Shown here: positions 1 through 64,000 of the stretch, piece after piece
How positions within the stretch are numbered: the stretch's first letter is position 1
Layout of the letters: every line of letters begins with the position of its first letter
Source of the DNA: Nocardioidaceae bacterium
Lineage (GTDB): Bacteria > Actinomycetota > Actinomycetes > Propionibacteriales > Nocardioidaceae
DNA length: 64,000 nucleotides
Direction of reading: 5' to 3'
NCBI GenBank assembly: GCA_017744365.1
Contig: JAGIBL010000002.1
Span: 930,001-994,000, forward strand
Notes under the pieces: generated by a model
What the model saw: the letters and a program-made list of their open reading frames with translations, nothing else
Databases searched by the model: none
Told to the model about the DNA's origin: nothing
Program-made: the position numbers and the translations under genes

Positions 1-71
1 ACGCCGTGGCGAGCGAGCTGACCGCCTCGCTGACGGCCGCCGCGGAGTCCGAGACCGGGGACGCGACGTGA
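1..71 (+). CDS. C-terminal end of a protein upstream of the PH-domain gene (partial)
   Basis: An open frame enters from the left edge and ends at TGA 69-71; the last 22 residues are alanine- and glutamate-rich and give no family signal. Its stop overlaps the GTG start of the next gene (GTGA at 68-71), which implies one operon. In actinobacteria the gene before a YdbT-like PH-domain protein is usually a shorter PH-domain protein (YdbS-like), so that is the likely identity, but this is inferred only from the neighbour. Confidence 0.5.
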   Translation, partial: AVASELTASLTAAAESETGDAT

Positions 72-1555
72 GCGAGGCGGTTCCCGAGGTTCCCGAGGTC
101 CCCTGGCGCCGGCTCGACCCGAAGATGCTGCTGGTGCATCCGGTCAGCGAGGTCGGCCGACTGGCGATCCCGCTGCTCCTGCTGGTGTTCCTCGGCAGCG
201 GCGGCATCGACGGCTGGCACGTGGCCGTCGTGGCGATCCCGGTCGCGCTCGGCCTGTGGCGCTATGCGACCACGCAGTTCCGGATCACCCCCGAGCACCT
301 CGAGCTGCGCGAGGGCATGATCGGGCGACACGTCACCCGGGCCCGGCTCGACAAGGTCCGCACCGTGGCCCTGGACGCCGGCCCGATCCACCGGGTGCTG
401 TCGCTGTCGAAGGTGAAGATCGGCACCGGCGACGACAACCGGCTGGAGCTGAACGCGCTCGGGACCGCCGAGGCGCGCGCACTGCGGTCCTCGCTGCTGC
501 ACCGGGTCGAGGAGCCCACCCTAGGCCCCGGCCTCGCGGACGGGATCGTCGCTCCCCCGGTGCTGGAGAGCGATGAGGTGCTGCTCCGGTTCGACCCGCG
601 CTGGCTGCTGCTGGCGCCGTTCACGGGGACCGGTCTGCTGATCGCGGCCGGTGCCGTCGGCGCCGGCTCGGGCCCGCTGCAGGAACCTGTCGGCAACCTC
701 GGCCAGCGGCTCTCCGACCGTGCCGACGGCATCCCGATCGTCGCCCTCGTGGCCGGCGGCGGGTTCCTCCTCGGCATCGCGCTCGTGGTGCTCTCGGTGG
801 CCGGGTACGCGCTGACCAACTGGGGCTTCCGGTTCTCCCGCGACCGGGCCGGGCGGTCCTGGCACATCACCAAGGGACTGCTCACCACCACCGAGACGAG
901 CGTCGACACCTCCCGGGTACGCGGGCTGTCGCTGTGCCGCCCCGCCGGGCTGCGACTGGTCAACGGCGGCACCGCGCGGGCGCTGGTGACCGGGCTCAAG
1001 GAGGACGACGACAGCAAGAGCTCCGCGCAGATCGCCCCGGCGGCGCCGTACCGGCTGGTGCACGACGTCTGCCTGCGGATCGCGGGCGACGACCTCGCGG
1101 TGGACGGCGCGCTGGTCGAGCACGGGCCACGGGCGGCGCGCCGCCAGCTGCTCCGGCCGCTGCGCGGGGTGCTCTGGCTGGTGCTGGCCGTGGCCGTCGT
1201 CGCGCTGTCCTTCGACCTGCCCTGGTGGGTGGCGCTGCTGCCCGCCGTGCTGGTTCCACTGGCGGTGTGGGCCGGGCGGGACCGGTACCGCGCGCTCGGG
1301 CACCTGCTCACCGCGCACCACCTGGTCGCCGGGGAGCCGAAGGTCAGCCGGCACCGCAACCTGCTGCTGCGCCGCGGCATCATCGGCTGGCGGGTCGAGC
1401 AGTCGTTCTTCCAGCGCCGCGCCGGCCTGGTCACCCTGGTCGCAACCACGGCCGCCGGCGAGAAACGGTACGCCGTCGTCGACCTCGCCGAGGACCGCGC
1501 CACCGCGCTCGCCCAAGAGGCCGTGCCCGGCCTGGTGGCCCAGTTCCTGGCCTGA
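68..1555 (+). CDS. PH domain-containing membrane protein (YdbT-like, bPH_2)
   Basis: This 495-residue membrane protein looks like the YdbT family: repeated bacterial PH-like (bPH_2) modules separated by paired membrane segments. Hydrophobic segments lie near residues 27-60, 178-200, 222-250 and 365-400. PH-like stretches follow at about 70-140 (with the typical FRITPEHLELREG start), 255-320 and 405-480 (LTAHHLVAGEPKVSRHRN). YdbS/YdbT pairs are known membrane proteins of unsettled function; a role in envelope stress or resistance to antimicrobial compounds has been suggested for Bacillus homologues. The GTG start at 68 overlaps the preceding stop by 4 bp, so it is translationally coupled to its partner. 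The gene is convergent with the SDR gene that ends at 1559. Confidence 0.85.
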   Translation: MSEAVPEVPEVPWRRLDPKMLLVHPVSEVGRLAIPLLLLVFLGSGGIDGWHVAVVAIPVALGLWRYATTQFRITPEHLELREGMIGRHVTRARLDKVRTVALDAGPIHRVLSLSKVKIGTGDDNRLELNALGTAEARALRSSLLHRVEEPTLGPGLADGIVAPPVLESDEVLLRFDPRWLLLAPFTGTGLLIAAGAVGAGSGPLQEPVGNLGQRLSDRADGIPIVALVAGGGFLLGIALVVLSVAGYALTNWGFRFSRDRAGRSWHITKGLLTTTETSVDTSRVRGLSLCRPAGLRLVNGGTARALVTGLKEDDDSKSSAQIAPAAPYRLVHDVCLRIAGDDLAVDGALVEHGPRAARRQLLRPLRGVLWLVLAVAVVALSFDLPWWVALLPAVLVPLAVWAGRDRYRALGHLLTAHHLVAGEPKVSRHRNLLLRRGIIGWRVEQSFFQRRAGLVTLVATTAAGEKRYAVVDLAEDRATALAQEAVPGLVAQFLA

Positions 1556-1558
1556 GCC

Positions 1559-2305
1559 TCAGATCAGCCGCTTGAGCAGGGGCAGCGGGGCGTGCTTCAT
1601 GACGACCGACATCGGGGCCCAGGGCAGGGGCGGGACGCAGGCGTCGGCGACCTCGCGCTCGATGGCCTTCACCATGGCGCGCACGCCCTTCTCGGTCGAG
1701 GACATCAGCGGCGTCGACTGCGCGACCTGGTCGTTCATCTCCGAGCGGATGTAGCCGGGGTAGAGCACGGTCACCTTGATCGGCTTGCCGTACAGCTCGG
1801 TCCGCAGACCCTCGGCGAGGTGCGCCACACCGGCCTTCGTCGCGGCGTACGTGGTCAGCGTCTTCGGCATCCCGCGCATCGCCGACATCGAGGAGATCAT
1901 CACGAAGTGGCCGGCGTTCTGGGCCCGGAAGATCTCCATCGCGGCCTCGGACTGCGCGAGTGCGGCCACGAAGTTCGTCATCGCGGTCTGCTTGTTCGCG
2001 TCGTACCGGCCGGTGCCCAGCGGCGCGCCCTTGCCCAGCCCGGCGTTGATGACGATCCGCTCGAGGGTGCCGAAGTCGGCCTGGAAGCCGCGGAAGACCT
2101 CGAAGACCTGGTCGTCGTCGGTCACGTCGAGCGCCCGGATCTCGACGCGGCGCGCGGGGTCGGCGGCGAGGATCTCGGCCTTGAGCTCCGCCAGCTTCTC
2201 CGTACGGCGGGCGCAGAGCGCGAGGTCGTACCCCTTGGCGGCGAACTGCCGGGCCATCTCGGCGCCGAGGCCGCTGCTCGCGCCGGTGATGAGGATCGTG
2301 CTCAT
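1559..2305 (-). CDS. SDR family oxidoreductase
   Basis: A 248-residue short-chain dehydrogenase/reductase. The N-terminal nucleotide-binding motif TGASSGLG is at residues 7-14, the NAG motif at 87-89, and the catalytic Ser138/139, Tyr153 and Lys157 (YAATK) are intact, so it should be an active NAD(P)-dependent oxidoreductase. The C-terminal 25 residues are hydrophobic and basic (ending LPLLKRLI), as in SDRs that associate with membranes. It is the last gene of a five-gene minus-strand operon, starting 9 bp after the histidine phosphatase stop; the rest of the operon handles acyl-CoA substrates, so a hydroxyacyl or ketoacyl substrate is likely. The exact substrate cannot be read from sequence. 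Confidence 0.85.
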   Translation of the reverse strand: MSTILITGASSGLGAEMARQFAAKGYDLALCARRTEKLAELKAEILAADPARRVEIRALDVTDDDQVFEVFRGFQADFGTLERIVINAGLGKGAPLGTGRYDANKQTAMTNFVAALAQSEAAMEIFRAQNAGHFVMISSMSAMRGMPKTLTTYAATKAGVAHLAEGLRTELYGKPIKVTVLYPGYIRSEMNDQVAQSTPLMSSTEKGVRAMVKAIEREVADACVPPLPWAPMSVVMKHAPLPLLKRLI

Positions 2306-2314
2306 GGCTACCCC

Positions 2315-2992
2315 TCAGCGGTAGGTGACGGCACCGGGGACGCCGTCGAGGTGGGACTGGTCGTTGTAGGTCAGCAGGTTCACCCCGCGGCTGCCCGTCA
2401 CCAGCCGGGTCAGTGCCGCGTTGACGGACATCCGGTTGAGCCGGGTCCAGAGGTCGGCCCGTCCGACCGCGGCACCCTCGCCCTCGGCGAGCACCGTGGC
2501 GACCGCCCACCCGATCGGCCCGCCTGAGGTGAACACCGCGACGGTGCCCTGCTGCGCCACCTCGACGGTCCGCTCCAGGGCCGCGTTCACCCGGGCACCG
2601 AAGCCGGCGAACGTCTCGGCGTAGTCGCGGTCCTCGCCCGCGATCCAGGCCGCGGTGGCGACCTCGAACCAGCGCTGGAACTCGGCCTTGGTCGGCTCCT
2701 CGTTGCCGTGCGGCGCCGGGTGCACCGCCAGCACGGAGAGGAAGTCGAACTCGTCCCAGCCCGGGTCGACCTCGACCGGGACACCGTGCCAGCCGGCCGC
2801 GCCGGCGCAGGTCTCCGCGGTCTCGCGGTGCCGGCGCATGGTGCCGTGCACGATCAGGTCCGCGCCGAGGGACCGCGCCGCCAGCGACTTGCCGAGCAGA
2901 CCGGCCTGCTCGAAGCCGGTCGGCGAGAGCGCGTCGTAGTCGTCGGCGCCGAAGGAGGCCTGGCCGTGCCGGACCAGGAGGATCTGACCCAT
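2315..2992 (-). CDS. Histidine phosphatase family protein (phosphoglycerate mutase-like)
   Basis: A 225-residue member of the histidine phosphatase superfamily. The phospho-acceptor motif LVRHGQ is at residues 6-11 (RHG 8-10). At the place where the second catalytic histidine normally occurs (SHGG), this protein has FTSGGPIG, so that His is a Ser; the end of the protein retains NDQSHLDG. This Ser variant marks a distinct subgroup and may alter or lower phosphatase activity. The ATG at 2992 overlaps the stop of the APH-like kinase (ATGA), which decides the start; a longer in-frame extension upstream lies inside the kinase gene and is rejected. In this operon it sits beside a predicted acyl-CoA kinase, so a dephosphorylating or housekeeping role towards phospho-intermediates is conceivable but unproven. 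Confidence 0.82.
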   Translation of the reverse strand: MGQILLVRHGQASFGADDYDALSPTGFEQAGLLGKSLAARSLGADLIVHGTMRRHRETAETCAGAAGWHGVPVEVDPGWDEFDFLSVLAVHPAPHGNEEPTKAEFQRWFEVATAAWIAGEDRDYAETFAGFGARVNAALERTVEVAQQGTVAVFTSGGPIGWAVATVLAEGEGAAVGRADLWTRLNRMSVNAALTRLVTGSRGVNLLTYNDQSHLDGVPGAVTYR

Positions 2993-4056
2993 CACAGGCT
3001 CCCGTCGATGACCCGCAGGCATCGCTGCTCGTAGTAGTGCACCGCCTGGCCGAACGCGGCGTAGACCTCGTTGGTGGTCTGGCCGTGGAACCAGCGGTAG
3101 TAGATCTGCTGGGCGATCACCGCGAACCGGAACAGCCCGTAGACCTCGTAGAACTTCCACTGCTCCGGGCTCACGTCGTAGCCCATCTGCGCGCAGTAGT
3201 AGGCCACGAGCTCCTCACGGGTGAACATCCCCGGTACGTTGCTCGGCTGACGGCGCACCAGCTGGAACATGTCGTCGTCGTCGGCCTGCACCCAGTACGA
3301 CAGCGTGCTGCCCAGGTCCATCAGCGGGTCCCCGAGCGTGGCCATCTCCCAGTCGAGAACGCCGACGATCCTGCTGGGGTCACGCTTGTCCAGGACCACG
3401 TTGTCGAAGCGGTAGTCGTTGTGGATCACGCAGTTCGCGACGTCCGCGGGCATCCGCGCCGCCAGCCAGTCCATCACCGTCTCGAAGCCGGGTGCGTCCT
3501 CGGTGATCGCGTGGCGGTACCGGGTCGACCAGCCGGTGATCTGCCGCTCGACGTACCCGGTGCCCTTGCCCAGCGCGGCGACGTCGGGGCGGCCGGTGTC
3601 CACCCGGTGCAGCCTGATCAGGGTGTCCACGAACGTGCGGCACAGGGCGCGAGCACCGTCCTCGTCGAGGGCGAGCGACTCCGGCAGGTCCTTGCGCGGG
3701 ATCAGCCCGTCGAGCCGCCGCATCACGTAGAAGTCCGAGCCGATCACGGACTCGTCGTCGCAGAACGCGACCATCTCGGGGACCAGGCCGAACGGCTCCG
3801 CGAGCGCGGACTGCACCCGGTACTCGCGGCCCATGTCGTGCGCCCCGGCGGCCTTCCGGCCGGCCGGCGGGCGGCGCAGGATCAGGTCCTGGGTCGCCGT
3901 ACGGAGGGAGTAGGTGAGGTTCGACGCGCCGCCGCCGAACTGCTGGATCTCCACCTCGCCGTCCAGCTCGACGCCCTGCTTGCCGAGCCAGGCGCGCACG
4001 GCCTCGACGTCGAAGGCGTCCTCCTCGCGGACCGGTGCCGCGCCTTCGATGCTCAT
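2992..4056 (-). CDS. Phosphotransferase family protein (APH/ACAD10-11-type, LvaA-like kinase)
   Basis: A 354-residue aminoglycoside-phosphotransferase-fold protein. The glycine-rich nucleotide loop GGGASNLTYSL is at 41-51, the catalytic loop IHNDYRFDN at 211-219 and the metal-binding DWE at 235-237, so all kinase residues are present. This subgroup accompanies acyl-CoA dehydrogenases: it is the N-terminal half of human ACAD10/11 and equals LvaA of Pseudomonas putida, which phosphorylates 4-hydroxyacyl-CoA before dehydratase-like removal by the partner dehydrogenase. Here the dehydrogenase is a separate gene two positions upstream, with an SDR between. Starts and stops overlap on both sides (ATGA at 4053-4056 and 2991-2994), so expression is coupled. 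Antibiotic phosphorylation is unlikely given the context. Confidence 0.87.
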   Translation of the reverse strand: MSIEGAAPVREEDAFDVEAVRAWLGKQGVELDGEVEIQQFGGGASNLTYSLRTATQDLILRRPPAGRKAAGAHDMGREYRVQSALAEPFGLVPEMVAFCDDESVIGSDFYVMRRLDGLIPRKDLPESLALDEDGARALCRTFVDTLIRLHRVDTGRPDVAALGKGTGYVERQITGWSTRYRHAITEDAPGFETVMDWLAARMPADVANCVIHNDYRFDNVVLDKRDPSRIVGVLDWEMATLGDPLMDLGSTLSYWVQADDDDMFQLVRRQPSNVPGMFTREELVAYYCAQMGYDVSPEQWKFYEVYGLFRFAVIAQQIYYRWFHGQTTNEVYAAFGQAVHYYEQRCLRVIDGSL

Positions 4057-4823
4057 GCGTCCCCCATCGCGTTCAGCCGGGCCGCCTGCTTGCGCATCAG
4101 GGCGTCGTACGCCGGCCGGTCGGTGGTCTTCAGCCCGTACGCCGCCCGCGCGGCCTCGTCGGGCAGGATCAGCTCCTCGCCTCGGTCCAGCGCGGCCAGC
4201 ACCTCGGCGGCGATCTCCTCGGGACCGAGCGGGGCGTTCGCGACCAGAGCGCCGATGACCGCGCCGACCGCGGCGTCCGAGCCCTGCAGGTGATCAACAA
4301 GCCCGGTGCGGAAGTACGACGGGCAGATCGCGTGCGCGGTGATCCCGTACGACGCCAGCTCGTGGCCGAGGGTCTCGGTGAGCGCGACCACGGCCGCCTT
4401 CACCGCGTTGTACGACGCCATCCCCGCCGGGTGCACGAGTCCGGCGAGCGAGGCCGTGTTCACGATCGTGCCGCTGCCCTGGGCCTTCATCATCGGCACG
4501 AAGACGCGCACGCCGCGGACCACGCCGAACAGGTTGATCTCGGTGATCCACTGCCACTCGTCGAGCCCGGCGACGTCGATGCGGCCGCCACCGGCGACAC
4601 CGGCGTTGTTGAACAGCAGGTCCAGCCCACCCCAGCGCTCGTCGACCCGGGCCCGCGCGGCCGCCCAGTCCGCGTCGCTGCGCACGTCGAGCTGCAGGTG
4701 CTCCACGGCGTCGAGCGGAGACGGGTTGAGGTCGGCGCTGATCACCTCGTCGCCGCGATCCAGGTACGCACGGCACAGAGCGAGTCCCAGGCCCGACGAC
4801 CCCCCGGTGACGAAGACCCGCAT
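4053..4823 (-). CDS. SDR family oxidoreductase (LvaD-like position in operon)
   Basis: A 256-residue classical SDR. TGGSSGLG at 6-13 is the cofactor loop, NNAG is at 72-75, and the catalytic Ser125, Tyr138 (YNAVK) and Lys142 are present. Asp31-Leu-Asn after the second strand suggests NAD(H) preference. It overlaps the acyl-CoA dehydrogenase stop at its ATG (4823) and the kinase start at its stop, placing it between the two enzymes of the proposed 4-hydroxyacyl-CoA route; in the lva operon an SDR (LvaD) reduces 4-ketoacyl-CoA to the 4-hydroxy form, and a similar role fits here by inference. The frame stays open upstream into the dehydrogenase gene, but that extension has no SDR features. Confidence 0.85.
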   Translation of the reverse strand: MRVFVTGGSSGLGLALCRAYLDRGDEVISADLNPSPLDAVEHLQLDVRSDADWAAARARVDERWGGLDLLFNNAGVAGGGRIDVAGLDEWQWITEINLFGVVRGVRVFVPMMKAQGSGTIVNTASLAGLVHPAGMASYNAVKAAVVALTETLGHELASYGITAHAICPSYFRTGLVDHLQGSDAAVGAVIGALVANAPLGPEEIAAEVLAALDRGEELILPDEAARAAYGLKTTDRPAYDALMRKQAARLNAMGDA

Positions 4824-6070
4824 CACAGGTGCTTCCCGATCTCGAGCCGGGCGACCAGGCCGCGGTGGACCTCGTCCGGACCGTCGGCCAGGCGGAGCGC
4901 GCGAGCATTGGTCCACATCGCCGCGAGCGGGAAGTCGTCGGTCATCCCGCCGGCGCCGTGCAGCTGCATCGCCATGTCGATGACCTGCTGGGCCACGTTC
5001 GGCACGATGACCTTGATCTGGCTGACCTCGGACAGCGCCTGCAGCGGGCCGCCGGTGTCGAGCTTCCAGGCGGCGTTGAGCACCAGCAGGCGGGCCTGGT
5101 CGATGGCGATCCGCGCGTCCGCGATCCGCTCGGGGTTGCCGCCGAGCTTGACCAGCGGCTTCCCGAACGCGGTCCGCGAGACGCCGCGCCTGATGGCCAG
5201 CTCGAGGGCCAGCTCGGCCTGCCCGATCAGGCGCATGCAGTGGTGCACCCGGCCCGGGCCCAGCCGGCCCTGGGCGATCTCGAAGGCCCGGCCCTCGCCG
5301 AGCAGGACGTTCGCCGCCGGCACCCGGACGTCGGTGAACGAGACCTCGCCGTGCCCGACGGGTTCGTCGTGGACGTGCATGGTGGTGAGCAGACGCTCGA
5401 CCTTCACGCCGGGGGTGTCGATCGGCACCAGCACCATCGTGTGCCGGTGGTGCCTGTCGGCCTCGGTGTTGGACAGCCCCATGAACACGAGGATCCTGCA
5501 GTCCGGGTGACCCACCCCGGTGGAGAACCACTTGGTCCCGTTGATGACGACCTCGTCGCCGTCGATAACCGCGGTGGCGGCCATGTTGGTGGCGTCCGAG
5601 GAGGCCACCGACGGCTCGGTCATGCAGAACGCCGAGCGGATCCGGCCGTCCAGCAGCGGGTCCAGCCACTGCTCCTGCTGCTCCGGGGTGCCGTACTTGA
5701 GCAGGACCTCCATGTTGCCGGTGTCCGGGGCGTTGCAGTTGAACACGTACGGCGCCAGGAAGGTGGCGCGGCCCATGATCTCGGCCAGCGGGGCGTAGTC
5801 GGTGTTGCTGAGGCCGGCACCGCCGTGGGTGCCGTACCGCTCGGCATAGGGGCCTTCGTGGCCGGCCGGGAGGAAGAGGTTCCAGAGGCCCTGCGCGCGG
5901 GCCTTGGCGCGCAGCTCGCCCATGATCGGCGACTCCTCCCAGCGACCCGCCTCCCGCGCCGCGGCCACGTCGCGGTGGTACTGCGCCGCGACCGGCTCGA
6001 TCTCCTCGGTGACGAACGCCGAGACCAGGGCGGCGAGCTCAGCGGCCCGCGGGGAGGGGCTGAAGTCCAT
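4823..6070 (-). CDS. Acyl-CoA dehydrogenase family protein (ACAD10/11-like)
   Basis: A 415-residue FAD-dependent acyl-CoA dehydrogenase, full length for the family. Recognisable blocks are FCMTEPSVASSDATN (flavin contact, about 152-166), TKWFSTGVGHPDC, the GRLGPGRVHHCMRLIG helix around 280-295, and the C-terminal ADGPDEVH. In ordinary acyl-CoA dehydrogenases the catalytic Glu sits in a YEG-type motif at that last position; here it is Asp, as in the ACAD10/11 and LvaC subgroup. It is the first gene of the five-gene operon and is followed directly by SDR and kinase genes with 4-bp overlaps. Together these features suggest it acts on phosphorylated 4-hydroxyacyl-CoA rather than simple saturated acyl-CoA; this is an inference from family and context. 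Confidence 0.88.
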   Translation of the reverse strand: MDFSPSPRAAELAALVSAFVTEEIEPVAAQYHRDVAAAREAGRWEESPIMGELRAKARAQGLWNLFLPAGHEGPYAERYGTHGGAGLSNTDYAPLAEIMGRATFLAPYVFNCNAPDTGNMEVLLKYGTPEQQEQWLDPLLDGRIRSAFCMTEPSVASSDATNMAATAVIDGDEVVINGTKWFSTGVGHPDCRILVFMGLSNTEADRHHRHTMVLVPIDTPGVKVERLLTTMHVHDEPVGHGEVSFTDVRVPAANVLLGEGRAFEIAQGRLGPGRVHHCMRLIGQAELALELAIRRGVSRTAFGKPLVKLGGNPERIADARIAIDQARLLVLNAAWKLDTGGPLQALSEVSQIKVIVPNVAQQVIDMAMQLHGAGGMTDDFPLAAMWTNARALRLADGPDEVHRGLVARLEIGKHL

Positions 6071-6091
6071 GGCCGTGACCCTAGCGGGCGG

Positions 6092-7873
6092 TCAGCGGCA
6101 CGCGGAGGTGATCTTCACCCCGTTGGGAGCAGGCAGGATCCCGGGGGTGAAGTCGAAGACCCCGTCACCGCGCTGGTCCGGGCCGGTGCGCAGATCGGCG
6201 GTCACGGTGACCTGCTGACCGGGCTTCAGCGCGAGCGGCAGCAGCGCGACCTGGCGGCCCTGGTGCTGGTCGGCGGTGATCGAGTGCGACTTCCCGTCCA
6301 CCGTCAGGCCCGTGATCTCCCCGCCGTACGGGCCGTAGAGCCGCAGGTTGAACGCGATCGTGCCCTTCGGTGCGTAGCTGCCGTCGCCGGTGACCCAGAC
6401 AGACAGCCCGGAGACGTCCTTCGGTGCCGTCGAGGTGAGCACGACCGACGCGCGCAGGTCCTGGGCCCCGTCGTTGCGGCAGTCCACCGCCGAGACCGCG
6501 CTGCGGTACTGGAGGTAGTAGTCCATCTTCGCGGCGGTGCTGTCGTTGAGGTACATCCCGACGTGCGGGCGCGGGTCCTCCTCGGCGGCCAGGTCGCCGG
6601 CGATGGCGGAGTCGGTGAGCCGGGCCTGCAGCTGCGGGTCGCGCAGCCACAGCAGCACCCGGTGCTGCTCGACCCCGGCGGCCAGTCCCTTGACCGCGAG
6701 CTCCTGGCTGCCCTGGCCGCTCATCACCGTGTCGAAGATCCGCTGCGCGACGCGCTCGAAGAAGTCGTCCTGGGCGACCGGGTCGTCGAGCGCCTGGTAG
6801 GTCTGGTTGAGCAGCGCGGCGACCACGTTCGTCGGCGCCAGGGTGATCCCGTTGCCGACGCCGATCGGCCCGGTGCCCTGCATCATCGCGGCCAGGGCCA
6901 GCGGGTCCACCGAGACCACGCCGTCGAGCTTCACGTGCTGGGTCCGCTCGACCATCAGCGCGGCGATCTGGGCGGCCTCGGGAAAGTCCGGGGTGAAGTT
7001 CGCGTCGCGCAGGTCGGAGGCGACGGTCGGGCCGTACTGCTGCGCGGTGTCCTTGGGCAGCCTCACCACCGGGCCGCTCAACCCGCGGTTGACGTCGGTG
7101 GCCGAGCCCTGCCAGCCCATGGTCACCCGCCCGTTCTCGGCGTGCAGCACCGCCAGAGAGCCGGGCAGGCCACCGGTGGAGCGCAGCTCGGCCGGGTTCT
7201 GCACGATGAGCAGGTAGTTCCGCGGTGTGCCCTCGCCGAGCAGGTTCGGGAGCAGCTCGAAGGCGGTCGAGGCCGCGGTCGCCGCGGTCCGGGCGCTCTC
7301 CACCTGCTCCTGCAGGTCGCCGACCAGGTCGTTGAACGGGAAGGTCAGCCCGTTGGCCTCGATCTCGTCGAGGTCCGCGCCCGCCTTCGCGATCGAACCG
7401 GCCGCTCGCCGTACGTCGGGAGTGAGCTGCCGGACCAGGCCGACGTCGATCTGGCCGCCCTTCGGCCGGAACTCCCCGGTCTTCACGGCCTGGCTGAGGC
7501 GCAGCGCCACCGGGGCGTTGTCCCGGGTGGCCGTGTCGAGCACGGCCGAGACCGTCTGCACCGCACCGATCGTCCTCCCGGCGAACGGCACGTGCCGGCC
7601 GATGTCCCACAGCAGCCCGTCGGTGGCATCGTGCGCGGAGCGGGTCTTCGCCCGCAGGTCGGTCAGGGCCTTGCCGGCACCGTCGAAGTCACCGGCGCGG
7701 ACGAGGTCCTGCACCTGGTCGGCGCGCTCGCGGGCGTCGGTCAGCGCGCGGGCAGCGGTGACCGCCTGCCAGACGAAGAGGCCGACGGCGACGAGGACGA
7801 CCACGGCGGCGGCGATGCCGAGCTGCCGCGGCGTGGGTCCGGAGAAGCGCCTGTCCGAGGTCGAGTCACCCAC
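6092..7873 (-). CDS. DUF4012 domain-containing membrane-anchored protein
   Basis: A 593-residue protein with a short cytoplasmic N-terminus, one membrane anchor at about residues 18-38, and a long extracytoplasmic part. The anchor is followed by a helical stretch and then the DUF4012 core, recognisable from GRHVPFAGRTIGAVQTV, the LLIVQNPAELRSTGGLPGSL block and GVVSVDPLALAAMMQGTGPI. DUF4012 proteins are common in actinobacteria and Patescibacteria, usually near exopolysaccharide or surface genes; the biochemical role is not established. The core resembles LytR-type envelope proteins only loosely. It starts 11 bp after the stop of the sortase-substrate gene upstream on the same strand, so the two form a small surface operon. 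Confidence 0.85.
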   Translation of the reverse strand: MGDSTSDRRFSGPTPRQLGIAAAVVVLVAVGLFVWQAVTAARALTDARERADQVQDLVRAGDFDGAGKALTDLRAKTRSAHDATDGLLWDIGRHVPFAGRTIGAVQTVSAVLDTATRDNAPVALRLSQAVKTGEFRPKGGQIDVGLVRQLTPDVRRAAGSIAKAGADLDEIEANGLTFPFNDLVGDLQEQVESARTAATAASTAFELLPNLLGEGTPRNYLLIVQNPAELRSTGGLPGSLAVLHAENGRVTMGWQGSATDVNRGLSGPVVRLPKDTAQQYGPTVASDLRDANFTPDFPEAAQIAALMVERTQHVKLDGVVSVDPLALAAMMQGTGPIGVGNGITLAPTNVVAALLNQTYQALDDPVAQDDFFERVAQRIFDTVMSGQGSQELAVKGLAAGVEQHRVLLWLRDPQLQARLTDSAIAGDLAAEEDPRPHVGMYLNDSTAAKMDYYLQYRSAVSAVDCRNDGAQDLRASVVLTSTAPKDVSGLSVWVTGDGSYAPKGTIAFNLRLYGPYGGEITGLTVDGKSHSITADQHQGRQVALLPLALKPGQQVTVTADLRTGPDQRGDGVFDFTPGILPAPNGVKITSACR

Positions 7874-7884
7874 AGGGGGCAGTC

Positions 7885-8454
7885 TCAGGCCTGACCGGCC
7901 ACCGTGTCGGCGTTTTCGGCACGACGGCGCGCCATCACGACGGCGCCGGCGCCGACCACGAGCAGCGCCATGCCGCTGAGGAAGATCAGGAAGTTCGGGC
8001 CGCCGGTGTTCGGCAGGTCGCCGCCGTTGTCCGGGGGCGAGACCGCGCTGCCCCGCGGGAGCACGGTGATCATGATGGTCCGCTCCCAGGTCGCCGCGGA
8101 TGCCGCGGTCCGGGCTGCCTTGGCCGCCTTGCGGGCGGTCGGCTGGGTGTAGGTGCAGGTGCCGTGCAGCGGGATCTTGGTGATCTTGGTGACCGCCGGC
8201 GCGGTGTAGGTGGTCTGGAACGGCGAGCCGTTGCTGCCCTGACCGGTGCGGACCACGCCGTTCCAGGTCAGGTGCCAGGCGCAGGTCACGTCAGAGGTGC
8301 CGGTGGCGGTGAAGGTCTCGCCGCCGAAGAGGACCTGGCGGTTCACGGTGAGGTCGATGTTGACGTCCGGGTAGGCGTGCGCCGCGGGGGCGAGTCCCGC
8401 CACCGCGAGCAGCGCCACGAGCGCTGCTCCGCACAGAGAAACGAGCTTCTTCAT
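7885..8454 (-). CDS. LPXTG-type cell wall-anchored protein
   Basis: A 189-residue exported protein. It begins with a signal peptide (MKKLV, hydrophobic 5-22, AHA cleavage at 25-27). Two cysteines (58 and 100) could form a disulphide in the small beta-rich middle. The C-terminus is a sortase signal: LPNTG at 147-151, a hydrophobic stretch at 154-175 and the basic tail ARRR. It should therefore be covalently anchored to peptidoglycan by a class E/F-type or general sortase. The ATG at 8454 has a GGGAG ribosome site 8 bp upstream and starts the signal peptide; a longer upstream frame gives an unlikely cysteine/arginine-rich leader. DUF4012 follows 11 bp downstream. No other domain was recognised. 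Confidence 0.82.
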   Translation of the reverse strand: MKKLVSLCGAALVALLAVAGLAPAAHAYPDVNIDLTVNRQVLFGGETFTATGTSDVTCAWHLTWNGVVRTGQGSNGSPFQTTYTAPAVTKITKIPLHGTCTYTQPTARKAAKAARTAASAATWERTIMITVLPRGSAVSPPDNGGDLPNTGGPNFLIFLSGMALLVVGAGAVVMARRRAENADTVAGQA

Positions 8455-8685
8455 GGTCGAACTCCCAGAACGTCGACATGAGACACCGAGGGTCACCCCG
8501 AGGTGCCGTGTGCAGCATTCGGTCCAACGACGGGACATCGTGGAAGTTACGGACCGGCCCGAGAAACCTGGGCGCTCCGACAAACGGGACTTTTCGCCCC
8601 GGGAGCCTCGGTTCACAGGCCGATGAGGCAGGCTTGCCCTGCTCCTTGGTCCGATCGCGGACCCTCCCGACCCGACGGAGACATG

Positions 8686-9228
8686 ATGAAGAAGCCGGTC
8701 CTGGCTGCCCTGAGCGTGCTGCTCCTGCTCGCCCTCACCGCGTGCGGTGGCTCGTCGAAGGACAAGCCGAAGCTCGACAAGGAGGAGAAGAAGGTGGCGA
8801 AGAACATCGCCCAGACCTTCGCGCAGCAGTCCTCCGGAGCGCTGACCCCGAAGGAGTCGTCGTGCTTCGCGCAGAGCTTCGTGGACAAGGTCGGGTTGCC
8901 CGAGCTCAAGAAGAAGAAGCTCATCACCGAGAAGGGCGAGCTGAACCAGACCGGTGCCACCTTCGACAAGGCGACCTCGGCGAAGTTCGCGGACGCGTTC
9001 CTGGGCTGCGTCGACTACCAGAAGCGTCAGGCCGAGCAGATCGCGAAGGCCGACAAGACGGTGGATGCGAAGAAGCTCGAGGACTGCCTGCGCGAGGACC
9101 TGCCCACGTCGTTCGTGAAGAAGCTGATCGTCGCCTCGCAGACCCAGTCCAGCGACAGCACCAAGCTGGTCGACGAGAGCACCAAGAAGGTCACCGCCTG
9201 CAAGACCAAGGCGACGAAGAAGAAGTAG
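8686..9228 (+). CDS. Small secreted lipoprotein, lysine-rich
   Basis: A 180-residue lipoprotein of unknown function. The N-terminus MKKPVLAAL leads into a hydrophobic stretch and the lipobox LTACGG, so Cys is lipidated after signal peptidase II cleavage. The mature part is helical and very lysine-rich (KDKPKLDKEEKKVAKN near the start, TKATKKK at the end), with pairs of cysteines (C61, C94, C114, C147 region) that could be disulphide-bonded. Two consecutive ATGs (8683 and 8686) are possible; 8686 has the better spacing to GGAG at 8677-8680. The strongly A/G-rich codons for lysine are unlike the arginine-rich neighbours. It is divergent from the LPXTG gene across a 231-bp intergenic region, where no clear operator was seen. 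Confidence 0.75.
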   Translation: MKKPVLAALSVLLLLALTACGGSSKDKPKLDKEEKKVAKNIAQTFAQQSSGALTPKESSCFAQSFVDKVGLPELKKKKLITEKGELNQTGATFDKATSAKFADAFLGCVDYQKRQAEQIAKADKTVDAKKLEDCLREDLPTSFVKKLIVASQTQSSDSTKLVDESTKKVTACKTKATKKK

Positions 9229-9267
9229 CAGGGTGCGGCGCTCGGGCCTCTGCCGTCGCGAGCGTCG

Positions 9268-9408
9268 TCAGGCGTGGTGCATGGCAAGGCCGAGGAGGGA
9301 GGCGGCCCGGGGTTGGCCGTCGACCGACACGCCGTTGAATTCAACATGGCGCAGCCAGGCGCCGCGGATGACGGCGCGCAGCAGGCAACGGGCCCGAGCG
9401 GCGCACCC
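9268..9408 (-). other. Intergenic stretch with an open frame continuing after the permease stop
   Basis: Directly after the TAA of the ABC permease (9409-9411, minus strand), 46 sense codons continue in the same frame to TGA at 9268-9270. The predicted tail contains protein-like runs (RGAWLRHVEFNGVSVDG, LLGLAMHHA). No start codon with a ribosome site was found, so this is either a gene remnant, a former C-terminus of another protein or chance. The region 9229-9267 shows nothing further. Confidence 0.25.
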
Positions 9409-10944
9409 TTAGGTGGCCACCACGGCGACCACGCGGGCCCGGGTCGCCGGGGTGGCCCAGGCGGCGGCGGTGCCGGCGAGCCGGTAGCCGGACCAGAGCA
9501 GCAGCGGTACGGCGAGCAGCACGGCCGGGAGCGCGTTGCCGGCCAGCGCGGTCGCCGAGAACAGCAGCCCGACCAGCGTCGTGGTCATCGCCAGCCGGGC
9601 GCTGTAGCCGACCATCACCACCGGCGGCGCCGGGGTGGCCCGGGCACTGCGCAGCTCCGCGGCGAACGGCCGGCGCACCGACCAGGTCAGCGAGGTGGTG
9701 GTGACCTGGACGCAGACCACCAGCGTGGCGGCCAGCACCGAGGCGAGCTCGGCCGCGTTCGGGGTGCCGGCGCGCAGCGCGGCCAGCACCAGCGTGATGA
9801 GCGCCGGGACCAGCAGCACCTCGAGCAGCACCAGCGTCTTGGCCGCGAACGCGACCCGCGGCGAGGCCGGCAGGCTGTCGCGCCACAGCGCGCCGCGCCC
9901 GTCCAGGCACCAGGCGTTCACCCCGAAGAGCAGCGCGCCACCGGAGGCGACCAGGCCGGGCAGCACGGTGACCAGGTCCCAGGTCAGGTCGCCGGCCAGG
10001 GCGACCCCGCCGGGCAGCAGGCCGAGCACGAAGAGCCCGCGGCGCAAGGGCACCGAGCGCCACACCGACGCCCGGTCGAGTCGGACCATCGCGAGCAGGT
10101 CCGAGGCCGGATTGGGGCGCGCGGCACGGATGCCCGACTCCAGCCGCAGCTCCTCGCGCTGCGGGCGGTTCAGCGCCCAGCGCGCCGGGACCAGGCCGGC
10201 CACGACGGTCAGCACCATCAGCCCGAGCAGGATCGCGGTCCCGGTCAGCCAGGGCGCAATCCTGGCCGAGGCACCGTGGAGCATCACGATGAAGACGTCG
10301 GTGGTCGGGCTGTGGTCCAGGACGTCGGTGAGCCGGTCGGTGACCACGAGCGTGCCGAGGCCCAGACCGCAGGCGCCGCTGATCCCGCGCGCCAGCCAGA
10401 TGCCGTACGGGCCGCGGCGGATGCCCTCGAAGACCCAGCCGACCAGCTGGCCGAGGGCGGTGGCGAAGGCGATCCAGACGAGCACGGTGGTCGCCGCCAG
10501 CTCGGGATGGTGCGGACCCGCGACGTACGACGAGAGTCCGAGCAGCGTCCATGCCTGCAGCAGCCAGGCGATGTTCAGCGGGGCCAGCAGCAGCGCGCCG
10601 AGGTGCTCGGTGACCGAGGAGACCGGGAACGCGACCGCCTGCTCGCGCGGGACGACCTCGCGGCCGCCGCCGGAGCTGATCGCGGCGAGCACGGCGAGGA
10701 CCACGAACCCGAGGTAGACCGTCGGGCTGATCGCCACGAAGTTGCCCAGCCGTCGGTTGTGCAGCGGGTCGCGCAGGTAGCCCGGGACCACGATCACCGC
10801 GATCGTGACCAGCAGCACCGCCAGGCCAGCGATCCGCAGCCGGCGCCGGGAGCGCTCGGAGAGCCCGGAGGCCCGGAACGCAAGCAGCGCGCGCAGGTCG
10901 GCGGCGCCGCGGAGCAGCTCAGTCCAGGAGAGCTCGGTACGCAC
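9409..10944 (-). CDS. ABC transporter permease (multi-pass membrane protein)
   Basis: A 511-residue polytopic membrane protein with roughly 10-12 hydrophobic segments, beginning at about residues 32-50 and ending with a final pair just before the C-terminus. No family beyond ABC-2-like/uncharacterised exporter permease was recognised. It overlaps the 3' end of the ATPase gene by 26 bp and starts at GTG 10944, which has GGAGG 9 bp upstream inside the ATPase gene; the frame stays open further upstream but within the ATPase. The pair is therefore a coupled ABC exporter. Paralogous halves may exist: a soluble loop near residues 215-245 separates two blocks of membrane segments, the second containing the RDSLPASPRVAF sequence typical of large ABC permeases. 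The substrate is unknown. Confidence 0.72.
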   Translation of the reverse strand: MRTELSWTELLRGAADLRALLAFRASGLSERSRRRLRIAGLAVLLVTIAVIVVPGYLRDPLHNRRLGNFVAISPTVYLGFVVLAVLAAISSGGGREVVPREQAVAFPVSSVTEHLGALLLAPLNIAWLLQAWTLLGLSSYVAGPHHPELAATTVLVWIAFATALGQLVGWVFEGIRRGPYGIWLARGISGACGLGLGTLVVTDRLTDVLDHSPTTDVFIVMLHGASARIAPWLTGTAILLGLMVLTVVAGLVPARWALNRPQREELRLESGIRAARPNPASDLLAMVRLDRASVWRSVPLRRGLFVLGLLPGGVALAGDLTWDLVTVLPGLVASGGALLFGVNAWCLDGRGALWRDSLPASPRVAFAAKTLVLLEVLLVPALITLVLAALRAGTPNAAELASVLAATLVVCVQVTTTSLTWSVRRPFAAELRSARATPAPPVVMVGYSARLAMTTTLVGLLFSATALAGNALPAVLLAVPLLLWSGYRLAGTAAAWATPATRARVVAVVAT

Positions 10945-11620
10945 GCGCGCCCGCCTCCCCGGCCAGCTCGTCGGCGTCCAGGGCGGCGACCGCGGATCCG
11001 CCGCGCAGCACGAGCGCGTCCTCGCAGGCGTCCATCGCCAGGTCACGCAAGTGCGTGGAGACCAGCACGGCGGCGCCGCGCTGCTTGGCCTCGTCGATGA
11101 CCCGCTGGGTGGCCTCGACGCCGAGCGGGTCGACCCCGTCGAACGGCTCGTCGAGCAGCAGCACCGCGGGCTCGTGGAAGGAAGCCAGCACGACCGCGAG
11201 TCGGCGGCCCATGCCGTGGCTGAACCCGCCCGTGACCCGGTGCGCGGCGGCGCCGAGGTCGAAGCGCTCGAGCAGGTCCTGGGCGCGCAGCTCCCAGCCG
11301 GTCATCCGGCGCAGCCGCGCGGACAGCTGCAGGTGCTCCCAGGGGGTCGCGCGCGGGACGAGGCCGCCGACGTCGGGGCAGTAGCCGACGGCGCGCTTGA
11401 CGGTCAGCGGGTCGGACCGGACGTCGACCCCGTCGACGAGCACGTCGCCCTCGGTCGGCGGGATCACCCCGGCCAGTACCCGCATGGTGGTCGACTTGCC
11501 GGCGCCGTTGCGGCCCAGCAGAGCGGTCGCGCGGCCGCCGTACGCGCTGAGGTCGATGCCCCGGACCGCCTCGACCGACCCGAACCGCACCCACAACCCA
11601 CGCACCCGGACCTCGCCCAC
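10919..11620 (-). CDS. ABC transporter ATP-binding protein
   Basis: A 233-residue ABC ATPase of the CcmA/multidrug-exporter type. Walker A GRNGAGKST is at about 36-44, the Q-loop lies in VGYCPDVGG, the signature is the variant FSHGMGRRLAV (LSGGQ degenerate to FSHGM), Walker B is VLLLDEPFDG with the catalytic Glu, and the H-loop is VSTHLRD. All ATP-hydrolysis residues are present. The downstream permease begins inside this gene, so the two are translationally coupled. The promoter lies in the 60 bp between this start and the repeat element ending at 11681. A CcmA-like pair with an uncharacterised permease often exports drugs or lipids, but nothing here fixes the substrate. Confidence 0.87.
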   Translation of the reverse strand: MGEVRVRGLWVRFGSVEAVRGIDLSAYGGRATALLGRNGAGKSTTMRVLAGVIPPTEGDVLVDGVDVRSDPLTVKRAVGYCPDVGGLVPRATPWEHLQLSARLRRMTGWELRAQDLLERFDLGAAAHRVTGGFSHGMGRRLAVVLASFHEPAVLLLDEPFDGVDPLGVEATQRVIDEAKQRGAAVLVSTHLRDLAMDACEDALVLRGGSAVAALDADELAGEAGARAYRALLD

Positions 11621-11680
11621 CCCGGCATTCTCGTGCAGCCCCGGTGATCCCGCCCAGGGAATGCCCGAAATGTCCTCCCC

Positions 11681-11796
11681 CGCCGACCCGGCTCAAAGGT
11701 GCACGTAATTGCGCTGACCCGGCGCAAAGGTGCAGATGTACTCGCACCTTTGCGCCGGGTCAGCGTTCAGACATGCACCTTTGCGACAGGTCGGCG
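11681..11796. repeat. Nested palindromic intergenic repeat (two direct plus two inverted 22-bp units)
   Basis: Four 22-bp units lie at 11681-11702, 11712-11733 (both CGCTGACCCGGCGCAAAGG-type, plus orientation), 11744-11765 and 11775-11796 (inverted). The inner pair is a perfect 22-bp stem with a 10-nt loop; the outer pair matches at 19 of 22 positions. The last unit touches the stop codon of the fadJ-like gene (11797-11799). A second element of the same design is at 36191-36307. As RNA from either strand it would fold into a strong hairpin, so it may act as a terminator for the fadJ transcript; the layout is like REP/BIME elements. Confidence 0.85.
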
Positions 11797-13980
11797 TCAG
11801 GCGGGGAAGGTGCCACCGTTCTCGGCGACCGCGACCAGGCTGGCCGGGGGCTCGAAGCGGTCACCGTACTTCGCGGCGAGCTCGCGGGCCCGGGCGACGA
11901 ACCCGGCGGGGCCGCGGCCGGCCTTGCCCTCGAAGCCGTTGATGTACTGGATCGCGCCGCCGGTCGCCGGCGGGAAGCCGATGCCGAAGATCGAGCCGAT
12001 GTTGGCCTCGGCGGCGGAGTGCAGCACACCCTCGTCGAAGCACTTTACTGTCTCGATGGCCTCGACGACCAGCTGCCGGTCGGCGATGTCCTCGAACGGG
12101 ATCTGCTCGGCCGCGACCGGGAACTTCTCGGCCAGGCCCTCCCACAGACCGGTCCGGTTGCCGGACTCGTCGTAGGAGTAGAAGCCCTTGCCGACCAGCT
12201 TGCTGGACCGGCCGGCCTCGATCATCGCGTCGATGACCTGCTCCGACGGGTGCGCGACCCAGGTGCCGCCGTCGCGCTCGACCGCGTCCTTGGAGGCCTT
12301 GCGGATCTTGTACATCAGCTCCATGTTCAGCTCGTCGCTGATCTGGAGCGGACCGACCGGGTAGCCGGCCATGGTGGTCGCCCGCTCGATGCTCATCGGC
12401 GCGACGCCCTCGGCCAGCATCGAGATGCCCTCGTTGATCTGGGTGCCGATCACCCGCGAGGTGTAGAACCCGCGGCTGTCGCTGACCACGATCGGGGTCT
12501 TCTTGATGAGCTGGACGATGTCGATCGCCTTGGCGGTCGTCTCGTCGGAGGTCTCCGCGCCGCGGATGATCTCGACCAGCGGCATCTTGTCGACCGGCGA
12601 GAAGAAGTGCAGCCCGATGAAGTCGGCCGGACGGTCCACGCCGGCGGCCAGCTCGGTGATCGGCAGCGTCGAGGTGTTCGAGCACAGCAGCGCGTCGGGG
12701 TTGATGTGCTCGGCGATCTCGGCGAACACCTTGTTCTTCAGCGACGGGTCCTCGAAGACCGCCTCGATGACCAGGTCGCAGCCCTTGGCGTCGGCCGGGT
12801 TGTCGGTCGGCAGGATCCGGCTGAGCAGCTCGTCGGACTTCTCCTGCGTGAGCTTGCCGCGCGAGACCGCCTTCTCGTTGATCTTCTGCGAGTAGGCCTT
12901 GCCCTTCTCGGCCGCCTCGAGCGAGACGTCCTTGAGCACGACGTCCAGGCCGGCCCGGGCGCAGACGTACGCGATCCCCGCGCCCATCATGCCGGCGCCG
13001 AGCACGACGACCTTGGTCGGCTGGAACCGCTCCACGCCCTGCGGCCGCAGCGAGCCGGAGTTGATCGTCTGCAGGTCGAAGAAGAACGCCTGGATCATGT
13101 TCTTCGCGTTCTGGCCGGTGACCAGCGACGCGAAGTAGCGCGACTCGATGGTGCTGGCGTTCTCGAAGTCGACCTGGGCGCCCTCGACGGCCGCGGACAT
13201 GATCGCCTCGGGGGCCGGGAAGTGCGCGCCCTTGAGCTGCTTGCGCAGCGTGGCCGGGAAGGCCGGCAGCATCTGCGCGAGCGAGGGGTGCGACGGGGTG
13301 CCACCGGGCATCTTGTAGCCCTGCCGGTCCCACGGCTGCGCCTTGGCCTCGTCGTTGTCCTTGTTGTCCAGGACCCACGTCCTGGCCGCGCCGAGCAGCT
13401 CCTCGGGAGCGACGATCTCGTGCACCAGGCCCTTGGCCTGCGCGGCCTCGGGCTTGTAGCGCTGGCCCTGCAGCAGCACGTCCATCAGCGCCGGCTGGAC
13501 GCCGAGGAGCCGGACCGTGCGGGTCACGCCGCCGCCACCGGGAAGGAGGCCGAGGGTCACCTCGGGCAGGCCGATCTCGTAGCGGCCGGCCGCGGCGATG
13601 CGGTGGTGGAACGCCAGCGCGATCTCCAGGCCGCCGCCGAGCGCGGCGCCGTTGATGGCCGCGACGGTCGGCACGCCGAGCTTCTCCAGGCGGCGCAGCT
13701 GCGCCTTGATCGCCTGGCTCTTCTCGAAGATCTCCTGCGCCTGGTCGGGGCCGACCGACTGCAGGTCGGTCAGGTTGCCGCCGGCGAAGAAGGTCTTCTT
13801 CGCCGAGGTGATGACCACGCCGGTGATCGAGTCCTTCTCGGCCTCCAGGCGGGTGACCGCCTCCTCCATCGAGCGGCCGTACAGCTCGTTCATCGTGTTC
13901 GCGCTGGCGGTCGGGTCGTCCAGCGTCAGGACGACGATCCCGTCGGCGTCCTTCTCGTACTTCACAGCAGACTCAGACAT
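11797..13980 (-). CDS. fadJ: 3-hydroxyacyl-CoA dehydrogenase/enoyl-CoA hydratase (fatty-acid oxidation alpha subunit)
   Basis: A 727-residue bifunctional beta-oxidation enzyme. The N-terminal crotonase domain (1-190) carries the oxyanion-hole blocks FFAGGNL and NGAALGGGLEIALAFHH. The NAD-binding 3-hydroxyacyl-CoA dehydrogenase domain begins near residue 322 with VVVLGAGMMGAGIAY, includes the catalytic-histidine block GLHFFSPVDKMPLVEII near 459, and is followed by the C-terminal dehydrogenase repeat with AGYPVGPLQISDE. It therefore hydrates trans-2-enoyl-CoA and oxidises L-3-hydroxyacyl-CoA. The thiolase gene ends 27 bp upstream, giving the usual FadA-FadJ operon. The stop codon abuts the palindromic repeat at 11681-11796. 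FadB versus FadJ naming is by similarity of layout only. Confidence 0.92.
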   Translation of the reverse strand: MSESAVKYEKDADGIVVLTLDDPTASANTMNELYGRSMEEAVTRLEAEKDSITGVVITSAKKTFFAGGNLTDLQSVGPDQAQEIFEKSQAIKAQLRRLEKLGVPTVAAINGAALGGGLEIALAFHHRIAAAGRYEIGLPEVTLGLLPGGGGVTRTVRLLGVQPALMDVLLQGQRYKPEAAQAKGLVHEIVAPEELLGAARTWVLDNKDNDEAKAQPWDRQGYKMPGGTPSHPSLAQMLPAFPATLRKQLKGAHFPAPEAIMSAAVEGAQVDFENASTIESRYFASLVTGQNAKNMIQAFFFDLQTINSGSLRPQGVERFQPTKVVVLGAGMMGAGIAYVCARAGLDVVLKDVSLEAAEKGKAYSQKINEKAVSRGKLTQEKSDELLSRILPTDNPADAKGCDLVIEAVFEDPSLKNKVFAEIAEHINPDALLCSNTSTLPITELAAGVDRPADFIGLHFFSPVDKMPLVEIIRGAETSDETTAKAIDIVQLIKKTPIVVSDSRGFYTSRVIGTQINEGISMLAEGVAPMSIERATTMAGYPVGPLQISDELNMELMYKIRKASKDAVERDGGTWVAHPSEQVIDAMIEAGRSSKLVGKGFYSYDESGNRTGLWEGLAEKFPVAAEQIPFEDIADRQLVVEAIETVKCFDEGVLHSAAEANIGSIFGIGFPPATGGAIQYINGFEGKAGRGPAGFVARARELAAKYGDRFEPPASLVAVAENGGTFPA

Positions 13981-14007
13981 ACGTGCTCCTTGAAGAGTGG
14001 GGGGCGC

Positions 14008-15222
<1,215 letters not shown>

Positions 15223-15297
15223 GAGGTGTCCCAACTCGTGATGTCGAATGTGGTCCGCGCCGCCGTACGGGGAAGTGCGACGTCGCCAGAGCCATTG

Positions 15298-15314
15298 TGA
15301 CAGTAGAACTGTCA
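15298..15314. promoter_or_regulatory. Inverted repeat upstream of the thiolase (candidate operator)
   Basis: TGACAGTAGAACTGTCA is a perfect palindrome with 7-bp arms and a 3-bp centre, 76 bp before the thiolase start on the minus strand. The same 6-5-6 design (TGACAG-N5-CTGTCA) recurs at 22919-22935 before the racemase gene. This size and symmetry fit a TetR-family dimer controlling lipid genes; the regulator is not encoded in an obvious place here. Confidence 0.65.
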
Positions 15315-15408
15315 GGGTCAATGGGCCAGGGCGTCCTGGTCCTGTGGGCTACCTCACCGGTACCTGAGGTGGAGGCCGGCGGGTTGGCCGGGTCACGAGA
15401 CTGGGGGC

Positions 15409-16149
15409 ATGTCTCCACGTCTGACCCGGCGCGGCTGGGTCGTCCTCGCCGGTCCGGCCGTCCTGCTCAGTGCGCTCGTCGTGGTGGTCGTCGTACGGTC
15501 CGGGGGCGACGGGTGCACCGTCACCAGCGGCGGGCAGACCGTGTCGCTGAGCCGCGACGACACCGAGAAGGCGGCGATCGCGGTCACCGACGGGCGGCTC
15601 CGGTACGGCGACGACGCGGCGGCCCGTACGGCGGTGCAGCGCGCGATCGGGCTGAAGGGCGCGGACGGCCGGCTGCTCGCCGCCGCCCTGGCCGGCAGCG
15701 CCAAGGCGGCCCTGGTCTGCGACGGCTTCGGCGCGCCGGACTCCGAGTCCGACCGCCTCAACGGCGAGGGACTGACCGCGCGGGCCGAGCGGATCCGCGA
15801 GATCCTGCGCGGCCGGTACCGGTCGATGCCGCTCGGCGGCTACGCGCCCGGGGGCGTGCACAGCGGCCACATGCCCGGCTCGGCGCACTACGAGGGCCGC
15901 GCCATCGACGCCTTCTCCCGCCCGATCAGCGCCAAGAACAAGGTGCGCGGCTGGGCGCTGGCGCAATACCTGGTCGCCCGCGCCAAGACGCTCGACATCG
16001 CGACGGTCATCTTCGACGGCCGGATCTGGACCGCGGAGAAGGCCGACCAGGGCTGGCGCCCGTACGTCGTCGCGGCGCACGGTCGCTCGCAGGCAACGGT
16101 GAACATCCTCGAGCACCGCGACCACGTGCACGTGGACGTGTTCAGCTGA
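15409..16149 (+). CDS. Membrane-anchored M15-like (DD-peptidase/Hedgehog fold) protein
   Basis: A 246-residue protein with a signal anchor at about residues 11-30 (SALVVVVVV). The C-terminal half carries the zinc-site pattern of M15/VanY-type D,D-peptidases: SAHYEGRAID (His160, Asp167) and HRDHVHVDV (His239, His241). The preceding HSGHMPG also fits the family. It should sit outside the membrane and act on peptide cross-links or stems of peptidoglycan, but many actinobacterial members have not been tested. The N-terminal part (36-135) has no recognised domain; cysteines 36 and 104 may pair. The ATG at 15409 starts the anchor. It converges with the MarR gene, overlapping its end by 8 bp. Confidence 0.72.
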   Translation: MSPRLTRRGWVVLAGPAVLLSALVVVVVVRSGGDGCTVTSGGQTVSLSRDDTEKAAIAVTDGRLRYGDDAAARTAVQRAIGLKGADGRLLAAALAGSAKAALVCDGFGAPDSESDRLNGEGLTARAERIREILRGRYRSMPLGGYAPGGVHSGHMPGSAHYEGRAIDAFSRPISAKNKVRGWALAQYLVARAKTLDIATVIFDGRIWTAEKADQGWRPYVVAAHGRSQATVNILEHRDHVHVDVFS

Positions 16150-16600
16150 GCCGGTCCCGGGCCCGTCCGAGCGCTTCGTCGATGCGGAGCAGCAGCGCCC
16201 GGGCCTCGCCCGCGTCGTCGGGCAGCTCCTCGTGCAGGAGGTCCAGGGCGACCCGGAACCGTCGGCGCGCCTCCGTGTGCCGGCGCTTCCCGGCTCGCGT
16301 CAGCGCCACCCGGTAGGAGCGCCGGTCCCGCGGGTCCGCGGTCCGCTCGGTGTCGCCCCGCTCCTCGAGTGCGCGCAGCACCCCGGTCAGCGTCGAGGGC
16401 GGCAGTCCGAGCAGGGCGCTGAGCTCGCGCGGGGTCAGCGGGCCCTTGGCGAGCTGACCGTGGACGGCGTACTCGACCGGGCGCACGCCGGTCTCGCCGA
16501 GGGCTGCCTCGAGCAGGTCGCCGACCGCCCGCTGGATCACCAGGAGGTCGAGCAGCAGGGTGCCGTCGGGGGCGCCGATCTGGCGCACGGGCTCGGTCAT
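16142..16600 (-). CDS. MarR family transcriptional regulator
   Basis: A 152-residue winged-helix regulator. After an N-terminal dimerisation helix, the helix-turn-helix (LTPRELSALLGLPPSTLTGVL, about 65-85) and the wing with TADPRDRRSYRVALT (about 95-110) are typical of MarR. The chosen ATG at 16600 begins just before the first helix; a longer frame runs through the promoter and is rejected. It is divergent from the hydrolase gene, and a 24-bp near-perfect palindrome at 16605-16628 lies between the two starts, so it likely represses both its own gene and the hydrolase. MarR proteins usually respond to small phenolic or lipid ligands, which are unknown here. Confidence 0.88.
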   Translation of the reverse strand: MTEPVRQIGAPDGTLLLDLLVIQRAVGDLLEAALGETGVRPVEYAVHGQLAKGPLTPRELSALLGLPPSTLTGVLRALEERGDTERTADPRDRRSYRVALTRAGKRRHTEARRRFRVALDLLHEELPDDAGEARALLLRIDEALGRARDRLS

Positions 16601-16604
16601 TGCC

Positions 16605-16628
16605 AGATAGTACGAGGTCGAACTATCT
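16605..16628. promoter_or_regulatory. MarR-type operator between divergent genes
   Basis: Twenty-four bases read AGATAGT-n-CGA-nn-TCG-n-ACTATCT, symmetric at every position except the four marked n. It fills most of the 37-bp gap between the MarR start (16600) and the hydrolase start (16638), the classical place for a MarR autoregulatory operator. Confidence 0.78.
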
Positions 16629-16637
16629 TTCCTCGCT

Positions 16638-17438
16638 ATGGCGCGCCGTCTCGTTCTCGGGCTGTTCCTCCTGTTCGTCTCCGCCTGCGGCAACTCGCCG
16701 GGCGCCACGAGACCGGCGGCACCTCCGCCGACCTCGGCTGCTCCCTGGACGACCCCGGCGGGCGCGCTCGGCCGCTGCGGCCCGCAGCCGCCAGCGGTGG
16801 CGGCGACGCGGTTCGACTACCGGGCGCTCAGCAGTCCCGCGGTGGGCAAGATCCCCGCGGTCACCGCCGGCAGCGGCGACACGGTGGCGGTGCTGCTGCA
16901 CCAGACCGACGGCGGCGGGCTCTGCGGCTGGCTGCCGTTCGCGGGCCTGGTCGCCGCCGATCCCGGCATCACCGTGATCGCGGTGGACCTGTGCTCCTAC
17001 GGCGCCGCCCGGTGCCGCGCGGCACAGGGCGATGCCGCTCAGACCCGGGCGGCGTCACTGGCCATCGACCTGGCGGTGCGGACGCTGCACGCGCGCCGGG
17101 TCGTGGTCGTCGGGGCCTCGATGGGCGGCAGCGTCGCGCTGATGACGGCCGTGCGCGACCGCCGCGTCGACGCGGTCGCCGACCTGTCGGGCCCGGTGGA
17201 CTGGCGCGGCATGCGCCTGGTCCGGGAGGGGCGCGCGCTGCCGGTGCCGGCACTGGTGTCGATGGCCGAGGACGAGGACGCCGCCCAGGTGGCCGGCGCG
17301 AAGGCGATCGTCGCGAACGCCCCGCAGGGCAGTCGCTTCCTCCCCGCGGCGCAAGGTCACGGCTACGAGCTGGTCACCCAGGCCGACGGACGGCCGGGGG
17401 CGCTGTTTGCCGACGTGCTCGCGTGGATCCGCGGCTGA
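16638..17438 (+). CDS. Alpha/beta-hydrolase lipoprotein
   Basis: A 266-residue secreted lipoprotein hydrolase. The signal peptide ends in the lipobox VSACG (Cys17), followed by a proline/threonine-rich linker to about residue 50. The alpha/beta-hydrolase core has the nucleophile elbow GASMGGS (Ser161), an acidic residue in AEDEDA (about 211-215) and the histidine in AQGHGYEL (His241), giving a complete triad. Cysteines 96, 119 and 126 may stabilise the fold outside the cell. The substrate is unknown; esters of fatty acids or xenobiotics are plausible. Only 37 bp separate it from the MarR gene, with the operator in between, so it is probably that regulator's main target. Confidence 0.8.
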   Translation: MARRLVLGLFLLFVSACGNSPGATRPAAPPPTSAAPWTTPAGALGRCGPQPPAVAATRFDYRALSSPAVGKIPAVTAGSGDTVAVLLHQTDGGGLCGWLPFAGLVAADPGITVIAVDLCSYGAARCRAAQGDAAQTRAASLAIDLAVRTLHARRVVVVGASMGGSVALMTAVRDRRVDAVADLSGPVDWRGMRLVREGRALPVPALVSMAEDEDAAQVAGAKAIVANAPQGSRFLPAAQGHGYELVTQADGRPGALFADVLAWIRG

Positions 17439-17439
17439 A

Positions 17440-18675
17440 TCAGGCGGCGTTGATCCGGGCGTCGTTGCGCGCCCGGCGGTCGGCCGCCTCGATGAGCCGG
17501 CGCACCTTCGGGCCGCCGGTGGTCATCTTGTAGAGCTTGGCCAGCTGCTTCGGAGCGTTCTTGGCGTTGGTGTCGTCGAGCCAGCCGTTGGGCAGCGAGA
17601 GCCGGACGATCTTGTGCCAGGCCGAGGCGACCTGCTTCGGCAGCGGTGCCGCGTGGTAGTTCAGGTCGTACTTGTCGAAGAGCGCACGCACCTTCGGCGC
17701 GATCTCGGCGTACCGGTTGCTCGGCAGGTCCGGGAACAGGTGGTGCTCGATCTGGAAGGACAGGTTGCCGGTCATCATGTGCGTGGCCGCGCCGCCGGAG
17801 ATGTTGGCCGAGCCGAGCATCTGGCGCAGGTACCACTCGCCGCGGGTCTCACCCTCGATCGACTTCTTCTCGAACGTCTCCACGCCCTCGGGGAAGTGGC
17901 CGCACATGATCACCGAGTGCGTCCACAGGTTGCGGACCAGGTTCGCGGTGAAGTTGGCGGCCAGCGTGGGCAGGAAGGAGCCGGTCGGGATCGACAGCGC
18001 CGGGTGCACCACGTAGTCCTTGGTCATCTGCCGGCGGATCTTCTTCAGCGTCGCCTTGGCGCGCGCCTTGAAGTCCTCGCTGCGCTTCTCCTTCGGGATC
18101 CGCAGGTTGCGGCCGAGCTCGAGGTCGTAGGCGGCGATGCCGTACTCGAAGAAGCAGGCGTTGACGAAGTTCCACAGCGGCTGGCCCAGGTACATCGGGT
18201 GCCAGCGCTGGTCCTCGTCGACACGCATGATCCCGTAGCCGAGGTCGTTGTCCTTGCCGACGACGTTCGTGTAGGTGTGGTGCAGCTCGTTGTGCGAGTG
18301 CTTCCACTGCTCCGACGGGCTGGCGTTGTCCCACTCCCAGGTGGTCGAGTGGATCTTCGGGTCACGCATCCAGTCCCACTGGCCGTGCATGATGTTGTGC
18401 CCGATCTCCATGTTCTCCAGGATCTTGGCGACGCTCAGGCCCGCCGTGCCGAGGATCCAGGCCGGCGGGAAGACGCTGGCCAGCAGCACCGCGCGGCTGC
18501 CCAGCTCGAGGTAGCGCTGGGTGGTGATCACCTTGCGGATGTAGCGCGCGTCCCGGGCACCGCGGCTGTCGAGCACCTCCTGGCGGATGGCGTCGAGCTC
18601 GATCCCGATCAGCTCGACGTCCTCGGGGGAGAGGTGCGCGATCGGGCTCTCGGACTTCTTCTGCAGAACGGTCAT
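17440..18675 (-). CDS. Membrane fatty acid desaturase (acyl-CoA delta-9, DesA3-like)
   Basis: A 411-residue integral membrane desaturase. The three histidine boxes that bind the di-iron centre are present: HNIMH at 93-97, HSHNELHH at 126-133 and QIEHH ending at His311-His312, with another conserved histidine pair near 230. Membrane segments lie near 60-82 and 205-235. In Mycobacterium tuberculosis the equivalent DesA3 (Rv3229c) makes oleoyl-CoA from stearoyl-CoA using electrons from the adjacent reductase Rv3230c; the same gene pair occurs here, with the reductase upstream and a 16-bp gap. It should therefore introduce a cis-9 double bond, adjusting membrane fluidity. The PucR regulator divergent from the reductase is the likely controller. 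Confidence 0.9.
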   Translation of the reverse strand: MTVLQKKSESPIAHLSPEDVELIGIELDAIRQEVLDSRGARDARYIRKVITTQRYLELGSRAVLLASVFPPAWILGTAGLSVAKILENMEIGHNIMHGQWDWMRDPKIHSTTWEWDNASPSEQWKHSHNELHHTYTNVVGKDNDLGYGIMRVDEDQRWHPMYLGQPLWNFVNACFFEYGIAAYDLELGRNLRIPKEKRSEDFKARAKATLKKIRRQMTKDYVVHPALSIPTGSFLPTLAANFTANLVRNLWTHSVIMCGHFPEGVETFEKKSIEGETRGEWYLRQMLGSANISGGAATHMMTGNLSFQIEHHLFPDLPSNRYAEIAPKVRALFDKYDLNYHAAPLPKQVASAWHKIVRLSLPNGWLDDTNAKNAPKQLAKLYKMTTGGPKVRRLIEAADRRARNDARINAA

Positions 18676-18691
18676 CGGTTGCTCTCCCTCG

Positions 18692-19804
18692 TCAGTGGGC
18701 CAGGTGGCAGTCGCCGGCGGCGGCGTTGATGCAGGTCTGGATCGGGACCCCGCCGGCGGCGGAGGTGGTCGGGTCGACGGTGGTGATCGCGCCGTTGCGC
18801 AGGTCCCGTACGGCGCCTTCCTTGAGCGGCAGCACGCAGCCGAAGCAGACGCCCATCCGGCAGCCGCTCGGCATCAGCACGCCGGCGCTCTCGGCGACCT
18901 CGAGCAGGGGCGTGGCGCCGTCGGCCTCGACGCTGCGGCCGTCGGCGAAGTGCAGGGTTCCGCCCTCACCCGGCTCGATCATCGTGGGACGGAACTGCTC
19001 GGTGAACAGCGGCAGCCCGGCGCTCTCGTGGTGCTCGGTGAGGGCGTCGAGGAGGCCGCCGGGCCCGCAGGCGTACGTCGTGCGCTCGGCCAGGTCGGGG
19101 ACGAGGCCGGCCAGGTCCGCCAGGTCGAGGACACCGTGCTGGTCGTCGTACCGGGCGACGAGCCGGATCGCGCCGGCGGCCTCGAGGGCGCGCAGGTCGG
19201 CGAGGAAGATCGAGTCCGGCTCGGACGGTGCCACGTGCAGGACCACGATGTCGTGCGCCGGCTTCCCGGACGGCCGGGCGACGCCCTCCTCGGTGACCGG
19301 GAACAGGTTGCGCAGCATCCCGATGACCGGGGTGATCCCGGAGCCGGCGGTGACGAAGAGGAGCTTGCGGGCCTCGGTCGGCAGCACGAAGTCGCCGGCC
19401 GCGGGCTCGAGGTGGACCAGGGTGCCGGGCTTGGTCTCGTGCACCAGATACGGCGAGACGGTGCCGCCCGGGACGGCCTTGACGGTGATCGAGATGTGGC
19501 CGTCACGGCGCGGGCCGTGGGTCAGCGAGTAGGCACGCCACTGGCGGACACCGTCGACGTCGACGCCGATGCGCAGGTACTGACCGGGCACGTGGCCGGC
19601 CCAGTCGGCGCCCGGCTTGAGGACCAGGGTGGCCGCGTCGCGGGTCTCCGGGCGGACCGAGACGACCCGGGCGCGCAGGTCGGCGCCGGGGCGCAGCGGC
19701 GCCACCAGGTCCAGGTAGTCGGCCGGGAGCAGCGGCGTCGTCGCGGCCTCGGCGAGACGGACCAGCCTGCGGCTGAGCGACGTTCGCACGGCGGTCTCGG
19801 TCAT
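18692..19804 (-). CDS. Ferredoxin reductase with C-terminal 2Fe-2S domain (desaturase electron donor)
   Basis: A 370-residue flavoprotein that passes electrons from NAD(P)H to the desaturase. The FAD-binding beta-barrel (about 40-135, with the WRAYSLTHGPR flavin motif) is followed by the NAD-binding domain (VTAGSGITPVIGMLR at about 160-175) and a plant-type 2Fe-2S domain with Cys315, Cys320, Cys323 and a fourth ligand at Cys358 or Cys366. The start at ATG 19804 is chosen because the longer frame crosses the promoter and lacks homology. It corresponds to Rv3230c in layout. The desaturase follows after 16 bp, so the two form one operon. Confidence 0.9.
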   Translation of the reverse strand: MTETAVRTSLSRRLVRLAEAATTPLLPADYLDLVAPLRPGADLRARVVSVRPETRDAATLVLKPGADWAGHVPGQYLRIGVDVDGVRQWRAYSLTHGPRRDGHISITVKAVPGGTVSPYLVHETKPGTLVHLEPAAGDFVLPTEARKLLFVTAGSGITPVIGMLRNLFPVTEEGVARPSGKPAHDIVVLHVAPSEPDSIFLADLRALEAAGAIRLVARYDDQHGVLDLADLAGLVPDLAERTTYACGPGGLLDALTEHHESAGLPLFTEQFRPTMIEPGEGGTLHFADGRSVEADGATPLLEVAESAGVLMPSGCRMGVCFGCVLPLKEGAVRDLRNGAITTVDPTTSAAGGVPIQTCINAAAGDCHLAH

Positions 19805-19892
19805 GGCACCAAGCCTGACCGTTCCGCGGGTTAAAATCATGACCGCAGGACGTGAAAGCCGCGTCAGTTCTTGTTCGCTGAGGATAAAAGTG

Positions 19893-21059
19893 ATGGCCGA
19901 TCGCGCGAAGATGGCACTGCGCCTGCCCGCGGACATGGTCTCCGTGATGCGCCAGGACATCGGCGGCGTCGCCGAGCAGGTGATCTCGGCGGTGATCTCC
20001 GAGGTGCCGAGCTACCGCGACCCGTTCCGCGGTCAGATGGGCCGCAACATCGAGATCGCGGTGAAGGTCGCGCTCAACGGCTTCCTCGATCTGGCCTCGC
20101 GGCGCGAGGGCATCGACGCCGGCGACCAGATCGAGGACGTGCTCGAGGCGGCGTACGCGCTCGGGCGGGGCGAGGCCCGCAGCGGCCGCAGCATGGACGC
20201 GCTCGCGCAGGCCTACCGCGTCGGCGCCCGGGTGGCCTGGCGGGAGATGAGCGACGCGGCGGTCTCGACCGGGCTGGACTCGCCGACGCTGGCGCGCATG
20301 GCCGAGCTGGTCTTCGCCTACATCGACGAGCTCTCCGACGCGAGTGTGAGCGGGCACGCCGACGAGCTGGCCAGCTCCGGGCGGCTGCGCCAGCGGCGGC
20401 TGGACCGGCTGGCCGTCCGGCTCGTCGAGGGCGCCCCCGAGGCCGAGCTCGTCGCCGCCGCCGAGCGCGCCGACTGGGAGCCGCCGACCGCGCTGACCGC
20501 GGTGGTGCTGCCCGAGGCCCGCGTGCGCTCGCTGCGCGGCCGGCTGGAGTCGCGGACCCTGCAGCTCACCGAGGACAGCGCCTCGCTCGACCTCGCCGAG
20601 GGCCACCTGCTGCTGCTCGTGCCGACGCCGGGGGTGCGGGCGCGTGCGGCGCTGCTGCGGGTGCTGCCCGACGCCGAGGCGGTCGTGGGCCCGGCACGCC
20701 CCTGGACCGCGGCCCGTACGTCGTACCTGCGGGCGCTCCAGGCGCACCGGCTCGGCCTGACCGGCGACACCGACCGGCACCTGGCCCGGCTCGTCGTCGG
20801 CGCGGACACCGAGGCGCTCGACGACCTGCGGGCCCGGGTGCTGGCTCCGCTCGCGGACGTCTCGGCGACCACCCGGGACAAGCTCACCGACACCCTGCGC
20901 GCCTGGCTGCTGCACCAGGGCCGTCGCGAGGACGCCGCCGCGGCGCTCTTCGTGCACCCCCAGACGGTCCGGTACCGGATGGGGCAGCTGCGGGAGCGGT
21001 ACGGGGAGAGGCTGACGGATCCGGAGTTCGTCCGGGACGCGATCGTGGCCCTGGGGTAG
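19893..21059 (+). CDS. PucR family transcriptional regulator
   Basis: A 388-residue regulator. The N-terminal 150 residues are helical and resemble the RsbRD/GGDEF-like sensor part common in actinobacterial PucR proteins. The C-terminal PucR-type helix-turn-helix lies near 335-385, with LRAWLLHQGRREDAAAALF and HPQTVRYRMGQLRERYG as the DNA-reading helices. The ATG at 19893 has AGGA 8 bp upstream; an earlier in-frame start at 19803 would lie over the reductase promoter. It is divergent from the ferredoxin reductase-desaturase operon with an 88-bp gap, so it probably controls unsaturated fatty acid synthesis. No clean palindrome was found in that gap. The ligand is unknown. Confidence 0.85.
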   Translation: MADRAKMALRLPADMVSVMRQDIGGVAEQVISAVISEVPSYRDPFRGQMGRNIEIAVKVALNGFLDLASRREGIDAGDQIEDVLEAAYALGRGEARSGRSMDALAQAYRVGARVAWREMSDAAVSTGLDSPTLARMAELVFAYIDELSDASVSGHADELASSGRLRQRRLDRLAVRLVEGAPEAELVAAAERADWEPPTALTAVVLPEARVRSLRGRLESRTLQLTEDSASLDLAEGHLLLLVPTPGVRARAALLRVLPDAEAVVGPARPWTAARTSYLRALQAHRLGLTGDTDRHLARLVVGADTEALDDLRARVLAPLADVSATTRDKLTDTLRAWLLHQGRREDAAAALFVHPQTVRYRMGQLRERYGERLTDPEFVRDAIVALG

Positions 21060-21062
21060 GGA

Positions 21063-21692
21063 CTAGGCGACCCGTCCCCCCGCACTGGCGAGCCCGAGCC
21101 AGGTGTGCGGGTTGCCGTCCCAGCACCAGCCGAGCTTGGGGGCGCGCTCGCTGATCCACAGGGCCGGGACGCGTCGGTCGCCGCGGCGCGAGCCCGCGAG
21201 CATGAAGCACTTGTTCCTCTCCAGGGTCGCCGGCACCTGGGTGACCAGGGCGATGCCCTCGTCGATGGTGAGCGGGCTGCGACCTCGGGACAGCACCGTC
21301 GCGGTGGCCTCCTCGGGGCGGACGTCGCGGAACTCCTCACCGCGCTCGACGTCGACGAGCAGGTAGGCAGACGCCGGCGGTGTGCTCGGCTCGATCGGGT
21401 GGTACCCGGCCAGGTCGCCCGGCGCGTGGTTGCGGTCGACCACGCCGGGCTTCTCGCCGGCACCACGCGCGGTGTGCAGGCGGAGCAGCGGGACGGCGTC
21501 CTCGGGGGCGACGAGGTCGCGGGTCACCACGACGACGTACGCGACGTGGGCGGGCGAGTCCTCGGCCTCGAGCGTCGCGGCGATCGGGCGCAGCGGTTCG
21601 AGGAGCTCACGGAAGGCGGGCTCGGTCGTCCCGGCGAGTGCCGGGTACCCGAGCGTGACGAGACGGTCGACCTGGGCTGGGAAGGTGGGCAT
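21063..21692 (-). CDS. DUF5701 family protein
   Basis: A 209-residue soluble protein without signal peptide or membrane segment. The overall sequence, with LGYPALAG near the start, the central APGDLAGYHPIEPSTPPASAY and the C-terminal ERNKCFMLAGSRRGDRRVPALWIS, is characteristic of the DUF5701 family found in actinobacteria. No function is known. It is convergent with the PucR gene (3 bp apart) and lies downstream of the CoA-transferase family gene on the same strand (37-bp gap), so it may be cotranscribed with it. Confidence 0.75.
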   Translation of the reverse strand: MPTFPAQVDRLVTLGYPALAGTTEPAFRELLEPLRPIAATLEAEDSPAHVAYVVVVTRDLVAPEDAVPLLRLHTARGAGEKPGVVDRNHAPGDLAGYHPIEPSTPPASAYLLVDVERGEEFRDVRPEEATATVLSRGRSPLTIDEGIALVTQVPATLERNKCFMLAGSRRGDRRVPALWISERAPKLGWCWDGNPHTWLGLASAGGRVA

Positions 21693-21729
21693 CGGAGGTT
21701 CAACGCGGCGCCCCGGGCCCGGGTTCCCG

Positions 21730-22908
21730 TCAGTCGAGCTGGACCGCGGCGCCGCTCGCCACCAGGTCGTCCACGTCGTCGATCCCCCAGGCCAGCAGCG
21801 CCGCCCGGGTGTGCGCGCCGGCGCCGGGGGCGGGCGGGTGGCTCAGGGTCGCCTCGGTGCGCGAGAAGCGCGGCGCCGGGGCCGGCTGGGTGAGGCCCTC
21901 GTGCTCGACGAAGACGCCGCGGCCCTTGATGTGCGGGTGCTCGAAGGCCTCCGACATCGGCAGGATCGGCGCCACGCAGGCGTCGGTGCCGTCGAAGACC
22001 TTGCACCACTCGTCCTGGGTGCGGCTGCGGAACGCGTCCGCGATGATCCCGCGCAGCTCGCCGGTCCTGGTGGCGTCGAACCGGTCGGGCGCGGTCTCGC
22101 GGATCCCGAGAAGATCCACGAACAGCTCGTAGAACTGCGGCTCCAGCGCCCCCACGGACATGTGCCTGCCGTCCGCGGTCTCGTAGATGTCGTAGTACGG
22201 CGCGCCGCCGTCGAGCAGGTTCGCGGCCCGCTCCTCCTTGAACCCACCGCCGGCCAGGAAGGCGGCGGTCATCGCATTGAGGCTGGCGGTCCCGTCCACG
22301 ATCGCGGCGTCGACCACCTGGCCCTGCCCGCTCGCCCGGGCCTCCAGCAGCGCGGCCAGGATGCCGATCACCAGGTAGGTCGAGCCGCCGCCGAAGTCGC
22401 CGACCAGGTTGGTCGGGAACTGCGGCTTCTCCTTGACCTGGCCGAGCCCGTGCAGGGTGCCGGTGATCGCGATGTAGTTCATGTCGTGCCCGGCCACCTG
22501 GGACCACGGACCGGTCTGGCCCCAGCCGGTCATCCGCCCGTAGACCAGCCGCGGGTTGCGCGCGAAGCAGTCGTCGGGGCCGATGCCGAGCCGCTCGGTG
22601 ACGCCGGGCCGCATCCCCTCGACGAGCACGTCGGCGTCCTCGACCAGCCGGAGCACCGTCTCGACGGCTGCCGGGTCCTTCATGTTGAGCGCGACGCTGG
22701 GCCGGCCGCGGTTGAGCAGGTCGTGGCTGCCGCCGGTGAGCATCTGCCCGCCGGGCCGCTCGATCCGGATCACGTCCGCGCCGAGGTCGGCCAGGATCAT
22801 GCACGCGTGCGGGCTCGGGCCGATGCCGGCGATCTCGACGATCTTGACGCCCCTCAGCGGGCCGGTGCCCCGTCCCAGCACGAAAGGTTCCAGCGCGAAC
22901 TCGCTCAT
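21730..22908 (-). CDS. CaiB/BaiF CoA-transferase family protein, probable alpha-methylacyl-CoA racemase
   Basis: A 392-residue family III CoA-transferase fold protein. The racemase catalytic pair His126/Asp156 of M. tuberculosis MCR corresponds to His141 (AGHDMNY) and Asp171 (VGDFGGG) here, with the same 30-residue spacing. This supports alpha-methylacyl-CoA racemase (epimerising the 2-methyl position of branched acyl-CoA or sterol side chains) rather than a true CoA-transferase. The N-terminal CoA-binding block with ADLGADVIRIERPGG is intact. A TGACAG-N5-CTGTCA inverted repeat lies 11 bp upstream of the ATG and is shared with the thiolase promoter, suggesting joint control of fatty acid degradation. 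Confidence 0.88.
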   Translation of the reverse strand: MSEFALEPFVLGRGTGPLRGVKIVEIAGIGPSPHACMILADLGADVIRIERPGGQMLTGGSHDLLNRGRPSVALNMKDPAAVETVLRLVEDADVLVEGMRPGVTERLGIGPDDCFARNPRLVYGRMTGWGQTGPWSQVAGHDMNYIAITGTLHGLGQVKEKPQFPTNLVGDFGGGSTYLVIGILAALLEARASGQGQVVDAAIVDGTASLNAMTAAFLAGGGFKEERAANLLDGGAPYYDIYETADGRHMSVGALEPQFYELFVDLLGIRETAPDRFDATRTGELRGIIADAFRSRTQDEWCKVFDGTDACVAPILPMSEAFEHPHIKGRGVFVEHEGLTQPAPAPRFSRTEATLSHPPAPGAGAHTRAALLAWGIDDVDDLVASGAAVQLD

Positions 22909-22918
22909 GCGCGGATCA

Positions 22919-22935
22919 TGACAGATTCACTGTCA
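22919..22935. promoter_or_regulatory. Inverted repeat upstream of the racemase (candidate operator)
   Basis: TGACAGATTCACTGTCA has 6-bp arms around five bases and lies 11 bp before the ATG of the racemase on the minus strand, close enough to block transcription start or ribosome access. It shares both half-sites and spacing with the element at 15298-15314. Confidence 0.65.
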
Positions 22936-23029
22936 CGGTCGGCGGGCGTTCACGGAACGGACCGTCTCGTCTCGTCTCCCGTTGCCACCATTCGCCGTAC
23001 GCAGGCACCCGAGGTTCTAGCATCAGCGG

Positions 23030-23764
23030 GTGACCGAGCCACCGGAGTTCCCGCCGCCCGCGCCGACGCCGCCCCCGCCGAGCCCGGGACAGCAGCCGCT
23101 CCCGTCGTACGGGCAGCAGCCGCCGCCTCCGCCGTACGGGGCTCCGCCCGCCTACCAGCCGCCGCGGAAGACCGGCACCAACGGGTTCGCGATCGCCTCG
23201 CTGGTCTTCGGCATCATCGGCGGCTGCCTGCTCGGCCTCATCTTCGGCATCGTCGCGCTCAACCAGATCAAGAAGAACGGCCAGCAGGGCAGGGGCATGG
23301 CGATCGCCGGCATCGTGCTCAGCGTGCTCTGGTTCCTGGTCATCGTGGTCCTCGGCGTCGTCGGCGCGATGGACAGCGCCGAGCGGGACGAGAAGGGCAC
23401 CATCACCGACTCCGGCCAGGTGAACTCGAAGGACCTCGAGGTCGGGGACTGCATCCGCGCGCTCGAGGAGACCAAGGCGCTCGCCGACGTCCCGGCGGTC
23501 CCGTGCGCCGAGCCGCACCGCGGCGAGGTCTACGCGGTCGTCCAGCTGCCCGGCGTCGAGTACCCGAGCGAGGCCACGTTCGACAAGCAGTCCGGCCAGC
23601 GCTGCTCGAACCAGCTCAAGAAGATCGCGCCGGCCGCGTTCCGCGACCCGAAGGTCGACATCTTCTACGTCTACCCGCTCGAGCGGTCCTGGGCCGCCGG
23701 CGACCACGAGGTCACCTGCATCGCCACGACGACCGAGACCCGGACCGGATCGATCAAGGACTGA
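23030..23764 (+). CDS. DUF4190 domain-containing membrane protein with septum-formation-like domain
   Basis: A 244-residue protein. The first 47 residues are proline- and glutamine-rich (PPYG-type repeats), followed by two membrane segments at about 53-78 and 91-113 that form the DUF4190 module (FAIASLVFGIIGG). The outer part (about 120-240) contains VGDCIRAL and VPCAEPHRGEVYAVV with three or four cysteines, as in the septum-formation-like domain of actinobacterial lipoproteins. It starts at GTG 23030; no ribosome site stands out. Function unknown, but the architecture suggests a protein tethered at the membrane and sampling the outside. It is divergent from the racemase gene and upstream of the PadR promoter. 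Confidence 0.8.
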   Translation: MTEPPEFPPPAPTPPPPSPGQQPLPSYGQQPPPPPYGAPPAYQPPRKTGTNGFAIASLVFGIIGGCLLGLIFGIVALNQIKKNGQQGRGMAIAGIVLSVLWFLVIVVLGVVGAMDSAERDEKGTITDSGQVNSKDLEVGDCIRALEETKALADVPAVPCAEPHRGEVYAVVQLPGVEYPSEATFDKQSGQRCSNQLKKIAPAAFRDPKVDIFYVYPLERSWAAGDHEVTCIATTTETRTGSIKD

Positions 23765-23800
23765 CCCACCGTACGACGACGCGCGGGGGCGTGGTCGGCG

Positions 23801-23826
23801 CCACTATGCAACTAGTTGCATAGTGG
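23801..23826. promoter_or_regulatory. Perfect 26-bp palindrome (PadR operator)
   Basis: Both 13-bp halves are exact reverse complements: left arm CCACTATGCAACT, right arm AGTTGCATAGTGG. It ends 24 bp before the GTG of the PadR gene. The inner part ATGC-N8-GCAT resembles the ATGT-N8-ACAT pattern reported for PadR-like repressors, so autoregulation of the padR-fadH operon is likely. Confidence 0.8.
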
Positions 23827-23850
23827 TCGTTCGGCAGGCACAGTGGTGCC

Positions 23851-24381
23851 GTGGCCCTGGAACACGCCCTCCTCGTCTCCCTCAGCGAGCGACCCGCCGC
23901 CGGCCTCGAGCTGGCCCGCCGGTTCGACCGCTCGATCGGGTTCTTCTGGAGCGCGACGCACCAGCAGATCTACAAGGTGCTGCGCCGGATGGAGACCGAC
24001 GGCTGGGTGACCGCGACGACCCAGGCGCAGTCCGGCGCCCCCGACAAGCGCGTCTACACCGTCACCGACGTGGGCACCAAGGTGCTGGCCGACTGGATCG
24101 CCACCACCACGCCGCGCGCCGGGTCGCGCAGCGAGATCGCGGTCAAGATGCGGGCCGCGTCGTACGGCGACCGCGACGCCCTGCTCGCCAACATCCGCGA
24201 GCTCGTCGCGGACCACCGGACCCGGCTGGCGCACTACGAGGGGCTCGCGGCCCGCGACTACCCCTCGCCGTCGTCGCTGAGCGGGCAGCAGCTCGACACC
24301 TACCTGGTGCTGCGCGGCGGCATCCTCCAGGAGACCTTCTGGATCGCCTGGCTGACCGAATACCTGGAGGCACACGCATGA
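23851..24381 (+). CDS. PadR family transcriptional regulator
   Basis: A 176-residue PadR regulator. The winged helix occupies about residues 1-85 (LEHALLVSLSERPAAGLELARRF, then the recognition helix in ATHQQIYKVLRRMETDGWV and the wing KRVYTVTDVG). The C-terminal part (95-176) is the Vir-type helical dimerisation domain. Translation starts at GTG 23851; an earlier in-frame start would sit in the palindrome. The perfect palindrome at 23801-23826 is the probable operator. The stop overlaps the start of the oxidoreductase gene (ATGA at 24378-24381), so regulator and enzyme are cotranscribed and the enzyme's substrate or product is a candidate inducer. Confidence 0.88.
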   Translation: MALEHALLVSLSERPAAGLELARRFDRSIGFFWSATHQQIYKVLRRMETDGWVTATTQAQSGAPDKRVYTVTDVGTKVLADWIATTTPRAGSRSEIAVKMRAASYGDRDALLANIRELVADHRTRLAHYEGLAARDYPSPSSLSGQQLDTYLVLRGGILQETFWIAWLTEYLEAHA

Positions 24382-26381
24382 CGTACGACCACCTGCTCAG
24401 CCCGATCACCATCGGCGACCTGACCCTGCGCAACCGCGCGGTGATGGGCTCGATGCACACCGGGCTGGAGGACTTCTTCTGGGACGTCCCCAAGCTGGCC
24501 GCCTACTTCGCCGAGCGCGCCCGCGGCGGTGTCGGCCTCATCATCACCGGCGGCTACGCGCCCAACAAGCGCGGCTGGCTCAAGCCGTTCGCCAGCGAGA
24601 TGACCACCCGGCTGCAGTCGGAGCGGCACAAGCAGGTCACCGCGGCGGTCCACGAGCACGGCGGCGCGATCGCGATGCAGATCCTGCACGCGGGCCGTTA
24701 CGGCTACACGCCGTTCTCGGTGAGCGCGTCCGCGATCAAGGCGCCGATCAACCCCTTCAAGCCGAGCGCGCTCTCCTCCCGCGGCGTCGACCGGACCGTC
24801 TCGGACTTCGCGCACGCTGCCGGGCTGGCGAAGCGGGCCGGGTACGACGCCGTCGAGATCATGGGCTCCGAGGGCTACCTCATCAACCAGTTCCTGGCGG
24901 CGCGGACCAACCAGCGCACCGACGCCTGGGGCGGCACCGCGGAGAAGCGGATGCGCTTCCCCGTCGAGATCGTCCGGCGCACCCGCGAGACCGTGGGCGA
25001 GGGCTTCCCGATCGTCTACCGGCTCTCGCTGCTCGACCTCGTCGAGGGCGGCCAGACCTGGGACGAGGTCGTCGAGCTCGCGCACCGGATCGAGGAGGCC
25101 GGCGCCACCGTCCTCAACACCGGCATCGGCTGGCACGAGGCCCGGGTGCCGACGATCATCACGCAGGTCCCGCGCGGTGCCTGGACCTGGACGACCGCGC
25201 GGCTCAAGCGCGAGGTCTCGATCCCCGTGTGTGCGTCGAACCGGATCAACACGCCCTCGCTCGCCGACGAGCTGATCGCCGACGGCACCGCCGACCTCGT
25301 CTCGATGGCCCGGCCGCTGCTGGCCGATCCGGACTTCGTGAACAAGGCCGCCGCCGAGCGCGAGGACGAGATCATCACCTGCATCGCCTGCAACCAGGCC
25401 TGCCTCGACCACGCCTTCAAGAACCAGAAGGCCTCCTGCATGCTCAACCCGCGCGCGGGGCGGGAGACCGAGATCGTGCTGATGCCGTCGCTGCGCAAGC
25501 GCCAGGTGGCGGTCGTCGGCGGTGGCCCGGCCGGGCTCGCGGCGGCGGCCGCGTACGCCGAGCGGGGGGACGCGGTCACGCTGTTCGAGAAGGGCAGCGA
25601 GCTCGGCGGACAGTTCCGGCTGGCGATGCGGATCCCCGGCAAGGAGGAGTTCGCCGAGGCGCTGCGGTACTTCCGCCGTCAGCTCGAGATCCACCACGTC
25701 GACGTACGGCTGGGGGTCGCAGCGGACGCGGCCGCCTTGGCCGGCTTCGACGAGGTGGTCGTCGCCACCGGCGTGACCCCGCGGATGCCGAGCATCCCGG
25801 GCATCGAGCACCCCTCTGTCGTCGCGTACGACGCCGTCCTGCGCGGGGAGGTCGAGGTCGGGTCTCGGGTGGCGATCATCGGCGCGGGCGGGATCGGCGT
25901 CGACGTCGCGCACTTCCTCACGCACGACCCGACGGAGACGACCGAGGACTGGCTGGCGCACTGGGGCGTCGGCGATCCTTCTGCCTTTGCCGGCGGCCTC
26001 ACCGAGCCGGCGGAGAGGAAACCGGTCCGCGAGGTCACCCTGATCCAGCGCAAGACCAGCATCATCGGCAAGGGCCTGGGCAAGACCTCGGGCTGGGCGC
26101 ACCGGGCGGTGCTCAAGCAGGCCGGCGTGCGGCAGGTCAGCGGCGCGACCTACGACCTCATCGACGACCGTGGCCTGCACGTCACCGTCGACGGCGTGCG
26201 GCGGGTCGTCGAGGCGGACCACGTCGTCGTCTGCGCCGGTCAGGAGTCGGTCCGGGACCTGTACGACGACCTGCTGGCCTCCGGGCGCAGCGCTCATGTG
26301 ATCGGCGGTGCCGACGTGGCCGCCGAGCTGGACGCCAAGCGCGCCATCGAGCAAGCCGTGCGTTTGGCAGCGGCCTCCTGA
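24378..26381 (+). CDS. fadH: 2,4-dienoyl-CoA reductase-like FMN/FAD/4Fe-4S oxidoreductase
   Basis: A 667-residue enzyme of the old-yellow-enzyme/FadH family. An FMN TIM barrel occupies about 1-340. The 4Fe-4S ligands are Cys335, Cys338, Cys342 and Cys354. The FAD domain begins near 377 with VAVVGGGPAGLAAA, and the inserted NAD(P)H domain has VAIIGAGGIGVDVAH near 500. This layout matches E. coli FadH, which reduces 2,4-dienoyl-CoA during oxidation of unsaturated fatty acids; trimethylamine dehydrogenase and other enoate reductases share it, so the substrate is likely but not certain. The ATG at 24378 overlaps the PadR stop and has GGAGG 8 bp upstream. A large hairpin follows the stop at 26401-26492. 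Confidence 0.88.
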   Translation: MTYDHLLSPITIGDLTLRNRAVMGSMHTGLEDFFWDVPKLAAYFAERARGGVGLIITGGYAPNKRGWLKPFASEMTTRLQSERHKQVTAAVHEHGGAIAMQILHAGRYGYTPFSVSASAIKAPINPFKPSALSSRGVDRTVSDFAHAAGLAKRAGYDAVEIMGSEGYLINQFLAARTNQRTDAWGGTAEKRMRFPVEIVRRTRETVGEGFPIVYRLSLLDLVEGGQTWDEVVELAHRIEEAGATVLNTGIGWHEARVPTIITQVPRGAWTWTTARLKREVSIPVCASNRINTPSLADELIADGTADLVSMARPLLADPDFVNKAAAEREDEIITCIACNQACLDHAFKNQKASCMLNPRAGRETEIVLMPSLRKRQVAVVGGGPAGLAAAAAYAERGDAVTLFEKGSELGGQFRLAMRIPGKEEFAEALRYFRRQLEIHHVDVRLGVAADAAALAGFDEVVVATGVTPRMPSIPGIEHPSVVAYDAVLRGEVEVGSRVAIIGAGGIGVDVAHFLTHDPTETTEDWLAHWGVGDPSAFAGGLTEPAERKPVREVTLIQRKTSIIGKGLGKTSGWAHRAVLKQAGVRQVSGATYDLIDDRGLHVTVDGVRRVVEADHVVVCAGQESVRDLYDDLLASGRSAHVIGGADVAAELDAKRAIEQAVRLAAAS

Positions 26382-26400
26382 CCCGTACCGCAACCACCGG

Positions 26401-26492
26401 GCTGCGCCGCCCGGCTCCGTCTGGACTGAGGAGCTCAGGCGAGCCTGCGAGCCTGCGACGAGGGAAGACGGAGACTTCAGGGGCGGCGCAGC
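26401..26492. terminator. Bidirectional terminator-like hairpin between convergent genes
   Basis: Outer arms GCTGCGCCGCCC (26401-26412) and GGGCGGCGCAGC (26481-26492) are perfect reverse complements, and inner arms CTCCGTCT (26415-26422) and AGACGGAG (26466-26473) extend the stem. The loop contains a short direct repeat of GCGAGCCT. There is no U-tract, as is usual in actinobacteria. It lies between the converging fadH and cation-exporter genes. Confidence 0.65.
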
Positions 26493-26517
26493 AGTCCGAG
26501 CGGAGCGAGGACAGAAA

Positions 26518-27453
26518 CTACGGGTGCTCGGTGGGTTGCTCGTGGTCGCGGTGCGAGGCGGGCTCGACCTGGAAGGTGGCGTGGTCGATCCCGAAGCAGT
26601 CCTCGACGCACTCGGTGAGGTCGTCCAGGATCGGGCCCACGCCGCGGCCGGCCAGGGCCGCGTCGGTGACGGTCACGTGCGCGGACAAGGCGGGCATGCC
26701 GCTGGTGATCGTCCAGGCGTGCAGGTCGTGCACGTCCACGACGCCGTCGACCTCGCAGAGGTGGTCGCGGACCGTGGCCACGTTGAGGTCCGGCGGCGCC
26801 GACTCCAGCAGCACCGCCCCCGCCTCGCGGACGAGCGCGGCGGCCCGGGGCAGCACCAGCGCGGCGATCAGCAGCGAGGCGATCGAGTCGGCGCGGTCGA
26901 ACCCGGTGGTCAGCACGATGACGCCGGCCACGAGCGCGGCCACCGAGCCGAAGGTGTCGCTGAGCACCTCCAGGTAGGCACCCTTCATGTTGAGCGAGGA
27001 GTCCCGGCGCGCGGTCAGGATGGCGACCGAGACCAGGTTGGCGACCAGGCCGACCACCGCGAAGGCCAGCATCGGGCCGGCGTCCACGGATTCGGGCGAG
27101 ACGAGACGTCTCGTTCCGGCGTACGCGAGGTAGCCGCAGACGCCGAGCAGCACGACCGCGTTCAGCAGCGCCGCCAGGATCTCGATCCGGTGGTAGCCGT
27201 AGGTGCGCTTCGGGCTCGGCGGCCGGGTCGCGATCAGCGACGCCGACAGGGCCACCACCAGGCCCGCGGCGTCGGTGAGCATGTGGCCGGCGTCGGCGAG
27301 CAGGGCGAGCGAGCCGCTGACGAAGGCGCCGACCGCTTCGACCACCACGACGGTGCCGGTCACCGCGAGCACGAGCAGCAGGCGGCGCCGGTCCTCGGCG
27401 CGCCCGTGCGCGTGGTCGTGGCCGCCTGTGTTGTGACCGTGGCCCGCACCCAT
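26518..27453 (-). CDS. Cation diffusion facilitator family transporter
   Basis: A 311-residue CDF exporter (CzcD/ZitB type) with six membrane segments and a cytoplasmic C-terminal domain. The N-terminus is histidine-rich (GHGHNTGGHDHAHG), a usual metal-collecting tail. The transport site in segment 2 is His57/Asp61 (GHMLTD), but in segment 5 the expected histidine is Glu (AYLEVLSD), giving HxxxD plus ExxxD instead of two HxxxD pairs. The C-terminal domain includes VDVHDLHAWTI. It should export a divalent cation such as zinc against the proton gradient; the Glu variant could shift metal choice. The ATG at 27453 is at the start of the His-rich tail; a longer frame reads antisense through the next gene and is rejected. 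Confidence 0.88.
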   Translation of the reverse strand: MGAGHGHNTGGHDHAHGRAEDRRRLLLVLAVTGTVVVVEAVGAFVSGSLALLADAGHMLTDAAGLVVALSASLIATRPPSPKRTYGYHRIEILAALLNAVVLLGVCGYLAYAGTRRLVSPESVDAGPMLAFAVVGLVANLVSVAILTARRDSSLNMKGAYLEVLSDTFGSVAALVAGVIVLTTGFDRADSIASLLIAALVLPRAAALVREAGAVLLESAPPDLNVATVRDHLCEVDGVVDVHDLHAWTITSGMPALSAHVTVTDAALAGRGVGPILDDLTECVEDCFGIDHATFQVEPASHRDHEQPTEHP

Positions 27454-27534
27454 GCGGAGATCGTAAGGGGGATCACCCAGCCCTCCGGCCGAAAGGACGG
27501 TCCCCGGAGGCCGACGAGCCAGTAGCGTTCGCGT

Positions 27535-28107
27535 GTGGACACAGCAGCGGTCCCGGTCCCCGAGGGCACCGAGCCCGGCGTCGCGTTCAGCTCGATCGTG
27601 ATCCCGGTACGCGAGGCTGAGACGATCGTGCGCCGGCGCGCCCTGCAGGTCTGGCCGGGCCTCATCCCCCGCGACGACGGCGTGATCGCGCACATCACCC
27701 TGCTGGCGCCGTTCTACCCGCCCGAGAAGATCGACGACGCGGTGATCCGGCACCTCGAGGAGTTCTTCGCCGACGTCACGCCGTTCGGCTTCGCGCTGAC
27801 CGGGGTCAGCCAGTTCCCGCACGGGGTGACCTACCTGTCGCCCGAGCCGGCCAGCACCTTCCGGCTGCTCACCCAGGAGCTGCACCACATGTTCCCGGAC
27901 TTCCCCCCGTACGGCGGCGCCTTCGACGACGTGGTCCCGCACCTGACCGTGCCGCTGCCGGACGGCGAGGACGCCGAGGCCCTGCGGACCGCGCTGCACC
28001 GGCGGCTCCCGCTGGACGCACACGCCACCGAGGCCACCCTCGTCCACGTCGAGGAAGGGGACACCCACGTGATCGCCACCCTGCCGTTCGGGATCTCGGC
28101 CGCATGA
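27535..28107 (+). CDS. 2'-5' RNA ligase family protein
   Basis: A 190-residue member of the 2H phosphoesterase superfamily. The two catalytic HxT motifs are HITLLAPF (about 53-60) and HLTVPLPDG (about 141-149), as in LigT/2'-5' RNA ligase-like proteins that act on cyclic phosphate ends. Start at GTG 27535. Its stop overlaps the ATG of the ABC-like gene (ATGA at 28104-28107), making it the first gene of a four-gene coupled operon with a degenerate ABC ATPase, a YhgE/Pip protein and a pirin. The reason for this association is unknown. Confidence 0.83.
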   Translation: MDTAAVPVPEGTEPGVAFSSIVIPVREAETIVRRRALQVWPGLIPRDDGVIAHITLLAPFYPPEKIDDAVIRHLEEFFADVTPFGFALTGVSQFPHGVTYLSPEPASTFRLLTQELHHMFPDFPPYGGAFDDVVPHLTVPLPDGEDAEALRTALHRRLPLDAHATEATLVHVEEGDTHVIATLPFGISAA

Positions 28108-28775
28108 CGCTCGATGCGTCCGGGGTCTGGGTCGCGGACTCTCGTCGTACGTTGCTGGAGCCCACCACGGTCGGTCTCGCTGCCGGCGACATCGTGGTCG
28201 TGTACGGCGACCCCGGCCACCGGCACCCGCTGCTGGCGCTCGCCCTCGGCGGCCGGTTCGTGCTCGGGGGCGGCGAGGTGCTCGCCGACGGCGACGCGCG
28301 CCCGCAGACCCTGCACCGCAAGGTCGCGCTCGTCGACGTGCCCGGCGTCAGCGATCCCGACGACGTCGCGCCACTGACCACGGTCGTCGCCGAGGAGCTG
28401 GCCATGGCCGGCCGGCCGGCTCGCAAGCGGCACGTCGAGGACTGGCTCACCGCGCACGGCCTGTGGGTGCACCGCGAGGCGCGGATGGAGGACCTGCCCG
28501 CGGGGGCGCGGACGCTCGCGCTGGCCCGGCTCGCGGCCCAGCGCCCCGGCGTCGAGTTCCTGGTGCTGGCGCTGCCGGAGCGATGGGGCGTCGACCCCGA
28601 GGGCTGGCTGGCCACCGCGCAAGGCCTGGCCGACGAGGGCTACGGCGTGCTGGCGACGACGTCCGTCGGAGTGGCCCGGCACGTCGAGCAGCAGGCGCCC
28701 GAGGAGACCACCGGCATCCGGGTGGTGCCGTTCGGGAACGCGGCTTTCAGCGCCGAGGACGAGGAGACCACGTGA
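28104..28775 (+). CDS. Degenerate ABC ATPase-like protein, partner of YhgE/Pip
   Basis: A 223-residue protein with the outline of an ABC nucleotide-binding domain but without its catalytic residues. Where Walker A (GxxGxGKST) is expected it has YGDPGHRHPLLALALGG, lacking the lysine. The signature region reads EDLPAGARTLALARLAAQ instead of LSGGQ, and Walker B is FLVLALPERWG with Asp missing. Such pseudo-ATPases are unlikely to hydrolyse ATP and may serve as scaffolds or regulators. It lies between the RNA-ligase-like gene and the YhgE/Pip permease with 4-bp overlaps on both sides, so it is probably the soluble partner of that permease. Alternative: an unrelated P-loop-derived fold. Confidence 0.62.
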   Translation: MTLDASGVWVADSRRTLLEPTTVGLAAGDIVVVYGDPGHRHPLLALALGGRFVLGGGEVLADGDARPQTLHRKVALVDVPGVSDPDDVAPLTTVVAEELAMAGRPARKRHVEDWLTAHGLWVHREARMEDLPAGARTLALARLAAQRPGVEFLVLALPERWGVDPEGWLATAQGLADEGYGVLATTSVGVARHVEQQAPEETTGIRVVPFGNAAFSAEDEETT

Positions 28776-30667
28776 CCGCCATCCGGATGATGCTCAGCGA
28801 GCTGCAGCGGCTGACCGCGGGCCGGCTCCCGAAGATCGCGATGTTCGCGCTGGCGATCGTGCCCACCCTGTACGGCGGGCTCTACCTGTACGCGAACCAC
28901 GACCCCTACGGCCGGCTCGACCAGGTCCCGGCGGCCCTGGTCGTGCTCGACCAGGGCGGCACGCTGCCGTCGGGGACGGCGCTGAACGCCGGCCGCGAGG
29001 TGGCCGGCAACCTGCTCGACCAGAAGACGTTCGACTGGCACGAGGTCAGCGCTGCGAAGGCCCGTGTCGGGGTGAAGGAGGGCCGCTACGACTTCGCCCT
29101 CACCATCCCGGCCAACTTCACCGAGGCGCTCACCTCCTCGGCGCGGTTCACCCCGGAGAAGGCGCGGCTGTCGATGACGACCAACGACGCCAACTCCTAC
29201 CTGTCCACCACGATCGCGGACACCGTGGTCAGCAGGGTGCGCGCGGCGATCACCGAGCGGGTCGGCAGCGAGGCGGCGACGCAGTTCCTGCTCGGGTTCG
29301 GCGAGATCCGCGGCTCGCTGGAGGAGGCGGCCGCCGGTGCCGAGCAGCTGCACCGCGGGTTGACCGAGGCGCTGAGCGGGGCGCGCTCGCTGAACGCCGG
29401 CAGCGCGAAGCTGCAGTCCGGCGCCGGCACCCTCGCAGGCGGCCTGACCACGCTGCAGCAGCGGACGGCCAGCCTCCCCCGCGATACGGCACGTCTCGCG
29501 AACGGTGCCCTGCAGGTGGCCGACGGGAACGCCCGGGTCGCCCAGGTCGGCGACAACGTGCGTGAGTTCGCGCTCGGGGTGCAGTCGTCGTACACCGCGC
29601 ACCGCGGTGACCTGGTCGCCCGGATGAACGCGCTGGGCATGCCCGCCGACCAGCAGCTGCAGATCCTCGGCGTCTACGACCGGATGCGCACCCCGATCCG
29701 GGACGCGGTCGCCGCCGCACGCGACGCCTCGGGCCAGCTGGACCGGCTCTCCGACGGCGCCAGCCAGGTCGCGACCGGAACGCGGCGTCTCGCGGACTCG
29801 ACCCCCGCGGTGGTGGCCGGGATCCGGCAGGCACGCTCCGGTGCCGGCCAGCTCGCCACCGGCGCCGGGCAGCTGCGCACCGGCTCGGCCGCGCTGACCA
29901 GCGGGCTCACCCAGCTCGACACCGGCGCCGGCACCCTGGCGACCAAGCTGCGCGCCGGCATCAAGGAGATCCCGTCGGTCGACGAGGCCTCGCGCAACCG
30001 GATCGCCTCGACGATCGCGAACCCGATCGCGGTCGACGACGTCGCCCAGACCAAGGCCGACTCGTACGGCGCCGGCCTGGCACCGTTCTTCCTGGCTCTG
30101 GCCGCCTGGATCGGCGGGTACGTGCTGTTCCTGCTCGTGCGGCCGCTGTCGCGGCGCGCGATGGCCGCCAACCAGGCGCCGTTGCGGGTCGCGGTCGCCG
30201 GCTGGCTCACCCCCGCGCTGATCGGCGTGGCGCAGATGGCGGTGCTGCTCGCGGTGGTCTCGGCGGCGGTCGACATCGTCCCGGAGAACCTGCCCGGCTC
30301 GCTGCTCTTCCTGATCGGCGTCTCGGCCACCTTCGTCGCGATCGTGCACGCGCTCAACGCCTGGCTCGGGACGGCCGGGCAGTTCCTCGGGCTGGTGCTG
30401 ATGGTGCTCCAGCTGGTCAGCGCCGGCGGCACCTTCCCGTGGCAGACCCTGCCCGAGCCGCTGCAGGCGCTGCACCACGTGCTGCCGATGAGCTACGCGG
30501 TCGACGGCCTGCGGCAGCTCATGTACGGCGGGCTCTCCGGTCTCGTGGTCCGCGACGCTCTGGTGCTGCTCGCCTGGTTCGCCGCCGCGCTGGCCGCGAC
30601 CACGCTGGCCGCCCGCAAGCAGCGGATCTGGAGCCTCAGGGTGGTCAAGCCAGAATTGGCGATGTGA
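28772..30667 (+). CDS. YhgE/Pip domain-containing ABC-2-type membrane protein
   Basis: A 631-residue protein of the YhgE/Pip family. One membrane segment lies at about residues 18-37, then a large extracellular helical domain (about 40-430) and five or six membrane segments at about 445-610, the ABC-2 permease-like part. The outer region has heptad-like repeats of Ala/Gly/Leu (SLNAGSAKLQSGAGTLAGG, ATGAGQLRTGSAALTSG) suggesting an extended coiled coil. In lactococci Pip is the phage infection protein; in staphylococci YhgE/EsaA-like proteins take part in type VII secretion, so an export role is possible. Start GTG 28772 overlaps the ABC-like gene's stop (GTGA). Confidence 0.85.
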   Translation: MTAIRMMLSELQRLTAGRLPKIAMFALAIVPTLYGGLYLYANHDPYGRLDQVPAALVVLDQGGTLPSGTALNAGREVAGNLLDQKTFDWHEVSAAKARVGVKEGRYDFALTIPANFTEALTSSARFTPEKARLSMTTNDANSYLSTTIADTVVSRVRAAITERVGSEAATQFLLGFGEIRGSLEEAAAGAEQLHRGLTEALSGARSLNAGSAKLQSGAGTLAGGLTTLQQRTASLPRDTARLANGALQVADGNARVAQVGDNVREFALGVQSSYTAHRGDLVARMNALGMPADQQLQILGVYDRMRTPIRDAVAAARDASGQLDRLSDGASQVATGTRRLADSTPAVVAGIRQARSGAGQLATGAGQLRTGSAALTSGLTQLDTGAGTLATKLRAGIKEIPSVDEASRNRIASTIANPIAVDDVAQTKADSYGAGLAPFFLALAAWIGGYVLFLLVRPLSRRAMAANQAPLRVAVAGWLTPALIGVAQMAVLLAVVSAAVDIVPENLPGSLLFLIGVSATFVAIVHALNAWLGTAGQFLGLVLMVLQLVSAGGTFPWQTLPEPLQALHHVLPMSYAVDGLRQLMYGGLSGLVVRDALVLLAWFAAALAATTLAARKQRIWSLRVVKPELAM

Positions 30668-31320
30668 TCGAGATTCGCCCCGGGTCCGGCCGGTTCGTCA
30701 CGCGCGAGGAGGGCCGGGAGACCTTCCACTCGTTCTCCTTCGGCCGGCACTACGACCCGGTCAACGTCGGGTTCGCGGCGATGGTCGCGCTCAACGACGA
30801 GAACCTCCCGCCCGGCACCGGGTACGACGAGCACCCGCACCGGGACACCGAGATCGTCACGCTCGTGCTTGCCGGCGCGCTGCGGCACACGGACGCCTCC
30901 CGCTCGACGGTGCTGAGCCCGGGCACGGTGATGCGGACCAGCGCCGGCAGCGGGATCGTGCACGCCGAGCGCACCGAGCCGGGGATCACCACACGGTTCC
31001 TGCAGACCTGGCTGCGCCCGGACGAGCCGGGCGTGCCGCCCTCCCTCGCCCTCTCCTCGTACGACGCGGGCCCGGGGCTCTCCGAGGTGGGCGACCTCGG
31101 GATCGGCACCGCCGGCGCGCGGCTGTACCTGGCTCAGCAGGCGACCGGGCGACTGCTGCTCCCGGACTCCCCGCTGCTGCACGTCTTCGTGGTGGACGGC
31201 ACCGTCGACCTCGGGGACCGCGCGGCCGGACCCGGGGACGCTGCCCGGCTCACCGAGGAGGGTGGTCGCGCGGTGACGGTCGAGGAGCCGGCGACGCTGG
31301 TGGTCTGGGCCTTCGGCTAG
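30664..31320 (+). CDS. Pirin family protein (bicupin)
   Basis: A 218-residue pirin. The N-terminal cupin has the metal-binding block YDEHPHRDTEIV (about 56-67) and a following SAGSGIVHAE with a histidine and glutamate completing the site; the C-terminal cupin (from about 140) is shorter and lacks obvious metal ligands. Bacterial pirins include quercetinases and regulators of central metabolism; function here is unassigned. The GTG start at 30664 overlaps the YhgE/Pip stop by 4 bp (GTGA), so it is the last gene of the operon. It converges with the glycosyltransferase gene 18 bp downstream. Confidence 0.87.
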   Translation: MIEIRPGSGRFVTREEGRETFHSFSFGRHYDPVNVGFAAMVALNDENLPPGTGYDEHPHRDTEIVTLVLAGALRHTDASRSTVLSPGTVMRTSAGSGIVHAERTEPGITTRFLQTWLRPDEPGVPPSLALSSYDAGPGLSEVGDLGIGTAGARLYLAQQATGRLLLPDSPLLHVFVVDGTVDLGDRAAGPGDAARLTEEGGRAVTVEEPATLVVWAFG

Positions 31321-31338
31321 GGCGACAGAAGCGTGCGT

Positions 31339-32448
31339 CTAGCTGCGGCCGACGCCCGCGGCGACCCGGCGCTCGAGCTGCTCGTGGAGGTTCTGGGCCC
31401 AGATGGTGGGGGTGATCCGGCTCGCGAGTGCGCGGGAGCCGTCCGACATCGACTTGAGGCGCTCGGGGCTCATCGTGCTCATCCGGACCATCGCCTTGAC
31501 CAGCTCGTCCTTGTCGCCGGCCGCGACGGCCCAGCCGTTGAACCCGTCCTGGAGCAGGTGCGGGACCGCGCCCACGCCGTCGGAGCAGATGATCGGCAGC
31601 CCGGCGGTGGCGGCCTCGTGCACCACCACGCCGTACCACTCGATGTGGCTGGGCAGGATGAAGCCGGAGCACTCGTGCATCAGGTCCACCAGGTCGGCCG
31701 GCTGCACGAACCCGCGCCAGTCGATGCCCTCCTGGCCCTGGAAGTGCGCCCGCTCGGGTCCGTCGCCGGCGACGACCAGCTCCCACGGGTCGTCGACGAG
31801 GCGGCGGTACTCGGCGTAGGCCTCGGCCAGCAGCACCGGCGCCTTGTGCCAGATCAGGCGGCCGGTGAAGAGGAACCGCTTGCGGGAGGCCATCTCCTCG
31901 AGCTCGCGGGGCCCGCGCTCGAACAGGTCGGTGTCCGCGGAGTTGGCGCCCCGGATGACCTGGTTGCCGCGGAAGCCGATCCGGCGCGCGAACAGCTCGG
32001 ACCGCTCGCCGGGCACCCAGACGGCGTCGAAGAGCGGCAGCACGTAGAACCGGCTGGCGACCAAGCCGGCGTACTGCTTCTTCGTCCCGTGCCAGAAGTT
32101 GGAGTTGAAGATCACCCGCAGGGCCCGGCCCTGGAAGGCCTTCATCACCGCGCGGTAGCCCTTGCCGTCCCAGGACCACATGATGATGACGTCGGGCTTG
32201 AAGTCCTCGATCAGCGGGACCAGCACCTCGGGCGGCGGGCTGCCGGCGGTCGACTCGCCGTTGTCGGTGCTGTCGGTGCGGTCCCAGACGTACCGCTGGA
32301 CCGAGCCGGTGAACGTCGACTTGTCGAACGCCGCGTACCGCATCGAGGACGGGTGCACCAGCAGCAGCTCGTTGCCCAGGGCGGCGAGCTCGCCGAAGCA
32401 CTTGTCCTGGTACGCCGTCAGGCCGGTCATCAGGACGGCGATGCGCAC
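31339..32448 (-). CDS. Glycosyltransferase family 4 protein
   Basis: A 369-residue GT-B fold enzyme. The N-terminal domain (1-185) contains MRIAVLMTGLTAYQDKCF and an HGTKKQYAG segment; the C-terminal domain has the nucleotide-sugar site: FTGRLIWHKAP (about 193-203), VVAGDGPERAHF and the EX7E-like motif EWYGVVVHEAATAGLPII (about 283-300, two glutamates seven residues apart). It should transfer a hexose from a nucleotide donor to an acceptor on the cytoplasmic face, for example in surface glycan synthesis. The acceptor is unknown and no other polysaccharide genes are adjacent, so it seems to act alone. 63 bp separate its start from the FAD oxidase stop on the same strand. Confidence 0.85.
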   Translation of the reverse strand: MRIAVLMTGLTAYQDKCFGELAALGNELLLVHPSSMRYAAFDKSTFTGSVQRYVWDRTDSTDNGESTAGSPPPEVLVPLIEDFKPDVIIMWSWDGKGYRAVMKAFQGRALRVIFNSNFWHGTKKQYAGLVASRFYVLPLFDAVWVPGERSELFARRIGFRGNQVIRGANSADTDLFERGPRELEEMASRKRFLFTGRLIWHKAPVLLAEAYAEYRRLVDDPWELVVAGDGPERAHFQGQEGIDWRGFVQPADLVDLMHECSGFILPSHIEWYGVVVHEAATAGLPIICSDGVGAVPHLLQDGFNGWAVAAGDKDELVKAMVRMSTMSPERLKSMSDGSRALASRITPTIWAQNLHEQLERRVAAGVGRS

Positions 32449-32511
32449 CGGTGTCCTCCAGTCGTCACGAGTCGGGTCGGCGAAACCGTAGCAACCCCGC
32501 CACCCTCGCGA

Positions 32512-34092
32512 TCAGGGAATCAGGACTCCGGGATTCAGCACGCCCGTCGGGTCCATCTTCTCCTTGACCGCGCGCAGGATCTCCACGCCCACCGGGCCGA
32601 TCTCCTGCGCCAGCCACGGTTTGTGGTCGCGGCCGACCGCGTGGTGGTGGGTGATCGAGGCACCGTTGCCGACCATCGCGTCCGAGGCGGCCGCCTTCGC
32701 CGCGAGCCACTGGTTCAGCGGGTCGTCCGAGCCCTTGGTGGCCACCGTGAAGTAGAGCGAGGCGCCGGTCTCGTAGACGTGCGAGATGTGGCAGAGCACC
32801 AGGGTGGCCTCGCCGAGAGCGCCGACCAGGGCTTCCTTCACGCGGGAGTACACGTGGTCGAGGTTGGACCAGAAGGTGACCGTCTCCAGGGTCTCGACCA
32901 GCACGCCGACGTCGAGGAGCGAGTCGCGCAGGTACGGACCGTGGAAGCGGCCCTGCGCCCAGGCCTCGCCGCCCTCGGTGCGGGTGCCGCCGAGGTCGGA
33001 GAGGAGCTTGGTCACCGCGGCCTGCTTCGCCTCGACAGCCGCCGGTGTGCCCTCGTAGCCGGTGATCATCAGGCAGCCGCCGGCCGACTCGCCGCCGACC
33101 TCGCTGGGCTTGGCCAGGTTGATCGCGGTCTCGTTCTCGTCGGAGAGCCGCAGCACGGTCGGCAGCATCCCCGCCTGGGCCAGGGTTCGCATCGCGGTGG
33201 CGCCGTCGGCGAAGGAGGCCCAGCGCCAGGCGTCGTACACCTTGACCTCGGGGACCGGGCGCACCCGGACCCGCACCGCGGTGACCACGCCGAGGGTTCC
33301 CTCGGAGCCCATCACCAGCTCGCGCAGGTCCGGACCGGCCGCGTTGGCCGGCGACGAGCCGAGCTCCAGCGTGCCCTGCGGAGTCGCGACCTTGAGCCCG
33401 ACCACGAGCGAGTCGAAGCGGCCGTAGCCGGCACTCGACTGGCCCGAGGACCGGGTGACCGCGAAGCCGCCGATGGAGGCGTACTCGAAGGACTGCGGGA
33501 AGTGCCCCAGGGTCAGCCCCTCGGCCGCGAGCAGCGCCTCGGCCTGCGGGCCGCGCAGCCCCGGCTCGAGGACCGCGGTCATGCTCGTGCGGTCCACCTC
33601 GAGGAGCTGGTCGAACCGGATCAGGTCGAGGCTGACCACACCCGCGAAGCCGTCGCGCTGGGCAGCGAGCCCCCCGACCACCGAGGTGCCGCCTCCGAAC
33701 GGGACCAGCGCGACGTGCTTCGCGACGCACCAGTCGATGACCGCGAGCACCTCCTCGTGCGAGCCCGGGCGAACGACCGCGTCCGGCGAGTCCGAGCCGT
33801 CACCGGCGCGCAGGCGGAGCAGGTCCGGGGTGGACTTGCCGCGAGTGCGGTGCAGCCGGGTCTCGTGGTCGGTGAGGACGTGGTCCTCGCCCACGAGCGC
33901 TGCGAGCTCGGCGACCAGGTCGGCGTCGAGCGGCTCGCTCAGCCGCACCTCCGCGGACGCCACCGCCGGGGTGTCGGTGGTGCCGATGAAGGCGTCGACC
34001 AGGGCGAAGGCGTTCTCCGGGAGCGGGCCGGCCTCGGCCGGGTCGCCCCAGCGGGACCAGTGCATCTCTGGGGCCTGCGGGTTCGTCGTCAT
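32512..34092 (-). CDS. FAD-binding oxidase (alkyldihydroxyacetonephosphate synthase-like)
   Basis: A 526-residue VAO-type flavoprotein. The FAD_binding_4 domain includes the PFGGGTSVVGGL pyrophosphate loop near 193-204 and the FEYASIGGFAVTRSSGQ block; the C-terminal cap ends with HHHAVGRDHKPW and PTGVLNPG. It resembles alkyl-DHAP synthase (AGPS) and Rv2251 of M. tuberculosis, whose locus has the same order: flavoprotein, divergent TetR, GlpD. The annotated ATG at 34092 lies inside a palindrome with no ribosome site, so translation would be leaderless; a second ATG at 34065 (MHWSRWGDP) matches the usual AGPS N-terminus and is a strong alternative. Substrate: probably a hydroxyacid or a glycerol-phosphate derivative. 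Confidence 0.86.
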   Translation of the reverse strand: MTTNPQAPEMHWSRWGDPAEAGPLPENAFALVDAFIGTTDTPAVASAEVRLSEPLDADLVAELAALVGEDHVLTDHETRLHRTRGKSTPDLLRLRAGDGSDSPDAVVRPGSHEEVLAVIDWCVAKHVALVPFGGGTSVVGGLAAQRDGFAGVVSLDLIRFDQLLEVDRTSMTAVLEPGLRGPQAEALLAAEGLTLGHFPQSFEYASIGGFAVTRSSGQSSAGYGRFDSLVVGLKVATPQGTLELGSSPANAAGPDLRELVMGSEGTLGVVTAVRVRVRPVPEVKVYDAWRWASFADGATAMRTLAQAGMLPTVLRLSDENETAINLAKPSEVGGESAGGCLMITGYEGTPAAVEAKQAAVTKLLSDLGGTRTEGGEAWAQGRFHGPYLRDSLLDVGVLVETLETVTFWSNLDHVYSRVKEALVGALGEATLVLCHISHVYETGASLYFTVATKGSDDPLNQWLAAKAAASDAMVGNGASITHHHAVGRDHKPWLAQEIGPVGVEILRAVKEKMDPTGVLNPGVLIP

Positions 34093-34111
34093 GTGTTACA
34101 GTGTTACACAT
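34091..34111. promoter_or_regulatory. TetR operator overlapping two divergent start codons
   Basis: Twenty-one bases form a palindrome with arms ATGTGT-n-ACA and TGT-n-ACACAT around one central base; only one symmetric pair and the centre deviate. It spans the annotated ATG of the FAD oxidase (34092-34090, minus) and the ATG of the TetR gene (34110-34112, plus). Repressor bound here would block both transcripts. Confidence 0.78.
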
Positions 34112-34691
34112 GACGTCACTCCGTAACAACCCCGCGCGATCCTCCGAGGACCTCGCGCTGGACGCGGCCCGCGAGGCGATCCTCGCCGTCGGCTGGAGCC
34201 GGACGACGCTCACCGACATCGCCCGCCGTGCCGGGCTGAGCCGGATGACCCTGTACCGCCGCTGGCCGGAGATGAACGCCCTGCTGGCCGACCTGATGAC
34301 CCGCGAGTGGGAGGGCCTGGTCGCCCTGCCGACCGGACCGAACCCGCGCACCGCCCTGGTCGAGGGTGTGGTCGAGACCGTCGGCGCCCTGCGCGCCAAC
34401 GAGCTGTTCACCCGGATCGTCGAGCTCGACCCGCAGATGCTGCTGCCCTACCTGCTGGAGCGAACCGGACGATCGCAGGATCGCGTGCTCGCGCTGACCG
34501 CCGCCGCGATCGTCGCGGGGCAGGCCGCCGGTGAGATCCGCCCGGGCGACCCTGAGACCCTCGCCCGCGCGATCCTGCTCACCGCGCACGGTTTCACCCT
34601 GTCAGTCCACACGGTGACGACCAGCGCGATCGGGCAGGCGGACCTCGACCGCGAGCTCGCGGCCCTCCTGAACGGATACCTGACGCCATGA
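34110..34691 (+). CDS. TetR/AcrR family transcriptional regulator
   Basis: A 193-residue TetR regulator. The N-terminal helix-turn-helix is clear: AAREAILAVGWSRTTLTDIARRAGLSRMTLYRRW-type sequence at about 18-51. The C-terminal ligand domain is helical with no close match. It begins at ATG 34110; an earlier GTG (34101) is within the operator. There is no Shine-Dalgarno sequence, so a leaderless transcript is likely. The stop overlaps the GlpD start (ATGA), so regulator and GlpD are one transcript. It is the equivalent of Rv2250c in the M. tuberculosis layout, and probably controls both the FAD oxidase and its own operon through the palindrome at 34091-34111. Confidence 0.88.
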   Translation: MTSLRNNPARSSEDLALDAAREAILAVGWSRTTLTDIARRAGLSRMTLYRRWPEMNALLADLMTREWEGLVALPTGPNPRTALVEGVVETVGALRANELFTRIVELDPQMLLPYLLERTGRSQDRVLALTAAAIVAGQAAGEIRPGDPETLARAILLTAHGFTLSVHTVTTSAIGQADLDRELAALLNGYLTP

Positions 34692-36196
34692 CCCGCATCG
34701 TTGCCGGCAGCGCCGACATTCCGGACAGCACGGACGTCCTCGTCGTCGGCCTCGGCGTCACCGGCGCCGGGGTGGCGCTCGACGCCGCCAGCCGTGGTCT
34801 CGACGTGGTCGCGGTCGACGCCTTCGACGTCGCCTGGGGAACCTCCCGGTTCTCCTCCAAGCTGGTGCACGGAGGACTGCGCTACCTGGCCAAGGGACAG
34901 GTCGGCATCGCCAAGGAGAGCGCCGTCGAGCGCGGCATCCTGATGGAGCGGACCGCGCCGCACCTGGTCCGGGCACTGCCGATGGTGATCCCGCTGACCC
35001 CCGAGATCACCGGGTTCCAGGCCTGGCTGGCGCGGCGCGGTGTCGGCGCCGGCGACTGGCTCCGGCTGCTGGCCCGCACCCGCCGCGAGACGCTGCCCAA
35101 GCCGCGCCGGATCAGCGCCACCGAGACGCGCACCCTCGCCCAGGTGGTCCGCCACGACGTCCGCGGCGGCGTGCTGTCCTGGGACGGCCAGCTCGAGGAC
35201 GACGCCCGGCTGGTGCTCGGCATCGCCCGCACCGCGGCGTCGTACGGGGCCCGGGTGCACACCCGCACCCGCGTGCTGGAGCTGACCGGGACCGGCGCGC
35301 TGCTGCGCGACGAGCTCACCGGCGAGGAGCGCCGGATCACCGCGAAGGCCGTGATCAACGCGACCGGCGTCTGGGCCGGCCACCTGGTCCCGGGCATCAC
35401 CCTCAAGCCGAGCCGGGGCACCCACGTCGTGCTCCGCAAGGCCTCCCTGCCGGGCGTGCGCTGCGCGATCATGGCGCCGGTGCCGGGGTCCTCGAACCGC
35501 TTCGTGTTCGCGCTCCCCCAGCCCGACGAGACCTTCTACGTCGGGCTCACCGACGACGAGGTCGACGAGATCCCGGACGTCCCGAGCGTGCCCGAGGAGG
35601 ACGTCGACTTCCTGCTCGAGGTGATCTCGCGGGCGCTGGAGAAGCCGCTGACCCGCGACGACGTCGTCGGTGCCTACGCGGGGCTCCGGCCGCTGCTGGA
35701 CAGCGACGGCTCGACGGCCGACCTGTCCCGCAAGCACGCGGTGCTCACCTCGGAGACCGGCGTGGTCACCATCGTGGGCGGCAAGCTGACGACGTACCGG
35801 CAGATGGCGCAGGACGCCGTCGACGCCGCGATCGCCCGGGCGCACCTGGCCGCCGGCCCGTGCCGGACCCGGAACCTGCCGCTGCTCGGCGCCGCCTCCC
35901 GCGAGGAGCTGGCAAAGGTGGACGGACCGTCTCGTCTCGTGCGCCGCTTCGGCACCGAGGCACCGGACGTCCTCGCGAACGCCCTGGCTCTCGGGCTGAG
36001 CGAGGAGGAGGCGCTGACGCCGGTGAGCGCGCAGATCCCGGCGACGCTCGCCGAGCTGGTCTTCGGGGTGACCCACGAGGGTGCCGCGGACGTGGACGAC
36101 CTGCTGGACCGTCGTACGAGGATCGGCCTCATCCCCGCCGACCGCGAGGCGGCGCGCCCCCTCGCCGAACGTGCCCTCGCGCTCGCCCACCGCTGA
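34688..36196 (+). CDS. glpD: Glycerol-3-phosphate dehydrogenase/oxidase
   Basis: A 502-residue FAD enzyme that oxidises sn-glycerol-3-phosphate to dihydroxyacetone phosphate at the membrane, feeding electrons to quinone. The dinucleotide motif VVGLGVTGAGVALDAASRG is at about 19-37, followed by the GlpD signature TSRFSSKLVHGGLRYL (about 57-72). The C-terminal block VTIVGGKLTTYRQMA (about 359-373) and a helical C-terminal domain complete the family. The ATG overlaps the TetR stop. Its own stop TGA (36194-36196) lies within the first unit of the palindromic repeat at 36191-36307. Together with the flavoprotein this suggests a glycerol- or ether-lipid-related pathway under TetR control. Confidence 0.92.
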   Translation: MTRIVAGSADIPDSTDVLVVGLGVTGAGVALDAASRGLDVVAVDAFDVAWGTSRFSSKLVHGGLRYLAKGQVGIAKESAVERGILMERTAPHLVRALPMVIPLTPEITGFQAWLARRGVGAGDWLRLLARTRRETLPKPRRISATETRTLAQVVRHDVRGGVLSWDGQLEDDARLVLGIARTAASYGARVHTRTRVLELTGTGALLRDELTGEERRITAKAVINATGVWAGHLVPGITLKPSRGTHVVLRKASLPGVRCAIMAPVPGSSNRFVFALPQPDETFYVGLTDDEVDEIPDVPSVPEEDVDFLLEVISRALEKPLTRDDVVGAYAGLRPLLDSDGSTADLSRKHAVLTSETGVVTIVGGKLTTYRQMAQDAVDAAIARAHLAAGPCRTRNLPLLGAASREELAKVDGPSRLVRRFGTEAPDVLANALALGLSEEEALTPVSAQIPATLAELVFGVTHEGAADVDDLLDRRTRIGLIPADREAARPLAERALALAHR

Positions 36197-36307
36197 CCCG
36201 TCGCAAAGGGCACGTCTCGACGCTGACCCGTCGCAAAGGGGCGAGTGCGCACGTGCACCTTTGCGCCAGGTCAGCGCAAACACGTGCACCTTTGCGCCAG
36301 GTCAGCG
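36191..36307. repeat. Second copy of the nested palindromic intergenic repeat
   Basis: Two plus-orientation units (36191-36212, 36221-36242; CGCTGACCCGTCGCAAAGG) are followed by two inverted units (36255-36276, 36286-36307; GCACCTTTGCGCCAGGTC). The first unit contains the stop codon of glpD; the last abuts the stop codon of the response regulator (36308-36310). Unit length, order and sequence match the element at 11681-11796. Lying between convergent genes, it probably terminates both. Confidence 0.85.
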
Positions 36308-37021
36308 TCAAGGGGCAGTGCCGGGGACGACCAGGCCGTGGTCGTAGGCATAGACGATCGCGGCGGGGCGGTCGCGCAGGCCCAGCTTGGTGAAGATCCG
36401 GCCGATGTGGCTCTTCACGGTCAGCTCGGAGATGAACAGGGTGCCGGCGATCTCGGCGTTGGAGAGCCCGGCGCCCATCGCGCGCAGCACCTCCAGCTCC
36501 CGCACGGTGAGGACCTCGTGCTCGCCGGAGCCGTTGACGACCGGCGCGGCGGCGGGCGCGGAGCGGTACCGGGAGAGCACCCGGCCGGTGACCGCCGGGT
36601 CCAGCCAGGAGTCGCCCGCGGCCACGGTCCGGACGGCGCGGATCAGGTCGTCGGCCGAGGAGTCCTTGAGCAGGAACCCGGCCGCGCCCGCGCGCAGCGC
36701 CCCCGACAGCATCTCGTCGTCGTCGAAGGTGGTCAGCACGAGCACCGGCGGCGGGCACGCGCGCCGGTTCAGCTCGCGGGTCGCGGTGATCCCGTCGACG
36801 CCGCGCATCCGCAGGTCCATCACCACGACGTCGGCCCGGCTTCCCGCGGCCTCGACCGCGTCCAGAGCGGCCGGCAGCTCAGCACCGTCGCCGCACTCGG
36901 CGACGATCTCGAACCCGTCGCGGCGGCGCAGGATCCGGCGCAGGCCCGAGCGCACCAGCTCCTGGTCGTCGACGAGCACCACGCGGACGACCGACTCGTC
37001 CGACGACCCCGCGTTCACCAC
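36308..37021 (-). CDS. LuxR/NarL-family response regulator
   Basis: A 237-residue two-component response regulator. The receiver domain (about 12-130) has the acidic pair Asp18/Asp19, the phosphorylation site Asp69 (VVVMDLRMRG), Thr in VLTTFDDDE and Lys in FLLKDS. The C-terminal LuxR-type helix-turn-helix (about 170-235) reads LTVRELEVLRAMGAGLSNAEIAG and TVKSHIGRIFTKLGL. Two adjacent GTG codons (37021 and 37018) could start it; GGAGG lies 5 or 8 bp upstream. It overlaps the histidine kinase stop, so the two are coupled. The target genes are unknown; none next to it is an obvious one. Confidence 0.9.
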   Translation of the reverse strand: MVNAGSSDESVVRVVLVDDQELVRSGLRRILRRRDGFEIVAECGDGAELPAALDAVEAAGSRADVVVMDLRMRGVDGITATRELNRRACPPPVLVLTTFDDDEMLSGALRAGAAGFLLKDSSADDLIRAVRTVAAGDSWLDPAVTGRVLSRYRSAPAAAPVVNGSGEHEVLTVRELEVLRAMGAGLSNAEIAGTLFISELTVKSHIGRIFTKLGLRDRPAAIVYAYDHGLVVPGTAP

Positions 37022-38262
37022 GCCACCCTCCGGCCGACCGGGCAGAACAGCTTGCCGTTCCGCTCGCGCAGCTGCAGGCGGAGGTCGACCAGCCAGTCCT
37101 CACCGTCCGGTCCCGCTGCCAGCTGTGCACCGAGCTGCGCGGCCCGGGCGCGCATCCCGGTGAGACCGGAGCCCGGCCCCTCCCCGGCGCGCGCGACGCC
37201 GTTGACCGGGTTGCGCACCTGCAGCCGCGCCCAGGTCGGGGTCACGGTGAGCTGCACCTGCGCGGCGGCGGCCGGTGCGTGCTTGGCGATGTTGGCCAGC
37301 GACTCCTGCGCGATCCGGTACACCCCGAGCCCGGTGGCGTCGGCCAGCCGGCTCGGGTCGCCGACCTCGTCGTACGCGATCGCCAGCCCGGCCCGACCCA
37401 TCTGCTCGACCAGCGCGCCGATGTCCGCCGCGGTGGGCAGCGCCTGCGTGGCCGACGGACCGGTGGCCAGCGTGCTCACCGTCTGCCGGATGTCGGCCAT
37501 CGCCTGCCGGCCGACCCGCTCGGCGTCGGCCAGGGCTTCGTCGATGTCGGCGACCTCGTCGCGCTCGCCCGCCTGCACGTCGCGCAGCGCGTGCCGGGCA
37601 CCGGTGATCTGCAGCAGGGTGACGCTGAGCGCGTGCGCGACCAGGTCGTGGATCTCCCGGCCGATCCGCTCGCGCTCGGCCAGCGTGGCCCGGGCCCGCT
37701 CGCCCTCGCGGGCGGCCCGCTCGGCCAGCAGCGCGCGCATCTGCCACAGCAGCATGTAGCCGACCGCGAAGCCGAGCGCCAAGTCGACCAGGTGCACCGG
37801 CAGCCCGTGCACGCCGGGTCCGGCGGCGGCCGCGGCGATGACACCGGCCGAGGTCGCGCCGACGATCAGCCCGGGCCGGACCCCGTCGCGGGCGACCACC
37901 TCGGCGGTCAGGAACGCCAGCAGGGCCGGCGCCGGGTCCAGGGTGCTGGTCGACTCGACAGGGTTCCAGAGCAGCACCAGCGCGACCGCGAACACCCCGG
38001 CGGTCTCCAGGACCGGCTTGATGTGCCGGCCGAAGATCAGCTCGAGGATCCCGGGCACGAGCACCAGCGCGAGCAGTCCCGCGGCGACGTACGGCGGCCA
38101 CAGCCAGTCGCGCATGGTCAGCGACACGGTGGTCGCGCCGACCAGCCCGACCATGCTCAGGATCGGGATCCACCACGGGTAGACCAGGCCGTGCCGGGCC
38201 ATGTTCTCCTCGATGAGCAGCCGCAGCCGCACGGCGAGGGAGAGGACGGACGGGGCACGCAC
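37015..38262 (-). CDS. Sensor histidine kinase (NarL-type, HisKA_3)
   Basis: A membrane kinase of about 415 residues. Five or six membrane segments fill residues 30-170. The dimerisation/phospho-acceptor box EREIHDLVAHALS-like sequence places the catalytic histidine near 205 (REIHDLVAHALS). The ATPase domain has YRIAQESLANIAKHA (N box) and the GSGLTGMRARAAQLG glycine loop near 370-390. The start is uncertain: GTG 38262 or 38268 follow a TACCCT -10-like hexamer so closely that the transcript would be leaderless, while ATG 38202 has GAGGAG 3 bp upstream. There is no extracytoplasmic sensor domain, so it probably senses a membrane state. Its partner regulator follows with a GTGA overlap. Confidence 0.87.
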   Translation of the reverse strand: MRAPSVLSLAVRLRLLIEENMARHGLVYPWWIPILSMVGLVGATTVSLTMRDWLWPPYVAAGLLALVLVPGILELIFGRHIKPVLETAGVFAVALVLLWNPVESTSTLDPAPALLAFLTAEVVARDGVRPGLIVGATSAGVIAAAAAGPGVHGLPVHLVDLALGFAVGYMLLWQMRALLAERAAREGERARATLAERERIGREIHDLVAHALSVTLLQITGARHALRDVQAGERDEVADIDEALADAERVGRQAMADIRQTVSTLATGPSATQALPTAADIGALVEQMGRAGLAIAYDEVGDPSRLADATGLGVYRIAQESLANIAKHAPAAAAQVQLTVTPTWARLQVRNPVNGVARAGEGPGSGLTGMRARAAQLGAQLAAGPDGEDWLVDLRLQLRERNGKLFCPVGRRVAW

Positions 38263-38463
38263 AGCCACCAGGGTAGGGAGCGCCGGGCTCTCGCGGCATC
38301 CCCCCGTGGAAGCGCGGTGTGCTCTCCGGGCTCCTACCAGGGTCGGAGCCGGATTGGGTACCGCGGCCCGATGGTCCCGGGCCGACGCCTCCCTAGCGTG
38401 GACACCACGAGCCGCAGCCCCCGATCGGGGCGAGCGCGAGAGGTGAGCCGAGAGGTGACACAG

Positions 38464-38778
38464 ATGAGCTGGACCGAGACCCACCGGCGCTGGCAGGCAC
38501 TGCGCGAGATCGAGACCCTCGCGAACGCCGGCGCCGAGGCGCTGCCCTGGAACGCCGAGTACGCCGACCTGTTCGGCCACCCCGACCACCTGGTCGCCGC
38601 GCTGCGCTACCGCTGGAAGCTGACCCGCGACGCCCAGCTGGACACGCACCTGACCGAGCAGGCGCTCGAGGAGCAGCGCCGCCGGCTCGTCGAGCGGCAC
38701 GCGGGTGTGCTCCGGCTGCTGCGCGCGTACGACGGCACCGTGGTCGTCACCGCCCAACCCGAGCCGGTCCCCGCCTGA
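38464..38778 (+). CDS. Conserved hypothetical protein (104 aa)
   Basis: A small soluble, mostly helical protein (MSWTETHRRWQALREIE, HPDHLVAALRYRWKL, TEQALEEQRRRLVERHAGV). It has no signal peptide, cysteines or recognised motif, but similar short proteins are seen in actinobacteria. The ATG at 38464 has AGAGGTG about 7 bp upstream. It is divergent from the histidine kinase and stops 8 bp before the nickel-type palindrome at 38786. A longer frame open from 37279 is antisense to the kinase and was rejected. Confidence 0.7.
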   Translation: MSWTETHRRWQALREIETLANAGAEALPWNAEYADLFGHPDHLVAALRYRWKLTRDAQLDTHLTEQALEEQRRRLVERHAGVLRLLRAYDGTVVVTAQPEPVPA

Positions 38779-38785
38779 GCCACCC

Positions 38786-38812
38786 GCTTGTTGCAAACAG
38801 TTTGCAACAAGC
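38786..38812. promoter_or_regulatory. Nur-box-like palindrome upstream of the nickel transporter
   Basis: Thirteen-base arms GCTTGTTGCAAAC (38786-38798) and GTTTGCAACAAGC (38800-38812) are exact complements around one base. Inside is TTGCAA-N5-TTGCAA, the spacing and sequence described for the Nur (nickel-responsive Fur-family) box of Streptomyces coelicolor. It overlaps the -35 element of the transporter promoter, so nickel-bound Nur would repress it. Confidence 0.85.
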
Positions 38813-38830
38813 ATCTTCTCGGCCTAGTGT
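38802..38830 (+). promoter_or_regulatory. Probable promoter of the nickel transporter
   Basis: TTGCAA (38802-38807) and TAGTGT (38825-38830) are spaced by 17 bases. The predicted start of transcription falls at about 38837-38838, exactly at the GTG start codon, implying a leaderless mRNA. The -35 hexamer is within the palindrome. Confidence 0.55.
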
Positions 38831-38837
38831 CGCCAGG

Positions 38838-39941
38838 GTGACCCAGCTGCTCGAGCCGACCTCGCCGGCGCCCGCCGGGAAGCCGCGGATCTCCCGCGAG
38901 GAGAAGATCGCGCTGGCACGCTGCGTCGCCTTCGTCGTCTTCCTGCACCTGGTCGGCTGGGGTCTGCTCGCCGGCGTGGTCGCCCCGCAGCACTACGAGG
39001 TCGGCGGCAAGATCCTCGGCATCGGGCTCGGCGTCACCGCGTACACGCTCGGCATGCGGCACGCCTTCGACGCCGACCACATCGCCGCCATCGACAACAC
39101 CACCCGCAAGCTGATGAGCGACGGTCAGCGGCCGATGAGCGTCGGCTTCTGGTTCAGCCTCGGCCACTCCTCGGTGGTCTTCGTGATGGTGATGGGCATC
39201 GCGCTCGGCGTGCGCGCGCTGGCCGACGGCGTCGACGACGAGAGCTCCACGCTGCACCAGGTCGCCGGCATCTGGGGCCCGACCGTCAGCGGCGTCTTTC
39301 TGGTCACCATCGCGATCCTCAACCTGATGGCGCTGCGCGGCATCCTGCGGGTCTTCCACGGCATGCGCCGCGGCCACTTCGACGAGGCCGAGCTGGAGCG
39401 CCAGCTCGACAGCCGCGGCTTCCTCAACCGGATCCTCGGCAAGGTCAACAAGACCGTGCGGAAGCCCTGGCACATGTACCCGGTCGGCTTCCTCTTCGGG
39501 CTCGGCTTCGACACCGTCACCGAGATCGGCCTGCTGGTCATCGCCGGCGGCGCGGTCGCCGCGAACCTGCCCTGGTGGGCGGTCATCACGCTGCCGGTCC
39601 TGTTCGCGGCCGGGATGTCCCTGATGGACACCATCGACGGGGCGTTCATGAACGTCGCCTACGGCTGGGCGTTCTCCCGGCCGGTGCGCAAGATCTACTA
39701 CAACATCACCGTGACCGCGCTCTCGGTCGCGGTCGCCGCGATCATCGGCGTGGCCACCCTGGGCAGCATGCTGGCCGAGAACCTCGACATCACCTCCGGG
39801 CCACTGGCCTGGCTGGCGAACCTGGATCTCGAGTACGTCGGCTACGGGATCGTCGCGCTGTTCGTGGTCGCGTGGGCGCTCTCGGTCGCCGTCTGGAAGG
39901 TCGGCCGGATCGAGGAGCGCTGGTCAGCGGATCTGCGCTGA
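38838..39941 (+). CDS. NiCoT family nickel/cobalt transporter
   Basis: A 367-residue nickel/cobalt permease with eight membrane segments. The metal-binding signature RHAFDADHIAAID is at 74-86 (His75, Asp80, His81), and the other family blocks LGHSSVVF, LGFDTVTEIGLL and FAAGMSLMDTIDG are present. It takes up Ni2+ (or Co2+) with high affinity, for urease, hydrogenase or nickel superoxide dismutase; none of those is in this window. The Nur-box-like palindrome just upstream argues for nickel. The GTG start at 38838 is chosen by the promoter; an earlier TTG is inside the palindrome. It overlaps the MpaB-type gene by 18 bp at the 3' end (convergent). Confidence 0.9.
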   Translation: MTQLLEPTSPAPAGKPRISREEKIALARCVAFVVFLHLVGWGLLAGVVAPQHYEVGGKILGIGLGVTAYTLGMRHAFDADHIAAIDNTTRKLMSDGQRPMSVGFWFSLGHSSVVFVMVMGIALGVRALADGVDDESSTLHQVAGIWGPTVSGVFLVTIAILNLMALRGILRVFHGMRRGHFDEAELERQLDSRGFLNRILGKVNKTVRKPWHMYPVGFLFGLGFDTVTEIGLLVIAGGAVAANLPWWAVITLPVLFAAGMSLMDTIDGAFMNVAYGWAFSRPVRKIYYNITVTALSVAVAAIIGVATLGSMLAENLDITSGPLAWLANLDLEYVGYGIVALFVVAWALSVAVWKVGRIEERWSADLR

Positions 39942-40805
39942 TCCCTCCGCCGGGAAGGTGCCCAGGTCGCCGACCTCGAACCCCTGCGGGTAGGTGCGGT
40001 AGTAGCCCATGTCGCGGACGTAGAGCGGCTGCTCGCGGGCCGGCCGGCGGGCGAGGAACCGAGCACGCGCGCGCAACGCCGTACGGGCGACCCGGCGCTC
40101 CCAGCGCCGCGGCCGGCGGTAGTCGAAGGCGTCCAGCAGCGCGTCGTCCATGAGCGCGTAGGCGAACCGCTTCGCCACGGCCGCGGGCGCGTACCTGTTC
40201 GGCGGGAACGTGGTCATCAGGTCCAAGGTGGCGTCGGCGACCCGGCGGGCCTTGGCGGAGTAGGAGAAGTGCGCGGCCTCGTAGTCGTCGAGCAGCCGCT
40301 CGAACTCGCGGTAGGTCTCCGGGATGTCCTTGATCGCCATGTGCCGGCCGAGGTGGCGGTAGTAGTTGGTCAGCGCGCGCTGCTCGTGGTCGGTCAGCGG
40401 GCGGTAGCCGTGCTCGGCGATCCAGCGCACCGGGACCACCACGAAGGTGGAGAGCACGTAGCGGAAGTCGTCGTTGGAGATCGGGTAGTGGCCGTGCATC
40501 TGGTTGATCCGGCGTACGGCGGCGGTGCCGGGTGCGCTCGGGAGGCCGTGCTCGAGGATCTGCTCGAGCAGGAGCCCGGTGTCGTCGTACCGCTTCTGCA
40601 CCCGCTTCGTGAACTCGCCGGTGTCGTGCAGCAAGTCGCCGATGCTGGGCACCGCGTAGGTGCGGAACAGCGCGAACGAGAGCGCCTGCAGCGTGTCCCA
40701 CGGGAACTCGTGCGCGGAGAGCATCCGGGCGATCTCGGCGTACTCGGTCTCGGGGTCGAGGGCGGCGATGCGCCGCTGCCAGTGGTCGCGCGCCAGCCGG
40801 GTCAC
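39924..40805 (-). CDS. Oxygenase MpaB family protein (DUF2236)
   Basis: A 293-residue helical protein of the MpaB/latex-clearing oxygenase (DUF2236) family. Typical blocks are the HEFPWDTLQALSFALFRTYAVPSIG start (heme or metal-contact helices), VVPVRWIAEHGYRPL and TFPPNRYAP near 225. Members such as latex-clearing protein bind b-type heme via a histidine; several histidines (about 39, 66, 105 and 133) are candidates here. Function is unknown in most actinobacteria, although MpaB of Penicillium cleaves a sesquiterpene chain. The GTG at 40805 is the best start, though GGGAG lies 14 bp away. A short inverted repeat between this gene and the divergent phosphoesterase is a possible operator. Confidence 0.8.
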   Translation of the reverse strand: MTRLARDHWQRRIAALDPETEYAEIARMLSAHEFPWDTLQALSFALFRTYAVPSIGDLLHDTGEFTKRVQKRYDDTGLLLEQILEHGLPSAPGTAAVRRINQMHGHYPISNDDFRYVLSTFVVVPVRWIAEHGYRPLTDHEQRALTNYYRHLGRHMAIKDIPETYREFERLLDDYEAAHFSYSAKARRVADATLDLMTTFPPNRYAPAAVAKRFAYALMDDALLDAFDYRRPRRWERRVARTALRARARFLARRPAREQPLYVRDMGYYRTYPQGFEVGDLGTFPAEGSAQIR

Positions 40806-40848
40806 CCGGCCATTGTGGTCTCCCTGGGCGAACTCCGGCCAGCGAGGT

Positions 40849-40865
40849 CGATATGTCAGATATCG
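40849..40865. promoter_or_regulatory. Short inverted repeat between divergent genes
   Basis: CGATAT-GTCAG-ATATCG has 6-bp arms and a 5-bp spacer in the 67-bp gap between the MpaB-type gene (start 40805) and the phosphoesterase (start 40873). It is a candidate operator; no regulator gene is adjacent. Confidence 0.5.
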
Positions 40866-40872
40866 TGACGCG

Positions 40873-41976
40873 GTGGTCGGGAAGCTGGGACTCGTGGGTG
40901 GCGTCGTGCTGGCGTGGGTGCTCACGTTCGTCGTGATGGGCGGGAACATCTCGCTCGGTGGCGACGACTCCAAGCCGGTGGCCCACACCACGCTGACGCC
41001 GACCACCACCTATCCGACGCCGACCCCGCTGGGGCCGTCGAAGAGCGCCACCACCGGCAACGCCAACGCCGCCGGGTCCGACGACGAGACCCCGGGCGAG
41101 GACGCCACGAGCGCCGAGAAGGCCGCCACGACCGCGCCGCTGGCCGGGCGGCTGCTGCTGGCCCGCCCGAAGCCGCGCCGCTCGCCGCCGCCGGTGGCCG
41201 AGTTCCGGATGGCCAGCTTCAACGTGCTCGGCAGCTCGCACACCCGCCGCGGCACCAAGCGGCCGCAGAAGGCCTCCGGGTCCGCCCGGATGGCGCGCGC
41301 GACGCAGTACGTGCTCGACCACGACCTCGACCTGGTCGGCTTCCAGGAGTTCCAGGGCGACCAGCGCAGCGTGTTCCTGCGCAACACCGGCGGGGCGTAC
41401 CAGATCTTCCCCGGCAACGGGCTGGACGGGGAGAACTCGATCGCCTGGCGCACCGACACGTGGGACCTGGTGAAGGCCGACACCGTCGCGATCCCCTACT
41501 TCGGCGGCCACCCGCGCAACATGCCGGTGCTCACGCTGCGCCACAAGGCCAGCGGGATCGCCATCATCGCGACCAACTTCCACAACCCCGCCGACACCCG
41601 CGAGTACGGCCGGCAGGGTCGCTGGCGTGCCGCCGCGAAGGCCCGCGAGGCCGAGCTGTTCGGCCAGCTGCGCCAGAGCGGGCTGCCGATCTTCGTCACC
41701 GGCGACATGAACGAGACCAACTCCTGGTTCTGCGCCGTCGCCGGCCCCGGGGACCTGCGCGCCGCCGCGGGCGGCGAGGGCGGGCGCAACGGCTGCAGCG
41801 TCGCCGGGGGCTACCGGGTGGACTGGATCGCGGGCTCGTACGACGTGCAGTTCAGCAACTACCTCGAGGACAAGTCCGGCTACGTGCACTGGATGACCGA
41901 CCACCCGGTGATGAGTGCCAGCGTCCGGATCGAGGGCGCGGACTTCCCGAAGGCGCTCGGGAGACCCGCGGCGTAG
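40873..41976 (+). CDS. Endonuclease/exonuclease/phosphatase family protein, membrane-anchored
   Basis: A 367-residue exported phosphoesterase. A signal anchor is at about residues 5-25 (VVLAWVLTFVV), followed by a threonine/proline-rich linker to about 105. The EEP fold then reads MASFNVLGSS (metal Asn), VGFQEFQGDQ (catalytic Glu), the TNFHNPADT block, VTGDMNETNSW (Asp/Asn pair) and the C-terminal DHPVM (histidine), so all core residues are present. It should cleave phosphodiesters outside the membrane, for example extracellular nucleic acid or phospholipid head groups; the sequence does not say which. Start at GTG 40873; the frame is open upstream only over the intergenic region. Confidence 0.85.
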   Translation: MVGKLGLVGGVVLAWVLTFVVMGGNISLGGDDSKPVAHTTLTPTTTYPTPTPLGPSKSATTGNANAAGSDDETPGEDATSAEKAATTAPLAGRLLLARPKPRRSPPPVAEFRMASFNVLGSSHTRRGTKRPQKASGSARMARATQYVLDHDLDLVGFQEFQGDQRSVFLRNTGGAYQIFPGNGLDGENSIAWRTDTWDLVKADTVAIPYFGGHPRNMPVLTLRHKASGIAIIATNFHNPADTREYGRQGRWRAAAKAREAELFGQLRQSGLPIFVTGDMNETNSWFCAVAGPGDLRAAAGGEGGRNGCSVAGGYRVDWIAGSYDVQFSNYLEDKSGYVHWMTDHPVMSASVRIEGADFPKALGRPAA

Positions 41977-42003
41977 AGCTCGGCCTCTAGATCGTCAGCG
42001 GAT

Positions 42004-42270
42004 TCACCTGACCATCAAGGCCCAGCCGGCGAACAGAAACGCCCGCCGGATGTTCTCGATCACGACCAGCCGCGGGCGTTCGTGTGCGTCGGGAATGCTC
42101 TCGCTGAACAGCTGCGCCGTCAGTCCCGCTCCCGCCAAGGGTTCGTATTCGATCCGAAGGCTGCCCGCCGCGTCCTTGTAGAGGAGCGCGGTACGAGCGA
42201 CCAGGCGGACGCTGAAGCCCTCGGAGGAGACGATCTCGCGCCTCCAGGTTTTCTTGAATGTCGCGGTCAC
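42004..42270 (-). CDS. Small hypothetical protein downstream of the Rhs locus
   Basis: An 88-residue protein starting at GTG 42270 (VTATFKKTWRREIVSSEGF) with a few strands and a hydrophobic C-terminus. No family was recognised. It lies on the same strand as the Rhs gene and its putative immunity gene, 214 bp after the latter, in a stretch with lower G+C than the neighbourhood. It may be a second immunity or accessory gene of the polymorphic toxin locus; this is inferred only from position and composition. The 214-bp gap 42271-42484 contains only weak open frames. Confidence 0.5.
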   Translation of the reverse strand: MTATFKKTWRREIVSSEGFSVRLVARTALLYKDAAGSLRIEYEPLAGAGLTAQLFSESIPDAHERPRLVVIENIRRAFLFAGWALMVR

Positions 42271-42484
42271 AGTGTCCAGGCCTTTGATGAGGGAATCTCG
42301 GGCTGAATCGTTTCAGGTCGAGGACACGAGATCCCCATGATCGACGCGCCAGTCCGCGAAGACCAGTGCCTGCAACCCCATACCGCTCGGATCATGCTCG
42401 CAGAGAAACGACATGAAGGCGCCATGAACGCTTTCCACCACTGGCTCACTGATCCTCGGTCACCGCCACCACGCCGCCACTCGG

Positions 42485-42910
42485 TCACCGTGCTTGACAC
42501 GCTCTCAGCAAGCGATCTCTGTCGCGTCCAGCGAGCGCAGGAAGCACCAACCGCACAGCATCGACCTGTGAGGCGAGCGAAATGCCCAGCGAATGCGTCG
42601 TTCGCGCTGCTGTTTTCACCTTCTGAGCTGGCCCGAGGCCGGCCTCTACGAGCAAACAACTCAGGCGTGCCCTCAGATACGAGTCACCCACAAGCCCGCA
42701 CACCAAGGTTTCAACAGCCTGAGCTCTCTCGTCATACAGAACTTCGATCGTTGCAGCAGGCGAGTAGTAGGTGAGGCCTTGTTCGTGGAGTTCTGGTCCA
42801 ACGAATCCGTGATGCGACATAACCGATCCAAAGAATTCCACGACGCGAGCTTGCAACCAGGACGAGCGACCGCGCTGACCAGGCTGAGGAGGCCTGGACG
42901 CATTAACCAC
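42485..42910 (-). CDS. Putative immunity protein of the Rhs toxin
   Basis: A 141-residue protein of unknown family directly after the Rhs gene. It starts at GTG 42910, overlapping the Rhs stop (TAA 42903-42905) by 8 bp, so it is translationally coupled. It looks soluble and mixed alpha/beta (GLTYYSPAATIEVLYDERAQAVETLV, then LRARLSCLLVEAGLG). A downstream ATG at 42820 (MSHHGF) is an alternative start. Polymorphic toxins of the Rhs type are followed immediately by a small gene that neutralises the C-terminal tip; position, size and low G+C fit that role. No homologous immunity family was recognised. Confidence 0.65.
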   Translation of the reverse strand: MVNASRPPQPGQRGRSSWLQARVVEFFGSVMSHHGFVGPELHEQGLTYYSPAATIEVLYDERAQAVETLVCGLVGDSYLRARLSCLLVEAGLGPAQKVKTAARTTHSLGISLASQVDAVRLVLPALAGRDRDRLLRACQAR

Positions 42911-45900
42911 GTGGCACGACCACCCAGTGATCGCCAGATTGAACCCAGGTGTATCCGCGCTTCAGGAGGTACCTCAGCTCCCGTTGAAACACATTGCCTC
43001 CCGCATACAGCGGCTTGGTCGGGTCGGTCACCAGTCGCAACTCGTCACCGCGAGCCAACGCTTCATCGATAAAGCGCTTGTTCCGCGTCCAGTTCCAACG
43101 GCCGGCACCTTTCGACGTGAGCCCCAGGATATTGAAGCCTTCTTTGCCAACGAATGCATCAGTACCGCCTAGGTATCTGCCCAGGAGGGTGATCTGGCGA
43201 GGGCCCAAACTCTCCGCAGCTTCAGCAATCGCGGCCCTGAGCTCAGGGGCAGTTCTCCAGATCCCTGCTGCGGCCCGCAGGTAGGCAAGAGCCTCAGCCA
43301 AACCGCCGAAGGCTGCACCGGCGGCAGCAGAGACCAGTACCTGACGCCAGTTGATGTTCGAAAACGGGTCGCATCCGTTGGCGACGTTGTGGATGACCTG
43401 GATGGTGAGGTCGACGATCGCGCCGCCCAGGGCCGCGAGGCACATCGGGCACTGACCGCTCGGGTCGGTGAGCACCGTGGGCCGGTCGTTGGCGTAGATG
43501 TACTCGCTGACGTACGGGTCGGTGATGTCCTGGGCCCGCGGGTCCAGGGAGTTGAAGCGGCCGGTGGCGGGGTCGTAGTCGCGGGCCCGCAGGTGGTAGC
43601 GGTTGCTGTTGGAGTCCAGGTACTCGCTGGCGAAGCGAACCGGGTTCGCGACGTTGTCCTGGTTCGTGGGGCTGACCCGCAGCCCACCGAAAGGCTCGTA
43701 GTTGTAGGTGGCCTGGCGGGCGTTGGTGGAGTCGGTGACCGCGGAGATCGAGCCGTTGCCGTTGGGGTGCAGGTACTGGATGCCAGACCCGGTGCCGGTG
43801 CCCGGGTTGGTCAGCGCGATCGGGTCACCGTCGGGATCGTCGAGGTACTTGCGGGTGCTGGTCCCCGTGGTCTCGCTCGTCAGCTCGGGCAGCGGGTAGT
43901 TCTTGTCCCAGGTGTAGCTCGTCGTACTGGTGCCGGTGACGGAGCTCAGGCGGGTGCCGTCACCGTCGTAGCTGTAGGTCGTGGACGCGCCGCCCGTCGT
44001 CGAGGTCTTGAGTCGGTTGGCCAGGTCGTAGCTGAAGGTGGTGGCGCCGGCGGTGATCTGGTTGCCGTTGGCGTCGTAGGTGTAGTTGGTGTCGACCGCC
44101 TGGTTGAGTCCGTACGGCGGCTTGTGGGTCTTGGTGAGCTGGTCCTTGGCGTTGTACGTCGAGGTGATGGTGCCGATGAAGTTGCCCTGCCTGCGGAACT
44201 CGGTGAGACGGTTACCGACGGCGTCGTAGGTGAACCGGGACTCCGCGGTCAGCCCGGGGGTGCAGCTGCCTGCCCAGCAGACGGTGGCAATCCGGTTGTT
44301 CTCGTCATAGGTGTAGTTCTCGCCCTGCGTCCCGGGGTACGCGCGCACGATCTTGGTCGGATTGCCATTCTCGTCCCGGGTGAAGGTGTTCCCGGAGACG
44401 GTCGTGGTGCCGCGCTTCGTCGTCAGGTCAGACAGTCGTCCGGCCTCGTCGTACGTGCGCGTCTCGGTGATCCCGTTCCCGAACGTCGTCCCGGTGCGGT
44501 TGCCCGCTGCGTCGTAGGTGTAGGACGTCGAGACACCGCCGCCCGAGACCCCGGTCGAACGGGAGTCGTCATCCCAGGTCTGGGTGATCGACCGTCCGTC
44601 CGGGACAGTCCGGGTCGTCAACCTGCCGTCGTCGTAGGCGTACCCGATCGTCGCCGAGCCGCGGGTGACGGCGGTGAGCTGACCCGCGTCGTCGTAGGCG
44701 TACGTTTCCGCGGCAGCACCTCCGTCAGCCATGGCGGTGCGACGCAGCTCGTCGTAGGTGTAGGTGACGTCAGGTGTCGAGTCCGAGTAGTCGATGCCGG
44801 TGAGGCGATCGAGGGCGTCGTACGACCGGGTGATGGTCCCGTCGCCGGCGGTGCCCGTGGCGCTACCGGCCGGAGTCTCGGTGCTGGTCTGGTTCCCGGC
44901 GGCGTCGTAGGTGAAGTTCCAGGTACCGACCTGGGTGGTCTTCTGGGTGAGCCGGTCGGCCAGGTCGTAGGTGAAGCTGCTGACGTGGCTGTTCGCATCC
45001 GTCCGCGACGTGACGTTGCCGGTCGCGTCGTAGCCGTACGTCGTGACGTTGCTCAGCGGGTCGGTGACGGACGTCAGCCGGTTCAGCACGTCGTATCCGT
45101 AGCTCGTGGTGTTGTTGCGCGCATCGGTCCGCGAGATCAGGTTTCCGGCACGGTCGTAGCCGTAGCCGGTGACGTGGCTCAGCGGGTCGGTCACCGTCTT
45201 CAGGTGCCCTGCCGCGTCGTAGGCGTAGCTGGTTGTGTACTGGCTCGGCGTTCCGCCGGTGACGTTGCCGCGCGGATCGATGCTGGTCGCCAGGCGACCG
45301 TCACCGTCGTAGGTCCACTTCTCGATGTTGCCCAGTGGCGAGGTTGACGAGGTCTTGTTGCCCGAAGCGTTGTAGCCGTACTGGGTGACCTTGCCCCGGG
45401 GGTCGGTCATGGAGATCTGCTGGTCGGCGTCGTCGTATGCGTACGCCGTGACCCGGTTGAGGGGATCGCTCGCCGAGGTGACGTTGCCGTTGGCGTCGTA
45501 CACCGTCGTCGTCACCTTGTTGTGCGCGTCGGTGACCGCCGTCGGCCGATTCAGCTCGTCGTAGGCGGTCGTGGTCGTGCCCGCGGTCGGGTTCGACACG
45601 GCGAGCGCGTTTCCGTTCGCGTCGTACGTCGTCGTCCAGGTGTAGCTGCTCGCCGTCGCGCCCACGACGTTCCCGCGCGGCGTCACCTCGCCGGTCCGGC
45701 GGTTCGCGTCGTCGTAGGCATAGGTGGTCGTACCCGCCGGGGTCGTCACGCTCGCGACGTTGCCGTTGTCGTCGTAGGCCGTGCTGGTCTCACCACCGCG
45801 CGGGTCGGTCACCTTGGAGACCTGGTTGTCGGCGTTGTAGTCGTACGTGGTGACCTTCAGGTCCGCGTCCTTGACGGTCTTCAGGTTCCCCGCGTCGTCG

Positions 45901-47921
45901 TAGGTGTACGTCGTGGCATGGCCCAGCGGATCCGTCGTCTTCGTCAGGTGATCCTCGGCGTCGTACTCGTACGTCGACTTGTAGTCGTTCGGATTCGCGC
46001 CCGAGAGGTTCCCGCGGGCTTCCACCATGGAGGTTCGGCGTCCGTAGCCGTCGTAGCCGTAGGTGGTGAGGTTCCCCTCGGGCGACAGCATCGAGGTCCG
46101 GTTGCCGTCGGCGTCGTAGCCGAGATCGACCACCTTCCCGCGCGGGTCCGTGATCGTGTCCGGCAGGCCGTTCGCCGTCCAGGTGTAGGCCGTCTCGCGG
46201 CCCAGCGGGTCGGTCTTCTTCTTCAGGAGCTGGTTGGCGAAGTACTCGTACGTCGTCGTCTTGCCACGCCCGTTGGTGAACGTCGCGACGGCATTGAAGG
46301 GCGTGTACGTCCACGACTCGGCCACCGAGGACGGCGCCGGCCCGGTGCGGGTGAGCAGGTTCCCGTTGCTGTCGTAGGTCATCGTGGTGGTCTTGCCACG
46401 GGCGTCAGTGATCGACGTCCGGTTGAGGTGCTCGTCGTACCCGTAGGCGGTCGTGTTGCCGATCGGATCCGCGCTGGAGATCAACACGTTGCGGCGGTAC
46501 TTGTAGACCCAGGCATGACCACGCGGGTCGGTCACGGTCGCCGTCTTTCCCGAGGAGTCCCAGGCGAACGTCGTCTGCTTGCCGCGGCCGTCCAGCTGTG
46601 ACGTGATCCGGCCGGTGCCGGCGTCGAACGTGTTCTGGAAGAGGTAGTGCCCGTTGGGGTCGAGCGCACTCGCGAGCCGACCGTCGGAGTCGTAGGCATA
46701 GGTCGTCGTCTTGCCACGCATGTCCGTGACCGTGCTGAGCCGGCCTCCGCTGTAGGTGTAGTCGACGTGCCGGCCGTCCGCGAGGTCGAGTCGAGTCAGC
46801 AGGTCTGCGGTGTAGGTCAGCGTGAGTACTCGTCCTGCTGCGTCGGTGATCGTCGCGAGCTTGCCGGAGCTGTAGCCGAGCGTCACACCCACGCTGAGAC
46901 GGTCCTTCATGGCCGCCAGGCGACCGTTCGCGTCGAACTCGAGGATCGACTGGTCCGGCTGGGTGAGCCGGTATCCGCCTCCAGTGGTCGTGGTCAGCGT
47001 CGAGCGGACCCCTGGTGGCGTTTCGTAGCCACCGCTCACGCTGCGGAAAACAGCCTGCTTGCCGTCTCCGGCTCGCACCGTCACCGACCCGGTGCCGGCA
47101 TCCACGCCCAGGGAGGCGTTGTACCCGAACGTCCAGCCCGGTCCCATCGGACCCGAGGTCGTGTCGAGGGAGTTGTAGGCGCGGCTGAAGTTCAGCGTGC
47201 GTCCGGCGCCGGGCAGGTTCACGTCGGTGAAGTTCTCGTACAGCGATCCGGTCGCGGTGTTGACCGGCCGCGCGGTCACGTACTGATGGGGCGACGAGGC
47301 ACCGAAGCACCCGCCGCAGGGATCACCGAACGTCTGCTCCAGCGGCATCCCGACACAGTCGATCGGACGAGTCCCGCCACTGCCGCCGCTCACCGTCATC
47401 TGGACGCTCCACGAGATCGATGCCCAGCCAGTTCCACTCGATCCCGTGTTCCACATGTCCAAGAGCAGCGACGCGTCGGAGCCTGTCGTGTTCGTCCACG
47501 AACCCATGCTCGTCGTGAACGGAATCGCGGGCGGGAGCGGTCTGTCGTAGTGGGTGAACGCGCGGGTCGCGCTGTAGACAGAGGCGCCGCTGAGCGATGC
47601 CGTCAGGTAGATGTAGCCCTGTGCCGTCCACCATCCGGCGAACCACGGCTGAGGATGGATGGTCCCAGCACCCGTGAACTGGACGGTTGCGCCAGGAGGC
47701 ACATATGCGTTCGCATAACCGTGCCCATCGCCGAGGCCGGTGGCCGAGCCGGAATCGCAGAACGTCGGTGCGTCATTGGGATCTGGCGCGGCCGGGTCGG
47801 CCGAAGCGGAGCTGCTCAGGCCGAGCGCGAGCAGGGTCGAGACCACGCTGAGCAGCACGGCCGCAACCAGCGACGCAAGGGCGCGCTGCGGCACAGGGCG
47901 AACAAGGGTGGACGATCGCAT
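42903..47921 (-). CDS. Secreted Rhs repeat protein with C-terminal toxin-like tip
   Basis: A 1672-residue Rhs protein. A signal peptide (hydrophobic 13-38, cleavage after SASA near 41) exports it through Sec. A DUF6531-like region near 230-260 (PVNTATGSLYENF) opens the shell, then more than 40 YD repeats (G-x-x-x-x-Y-x-Y-D/N type) run to about residue 1390. The Rhs core with PFGGLRVSP and RARDYDPATGRFNSLDP is near 1410-1465 and ends in DPSGQCP. The last ~170 residues are unrelated to the core and carry the tip: WNWTRNKRFIDEALARGDE and VFQRELRYLLKRGY. The start at ATG 47921 has GGGAG 5 bp upstream and begins the signal peptide. The tip is not identified. Confidence 0.9.
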   Translation of the reverse strand: MRSSTLVRPVPQRALASLVAAVLLSVVSTLLALGLSSSASADPAAPDPNDAPTFCDSGSATGLGDGHGYANAYVPPGATVQFTGAGTIHPQPWFAGWWTAQGYIYLTASLSGASVYSATRAFTHYDRPLPPAIPFTTSMGSWTNTTGSDASLLLDMWNTGSSGTGWASISWSVQMTVSGGSGGTRPIDCVGMPLEQTFGDPCGGCFGASSPHQYVTARPVNTATGSLYENFTDVNLPGAGRTLNFSRAYNSLDTTSGPMGPGWTFGYNASLGVDAGTGSVTVRAGDGKQAVFRSVSGGYETPPGVRSTLTTTTGGGYRLTQPDQSILEFDANGRLAAMKDRLSVGVTLGYSSGKLATITDAAGRVLTLTYTADLLTRLDLADGRHVDYTYSGGRLSTVTDMRGKTTTYAYDSDGRLASALDPNGHYLFQNTFDAGTGRITSQLDGRGKQTTFAWDSSGKTATVTDPRGHAWVYKYRRNVLISSADPIGNTTAYGYDEHLNRTSITDARGKTTTMTYDSNGNLLTRTGPAPSSVAESWTYTPFNAVATFTNGRGKTTTYEYFANQLLKKKTDPLGRETAYTWTANGLPDTITDPRGKVVDLGYDADGNRTSMLSPEGNLTTYGYDGYGRRTSMVEARGNLSGANPNDYKSTYEYDAEDHLTKTTDPLGHATTYTYDDAGNLKTVKDADLKVTTYDYNADNQVSKVTDPRGGETSTAYDDNGNVASVTTPAGTTTYAYDDANRRTGEVTPRGNVVGATASSYTWTTTYDANGNALAVSNPTAGTTTTAYDELNRPTAVTDAHNKVTTTVYDANGNVTSASDPLNRVTAYAYDDADQQISMTDPRGKVTQYGYNASGNKTSSTSPLGNIEKWTYDGDGRLATSIDPRGNVTGGTPSQYTTSYAYDAAGHLKTVTDPLSHVTGYGYDRAGNLISRTDARNNTTSYGYDVLNRLTSVTDPLSNVTTYGYDATGNVTSRTDANSHVSSFTYDLADRLTQKTTQVGTWNFTYDAAGNQTSTETPAGSATGTAGDGTITRSYDALDRLTGIDYSDSTPDVTYTYDELRRTAMADGGAAAETYAYDDAGQLTAVTRGSATIGYAYDDGRLTTRTVPDGRSITQTWDDDSRSTGVSGGGVSTSYTYDAAGNRTGTTFGNGITETRTYDEAGRLSDLTTKRGTTTVSGNTFTRDENGNPTKIVRAYPGTQGENYTYDENNRIATVCWAGSCTPGLTAESRFTYDAVGNRLTEFRRQGNFIGTITSTYNAKDQLTKTHKPPYGLNQAVDTNYTYDANGNQITAGATTFSYDLANRLKTSTTGGASTTYSYDGDGTRLSSVTGTSTTSYTWDKNYPLPELTSETTGTSTRKYLDDPDGDPIALTNPGTGTGSGIQYLHPNGNGSISAVTDSTNARQATYNYEPFGGLRVSPTNQDNVANPVRFASEYLDSNSNRYHLRARDYDPATGRFNSLDPRAQDITDPYVSEYIYANDRPTVLTDPSGQCPMCLAALGGAIVDLTIQVIHNVANGCDPFSNINWRQVLVSAAAGAAFGGLAEALAYLRAAAGIWRTAPELRAAIAEAAESLGPRQITLLGRYLGGTDAFVGKEGFNILGLTSKGAGRWNWTRNKRFIDEALARGDELRLVTDPTKPLYAGGNVFQRELRYLLKRGYTWVQSGDHWVVVPRG
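43750..46950 (-). repeat. YD-repeat array within the Rhs gene
   Basis: About 40 tandem coding repeats of roughly 60 bp (20-21 residues) encode the YD motif, with recurrent GTCGTAGGTGTAG / GTCGTAGCCGTA stretches. They form the beta-barrel shell typical of Rhs proteins. Boundaries are approximate. Confidence 0.85.
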
Positions 47922-48038
47922 GGAGTCTCCCGGGGTCGACACGGCTGTGCGCAACCCTAGAGTTTCCGAACGGTGTCGTGTCGAATTACCTAATATTTAC
48001 AACGGTAGGCTAGACCGGCCTTGATGTCGACGGGCGAC

Positions 48039-51000
48039 TCAGAACCCGCTGCAGGCGTTGGCGTCGTCGAAGTGGCCCGGGGTGGTCGGGTAGGCGCTGC
48101 CGGTGCCGTGTCCCTTGCCGTCGGCGGTGGTGACCAGGGCCAGCTCGTCGTAGGCGGAGGTCCCGGGGGTCAAGACGTCCGGGGTCGCGCCCGGGCGGCC
48201 CGCGCCGAGACCGGTCGCCCACTTCTGCAGGAAGTCCTGGATCGCCGGGGACGGGCTGCGCAGGTCGTTGAAGCCGCCGTAGGCCGCGTTGCAGTGGCTG
48301 TACAGGTTGTACACGCCGCTCCAGTCGATCAGGCGGTCGCCCGGGTTCGGGCCGTTGCCGGCCTGGTCGCCCTGCATCACGTCCCGGTCCCAGCCGCCGT
48401 AGACCCAGTCCACGCCCTGGTGGTGCTGGTTGTTGGCGAAGGTCGCGGGCGAGGACGTCACGTCGTCGTCGCGACCGGTCATCTCGAACCACGAGCACGG
48501 GTCGGTGGTGCCGTCCTTCTTCGTGGTCACCGGCGCCGTGCCGGTGGTGCAGGTCCGGCCGGTGAAGGCCGGCCCGGTCCCGTAGACCCCGCGCGGGCGC
48601 CAGTCGATGACGTCGTTGTCCTTGCCGCCGACCAGGTGGTCGACCCACTCGCCGGTGGCCCCGCGGTCGGCCTGGCAGGCCGCGTCGGTGGGCGCGCAGG
48701 CCCGTCCGAGGCCGCCCCAGAGCACGTCGGCGCCACGGTCACCGAAGACGTAGTCCCCGCCGGTGTCGCCGTTCGCGAGGTCGTCGCCGGCGCCGGCGTG
48801 GATCGAGTCGTGGCCGTCGCCGCCGCGGATCCGGTCGGCGCCGCCGTACGAGATCCCGTCCAGCGGCATCGGCGCGCTAGACGCACTACCGGTGAAGTCG
48901 GTGCCGTTGACGTCGTGCAGCAGGTCGGCCTCGCGGCTGACCGAGCCGGACCGGCGGGTGACGAGGGTCTCCGCGGGCGGCTGGTTCAGCGTGGTGGTGG
49001 TCGACCGTGCGCCGGTCTCGTACCGGTCCTGGATGCCGCCGCGGTCACCGAGGATCGCGTCCTCGCCGTCCTGTCCGTAGAGCAGGTCCGCGCCGAGCTC
49101 GCCGTACAGGTCGTCGTCGTCCGCGCCGCCCCACACGGTGTCGCCGCCGTCCTGGCCGTAGAGCACGTCCTGGCCGGCGTCGCCGTACACGGTGTCGGCG
49201 CCGAAGGCCCCGCTCACCTCGCAGGTCGCGGTGGCGGACGACCCGGTGGTCGGGCAGAACCGGGTCGAGGTCGCGCCGCCGCCGGCCACCCGGACCTTGG
49301 CGTCGCCGGTCCGGGAGGCGCCGTAGCGCTGGGTGTAGACCCGCTCGACGGTTCCGTCGAGCACCCGGGCGATCGACCCGTTGTCGCCGACCACGAAGTC
49401 GTCCTCGCCGTCGCCGTGGATCGCGTCGTCCCCGTCGCGGTAGGCCTGCTTGCTCCAGCCTCCGGCGAGGTCGTCCTGACCCTCGGTGACCGACGCGGCG
49501 TCGACCGCCGGAGTCACCCAGGCGGCGACCGCCGGCGCGGCCACGAGCTCGCCGGCGCCCAGCGCGGCATCGCCGTGGATCGCGTCCGCCCCGCCATCGC
49601 CCTCGGCGTAGTCGTCGTCGCCGCCGCCGCTGATCCGGTCGTTGCCGTCCTGCCCGAGGATCACGTCGACCCCGGTCTGGCCGGAGAGCGCGTCCGCGCC
49701 GCTGTGGTTGGCGTTCGCGGTGGCCGGGACGGCGCCGTTCAGGTCGAACAGCGTGATCCCGCGGCCCGGGACGAGCGCGGACTGGCCCGCGTTGGCCCGG
49801 TTCGTGCGCCAGTCGCGGCCGGTCGTCACCCGGGTCAGCAGGCCGTTGTCGCCGATGACCAGGTCGGACCCGGCGCCGCCGTACACGTCGTCCGCACCGT
49901 CGAGCTGGCCGACCGCACCGGCCGCGTTGCTCGCGGTGGTCGCGGACGAGCCACCCGCGAGGTCGTCGTCCTCGGTGCCGCCGCGCACCAGGTCGGTGCC
50001 CTGGCCGCCCTCGGCGTAGTCGTCCTGCGCACCGCCGTCGACGCTGTCGTTGCCGCCCTGGCCGAGCAGCACGTCGCTGTCCGCGCCCCCGGTGACGTCG
50101 TCCGCGCCGGAGGTGCCGGCCGCGGGCGCGTCGCCCAGGTCGTACGGCGTGATCTGCCGCTGGGCCACGAGCCGGACGAGCGTGAGCGGGCTCGCGAGCA
50201 GCGGCACGGTCAGGGTCGCGGGCCGGGTCAGGGCGCCGTTGTCGCCGAGCACGACGTCCTCGCCGGCGTCGCCGGCCAGGGTGTCGCCGGCGTCGGGCTG
50301 GCCGACCGCGCTCAGCAGCGTCCCGGAGACCGGGGTGTAGGAGCCACCGACGATGTCGTCGTCGCCGCCGTCACCGTGCACCAGGTCGACGCCCGGGCCG
50401 CCCTCGCCGTAGTCGGCCGCCTCGCCCAGCGAGACGTCGTCGTCGCCACGCTGGCCGAAGACGACGTCGGTGTCGTTGCCGCCCTGGATGAGGTCGCCTC
50501 CGGCCACGCCGGCCGGCGTCCCGGCGCCCTCGTCGGCCAGGTCCACGGCACGGCTCGTGGTCAGGCCACGTCCGGCCGAGACCGGGTGCGCGGTCGCGCC
50601 GCGGACCATCCGGGCGTTGTCGCCGGCGATGACGTCCTGCCCGGCGCCGCCGTACAGGAAGTCGCCGGTGTCGGGCCGGCCCGGCTCGGAGCCGGTGAAC
50701 AGCCCGCTGGCCAGCTGGGACGAGCCGCCGACGACGTCGTCGTCGCCCGCCTCGCCGTACAAGCGGTCCGATCCCGGGTTGCCCTCGACGTCGTCGTCGC
50801 CGTTGCCGCCGTAGCCGGTGTCGTCGGCCAGACCGCCGAACAGGCCGTCGTCCTGGTCGCCGCCGACCAGGTAGTCGTTGCCGCCGAGGCTCGCGACCGA
50901 CGACCCGAGGTCCGCCGGGTACGGGGCATCAGCCAGGACGTCGGTGGTGGCGTTGTCGCCCACCAGGACGTCGGCACCGCCGGCGCCGAGCAGCACGTCG

Positions 51001-54000
51001 GCGGTGTCGGTCTGGCCGGCCTTGGAGGTGCCGCCGAGGAGGACGTCGGCCTCCGAGCCGCCGTCGAGCCAGTCGGCGCCGTCGTTGCCCTGGAGCCGGT
51101 CGGCGCCGGCGCCGCCGTAGAGGGAGTCGCCGCCGTCGTTGCCGTAGACCTGGTCGGCCCCGGCCTCGCCGTAGCCCTGGTCGGCTCCGCTGCCGCCGTA
51201 CACCAGGTCGGCGTCGTCGCCGCCGTACAGGTGGTCGTCGCCGGCGTTGCCGCAGACCCGGTCGGCCGCACCGGCGGCGTAGACCCAGTCGCCGGCCCCG
51301 CCCGCGTTGACCACGTCGACGCCGTTGCCGCCGAGGATCAGGTCGGCCGCGTCGCCGGCCACGTTGCTCTCCGCCGGCTGCTTGCTCACCGGGTCGGACT
51401 GCACCGGGCAGGCGTCGGTGGTGGTGTCGCCGAAGATCGTCGACGGGCCGTCACTGCCGTAGATGCGGTCGCTGCCGGTGCCGCCGACCAGCTTCTTGGT
51501 GCTGGTGCTCGCGCCGGGCAGGACGCCGACGGTGCGGGCCGCGCCGAGCACGTCGGTCGCGGAGCCCGGGTCGCCGACGGTTGCCGGGGCGGCCACGACG
51601 TAGTCGTCGCCGGGCCCGCCGTAGATCTCGTCGGAGCCCTGGCCGCCGGTGAGCACGTCGTCCGCGCCGCCGCCGTAGACGATCGCCTTCTGCGCGGTCG
51701 TCGAGTGCGTGGTGACGAAGTCGATGCCGTTGGAGCCGTAGACGGTGTCCGAGCCGGCGCCGGTGTCGACGGTGTTGCGGTCGGCCGGGTCGTCGCCGCT
51801 GCCGGTCGCGAACTCGTCGATGTCGGACTTGGCGCCGGTGTAGACCTTGTCGTTGGCCGACCCGCTCTTCATCACGTCGCCGCCGGCGCCGCCGACGAGC
51901 ACGGAGGCGTGCCCGCGGTAGAGCGGTTCGCTGGAGGTGCCCTTGATCGCCGCGGAGTCCGCGAGCGTGCTGTCGTTCGCGGTCCCGATGGTGTCGACGC
52001 CTCCGTTGCCGGAGAGCACGACCGCGCCGAGGCCGGCCGCGATCTGGTCGTTGCCCGAGCCGGCCGGGTTCGTCGCGAACAGGTCCGCGTCGGCCGGGTC
52101 CTGCAGGGACGCGACGTCGACCGGGTCGCCCAGCGAGGTGGTGCCGGGCTTGATCGGCGCCAGGTCGACGGTGCGGGCCGCGGTGCCGAAGCGCAGCGAG
52201 CCGTCACCGGTCACGGTGTCCTTGCCGTTGCCGACGGTGATCGTGTCCGCGCCGGCCCCACCGGCCACGTGCGCGGAGACCGAGTCGGCCGCCTTGGACA
52301 GGTCGGTGCGGTCCAGCGTGGTCACGTTGTCCGCGCCACCGCCGGCGTCGACCCAGGAGTCGCCCTCGCCGGTGCGGATGATGTCGTCGCCGTCGCCGGT
52401 GAAGACCACGGACTTCTTGGTGAACGCGACCGGCTTGGCATCCTTGACCGGGGCCGAGCCGCCGGTGAACGTGATAGTCAGGTTGCCGGTGTAGCCGCGG
52501 CCGTCGAGCACCACCGTGGTGATCGGGCTGGCCTCGGTGTCCGGGAAGGACTCGGTGATGCCGAGACCGCGGACGTCGACCGTCGCCGCGTGCGCGCCGT
52601 CCTCGTCCGTGTACGCCGGCACCTGGCGGACCACCCAGGTCTCGTTCTTGTTGTTCGCTGCCCAGAGGCTGTCACCGCGCGGGCCACCCCCGCCGAACCG
52701 GCCGGCGAAGACGTAGAGCACGCCGTCCTTGGTGCCCGCCAGCCTCGGTGGCGGCGGGGTGCAGTTGGGCTTGAGGTTGAAGTCGAGGAGCTTGATGTTG
52801 ACCAGGGTGAAGTCGAAGCTCACCGAGAACGGGCTGAACCCGATGGTGACGAACACCTTGATGTAGAGCGAGAGCTCTCCCCCGACGTTGAACAGGCAGA
52901 TCGGGTTGTTGGCCACGGCGGCGCCGAACTCGAAGAGCCGGAACTTGCCGTCGTTGTTGGGGTCGTTCCAGTAGAAGCCGACGGTCAGCTTGATGCCGCC
53001 GACGACGCCGACCTCGAGGACGCCGATCGAGACCGAGGCGCCGGCCTCCAGGTAGCCGCTGAACTGCACGACCGGGATCGGGGTGCCGTTCTTGTCGACG
53101 GTCTTGAAGTACAGGCTGTCGAGCACCTGGGCGGCCTCGCCGTTCTCGATGGCGCGGCGGATGCCGTAGGTGTCGAAGCCGGCCGCGATCCGCATCGAGA
53201 CCGACGCGCCACCGCCGATGACCATCATGACCGGCGGCGGGGCGTAGATCGGGCCGAAGGACTTCTGGAACTGGAAGCCCAGCGTCAGCGGGCCGCTGTC
53301 GAACTCGACCAGCGGGATGTCGCCGCCGGAGATGAGGTCGAAGAGCAGCGTCGGGTCGTCGATCACCGGGAACGACAGCCCGGCCAGCGCGCGCTTGGCG
53401 GTGTTGCTCATCTGGCCCGAGGTGTCCTTGGCCGCGATCGCCGAGGACGCGCCGGTGGCCGGCTTGTACGTCGACGGGTCGGTGTCGATCATCGACTTCG
53501 CGTTGCCCGCGGACACGCCCGTGGTCGCCGTACGGCCCGGGTTGAGCTCGAAGCTGCCGATGTCCACGCCGCAGCCGCTGCCGTCGCACTTCACCCCGGC
53601 CAGGAACTGCTTGACCGTCTTGATCGCGTCGAGGAACGGCTTGATCTTGGGACCGCCCGCGATCGTGCTGAACTTCTCGGCCAGGGTGGCGATGGTGATC
53701 TCGTCGCCACCTGCCGCCTTGGACAGGTCGGAGATGACCGGCATCGGCGTGAAGATCGTGTCGATCACCGGCTGCAGCGGCTTGGTGGCGTCGACGACCT
53801 GCTGCAGGTACGGCTTGATCGCCTTGCCGAAGAACTCGCCGGCGTTGAGGGTGACGTGGTCGAACTTCACCTTGAGACCGCTGGTGTTCGCCGGCGTCGT
53901 CCCGGTGCTGGCGCCCCAGGCCCAGGTCAGCTTGAAGTCGGTGGAGACGCCCGGCAGCGCCGCGTCGACGGCGCCCGCGAGGTGCCAGTCGATGTCGACC

Positions 54001-57000
54001 TTCGCGCCGATGCTGACCGTGATCGCGTCGGCGACTCGGGTCCGCGCGATCTCGGCGAGGGTCAGCGCGTTGTCGGGGTTGCTCCCCGGGTCCTTGAGGT
54101 CGATGCCGAAGTGGCCGGTGAACTCGGACTTGTCGCCGTTCTTGGTGACGTCGACGTTGATGATCGCCAGCTGGGCCTTGAGGTCCGGACCGCTGGCCGC
54201 CTTGTCGAGCTTGAGCGCGGCACCGACCTCGAGCTCGTCGGTGTCGGAGGTGTCGATGTAGAAGCCCCGGCTACGGCTCATCCCGATCTTGAGGTCGAGC
54301 GCCCAGCCCACCTTGCCGCTGACCGAGCCGGAGTCGCCGGTCTTCAGCGACAGGCCCGGCAGGCCGAGGTCGATCGGCAGCTTGGCGCCGAGGCAGTTGC
54401 CGCGGGTGGCGCTGTCCTTGCAGCCGTCCGCCGCGGACACGTCGCCCTGGCCGAGCACCATGCCGAGGGTGACGCCCTCGATCTTGGTCACCGGGGTGTC
54501 GTCCGGGCAGACCGTGCCCGGGAGCAGCGGGTTCGAGGTCGAGGCCGTGTACGCCGTGCTCGAGGTGCCCTTGTCGTCGTAGGTCGCGACGTCGGCGACC
54601 GTGCCCACGAGGGTGTACGCCGAGACGGTGGTGCCTGTCTTGGTGGCACGGAGGATCTCGTAGCCGGTGGCGCCGGTCGCCTTGGTCCAGGTGACGGTGT
54701 TGTACTTCGTGGCCGACAGCGTGGCCGCGTTCACCACGGTGGTCGCGGTCGGGTCCGACGGCTTCGACTTCTTCACCGGGTCCGGGCTGTGCGTGTACGT
54801 CGAGACGACCTTGTAGAGGTACTCGGTGGTGTCACCCGCCGCGGCACCGGTCGCCGTCGCGGTCGGGGCGGCCGGCGGCTCGAGGACGAGCTTGCAGGTG
54901 AAGCCGACCTGGACGCCGGTGGGTCCGTTGACCACGATGCCGAGCTTGTTGGCCAAGGTGGTCTTGAGCAGGGTCGTGGCACCGCCGACCGTGCTCGGGT
55001 CGCCGTTCTCCGAGATGAACTGGTCGATCTTGGCGCGGGTCTCGCCCATGAAGTCGGCGCCGGCCTGCAGGTCCTTGCCGATGACCGGCAGCTCGCCGTT
55101 GTTGGAGGCGGTGCGCAGCGCTGTCTCGGAGTAGAAGAGGTACTGCTGCAGGCCCTGGGCGAGGGTGTCGAACTTGAACGGGTTGCCGTCGATGATCTGC
55201 TGCAGGCCGGTCGGTAGCGTGACGTCGGTGCCCGTGCCGGTGAAGACGTCGGTGAGGTTGTCCCCGGTGCCGAGCGCCGTGGTGACGGTGAGGTCGCCCC
55301 CGGGCACCAGGATGTCATTGACGTACATCGGGAAGTCGGCGCAGAGGATCTGGCCGGCGTCGTCGCAGGCGCCGCCGTTGGTGAGCCCGACGTGGAAGCC
55401 GCTGGAGAAGAAGTCACCGATCGACGGGGTGTCCTCGCCCGTCGTGCCGGTGGCCTCGACGCCGAAGCCGGCGTGGATGCTGCCGAGGTCGTCGGGGCCC
55501 TTGCCCAGGTCGAGGCTGATCGGGCCCACGCTGGCGCCGAGGTGCGCGTCGTCGGCGCCCAGGGTGACCCCGAGCTCCACCTTGGACTCGTTCTCGTCGA
55601 CGCGGGTGTTGTCGATCGGGTGCAGCATCGCGGCGGCGGTGAGCGGCAGGAACAGCCGCAGCTTGACCTTGCCGCTCGCGGTCAGGTTGAGCTCGCCACC
55701 GGCGCTCGCGCCGACGAGCTGGTTGTCGCCGAACTCGAGGCTGACCGGCTGGGCGACGTGGTACTCGCGCTGCCAGGTCAGATCGAGGCGCAGCTGCGGG
55801 TCCCCGGCGTCGTTCTTCACCAGGCCGAAGTCGATGGTGGAGCCGTGGCCCAGCGAGGACTGGGCCGTGCCGAGGGCCTCCTGCAGGCTGGCCGGGGTCA
55901 TCGCCTGGAGCACGTGGACCGCGCCGAGGAGCTCGTTCTCCACGACGTACGGCGTGCCGTCGGCGGGCTCGCTGCTCAGCTGCGGGGCCAGCACGAGGGT
56001 CGTCGAGGTCTGGTCGACGATGGTGGCCAGGGTCGAGCCGACGACGACCTGCCGGCCGAGGAAGGCCGGGCCGAACCCGCCGTCCGGGTCGGTCAGCGTC
56101 GTGGTCGCGGGCGGGCCCGCGTTCTGCGTGTAGGTCACGCCGTCGGCGCCGCTCGCGCCCGCGCCGATGAGCTGGCTCACCGACGCGCCCACCAGCGGGA
56201 TCGGCACGTCGAGTCCGCCGCCGGTCATCGTGGTGAGGTCGCTGCCGGCCTTCTTGAAGGCCTCGCGCACGCCGCCGTACAGCGAGGTCGGGTTGTTGGG
56301 CTCGAAGTTGAGCGCCTTGAGCAGGTCGGCGCGGTCCTCGTCGTCCGGGGTGACGGTCACCTCGCCGTCGTCGATGCCGTCGGCGAGGTCGGCGACGTCG
56401 GCCTCCAGGGTGAGGCTGGTGGAGTCCTCTCCGTCGGCGAAGGCGTCCGGTGCGTCGTCGACGGTCACGTCCACGGTCGCCTTCACCGCACCGCCGAGGG
56501 TCTGGGTGAACACGTCGTCGGCCGGGTCGGCGTTGCCGATCGCCTGCTGGCGGACCTGCTCGACGAAGGCCGGCACCGGGATGTCGCCGGTCTTGGTCAG
56601 CGCGAGGGTCTGCAGGTGCTGGCCGGCGGGGACGGTCAGGTCGACGTCGCCGCCGAGGGTCAGGGCGAGGAAGCCGCTGGTCGCGTTGATCTGCACCGGC
56701 GAGCTGATGCCGGCGTCGGCGACGAGGAGGGTGCGCGCGGACTGGCGCAGCAGCACCCGGTCGCTGGCCAGCGGCAGCGAGGTGATGACGCGTCCGAGGC
56801 CACTCTCGTCGACCTGCTTGAACGGGCACGGCGCCTCGGCGGTCGGGTCCGGGTCGCAGTCGGGGACGGTGTCGCCGTGGCTGTCCACGTAGGTCAGCGG
56901 GGCGCTGAGGTCCAGGGCGATCGGCAGGGTGAGCACGACGTCGGGGGTGACCGTCGCGGTCGAGACCTCGGCGTTGGCGTTGGCGATCCCGGTGGTCTCC

Positions 57001-58646
57001 TCGAGGGTGTTGGCCAGCTCCGGGGCGCCGGTCTTCGGGTCGGCGGCTTCGACGGAGAAGGCGGTGCCGTTCGCGGGCTGGCCGTTCACCCAGCCGTCCG
57101 CGGTCAGCGTCAGGGCGTGGTCACCGGTGACCGAGGCGACCGTGCCGTAGGAGCCGCCGGCGGTGACCTTGCGGCCGACGAGCTCGTTGCCCTGGTCGTC
57201 GTTCGGGCCGTCGAAGTCGACGCCGGTGGCCGACAGCCCGGTCGCGGTGTAGGTGCCGGTGCCGCTGGTGGGGGCGCCGAGCACGTTGAGCTCGAGGTCG
57301 CTGACGCCGCCGCGCGTCGTCCGGACGGTGAAGCCGACCTTCTTGGTGGCCGGGTCGAAGGTGGCCGCGTCGGCGCCGCCGAGGACGTCGATGCTCCAGC
57401 CCGACTCGGCGTAGGCAGCCGAGTCGAGGGCGGCGAGCAGGTCCTGCAGCGAGGCGAACTTCGGCTGGCCCGGGGTGTGGTCGCTCGGGTCGGCGTCGGG
57501 CACCTGGTCGGCGAGGAACGCCTTGATACCCCCGACCGCGTCGACGGCGTTGGCGATCGAGCCGCGCATCAGCGGCAGGTGGCCGTCCTCGGCGTTCTGC
57601 ATGCCCAGCACCGCGGAGGCGGCCTGGGAGAGTCCGGCCGCGAGGTCGCGCGGGGTCATGGTGAGGAACGGCTTCGCCGCGTCCGGGACGGTGGCGGTGA
57701 CCGCCGGGGCCTCGAAGGTGGCCGGCGCCGTCGAGGTCAGGTCGACCGTGGCACCCACGCTCGGCAGGCCGGTGATGAGGCCGCTCGAGCGAGGCTCGGC
57801 GACCAGGTGACCGGCCAGGGTGCCGGTGCGCGTCGCGGTGACGATGCCGGTGCCGGCGCCGTCGGCAGCCAGCTCGCCGTCGTCGGCCGCGGCGGTGCCG
57901 GGGTTGTCGAAGGAGAGCGCGCCGGCGGCGTCGTTGTCGGGGTTGGCCCAGGCGGTGGTGACGTTGCTGCTCAGGGTGTAGTCGGCCGTGCCCGCGGCGC
58001 CGACGACCTTGACGCCGAGGATGCCGAGGCCGGCGTTGAGGGTCTTGCCGGCCGGCAGGTCGGCCGTGGTCGCGATGGAGATCGACGGGTTCGTCAGGCT
58101 CGCCTGGTCGGTGGCGGCGTCGTAGGAGAAGGTGAAGGAGCCGGTCAGCGTGCCGGTGACGTCGATGCCGCCGCCGGTGGAGAGGCTGAGGGTTCCGTCC
58201 TGGTCGCGGATGTCGAGCCCGGCGTCCGTGCTGACCGTGCGGGTGAACCCGAGCGTGACGGTGTGGTCGTTCGGCTTGCTGGAGGTGAAGGTCCAGCCGC
58301 CGCCGTCGGCGCCGGCGAGGTAGGAGCTCAGGTCGTCGAGGGTCGCCTGGCTACTGGCGGCACCCAGCTGCCCGCTCGACCCGAGGGCGTCGGAGAACGC
58401 CGTCTTCAGCCCGACCGACCCCGCGGGCGTGACCGCGAGGGTCGGCAGCTGCTGGGAGAGCGACGAGCTCGAGGCCACCTGCGGCAGGAAGTCCGTGGCG
58501 AGGCGGTCGAGCAGCCCGGTCACCGCGGCGGTCGCCGCGTCCTGGGGTGCGGCCTGCGCCGGCGGCGCGAAGGTGACCCCGAGGGTGGCCGCCACGGCGA
58601 GGGAGACGGTGGAGGCGAGGGCAGAGGTACGACGGCGTGACTGCAT
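48039..58646 (-). CDS. Giant secreted RTX calcium-binding repeat protein (3535 aa)
   Basis: The largest gene of the window. A Sec signal peptide is at 1-32 (cleavage after AQA). Residues 33-1960 form several repeated beta-rich modules, such as two copies of a GRKVTAGGSYGTVASV / GRQVVVGSTLATIVD block, and a fibronectin-III-like segment near 1252-1360 (YKVVSTYTHS, GYEILRATKTG). From about 2080 to 3310 come dozens of RTX nonapeptides (GGxGxDxxx, e.g. GDGGDDDIVGG) that bind calcium and fold as parallel beta-rolls. The last ~220 residues are unique and cysteine-bearing. There is no LPXTG signal, and no type I secretion genes adjoin. It may be a surface adhesin or secreted hydrolase scaffold; no catalytic domain was recognised. 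Confidence 0.9.
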   Translation of the reverse strand: MQSRRRTSALASTVSLAVAATLGVTFAPPAQAAPQDAATAAVTGLLDRLATDFLPQVASSSSLSQQLPTLAVTPAGSVGLKTAFSDALGSSGQLGAASSQATLDDLSSYLAGADGGGWTFTSSKPNDHTVTLGFTRTVSTDAGLDIRDQDGTLSLSTGGGIDVTGTLTGSFTFSYDAATDQASLTNPSISIATTADLPAGKTLNAGLGILGVKVVGAAGTADYTLSSNVTTAWANPDNDAAGALSFDNPGTAAADDGELAADGAGTGIVTATRTGTLAGHLVAEPRSSGLITGLPSVGATVDLTSTAPATFEAPAVTATVPDAAKPFLTMTPRDLAAGLSQAASAVLGMQNAEDGHLPLMRGSIANAVDAVGGIKAFLADQVPDADPSDHTPGQPKFASLQDLLAALDSAAYAESGWSIDVLGGADAATFDPATKKVGFTVRTTRGGVSDLELNVLGAPTSGTGTYTATGLSATGVDFDGPNDDQGNELVGRKVTAGGSYGTVASVTGDHALTLTADGWVNGQPANGTAFSVEAADPKTGAPELANTLEETTGIANANAEVSTATVTPDVVLTLPIALDLSAPLTYVDSHGDTVPDCDPDPTAEAPCPFKQVDESGLGRVITSLPLASDRVLLRQSARTLLVADAGISSPVQINATSGFLALTLGGDVDLTVPAGQHLQTLALTKTGDIPVPAFVEQVRQQAIGNADPADDVFTQTLGGAVKATVDVTVDDAPDAFADGEDSTSLTLEADVADLADGIDDGEVTVTPDDEDRADLLKALNFEPNNPTSLYGGVREAFKKAGSDLTTMTGGGLDVPIPLVGASVSQLIGAGASGADGVTYTQNAGPPATTTLTDPDGGFGPAFLGRQVVVGSTLATIVDQTSTTLVLAPQLSSEPADGTPYVVENELLGAVHVLQAMTPASLQEALGTAQSSLGHGSTIDFGLVKNDAGDPQLRLDLTWQREYHVAQPVSLEFGDNQLVGASAGGELNLTASGKVKLRLFLPLTAAAMLHPIDNTRVDENESKVELGVTLGADDAHLGASVGPISLDLGKGPDDLGSIHAGFGVEATGTTGEDTPSIGDFFSSGFHVGLTNGGACDDAGQILCADFPMYVNDILVPGGDLTVTTALGTGDNLTDVFTGTGTDVTLPTGLQQIIDGNPFKFDTLAQGLQQYLFYSETALRTASNNGELPVIGKDLQAGADFMGETRAKIDQFISENGDPSTVGGATTLLKTTLANKLGIVVNGPTGVQVGFTCKLVLEPPAAPTATATGAAAGDTTEYLYKVVSTYTHSPDPVKKSKPSDPTATTVVNAATLSATKYNTVTWTKATGATGYEILRATKTGTTVSAYTLVGTVADVATYDDKGTSSTAYTASTSNPLLPGTVCPDDTPVTKIEGVTLGMVLGQGDVSAADGCKDSATRGNCLGAKLPIDLGLPGLSLKTGDSGSVSGKVGWALDLKIGMSRSRGFYIDTSDTDELEVGAALKLDKAASGPDLKAQLAIINVDVTKNGDKSEFTGHFGIDLKDPGSNPDNALTLAEIARTRVADAITVSIGAKVDIDWHLAGAVDAALPGVSTDFKLTWAWGASTGTTPANTSGLKVKFDHVTLNAGEFFGKAIKPYLQQVVDATKPLQPVIDTIFTPMPVISDLSKAAGGDEITIATLAEKFSTIAGGPKIKPFLDAIKTVKQFLAGVKCDGSGCGVDIGSFELNPGRTATTGVSAGNAKSMIDTDPSTYKPATGASSAIAAKDTSGQMSNTAKRALAGLSFPVIDDPTLLFDLISGGDIPLVEFDSGPLTLGFQFQKSFGPIYAPPPVMMVIGGGASVSMRIAAGFDTYGIRRAIENGEAAQVLDSLYFKTVDKNGTPIPVVQFSGYLEAGASVSIGVLEVGVVGGIKLTVGFYWNDPNNDGKFRLFEFGAAVANNPICLFNVGGELSLYIKVFVTIGFSPFSVSFDFTLVNIKLLDFNLKPNCTPPPPRLAGTKDGVLYVFAGRFGGGGPRGDSLWAANNKNETWVVRQVPAYTDEDGAHAATVDVRGLGITESFPDTEASPITTVVLDGRGYTGNLTITFTGGSAPVKDAKPVAFTKKSVVFTGDGDDIIRTGEGDSWVDAGGGADNVTTLDRTDLSKAADSVSAHVAGGAGADTITVGNGKDTVTGDGSLRFGTAARTVDLAPIKPGTTSLGDPVDVASLQDPADADLFATNPAGSGNDQIAAGLGAVVLSGNGGVDTIGTANDSTLADSAAIKGTSSEPLYRGHASVLVGGAGGDVMKSGSANDKVYTGAKSDIDEFATGSGDDPADRNTVDTGAGSDTVYGSNGIDFVTTHSTTAQKAIVYGGGADDVLTGGQGSDEIYGGPGDDYVVAAPATVGDPGSATDVLGAARTVGVLPGASTSTKKLVGGTGSDRIYGSDGPSTIFGDTTTDACPVQSDPVSKQPAESNVAGDAADLILGGNGVDVVNAGGAGDWVYAAGAADRVCGNAGDDHLYGGDDADLVYGGSGADQGYGEAGADQVYGNDGGDSLYGGAGADRLQGNDGADWLDGGSEADVLLGGTSKAGQTDTADVLLGAGGADVLVGDNATTDVLADAPYPADLGSSVASLGGNDYLVGGDQDDGLFGGLADDTGYGGNGDDDVEGNPGSDRLYGEAGDDDVVGGSSQLASGLFTGSEPGRPDTGDFLYGGAGQDVIAGDNARMVRGATAHPVSAGRGLTTSRAVDLADEGAGTPAGVAGGDLIQGGNDTDVVFGQRGDDDVSLGEAADYGEGGPGVDLVHGDGGDDDIVGGSYTPVSGTLLSAVGQPDAGDTLAGDAGEDVVLGDNGALTRPATLTVPLLASPLTLVRLVAQRQITPYDLGDAPAAGTSGADDVTGGADSDVLLGQGGNDSVDGGAQDDYAEGGQGTDLVRGGTEDDDLAGGSSATTASNAAGAVGQLDGADDVYGGAGSDLVIGDNGLLTRVTTGRDWRTNRANAGQSALVPGRGITLFDLNGAVPATANANHSGADALSGQTGVDVILGQDGNDRISGGGDDDYAEGDGGADAIHGDAALGAGELVAAPAVAAWVTPAVDAASVTEGQDDLAGGWSKQAYRDGDDAIHGDGEDDFVVGDNGSIARVLDGTVERVYTQRYGASRTGDAKVRVAGGGATSTRFCPTTGSSATATCEVSGAFGADTVYGDAGQDVLYGQDGGDTVWGGADDDDLYGELGADLLYGQDGEDAILGDRGGIQDRYETGARSTTTTLNQPPAETLVTRRSGSVSREADLLHDVNGTDFTGSASSAPMPLDGISYGGADRIRGGDGHDSIHAGAGDDLANGDTGGDYVFGDRGADVLWGGLGRACAPTDAACQADRGATGEWVDHLVGGKDNDVIDWRPRGVYGTGPAFTGRTCTTGTAPVTTKKDGTTDPCSWFEMTGRDDDVTSSPATFANNQHHQGVDWVYGGWDRDVMQGDQAGNGPNPGDRLIDWSGVYNLYSHCNAAYGGFNDLRSPSPAIQDFLQKWATGLGAGRPGATPDVLTPGTSAYDELALVTTADGKGHGTGSAYPTTPGHFDDANACSGF
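48720..52400 (-). repeat. RTX nonapeptide-repeat region (coding)
   Basis: Coding repeats for GGxGxDxxx run through about 1230 residues. Between 49390 and 50965 they are organised in larger modules of about 115-155 residues, each closed by GDNGxLTR-type sequence. Boundaries are approximate. Confidence 0.88.
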
Positions 58647-58801
58647 GGGGCGTCCCTGAAGCTCGTGTGCTCAGCGTGGTGGAGCAGGTGGGACCGCCCC
58701 CGTTCGTGCCCGCCTGCACAGCGCAGTGTTCACGAATTACGTCCGGTTGGTGCCGGTTTCTGATACGTGGCGGTGCCGGTCTATACACCGCGGAGGGGGA
58801 T

Positions 58802-60685
58802 CTACCTCGCCGCTCCCAGGAACGCCTTGAGGATCGGCCCCGAGGTCCGGGAGCCCGACTCCCCGGTGGCCACGAAGACCGCGACCGCGAGGTCGCCCTG
58901 GGCGCCGAGCATCCAGGTGTGCGTGGGCAGCGGGCCGCCCCCGGAGCTCGCGCTGCCGTACTCGGCCGTGCCGGTCTTCGCGAGCACCTCGGGGGGCTGC
59001 AGGTCGGCGAGCGCCGCACCCGAGCCCTGCTCGACCACGGCGTGCATGAGCGCGCGCAGCTGCCGGGCCTCGGCGCCGGTCAGCGGCGCGGCCGGCGCGG
59101 CCTTCGGTGCTTCCGCGTCGGGTCCGGCGACCAGGGTCGGGACCACGGTCGACCCGCGGACGACGCTCGCGGCGACCACGGCCATCGCCAGCGGCGAGGC
59201 GAGCACCTTGCCCTGGCCGATCAGGTCGGCGGCCCGCTCGGTCTCCGAGGACGGCGGCGGGACCTGGCCGAAGAAGGAGGGGTAGCCGACCTCGTAGTCC
59301 TTGCCGACACCGAGCGCCTCGGCGGCCTGGGCGAGCGCGTTGCCCTGGATCCTCCCCCGCTGGGAGATGAAGGCGGTGTTGCAGGAGTTGGCCAGCGCCT
59401 CGGTGAGCGTGATCGTGCCGAGCCGGTTCGCCGGGTAGTCGGAGTAGTTCTTGAAGACCTTGCCGTTGACCGTCAGCGACGGGGTGCACGGCACGGTCGC
59501 GGTCGGCTCGAGTCCCGAGCGCAGCAGGGCCAGCGCGCTGACCACCTTGAACGTCGAGCCGGGTGCGTACCGGCCGAAGGTGGCGGTGTTGTAGCCCTTC
59601 GAGCCCGGACCGCTGGCGGCGACGAGCACCTCGCCTGTCGAGGGCCGGATCGCCACGACGGCACTCGCCGGGCCGACGCCGTCCAGCAGCTGCTCGGCCT
59701 TGCTCTGCAGCGCTGGGACCAGGGACAGGTGCAGGTCCTCGCCCGGCTTCGGGTCCGCCTCGAAGAGCACCTCCGGCTCGCCGGTCCTCGGTACCGCGGA
59801 CACCTTGATGCCCGGCGTGCCGAACAGCTGCTCGTCGTACCGGCGCTGGAGTCCGGAGAGCCCGGCGTCGTCCCCGGCACGCAGCCGGCCCTCGCTCTTC
59901 TTCACCAGCTCGGCGGTGACCGGGCCGACGGTGCCGAGCAGCGCGGCCGCGAACCCCTTCGCCGGCGCCAGCGGCAGTTGGTCGGAGATCCCGCGGGCGC
60001 CCTTGATCGCGGCGACCCGGCCGAGCAGGTCGCTGCTCACCTGGGCGCGGCGCAGCACGATCGCCTCGACGAACGCCTTCGGTCCGGCCTTCGTCACGTT
60101 CGTCGCGTACGACGTCGCGTCGATGTCGAGCAGCGCCGCCAGCCGGCGGGCGGCGTCGGCGGCGGTCCCGGCGGGGGCCTGCGCCTTGTCGATGCCGAAC
60201 CGGACCACCGGCCGCGGCACCACGATCGGCTGGTCACCGGCGCCCAGGATGTCGCCGCGCTCGGCCTTGACCCGGGCGACCCGCAGCGTCTCGTCCGCGC
60301 CGAGGCCCTTGGCCAGGATGCTCGGCTTCCACTCCACCTGCCAGGCGTCGCCCCGCTTCACCAGGGTCGCCGAGGTGGTGTGCTTCCAGGTCTGGCCGTC
60401 GAGGTCGGTGCTCCACACCAGCCGGGCCTTCGCGGTGTCGCCCGAGCGGGTGACCTGGTCCAGGCTGACCTTCGAGTCGAACCCCTTCAGCGGCGCGGCC
60501 TGCGCGGCGTAGGCGGTCCGGCTCTTGTCGCTCACGAACGCCACCGCGCCGAGGTCGCCCTTCGTCAGCCCGGTGGCCAGCTTCTCGGCCTCGTCGCGGG
60601 CCTGGGCCCCCTCGCCGAAGAATCCGCACCCGGTCGCCGCGAGGGCGAGGACGAGGAGCACGGGCACGGTCCGCCGAGAGTTCAT
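58802..60685 (-). CDS. Penicillin-binding protein, MecA_N-type lipoprotein (class B-like transpeptidase)
   Basis: A 627-residue lipoprotein PBP. The lipobox AATGCG places the lipidated Cys at 20. An NTF2-like MecA_N domain (about 25-145), a PBP-dimer domain (about 150-320) and the transpeptidase domain follow. Catalytic motifs are SxxK at Ser377-Lys380 (GSTFK), SxN at Ser434-Asn436 (SCN) and KTG at 570-572. It cross-links peptidoglycan outside the membrane; the MecA_N/PBP2a-like architecture is that of low-affinity PBPs, so beta-lactam tolerance is possible but unproven. The ATG at 60685 starts the signal sequence. It is divergent from the MFS gene and downstream of no cell-division genes. 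Confidence 0.88.
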   Translation of the reverse strand: MNSRRTVPVLLVLALAATGCGFFGEGAQARDEAEKLATGLTKGDLGAVAFVSDKSRTAYAAQAAPLKGFDSKVSLDQVTRSGDTAKARLVWSTDLDGQTWKHTTSATLVKRGDAWQVEWKPSILAKGLGADETLRVARVKAERGDILGAGDQPIVVPRPVVRFGIDKAQAPAGTAADAARRLAALLDIDATSYATNVTKAGPKAFVEAIVLRRAQVSSDLLGRVAAIKGARGISDQLPLAPAKGFAAALLGTVGPVTAELVKKSEGRLRAGDDAGLSGLQRRYDEQLFGTPGIKVSAVPRTGEPEVLFEADPKPGEDLHLSLVPALQSKAEQLLDGVGPASAVVAIRPSTGEVLVAASGPGSKGYNTATFGRYAPGSTFKVVSALALLRSGLEPTATVPCTPSLTVNGKVFKNYSDYPANRLGTITLTEALANSCNTAFISQRGRIQGNALAQAAEALGVGKDYEVGYPSFFGQVPPPSSETERAADLIGQGKVLASPLAMAVVAASVVRGSTVVPTLVAGPDAEAPKAAPAAPLTGAEARQLRALMHAVVEQGSGAALADLQPPEVLAKTGTAEYGSASSGGGPLPTHTWMLGAQGDLAVAVFVATGESGSRTSGPILKAFLGAAR

Positions 60686-60744
60686 GGGCTTGATCCGACC
60701 AGACCGGTGCGGCTGGTTCAAGGAAGGACCCGTATCGTCCTGGC

Positions 60745-62025
60745 GTGGAGTGGCGGAGCGTGGTGGCGGACACGACGCCGCTCCGCAACCCGCACTTCCG
60801 CCGGCTCTGGTCGGCCAACATCATCACCGTCATCGGCGCGCAGCTGACCGTGGTCGCCGTACCGGCCCAGATCTACGCGATCACCGGCTCCTCGGCGTAC
60901 GTCGGGCTCACGGGCCTGTTCGGTCTGGTGCCGCTGGTCGTCTTCGGGCTCTGGGGCGGCGCGCTCGCCGACGTGATGGACCGCCGCACGCTGCTGGTCG
61001 TCACCACGGTCGGCCTGATCGTCACCAGCATCGGGTTCTGGCTGCAGGCCGCGCTCGGCCTGGGCAGCGTCTGGCTGCTGCTCGGCCTGTTCGCGGTGCA
61101 GCAGGCGTTCTTCGCGGTCAACCAGCCCACGCGCAGCGCAGTGCTGCCCAAGCTGCTGCCGCCCGAGCAGCTGCCGGCCGCGAACTCGCTCAACATGACG
61201 GTGATGCAGGCCGGTGGCATCGCCGGTCCGCTGGTCGGCGGGGCGCTGATCCCGATCACCGGGTTCTCCTGGCTGTACCTGATCGACTCGGTCACGCTGC
61301 TGGCCACGCTGAGCGCGGTGGTGCGGCTGCCGCGGCTGCCCGTCGAGGGGGCGACCGGCGTGGCCGGGCTGCGCTCGGTCATCGACGGGCTCGCCTACCT
61401 GCGCGGGCACCCGGTGCTGCTGATGTCGTTCGTGGTCGACCTGATCGCGATGATCTTCGGGATGCCGCGCGCGCTGTTCCCCGAGATCGCGCACGTCGAC
61501 TTCGGCGGGCCCTCCGGCGGTGGCATCGCCTTCGCGCTGCTGTTCGCGGCGATCCCCGCCGGCGCCGTGCTCGGCGGGGTCTTCTCCGGCTGGGTCTCGC
61601 GGGTCCAGCGGCAGGGCCTCGCGGTCGTCGTGGCCATCGTCGTGTGGGGTCTGGCGATCACCGGGTTCGGTCTCGCGGTCGGGCTGGCCGGCCAGGGGCG
61701 CACCGTGTTCCTCGCGATCGCGGTCTTCATGCTGATGCTCGGCGGCGCCGCGGACATGGCCTCGGCCGCCTTCCGGACGAGCATGCTGCAGGCCTCCGCC
61801 GCCGACGCCGTCCGGGGCCGGCTGCAGGGCGTCTTCATCGTCGTCGTCGCGGGCGGCCCCCGGATCGCCGACGTGGCGCACGGCAGCGCCGCCGCCCTCG
61901 CCGGCACCGCCGCGACCGCCGCCGGGGGCGGGATCCTCGTGGTCGTGCTCGTGGTGGTCGCGGCGCTCACGGTGCCGGTGTTCGTGCGCTACCGGCTCGC
62001 GTCGGATTCCCAAGGGAACATGTGA
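60745..62025 (+). CDS. MFS transporter
   Basis: A 426-residue major facilitator with 12 predicted membrane segments. The first loop block ALADVMDRRTLLVVTT and the NQPTRSAVLPKLLPPEQLPAANSL stretch are typical of the EntS/siderophore-exporter-like group. It probably exports a small molecule with protons; the substrate is unknown. Start at GTG 60745, or GTG 60763 which has GGAG 4-7 bp upstream; the N-terminus PLRNPHFRRLW follows either. It is divergent from the PBP gene (59-bp gap). The stop codon overlaps the first base pairs of the hairpin at 62024-62071. Confidence 0.85.
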   Translation: MEWRSVVADTTPLRNPHFRRLWSANIITVIGAQLTVVAVPAQIYAITGSSAYVGLTGLFGLVPLVVFGLWGGALADVMDRRTLLVVTTVGLIVTSIGFWLQAALGLGSVWLLLGLFAVQQAFFAVNQPTRSAVLPKLLPPEQLPAANSLNMTVMQAGGIAGPLVGGALIPITGFSWLYLIDSVTLLATLSAVVRLPRLPVEGATGVAGLRSVIDGLAYLRGHPVLLMSFVVDLIAMIFGMPRALFPEIAHVDFGGPSGGGIAFALLFAAIPAGAVLGGVFSGWVSRVQRQGLAVVVAIVVWGLAITGFGLAVGLAGQGRTVFLAIAVFMLMLGGAADMASAAFRTSMLQASAADAVRGRLQGVFIVVVAGGPRIADVAHGSAAALAGTAATAAGGGILVVVLVVVAALTVPVFVRYRLASDSQGNM

Positions 62026-62071
62026 AACTGGCGCTTCCGCTCCGATGCATCGGATCGGAAGCGCCAGTTTC
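62024..62071. terminator. Bidirectional terminator-like hairpin with an inner palindrome
   Basis: Sixteen-base arms GAAACTGGCGCTTCCG (62024-62039) and CGGAAGCGCCAGTTTC (62056-62071) are exact complements; the 16-base loop itself contains CCGATGCATCGG. It includes the last two bases of the MFS stop codon and lies 11 bp before the stop of the convergent acylase gene. Confidence 0.8.
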
Positions 62072-62082
62072 GACGGTTTGGT

Positions 62083-64000
62083 CTACCCCGTCACCGTCAC
62101 CGAGCTGATCTGCTGGCCCGCGATCTGGGCCGGGGTGAACGGGAACGAGACCCACTGCTTGGCACCGAACAGCGCCGTCTGGTCCGAGGACCAGGGCGAG
62201 GTCGGGTCGTCGGACTGGCCGTAGGTCAGGATCGTCCTCGCGTCCACGCCGGTGTCGGTGAAGGCGATCGCCTGGATGTGCGAGGACCCGTAGGTGACCG
62301 GGCGGAAGAAGCCGCCGTTGGCGACCACGCCCTTGGTGGCCAGCGCGTTGGCGTTGCCGGCCTGGTCGCCCAGACCGCCGCCGAGGGGAATGGCCGGGGC
62401 GCCCCGGTCGCCGGAGACCTGCAGCGAGCCCCAGGTCGCGTCCATCGGGACGCCCTGCGAGCGCAGGAACGCGATGGCGTCGCGCATCGCGGCGACGACG
62501 TGCTTGTTGTCCTCGTCGATGTTGCGCGGCGTGTTCACCGGGTCGTTGCGGTCGAACCCGACCTCCCAGTACTTGCCCTGGCCGAGCAGCCCCTTCTTCG
62601 GCAGCCGCTTCACGAACTCCTCGAAGATGTGGTTGCCGACGCTGTCCACGTTGGAGTGCTTGTCCCAGGCGGCCAGCACCGGGCAGGCGTCGCCGCCGTC
62701 GGCGTTCTGGCAGATCTTCACCAGGTCGCCGTTCTCGCTCATCACCTCGGCGCCCAGCACCCGGTTCTGGTGCTCGAACCCGGCCAGCTGGTCAGGACTG
62801 ATCTTCCCCTGGGCGAGCGCGTCCATCACGTACCGGTCGACCATCCGGGTCCGCAGCGTGCGCACGCAGTTCTCGCAGCCGATGATCCGGTCGTAGCCCT
62901 CGAGCTCCTGGGCCGGGTTGGGCAGCCAGTAGGAGTCGTTCGCGTTCATCACCCAGTCGCGCCGGAAGGTGGCCGGCAGGTTCGCCGTGCCGAAGATGCC
63001 GGGTCGCTGGGCGTCGGCATCGGTGCCCCACTTGCAGAGGTTGTCGGCGAAGGTGCCGTCGAGCCCGGGCAGGCCGGCCAGCAAGTTCGTGACCCGGCCG
63101 ATCGGCGTCATGCACAGGCCGGCCAGCTTGTCGGAGACGTTCGGGACCACCGAGTGGTCGGCGTACAGGACCTCCCCGGTCCGGTCGGCCGCGGTGGTGT
63201 TCACCCACGGCATCCCGCCGCCGGCGTCCTGGCGCGCGAGCAGGTCGTGCACGTTGGTCGCCTTGCCCATGTTGAGGAAGGTGTCGATGGTGCGCAGCTG
63301 CTCGCCGTTGGCGTCACGGATCGCGAAGAAGCTGAGCGGCGTCCAGCCCATCAGCGTGGACGGGTCGTCGATGACGTAGCCCTGCGGGGTCCGGTACATG
63401 TCCTCGGTGACGGTGCCGAGTGTGCCGTCGGTCTTCTTCACGGTGACCTCGACGACCCGCTTCTCCACCTTCTTGAGCAGGCCGTTGGAGGACAGGTAGA
63501 GGAACGGTGAGAGCACGGTGCGGTACTCGTACGGCGTGAAGCGGTACGCCGTGGAGACGGTGTGGCTCCAGGCGACGTTCTTGTTCCAGCCGATGTTCAC
63601 CACCGGGGACCCGATCAGGCTGGCACCGGCGACGTCGTACTGACCCGGGATCGTCAGCTGCTGCTGGGTGAACCGGTAGCGGCCGTTCCACGGGAAGTGC
63701 GGGTTGCCGAGCAGCATGCCGCGACCGGTGGTGCTGTCGTCGCCGCCGATGGCGGTCGCGTTCGAGCCGAACTCGGAGTCGCCGGTCAGCCGCGCGGTCA
63801 GCTCCTCGGAGGTGGGCAGCTCCGGCGGCACGATCCCGAAGGTGGCCAGGCTGGGCAGCCCGGGGTCCTTCAGCGACGGCGGCGTCGCCCCGACGATCTG
63901 CTGGAGGAAGTGGCCGGTGGACCCGATGATGTTGGCCAGGTAGACGCCGTACCAGACGTCCATCGGGGTCGCGTTCGGCTGGATCCACGCCGCGTTCCTG
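62083..64000 (-). CDS. Penicillin acylase family protein (aculeacin A/AHL-acylase-like), 5' end beyond window
   Basis: The visible 639 codons are the C-terminal part of an Ntn-hydrolase; the gene continues past the right edge, where RNAAWIQPNATPMDVWYGV is in frame, so the ATG at 63963 is not the start. The autoproteolytic site is EFGSNATAIGG, with the catalytic Ser codon at 63763-63765 becoming the beta-subunit N-terminus. The following LLGNPHFPWNGRYRFTQ, LTIPGQYDVAGASLIG and WSHTVS blocks are those of PvdQ/aculeacin A acylase-type members. These enzymes deacylate long-chain amides such as acyl-homoserine lactones or lipopeptides. Exported, probably periplasmic or extracellular. The stop is followed by the hairpin at 62024-62071. 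Confidence 0.9.
   Translation of the reverse strand, partial: RNAAWIQPNATPMDVWYGVYLANIIGSTGHFLQQIVGATPPSLKDPGLPSLATFGIVPPELPTSEELTARLTGDSEFGSNATAIGGDDSTTGRGMLLGNPHFPWNGRYRFTQQQLTIPGQYDVAGASLIGSPVVNIGWNKNVAWSHTVSTAYRFTPYEYRTVLSPFLYLSSNGLLKKVEKRVVEVTVKKTDGTLGTVTEDMYRTPQGYVIDDPSTLMGWTPLSFFAIRDANGEQLRTIDTFLNMGKATNVHDLLARQDAGGGMPWVNTTAADRTGEVLYADHSVVPNVSDKLAGLCMTPIGRVTNLLAGLPGLDGTFADNLCKWGTDADAQRPGIFGTANLPATFRRDWVMNANDSYWLPNPAQELEGYDRIIGCENCVRTLRTRMVDRYVMDALAQGKISPDQLAGFEHQNRVLGAEVMSENGDLVKICQNADGGDACPVLAAWDKHSNVDSVGNHIFEEFVKRLPKKGLLGQGKYWEVGFDRNDPVNTPRNIDEDNKHVVAAMRDAIAFLRSQGVPMDATWGSLQVSGDRGAPAIPLGGGLGDQAGNANALATKGVVANGGFFRPVTYGSSHIQAIAFTDTGVDARTILTYGQSDDPTSPWSSDQTALFGAKQWVSFPFTPAQIAGQQISSVTVTG

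Follow-up and report, generated by a model that had tools for sequence, protein, structure and literature searches.

We describe a five-gene operon in a 64,000-nucleotide stretch of Nocardioidaceae DNA (hereafter the window) that, on sequence homology, probably encodes an ACAD10/11-type route bringing 4-hydroxyacyl-CoAs into beta-oxidation, with a putative substrate assigned from its mammalian relatives. Located on the minus strand at window positions 1559-6070, it consists of an acyl-CoA dehydrogenase (ACAD), a first SDR (SDR1), an APH-type kinase, a histidine-phosphatase homologue (HP) and a second SDR (SDR2).

Organisation and conservation of the operon

The ACAD gene (4823..6070, minus strand, 415 aa), assigned to the ACAD10/11 type by Pfam, alignment and tree, is followed on the same strand by SDR1 (4053..4823, 256 aa from an ATG start, with a GTG at 4826) and by the kinase (2992..4056, 354 aa), presumed from Pfam and motifs to be a 4-hydroxyacyl-CoA kinase. 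Then come HP (2315..2992, 225 aa from an ATG start, with a GTG at 2995; Pfam) and SDR2 (1559..2305, 248 aa), which scores above the cut-off of NCBIfam NF006099/PRK08251. Each protein is above the Pfam cut-off for its own family, and the positions and families of the genes are those given by the original prediction. That prediction also had the genes overlapping by 4 bp throughout. This holds for the SDR1/kinase junction (ATGA), the sole unambiguous case, whereas the ACAD/SDR1 and kinase/HP overlaps are of 1 bp with the ATG start (TGATG) and of 4 bp with the GTG start. The gap between HP and SDR2 is 9 nt, and SDR2, announced as an addition to the set, is indeed present at 2305-1559 but lies outside the range of 2315..6070 that had been assigned to the operon. 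A bacterial PH-domain (bPH_2) protein and a DUF4012 protein flank the five genes; next to them we saw neither an acyl-CoA ligase nor a regulator, nor any further gene of beta-oxidation. Promoter and terminator scans of positions 1400-6400 returned no match, with shuffles giving 0.1 and 0.8.

Of five further genomes sampled from the same genus, two (L233 and L241) have all five genes together, with identities of 45-84%, and the same order recurs in one gammaproteobacterium and one alphaproteobacterium, which argues that the grouping of the genes is not due to chance. Versions of the operon occur in Actinomycetota, Pseudomonadota, Myxococcota and Deinococcus. No ORF carrying both kinase and HP was found in the set of ORFs from the HP loci.

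The two SDRs have their catalytic sets, S125-Y138-K142 in SDR1 and S139-Y153-K157 in SDR2. In SDR1 the second strand ends with D31, which we take to be an NAD-type signature, and SDR2 has R33 and R34, presumably an NADP-type signature. Since these conserved cofactor signatures are opposite, we propose that the two enzymes run in opposite directions.

The dehydrogenase, the kinase and their likely substrate

The ACAD has Asp at the usual position of the catalytic Glu, as had been predicted: D396 of the motif ADGPDEVH (codon 4883-4885) aligns with the same motif in mouse ACAD11, where the catalytic residue is D753. Its R269, H277 and R280 (within 5231-5266, around HHCMR) match R626, H634 and R637 of ACAD11, an Arg/His/Arg site to which PMC12440821 attributes the holding of the phosphate. 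The protein is 48-49% identical to ACAD11 and 34% to the dehydrogenase of a plasmid-borne lva operon. The original prediction had proposed placing the dehydrogenase in a family tree, taking a grouping with ordinary short- or long-chain ACADs as counter-evidence, and its family assignment withstands this check. In a tree made by a quick method, with one distant ordinary ACAD as outgroup and a warning from the programme about long branches, it groups with mouse and human ACAD11 in a starred (99) clade of 96 rows, while the ordinary ACAD and the lva-type ACADs fall outside. By sequence, the window ACAD is thus an ACAD10/11-type dehydrogenase, on the ACAD10/11 side rather than on the Lva side.

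Among the 51 ACADs with a nearby Ser-type HP, 47 form, together with PDB 4hr3, their own starred (99) clade of 48 rows apart from ACAD11; the four others (L047, L050, L055, L109) lie outside it. The rows without HP come mostly from 40 Actinomycetota places taken out of a longer list, some of them cut by contig ends. Beside none of these 40 ACAD-anchored places did we find a Ser-type HP (there are weak HP-like matches at L146 and L159), and nine have a kinase match. PDB 4hr3, a putative acyl-CoA dehydrogenase presumably from Mycobacterium abscessus, is 68% identical to the window ACAD.

The kinase matches PF01636 (E 8.5e-51) and retains, in agreement with the claim that all its catalytic residues are present, H212, D214 and N219 of HxDxxxxN and D235 of DWE. 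The prediction on its family also stands, since the ACAD11 kinase domain is among its best solved relatives (E 8e-48). The APH(3') model, whose cut-off is 205 bits, gives it 22.9, and its sequence is nearer to the ACAD11 kinase domain than to antibiotic kinases. Identity is 29% to the ACAD11 kinase and 22% to the kinase of the plasmid-borne lva operon. The closest solved kinase by sequence is PDB 9o56 ('Aminoglycoside phosphotransferase'), at 39%; this protein is closer, at 61% identity, to the kinase encoded in a plasmid cluster of Cytobacillus where no HP is annotated, a weak indication as gene tables in the plasmid collection are incomplete.

Candidate inputs of the pathway would be gamma-hydroxy fatty acids, opened gamma-lactones, or 4-oxo acids once reduced. 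By homology with ACAD10/11, where both reactions have been shown, the kinase would phosphorylate the 4-hydroxyl of the CoA thioester and the Asp-type ACAD, with its Arg/His/Arg site, would eliminate the phosphate to yield a 2-enoyl-CoA. The SDRs might convert the 4-hydroxyl, by way of a 4-oxo intermediate, into the configuration accepted by the kinase. Alternatively, SDR2 could reduce a 4-oxoacyl-CoA, which is the role of LvaD, and SDR1 oxidise the subsequent 3-hydroxyacyl-CoA.

Annotation by domain names alone would instead suggest an ordinary beta-oxidation operon to which a gene resembling aminoglycoside kinases is adjacent by chance. We find this hardly credible: a score gap separates ACAD11-type matches from ordinary ACADs when PDB is searched with the window ACAD, its motif and tree contradict such an assignment, the kinase matches the ACAD11 kinase domain, and kinase and ACAD genes are co-located in distant bacteria as well. 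A somewhat more serious alternative, which we still regard as unlikely, keeps the chemistry but applies it to the hydroxyl of another CoA thioester (for instance of an acid that is branched, terpenoid, longer-chain or a steroid side chain). The genome has three kinase/ACAD pairs, the one in the window and two that we call C7 and C15, which argues for divided substrates, and the clade of HP-linked ACADs stands apart from ACAD11. Furthermore, the C7 ACAD is 58% identical to ACAD11, more than the window ACAD, and C7 would then be the general 4-hydroxy-acid enzyme. Hence, judging from these identities, the C7 pair may be the host's true 4-hydroxy-acid route, and the window pair may serve another hydroxyacyl-CoA. 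Yet, the three ACADs share the 4-phosphate residues as well as the catalytic Asp, except for HSMR instead of HCMR in C15, and no gene in the neighbourhood indicates a particular substrate. We retain a 4-hydroxyacyl-CoA as the probable substrate.

A histidine-phosphatase homologue with serine at the second catalytic position

The original prediction rightly included a histidine phosphatase in the operon, but the presence of such a gene is not in itself novel and its Ser type had gone unnoticed. A histidine phosphatase gene is reported in the levulinate cluster of P. citronellolis LA18T (PMC6692424), so that the new part of the finding is the Ser-type HP. The protein has the fold of branch 1 of the histidine phosphatase superfamily, with the RHG nucleophile motif, and keeps R8, H9 and G10, R54 and E81. 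The full R, H, R, H phosphate pocket is nevertheless incomplete: the second catalytic His is replaced by S156 (codon 2525-2527), at a position where, according to PMC12051542, histidine family phosphatases show high conservation of His. Neither this substitution nor the five-gene cluster was found described in open-access literature listings, taken mostly as listed rather than as opened papers.

The close relatives that we examined share the substitution. Ser occupies this position in 80 of 80 genome homologues, which are the 80 most similar to the window HP out of more than 591 seed matches, and in 10 of 10 plasmid homologues. The seed pattern covered the RHGQAS region only and so did not select for Ser156; the ranking did, however, favour closeness to the window HP. 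Ser is also found at 37 of 37 loci from relatives, which come from a separate collection whose species may overlap with the 80. The control consisted of 36 loci, minus three from the host genome without a profile match (L182, L183, L185), plus the Stutzerimonas lva HP, i.e. 34 rows; two of these (L204, L205) are members of the Ser-type family, and the remaining 32 all have His, as do the PDB chains aligned. In the HP tree the Ser type makes up one side of a branch with support 100/98.

HP adjoins the kinase or SDR2 at 60 of these 80 top-ranked loci and at 32 of the 37 loci from relatives. In the latter its commonest partner is SDR2 (31/37), followed by the kinase (21/37) and the ACAD (11/37). 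At 20 of these best 80 loci, some of them cut by contig ends, none of the four partners lies within 6 kb, and HP stands alone in both genomes of the phylum from outside the family (L268, L269). We thus rejected an obligate tie between HP and the kinase, given that some HPs are alone and others pair with SDR2 at loci where no kinase was detected. We also rejected HP as a general replacement of LvaB, since Azoarcus KH32C has DUF6285 and a Ser-type HP together, and Stutzerimonas has DUF6285 with a His-type HP.

What might HP do? One might regard it as an ordinary working phosphatase, acting in the main route to remove the phosphate of 4-phosphoacyl-CoA, as suggested for the LA18T cluster in PMC6692424, and the retention of R8, H9, R54 and E81 is in line with this. 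We consider it improbable. In ACAD10/11 and in LvaC the phosphate is removed through elimination by the ACAD itself, according to PMC12440821 and PMC11342911, and a phosphatase would merely undo the work of the kinase. In addition, HP has lost the conserved second His, which the Stutzerimonas lva HP retains. We infer instead that HP binds phosphate and acts as an editor or a regulator. Its ligand is most likely the phosphorylated intermediate or the corresponding free acid, and HP would then either clear this ligand slowly (editing) or report its level to the kinase, the two being about equally plausible. More specifically, and tentatively, the Ser-type HP could be a dedicated, largely non-hydrolytic partner of 4-hydroxyacyl-CoA metabolism that lost its second histidine in order to bind 4-phosphoacyl species, or to edit them very slowly, and so to tune the kinase. 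It would then be a bacterial counterpart of the ACAD10 HAD domain built on an unrelated fold. If so, two lineages have independently paired this kinase with a disabled phosphatase. Plasmid records name Ser-type proteins 'histidine phosphatase family protein' or 'phosphoglycerate mutase', and an inactive or altered enzyme may therefore be misread as an ordinary phosphatase.

Relation to lva operons and to mammalian ACAD10 and ACAD11

The link between ACAD10/11 and 4-hydroxy-acid breakdown dates only from 2024-2025, when the mammalian enzymes were compared with Pseudomonas and Burkholderia proteins. The window operon offers a tractable bacterial set in which kinase, dehydrogenase, two SDRs and a phosphatase-like protein are separate genes. 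It also makes testable the question of why such kinases repeatedly travel with phosphatase-family proteins: ACAD10 has a HAD domain, certain lva clusters have a His-type phosphatase, and the window operon has the Ser type.

The lva operon of Pseudomonas (lvaABCDEFG; plasmid copy L176) resembles the window operon in having a kinase, an Asp-type ACAD with HCMR and an SDR. Yet, the proteins are distant (34% identity for the ACAD, 22% for the kinase), a profile search for LvaB, which is DUF6285 (PF19802) by annotation of H110/H111, gave no match in the host genome, and lvaE-G (acyl-CoA ligase, DUF485, symporter) and LvaR are absent beside the operon. Lacking LvaB in the genome and lvaE-G nearby, the window operon is not an lva operon. 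The original prediction had ascribed to it the logic of both LvaA/LvaC and ACAD10/11; the tree, the motif and the kinase match uphold the latter, whereas the Lva side has to be abandoned. A histidine phosphatase is likewise present in some lva clusters, namely those of Stutzerimonas (L179) and, according to PMC6692424, of LA18T, but the Stutzerimonas protein has the second His that is missing from the window HP. The same residue sets the window HP apart from PGAM5, PhoE, Aquifex HFP (9mmh) and CobC, members of the same superfamily branch.

The likeness to ACAD10 and ACAD11, as described in PMC12440821 and PMC11342911, is closer by sequence, with an APH-type kinase and an Asp-type ACAD having the R/H/R site. 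Kinase and ACAD are fused domains in the mammalian proteins, whereas in the window they are separate genes to which two SDRs are added. According to PMC11342911, the HAD domain of ACAD10 has only one of the two DxD aspartates, showed hardly any phosphatase activity and holds the kinase back. The phosphatase-like partner thus has a HAD fold in ACAD10 and a histidine-phosphatase fold in the window operon.

Operon layout and family of its enzymes

The minus strand of the window carries five genes head to tail: an acyl-CoA dehydrogenase (ACAD, 6070-4823), a first SDR (SDR1, 4823-4053), an APH-type kinase (4056-2992), a histidine-phosphatase homologue (HP, 2992-2315) and, 9 nt after HP, a second SDR (SDR2, 2305-1559). 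Their products score over the cut-offs of Pfam Acyl-CoA_dh, adh_short (both SDRs), APH and His_Phos_1, and the gene set ACAD, SDR, kinase and HP of the original prediction is confirmed. The 4-bp overlaps proposed at each junction hold for SDR1/kinase, but those of ACAD/SDR1 and kinase/HP are 1 or 4 bp, set by the choice of an ATG or GTG start. Neither flanking gene is informative on function: one encodes a bacterial PH-domain protein, the other a protein with DUF4012.

The assignment to the LvaA/LvaC, ACAD10/11 family is correct on the ACAD10/11 side, but not on the lva side: identities to the enzymes of the plasmid lva-type operon L176 are 34% for the ACAD and 22% for the kinase (to LvaA). 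The best PDB matches of the ACAD are 4hr3 (E 8e-175, 68% identity) and then mouse and human ACAD11 (about 1e-112, 48-49%), the next ACAD dropping to 1.5e-39; identity to a same-genome paralogue is 51%. As predicted, an Asp (D396 of ADGPDEVH) stands at the position of Glu in ordinary ACADs, and GRLGPGRVHHCMR includes R269, H277 and R280. In PMC12440821, D753 is the catalytic Asp of mouse ACAD11 and R626, H634 and R637 are modelled as holders of the 4-phosphate, their non-conservative changes hitting the dehydrogenase step hardest. In an ACAD family tree of 104 rows, part of the check suggested for the prediction, the window ACAD and ACAD11 fall inside a supported 96-row clade that excludes the ACADs from lva-type clusters (L176-L180, L050). 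Within it, the window ACAD is nested in a supported 48-row clade (99) made of 4hr3 and 47 ACADs with a Ser-type HP at most 6 kb away; four more HP-linked rows are placed outside this smaller clade. PMC11342911 gives LvaC identities of 62% to ACAD10 and 56% to ACAD11, versus 34% to ACAD11 for the plasmid lva ACAD at L176 7405-8577.

The kinase matches 9o56 (E 5e-78, 39% identity), 3dxp (3e-48, 32%) and the ACAD11 kinase domain (8e-48, 29%), and scores far below the cut-offs of antibiotic-kinase and thiamine-kinase models. It was said to have all catalytic residues, and H212, D214, N219 and D235 are indeed kept.

The same genome has a second kinase/ACAD pair at C7:760588-762719 (in L040 1-13001, C7:755000-768000), with an ACAD that shares 58% identity with ACAD11. 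Beside it we recognised by eye ORFs for a TetR-like regulator, a thiolase, SDRs, a MaoC-like protein and two further ACAD-like genes; no HP was found in this locus. The ACAD of a third pair, at C15:47039-49107 (L041 about 6000-8300), is 39% identical to the window ACAD and has a variant form of the ACAD10/11 motif, with QHRLGYGRLRHSMR and IDGPDEVH. In Tistrella mobilis pTM2 (L271 6001-8267) a family ACAD (57.8% to the window ACAD) adjoins a 'Putative HPr kinase/phosphorylase', and no APH kinase is annotated in that stretch; a kinase of another type may take over the role there. Cupriavidus necator H16 pHG1 (L052 6001-7227) carries an ACAD10/11-type ACAD gene with none annotated as kinase within 6 kb.

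A conserved phosphatase homologue lacking the second His

The surprising part of the operon is the conserved Ser-type HP, which keeps the nucleophile (H9), both Arg (R8, R54) and the acid (E81) and has S156 in place of the second catalytic His. This homologue makes a specific question testable. We found no description of this substitution or of the five-gene cluster in an open-access literature search, judged mostly from its listings.

We counted neighbours of HP within 6 kb. Among 80 genome loci, the best of more than 591 seed matches, the kinase occurs at 52, SDR2 at 39, ACAD at 32 and none of the four partners at 20; among 37 loci of relatives the figures are 21, 31 and 11, with none at 5. 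The kinase ends immediately upstream of HP in 41/80 of these best loci and 19/37 of the relatives' loci, and SDR2 starts immediately downstream in 17/80 and 25/37. The complete order ACAD-SDR-APH-HP-SDR also occurs in Pseudoalteromonas and a Rhodobacteraceae strain, with variants in Streptomyces, Azospirillum, Ideonella, Deinococcus and Caballeronia. None of 40 ACAD-anchored places in the phylum had a Ser-type HP beside the ACAD. Mapping the HP label onto the tree of ACADs requires 6 changes (at least 4 forced by supported branches; shuffled mean 35). Since rows were partly selected by HP, this pattern shows clustering with repeated gain or loss, not frequency.

The HP-SDR2 pairing can remain where neither kinase nor ACAD is detected, an argument against any exclusive service of HP to the kinase; in some hosts HP likely has a role outside the kinase route. 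SDR2 is the sole detected partner at L093, L102, L263 and L264, and in a Pseudomonas (L108 7938-8711) a Ser-type HP has no detected cluster partner.

A probable route and its known counterparts

Judging from sequence, the kinase most likely phosphorylates the 4-hydroxyl and the ACAD eliminates the phosphate, steps shown for ACAD10/11 (PMC12440821, PMC11342911). SDR1 has D31 ending the second strand in 57/58 rows and SDR2 has R33-R34 in 75/75. In SDRs, such an Asp is the usual sign of NAD and Arg-Arg that of NADP. The two might hence catalyse one oxidation and one reduction, either inverting the 4-hydroxyl via a 4-oxo compound or performing the LvaD step and a later 3-hydroxyacyl-CoA oxidation. 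Side-by-side oxidation and reduction would fit the inversion, because the R form gave the ACAD10 kinase a product yield about four times higher (PMC11342911). HP may hydrolyse slowly, perhaps acting on a free 4-phospho acid like the one that the same paper detected in cells, or it may serve binding and signalling only.

ACAD10 offers a parallel for HP. Its HAD domain, with one of two DxD aspartates, is almost inactive as a phosphatase and holds the kinase back (PMC11342911); this crippled domain resembles the Ser-type HP beside the window kinase, a likeness that is suggestive and unproven.

Plasmid-borne lva-type operons, for levulinate use, occur at L176 3785-13115 (P. aeruginosa p12939-PER) and L179 2748-12354 (a Stutzerimonas plasmid; the stretch is cut off within the last gene, the symporter). 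Histidine phosphatases are also found near lva genes: in Stutzerimonas the gene sits between LvaB and ACAD, and one adjoining the lva genes of P. citronellolis LA18T is already published (PMC6692424). In Azospirillum sp. B510 pAB510b (L180 6363-9703), such a gene follows kinase and DUF6285 and is interrupted by the IS21-type ISAzs2; around the second His position this phosphatase looks like a His-type one. DUF6285 is LvaB, as a plasmid match is annotated 'lvaB: 4-hydroxypentanoyl-CoA kinase subunit LvaB', in an operon ordered regulator, kinase, LvaB, ACAD, SDR, acyl-CoA synthetase, DUF485 and symporter. No match to DUF6285 was found in the genome of the window. The window operon is therefore no lva operon, although it probably works along similar lines.
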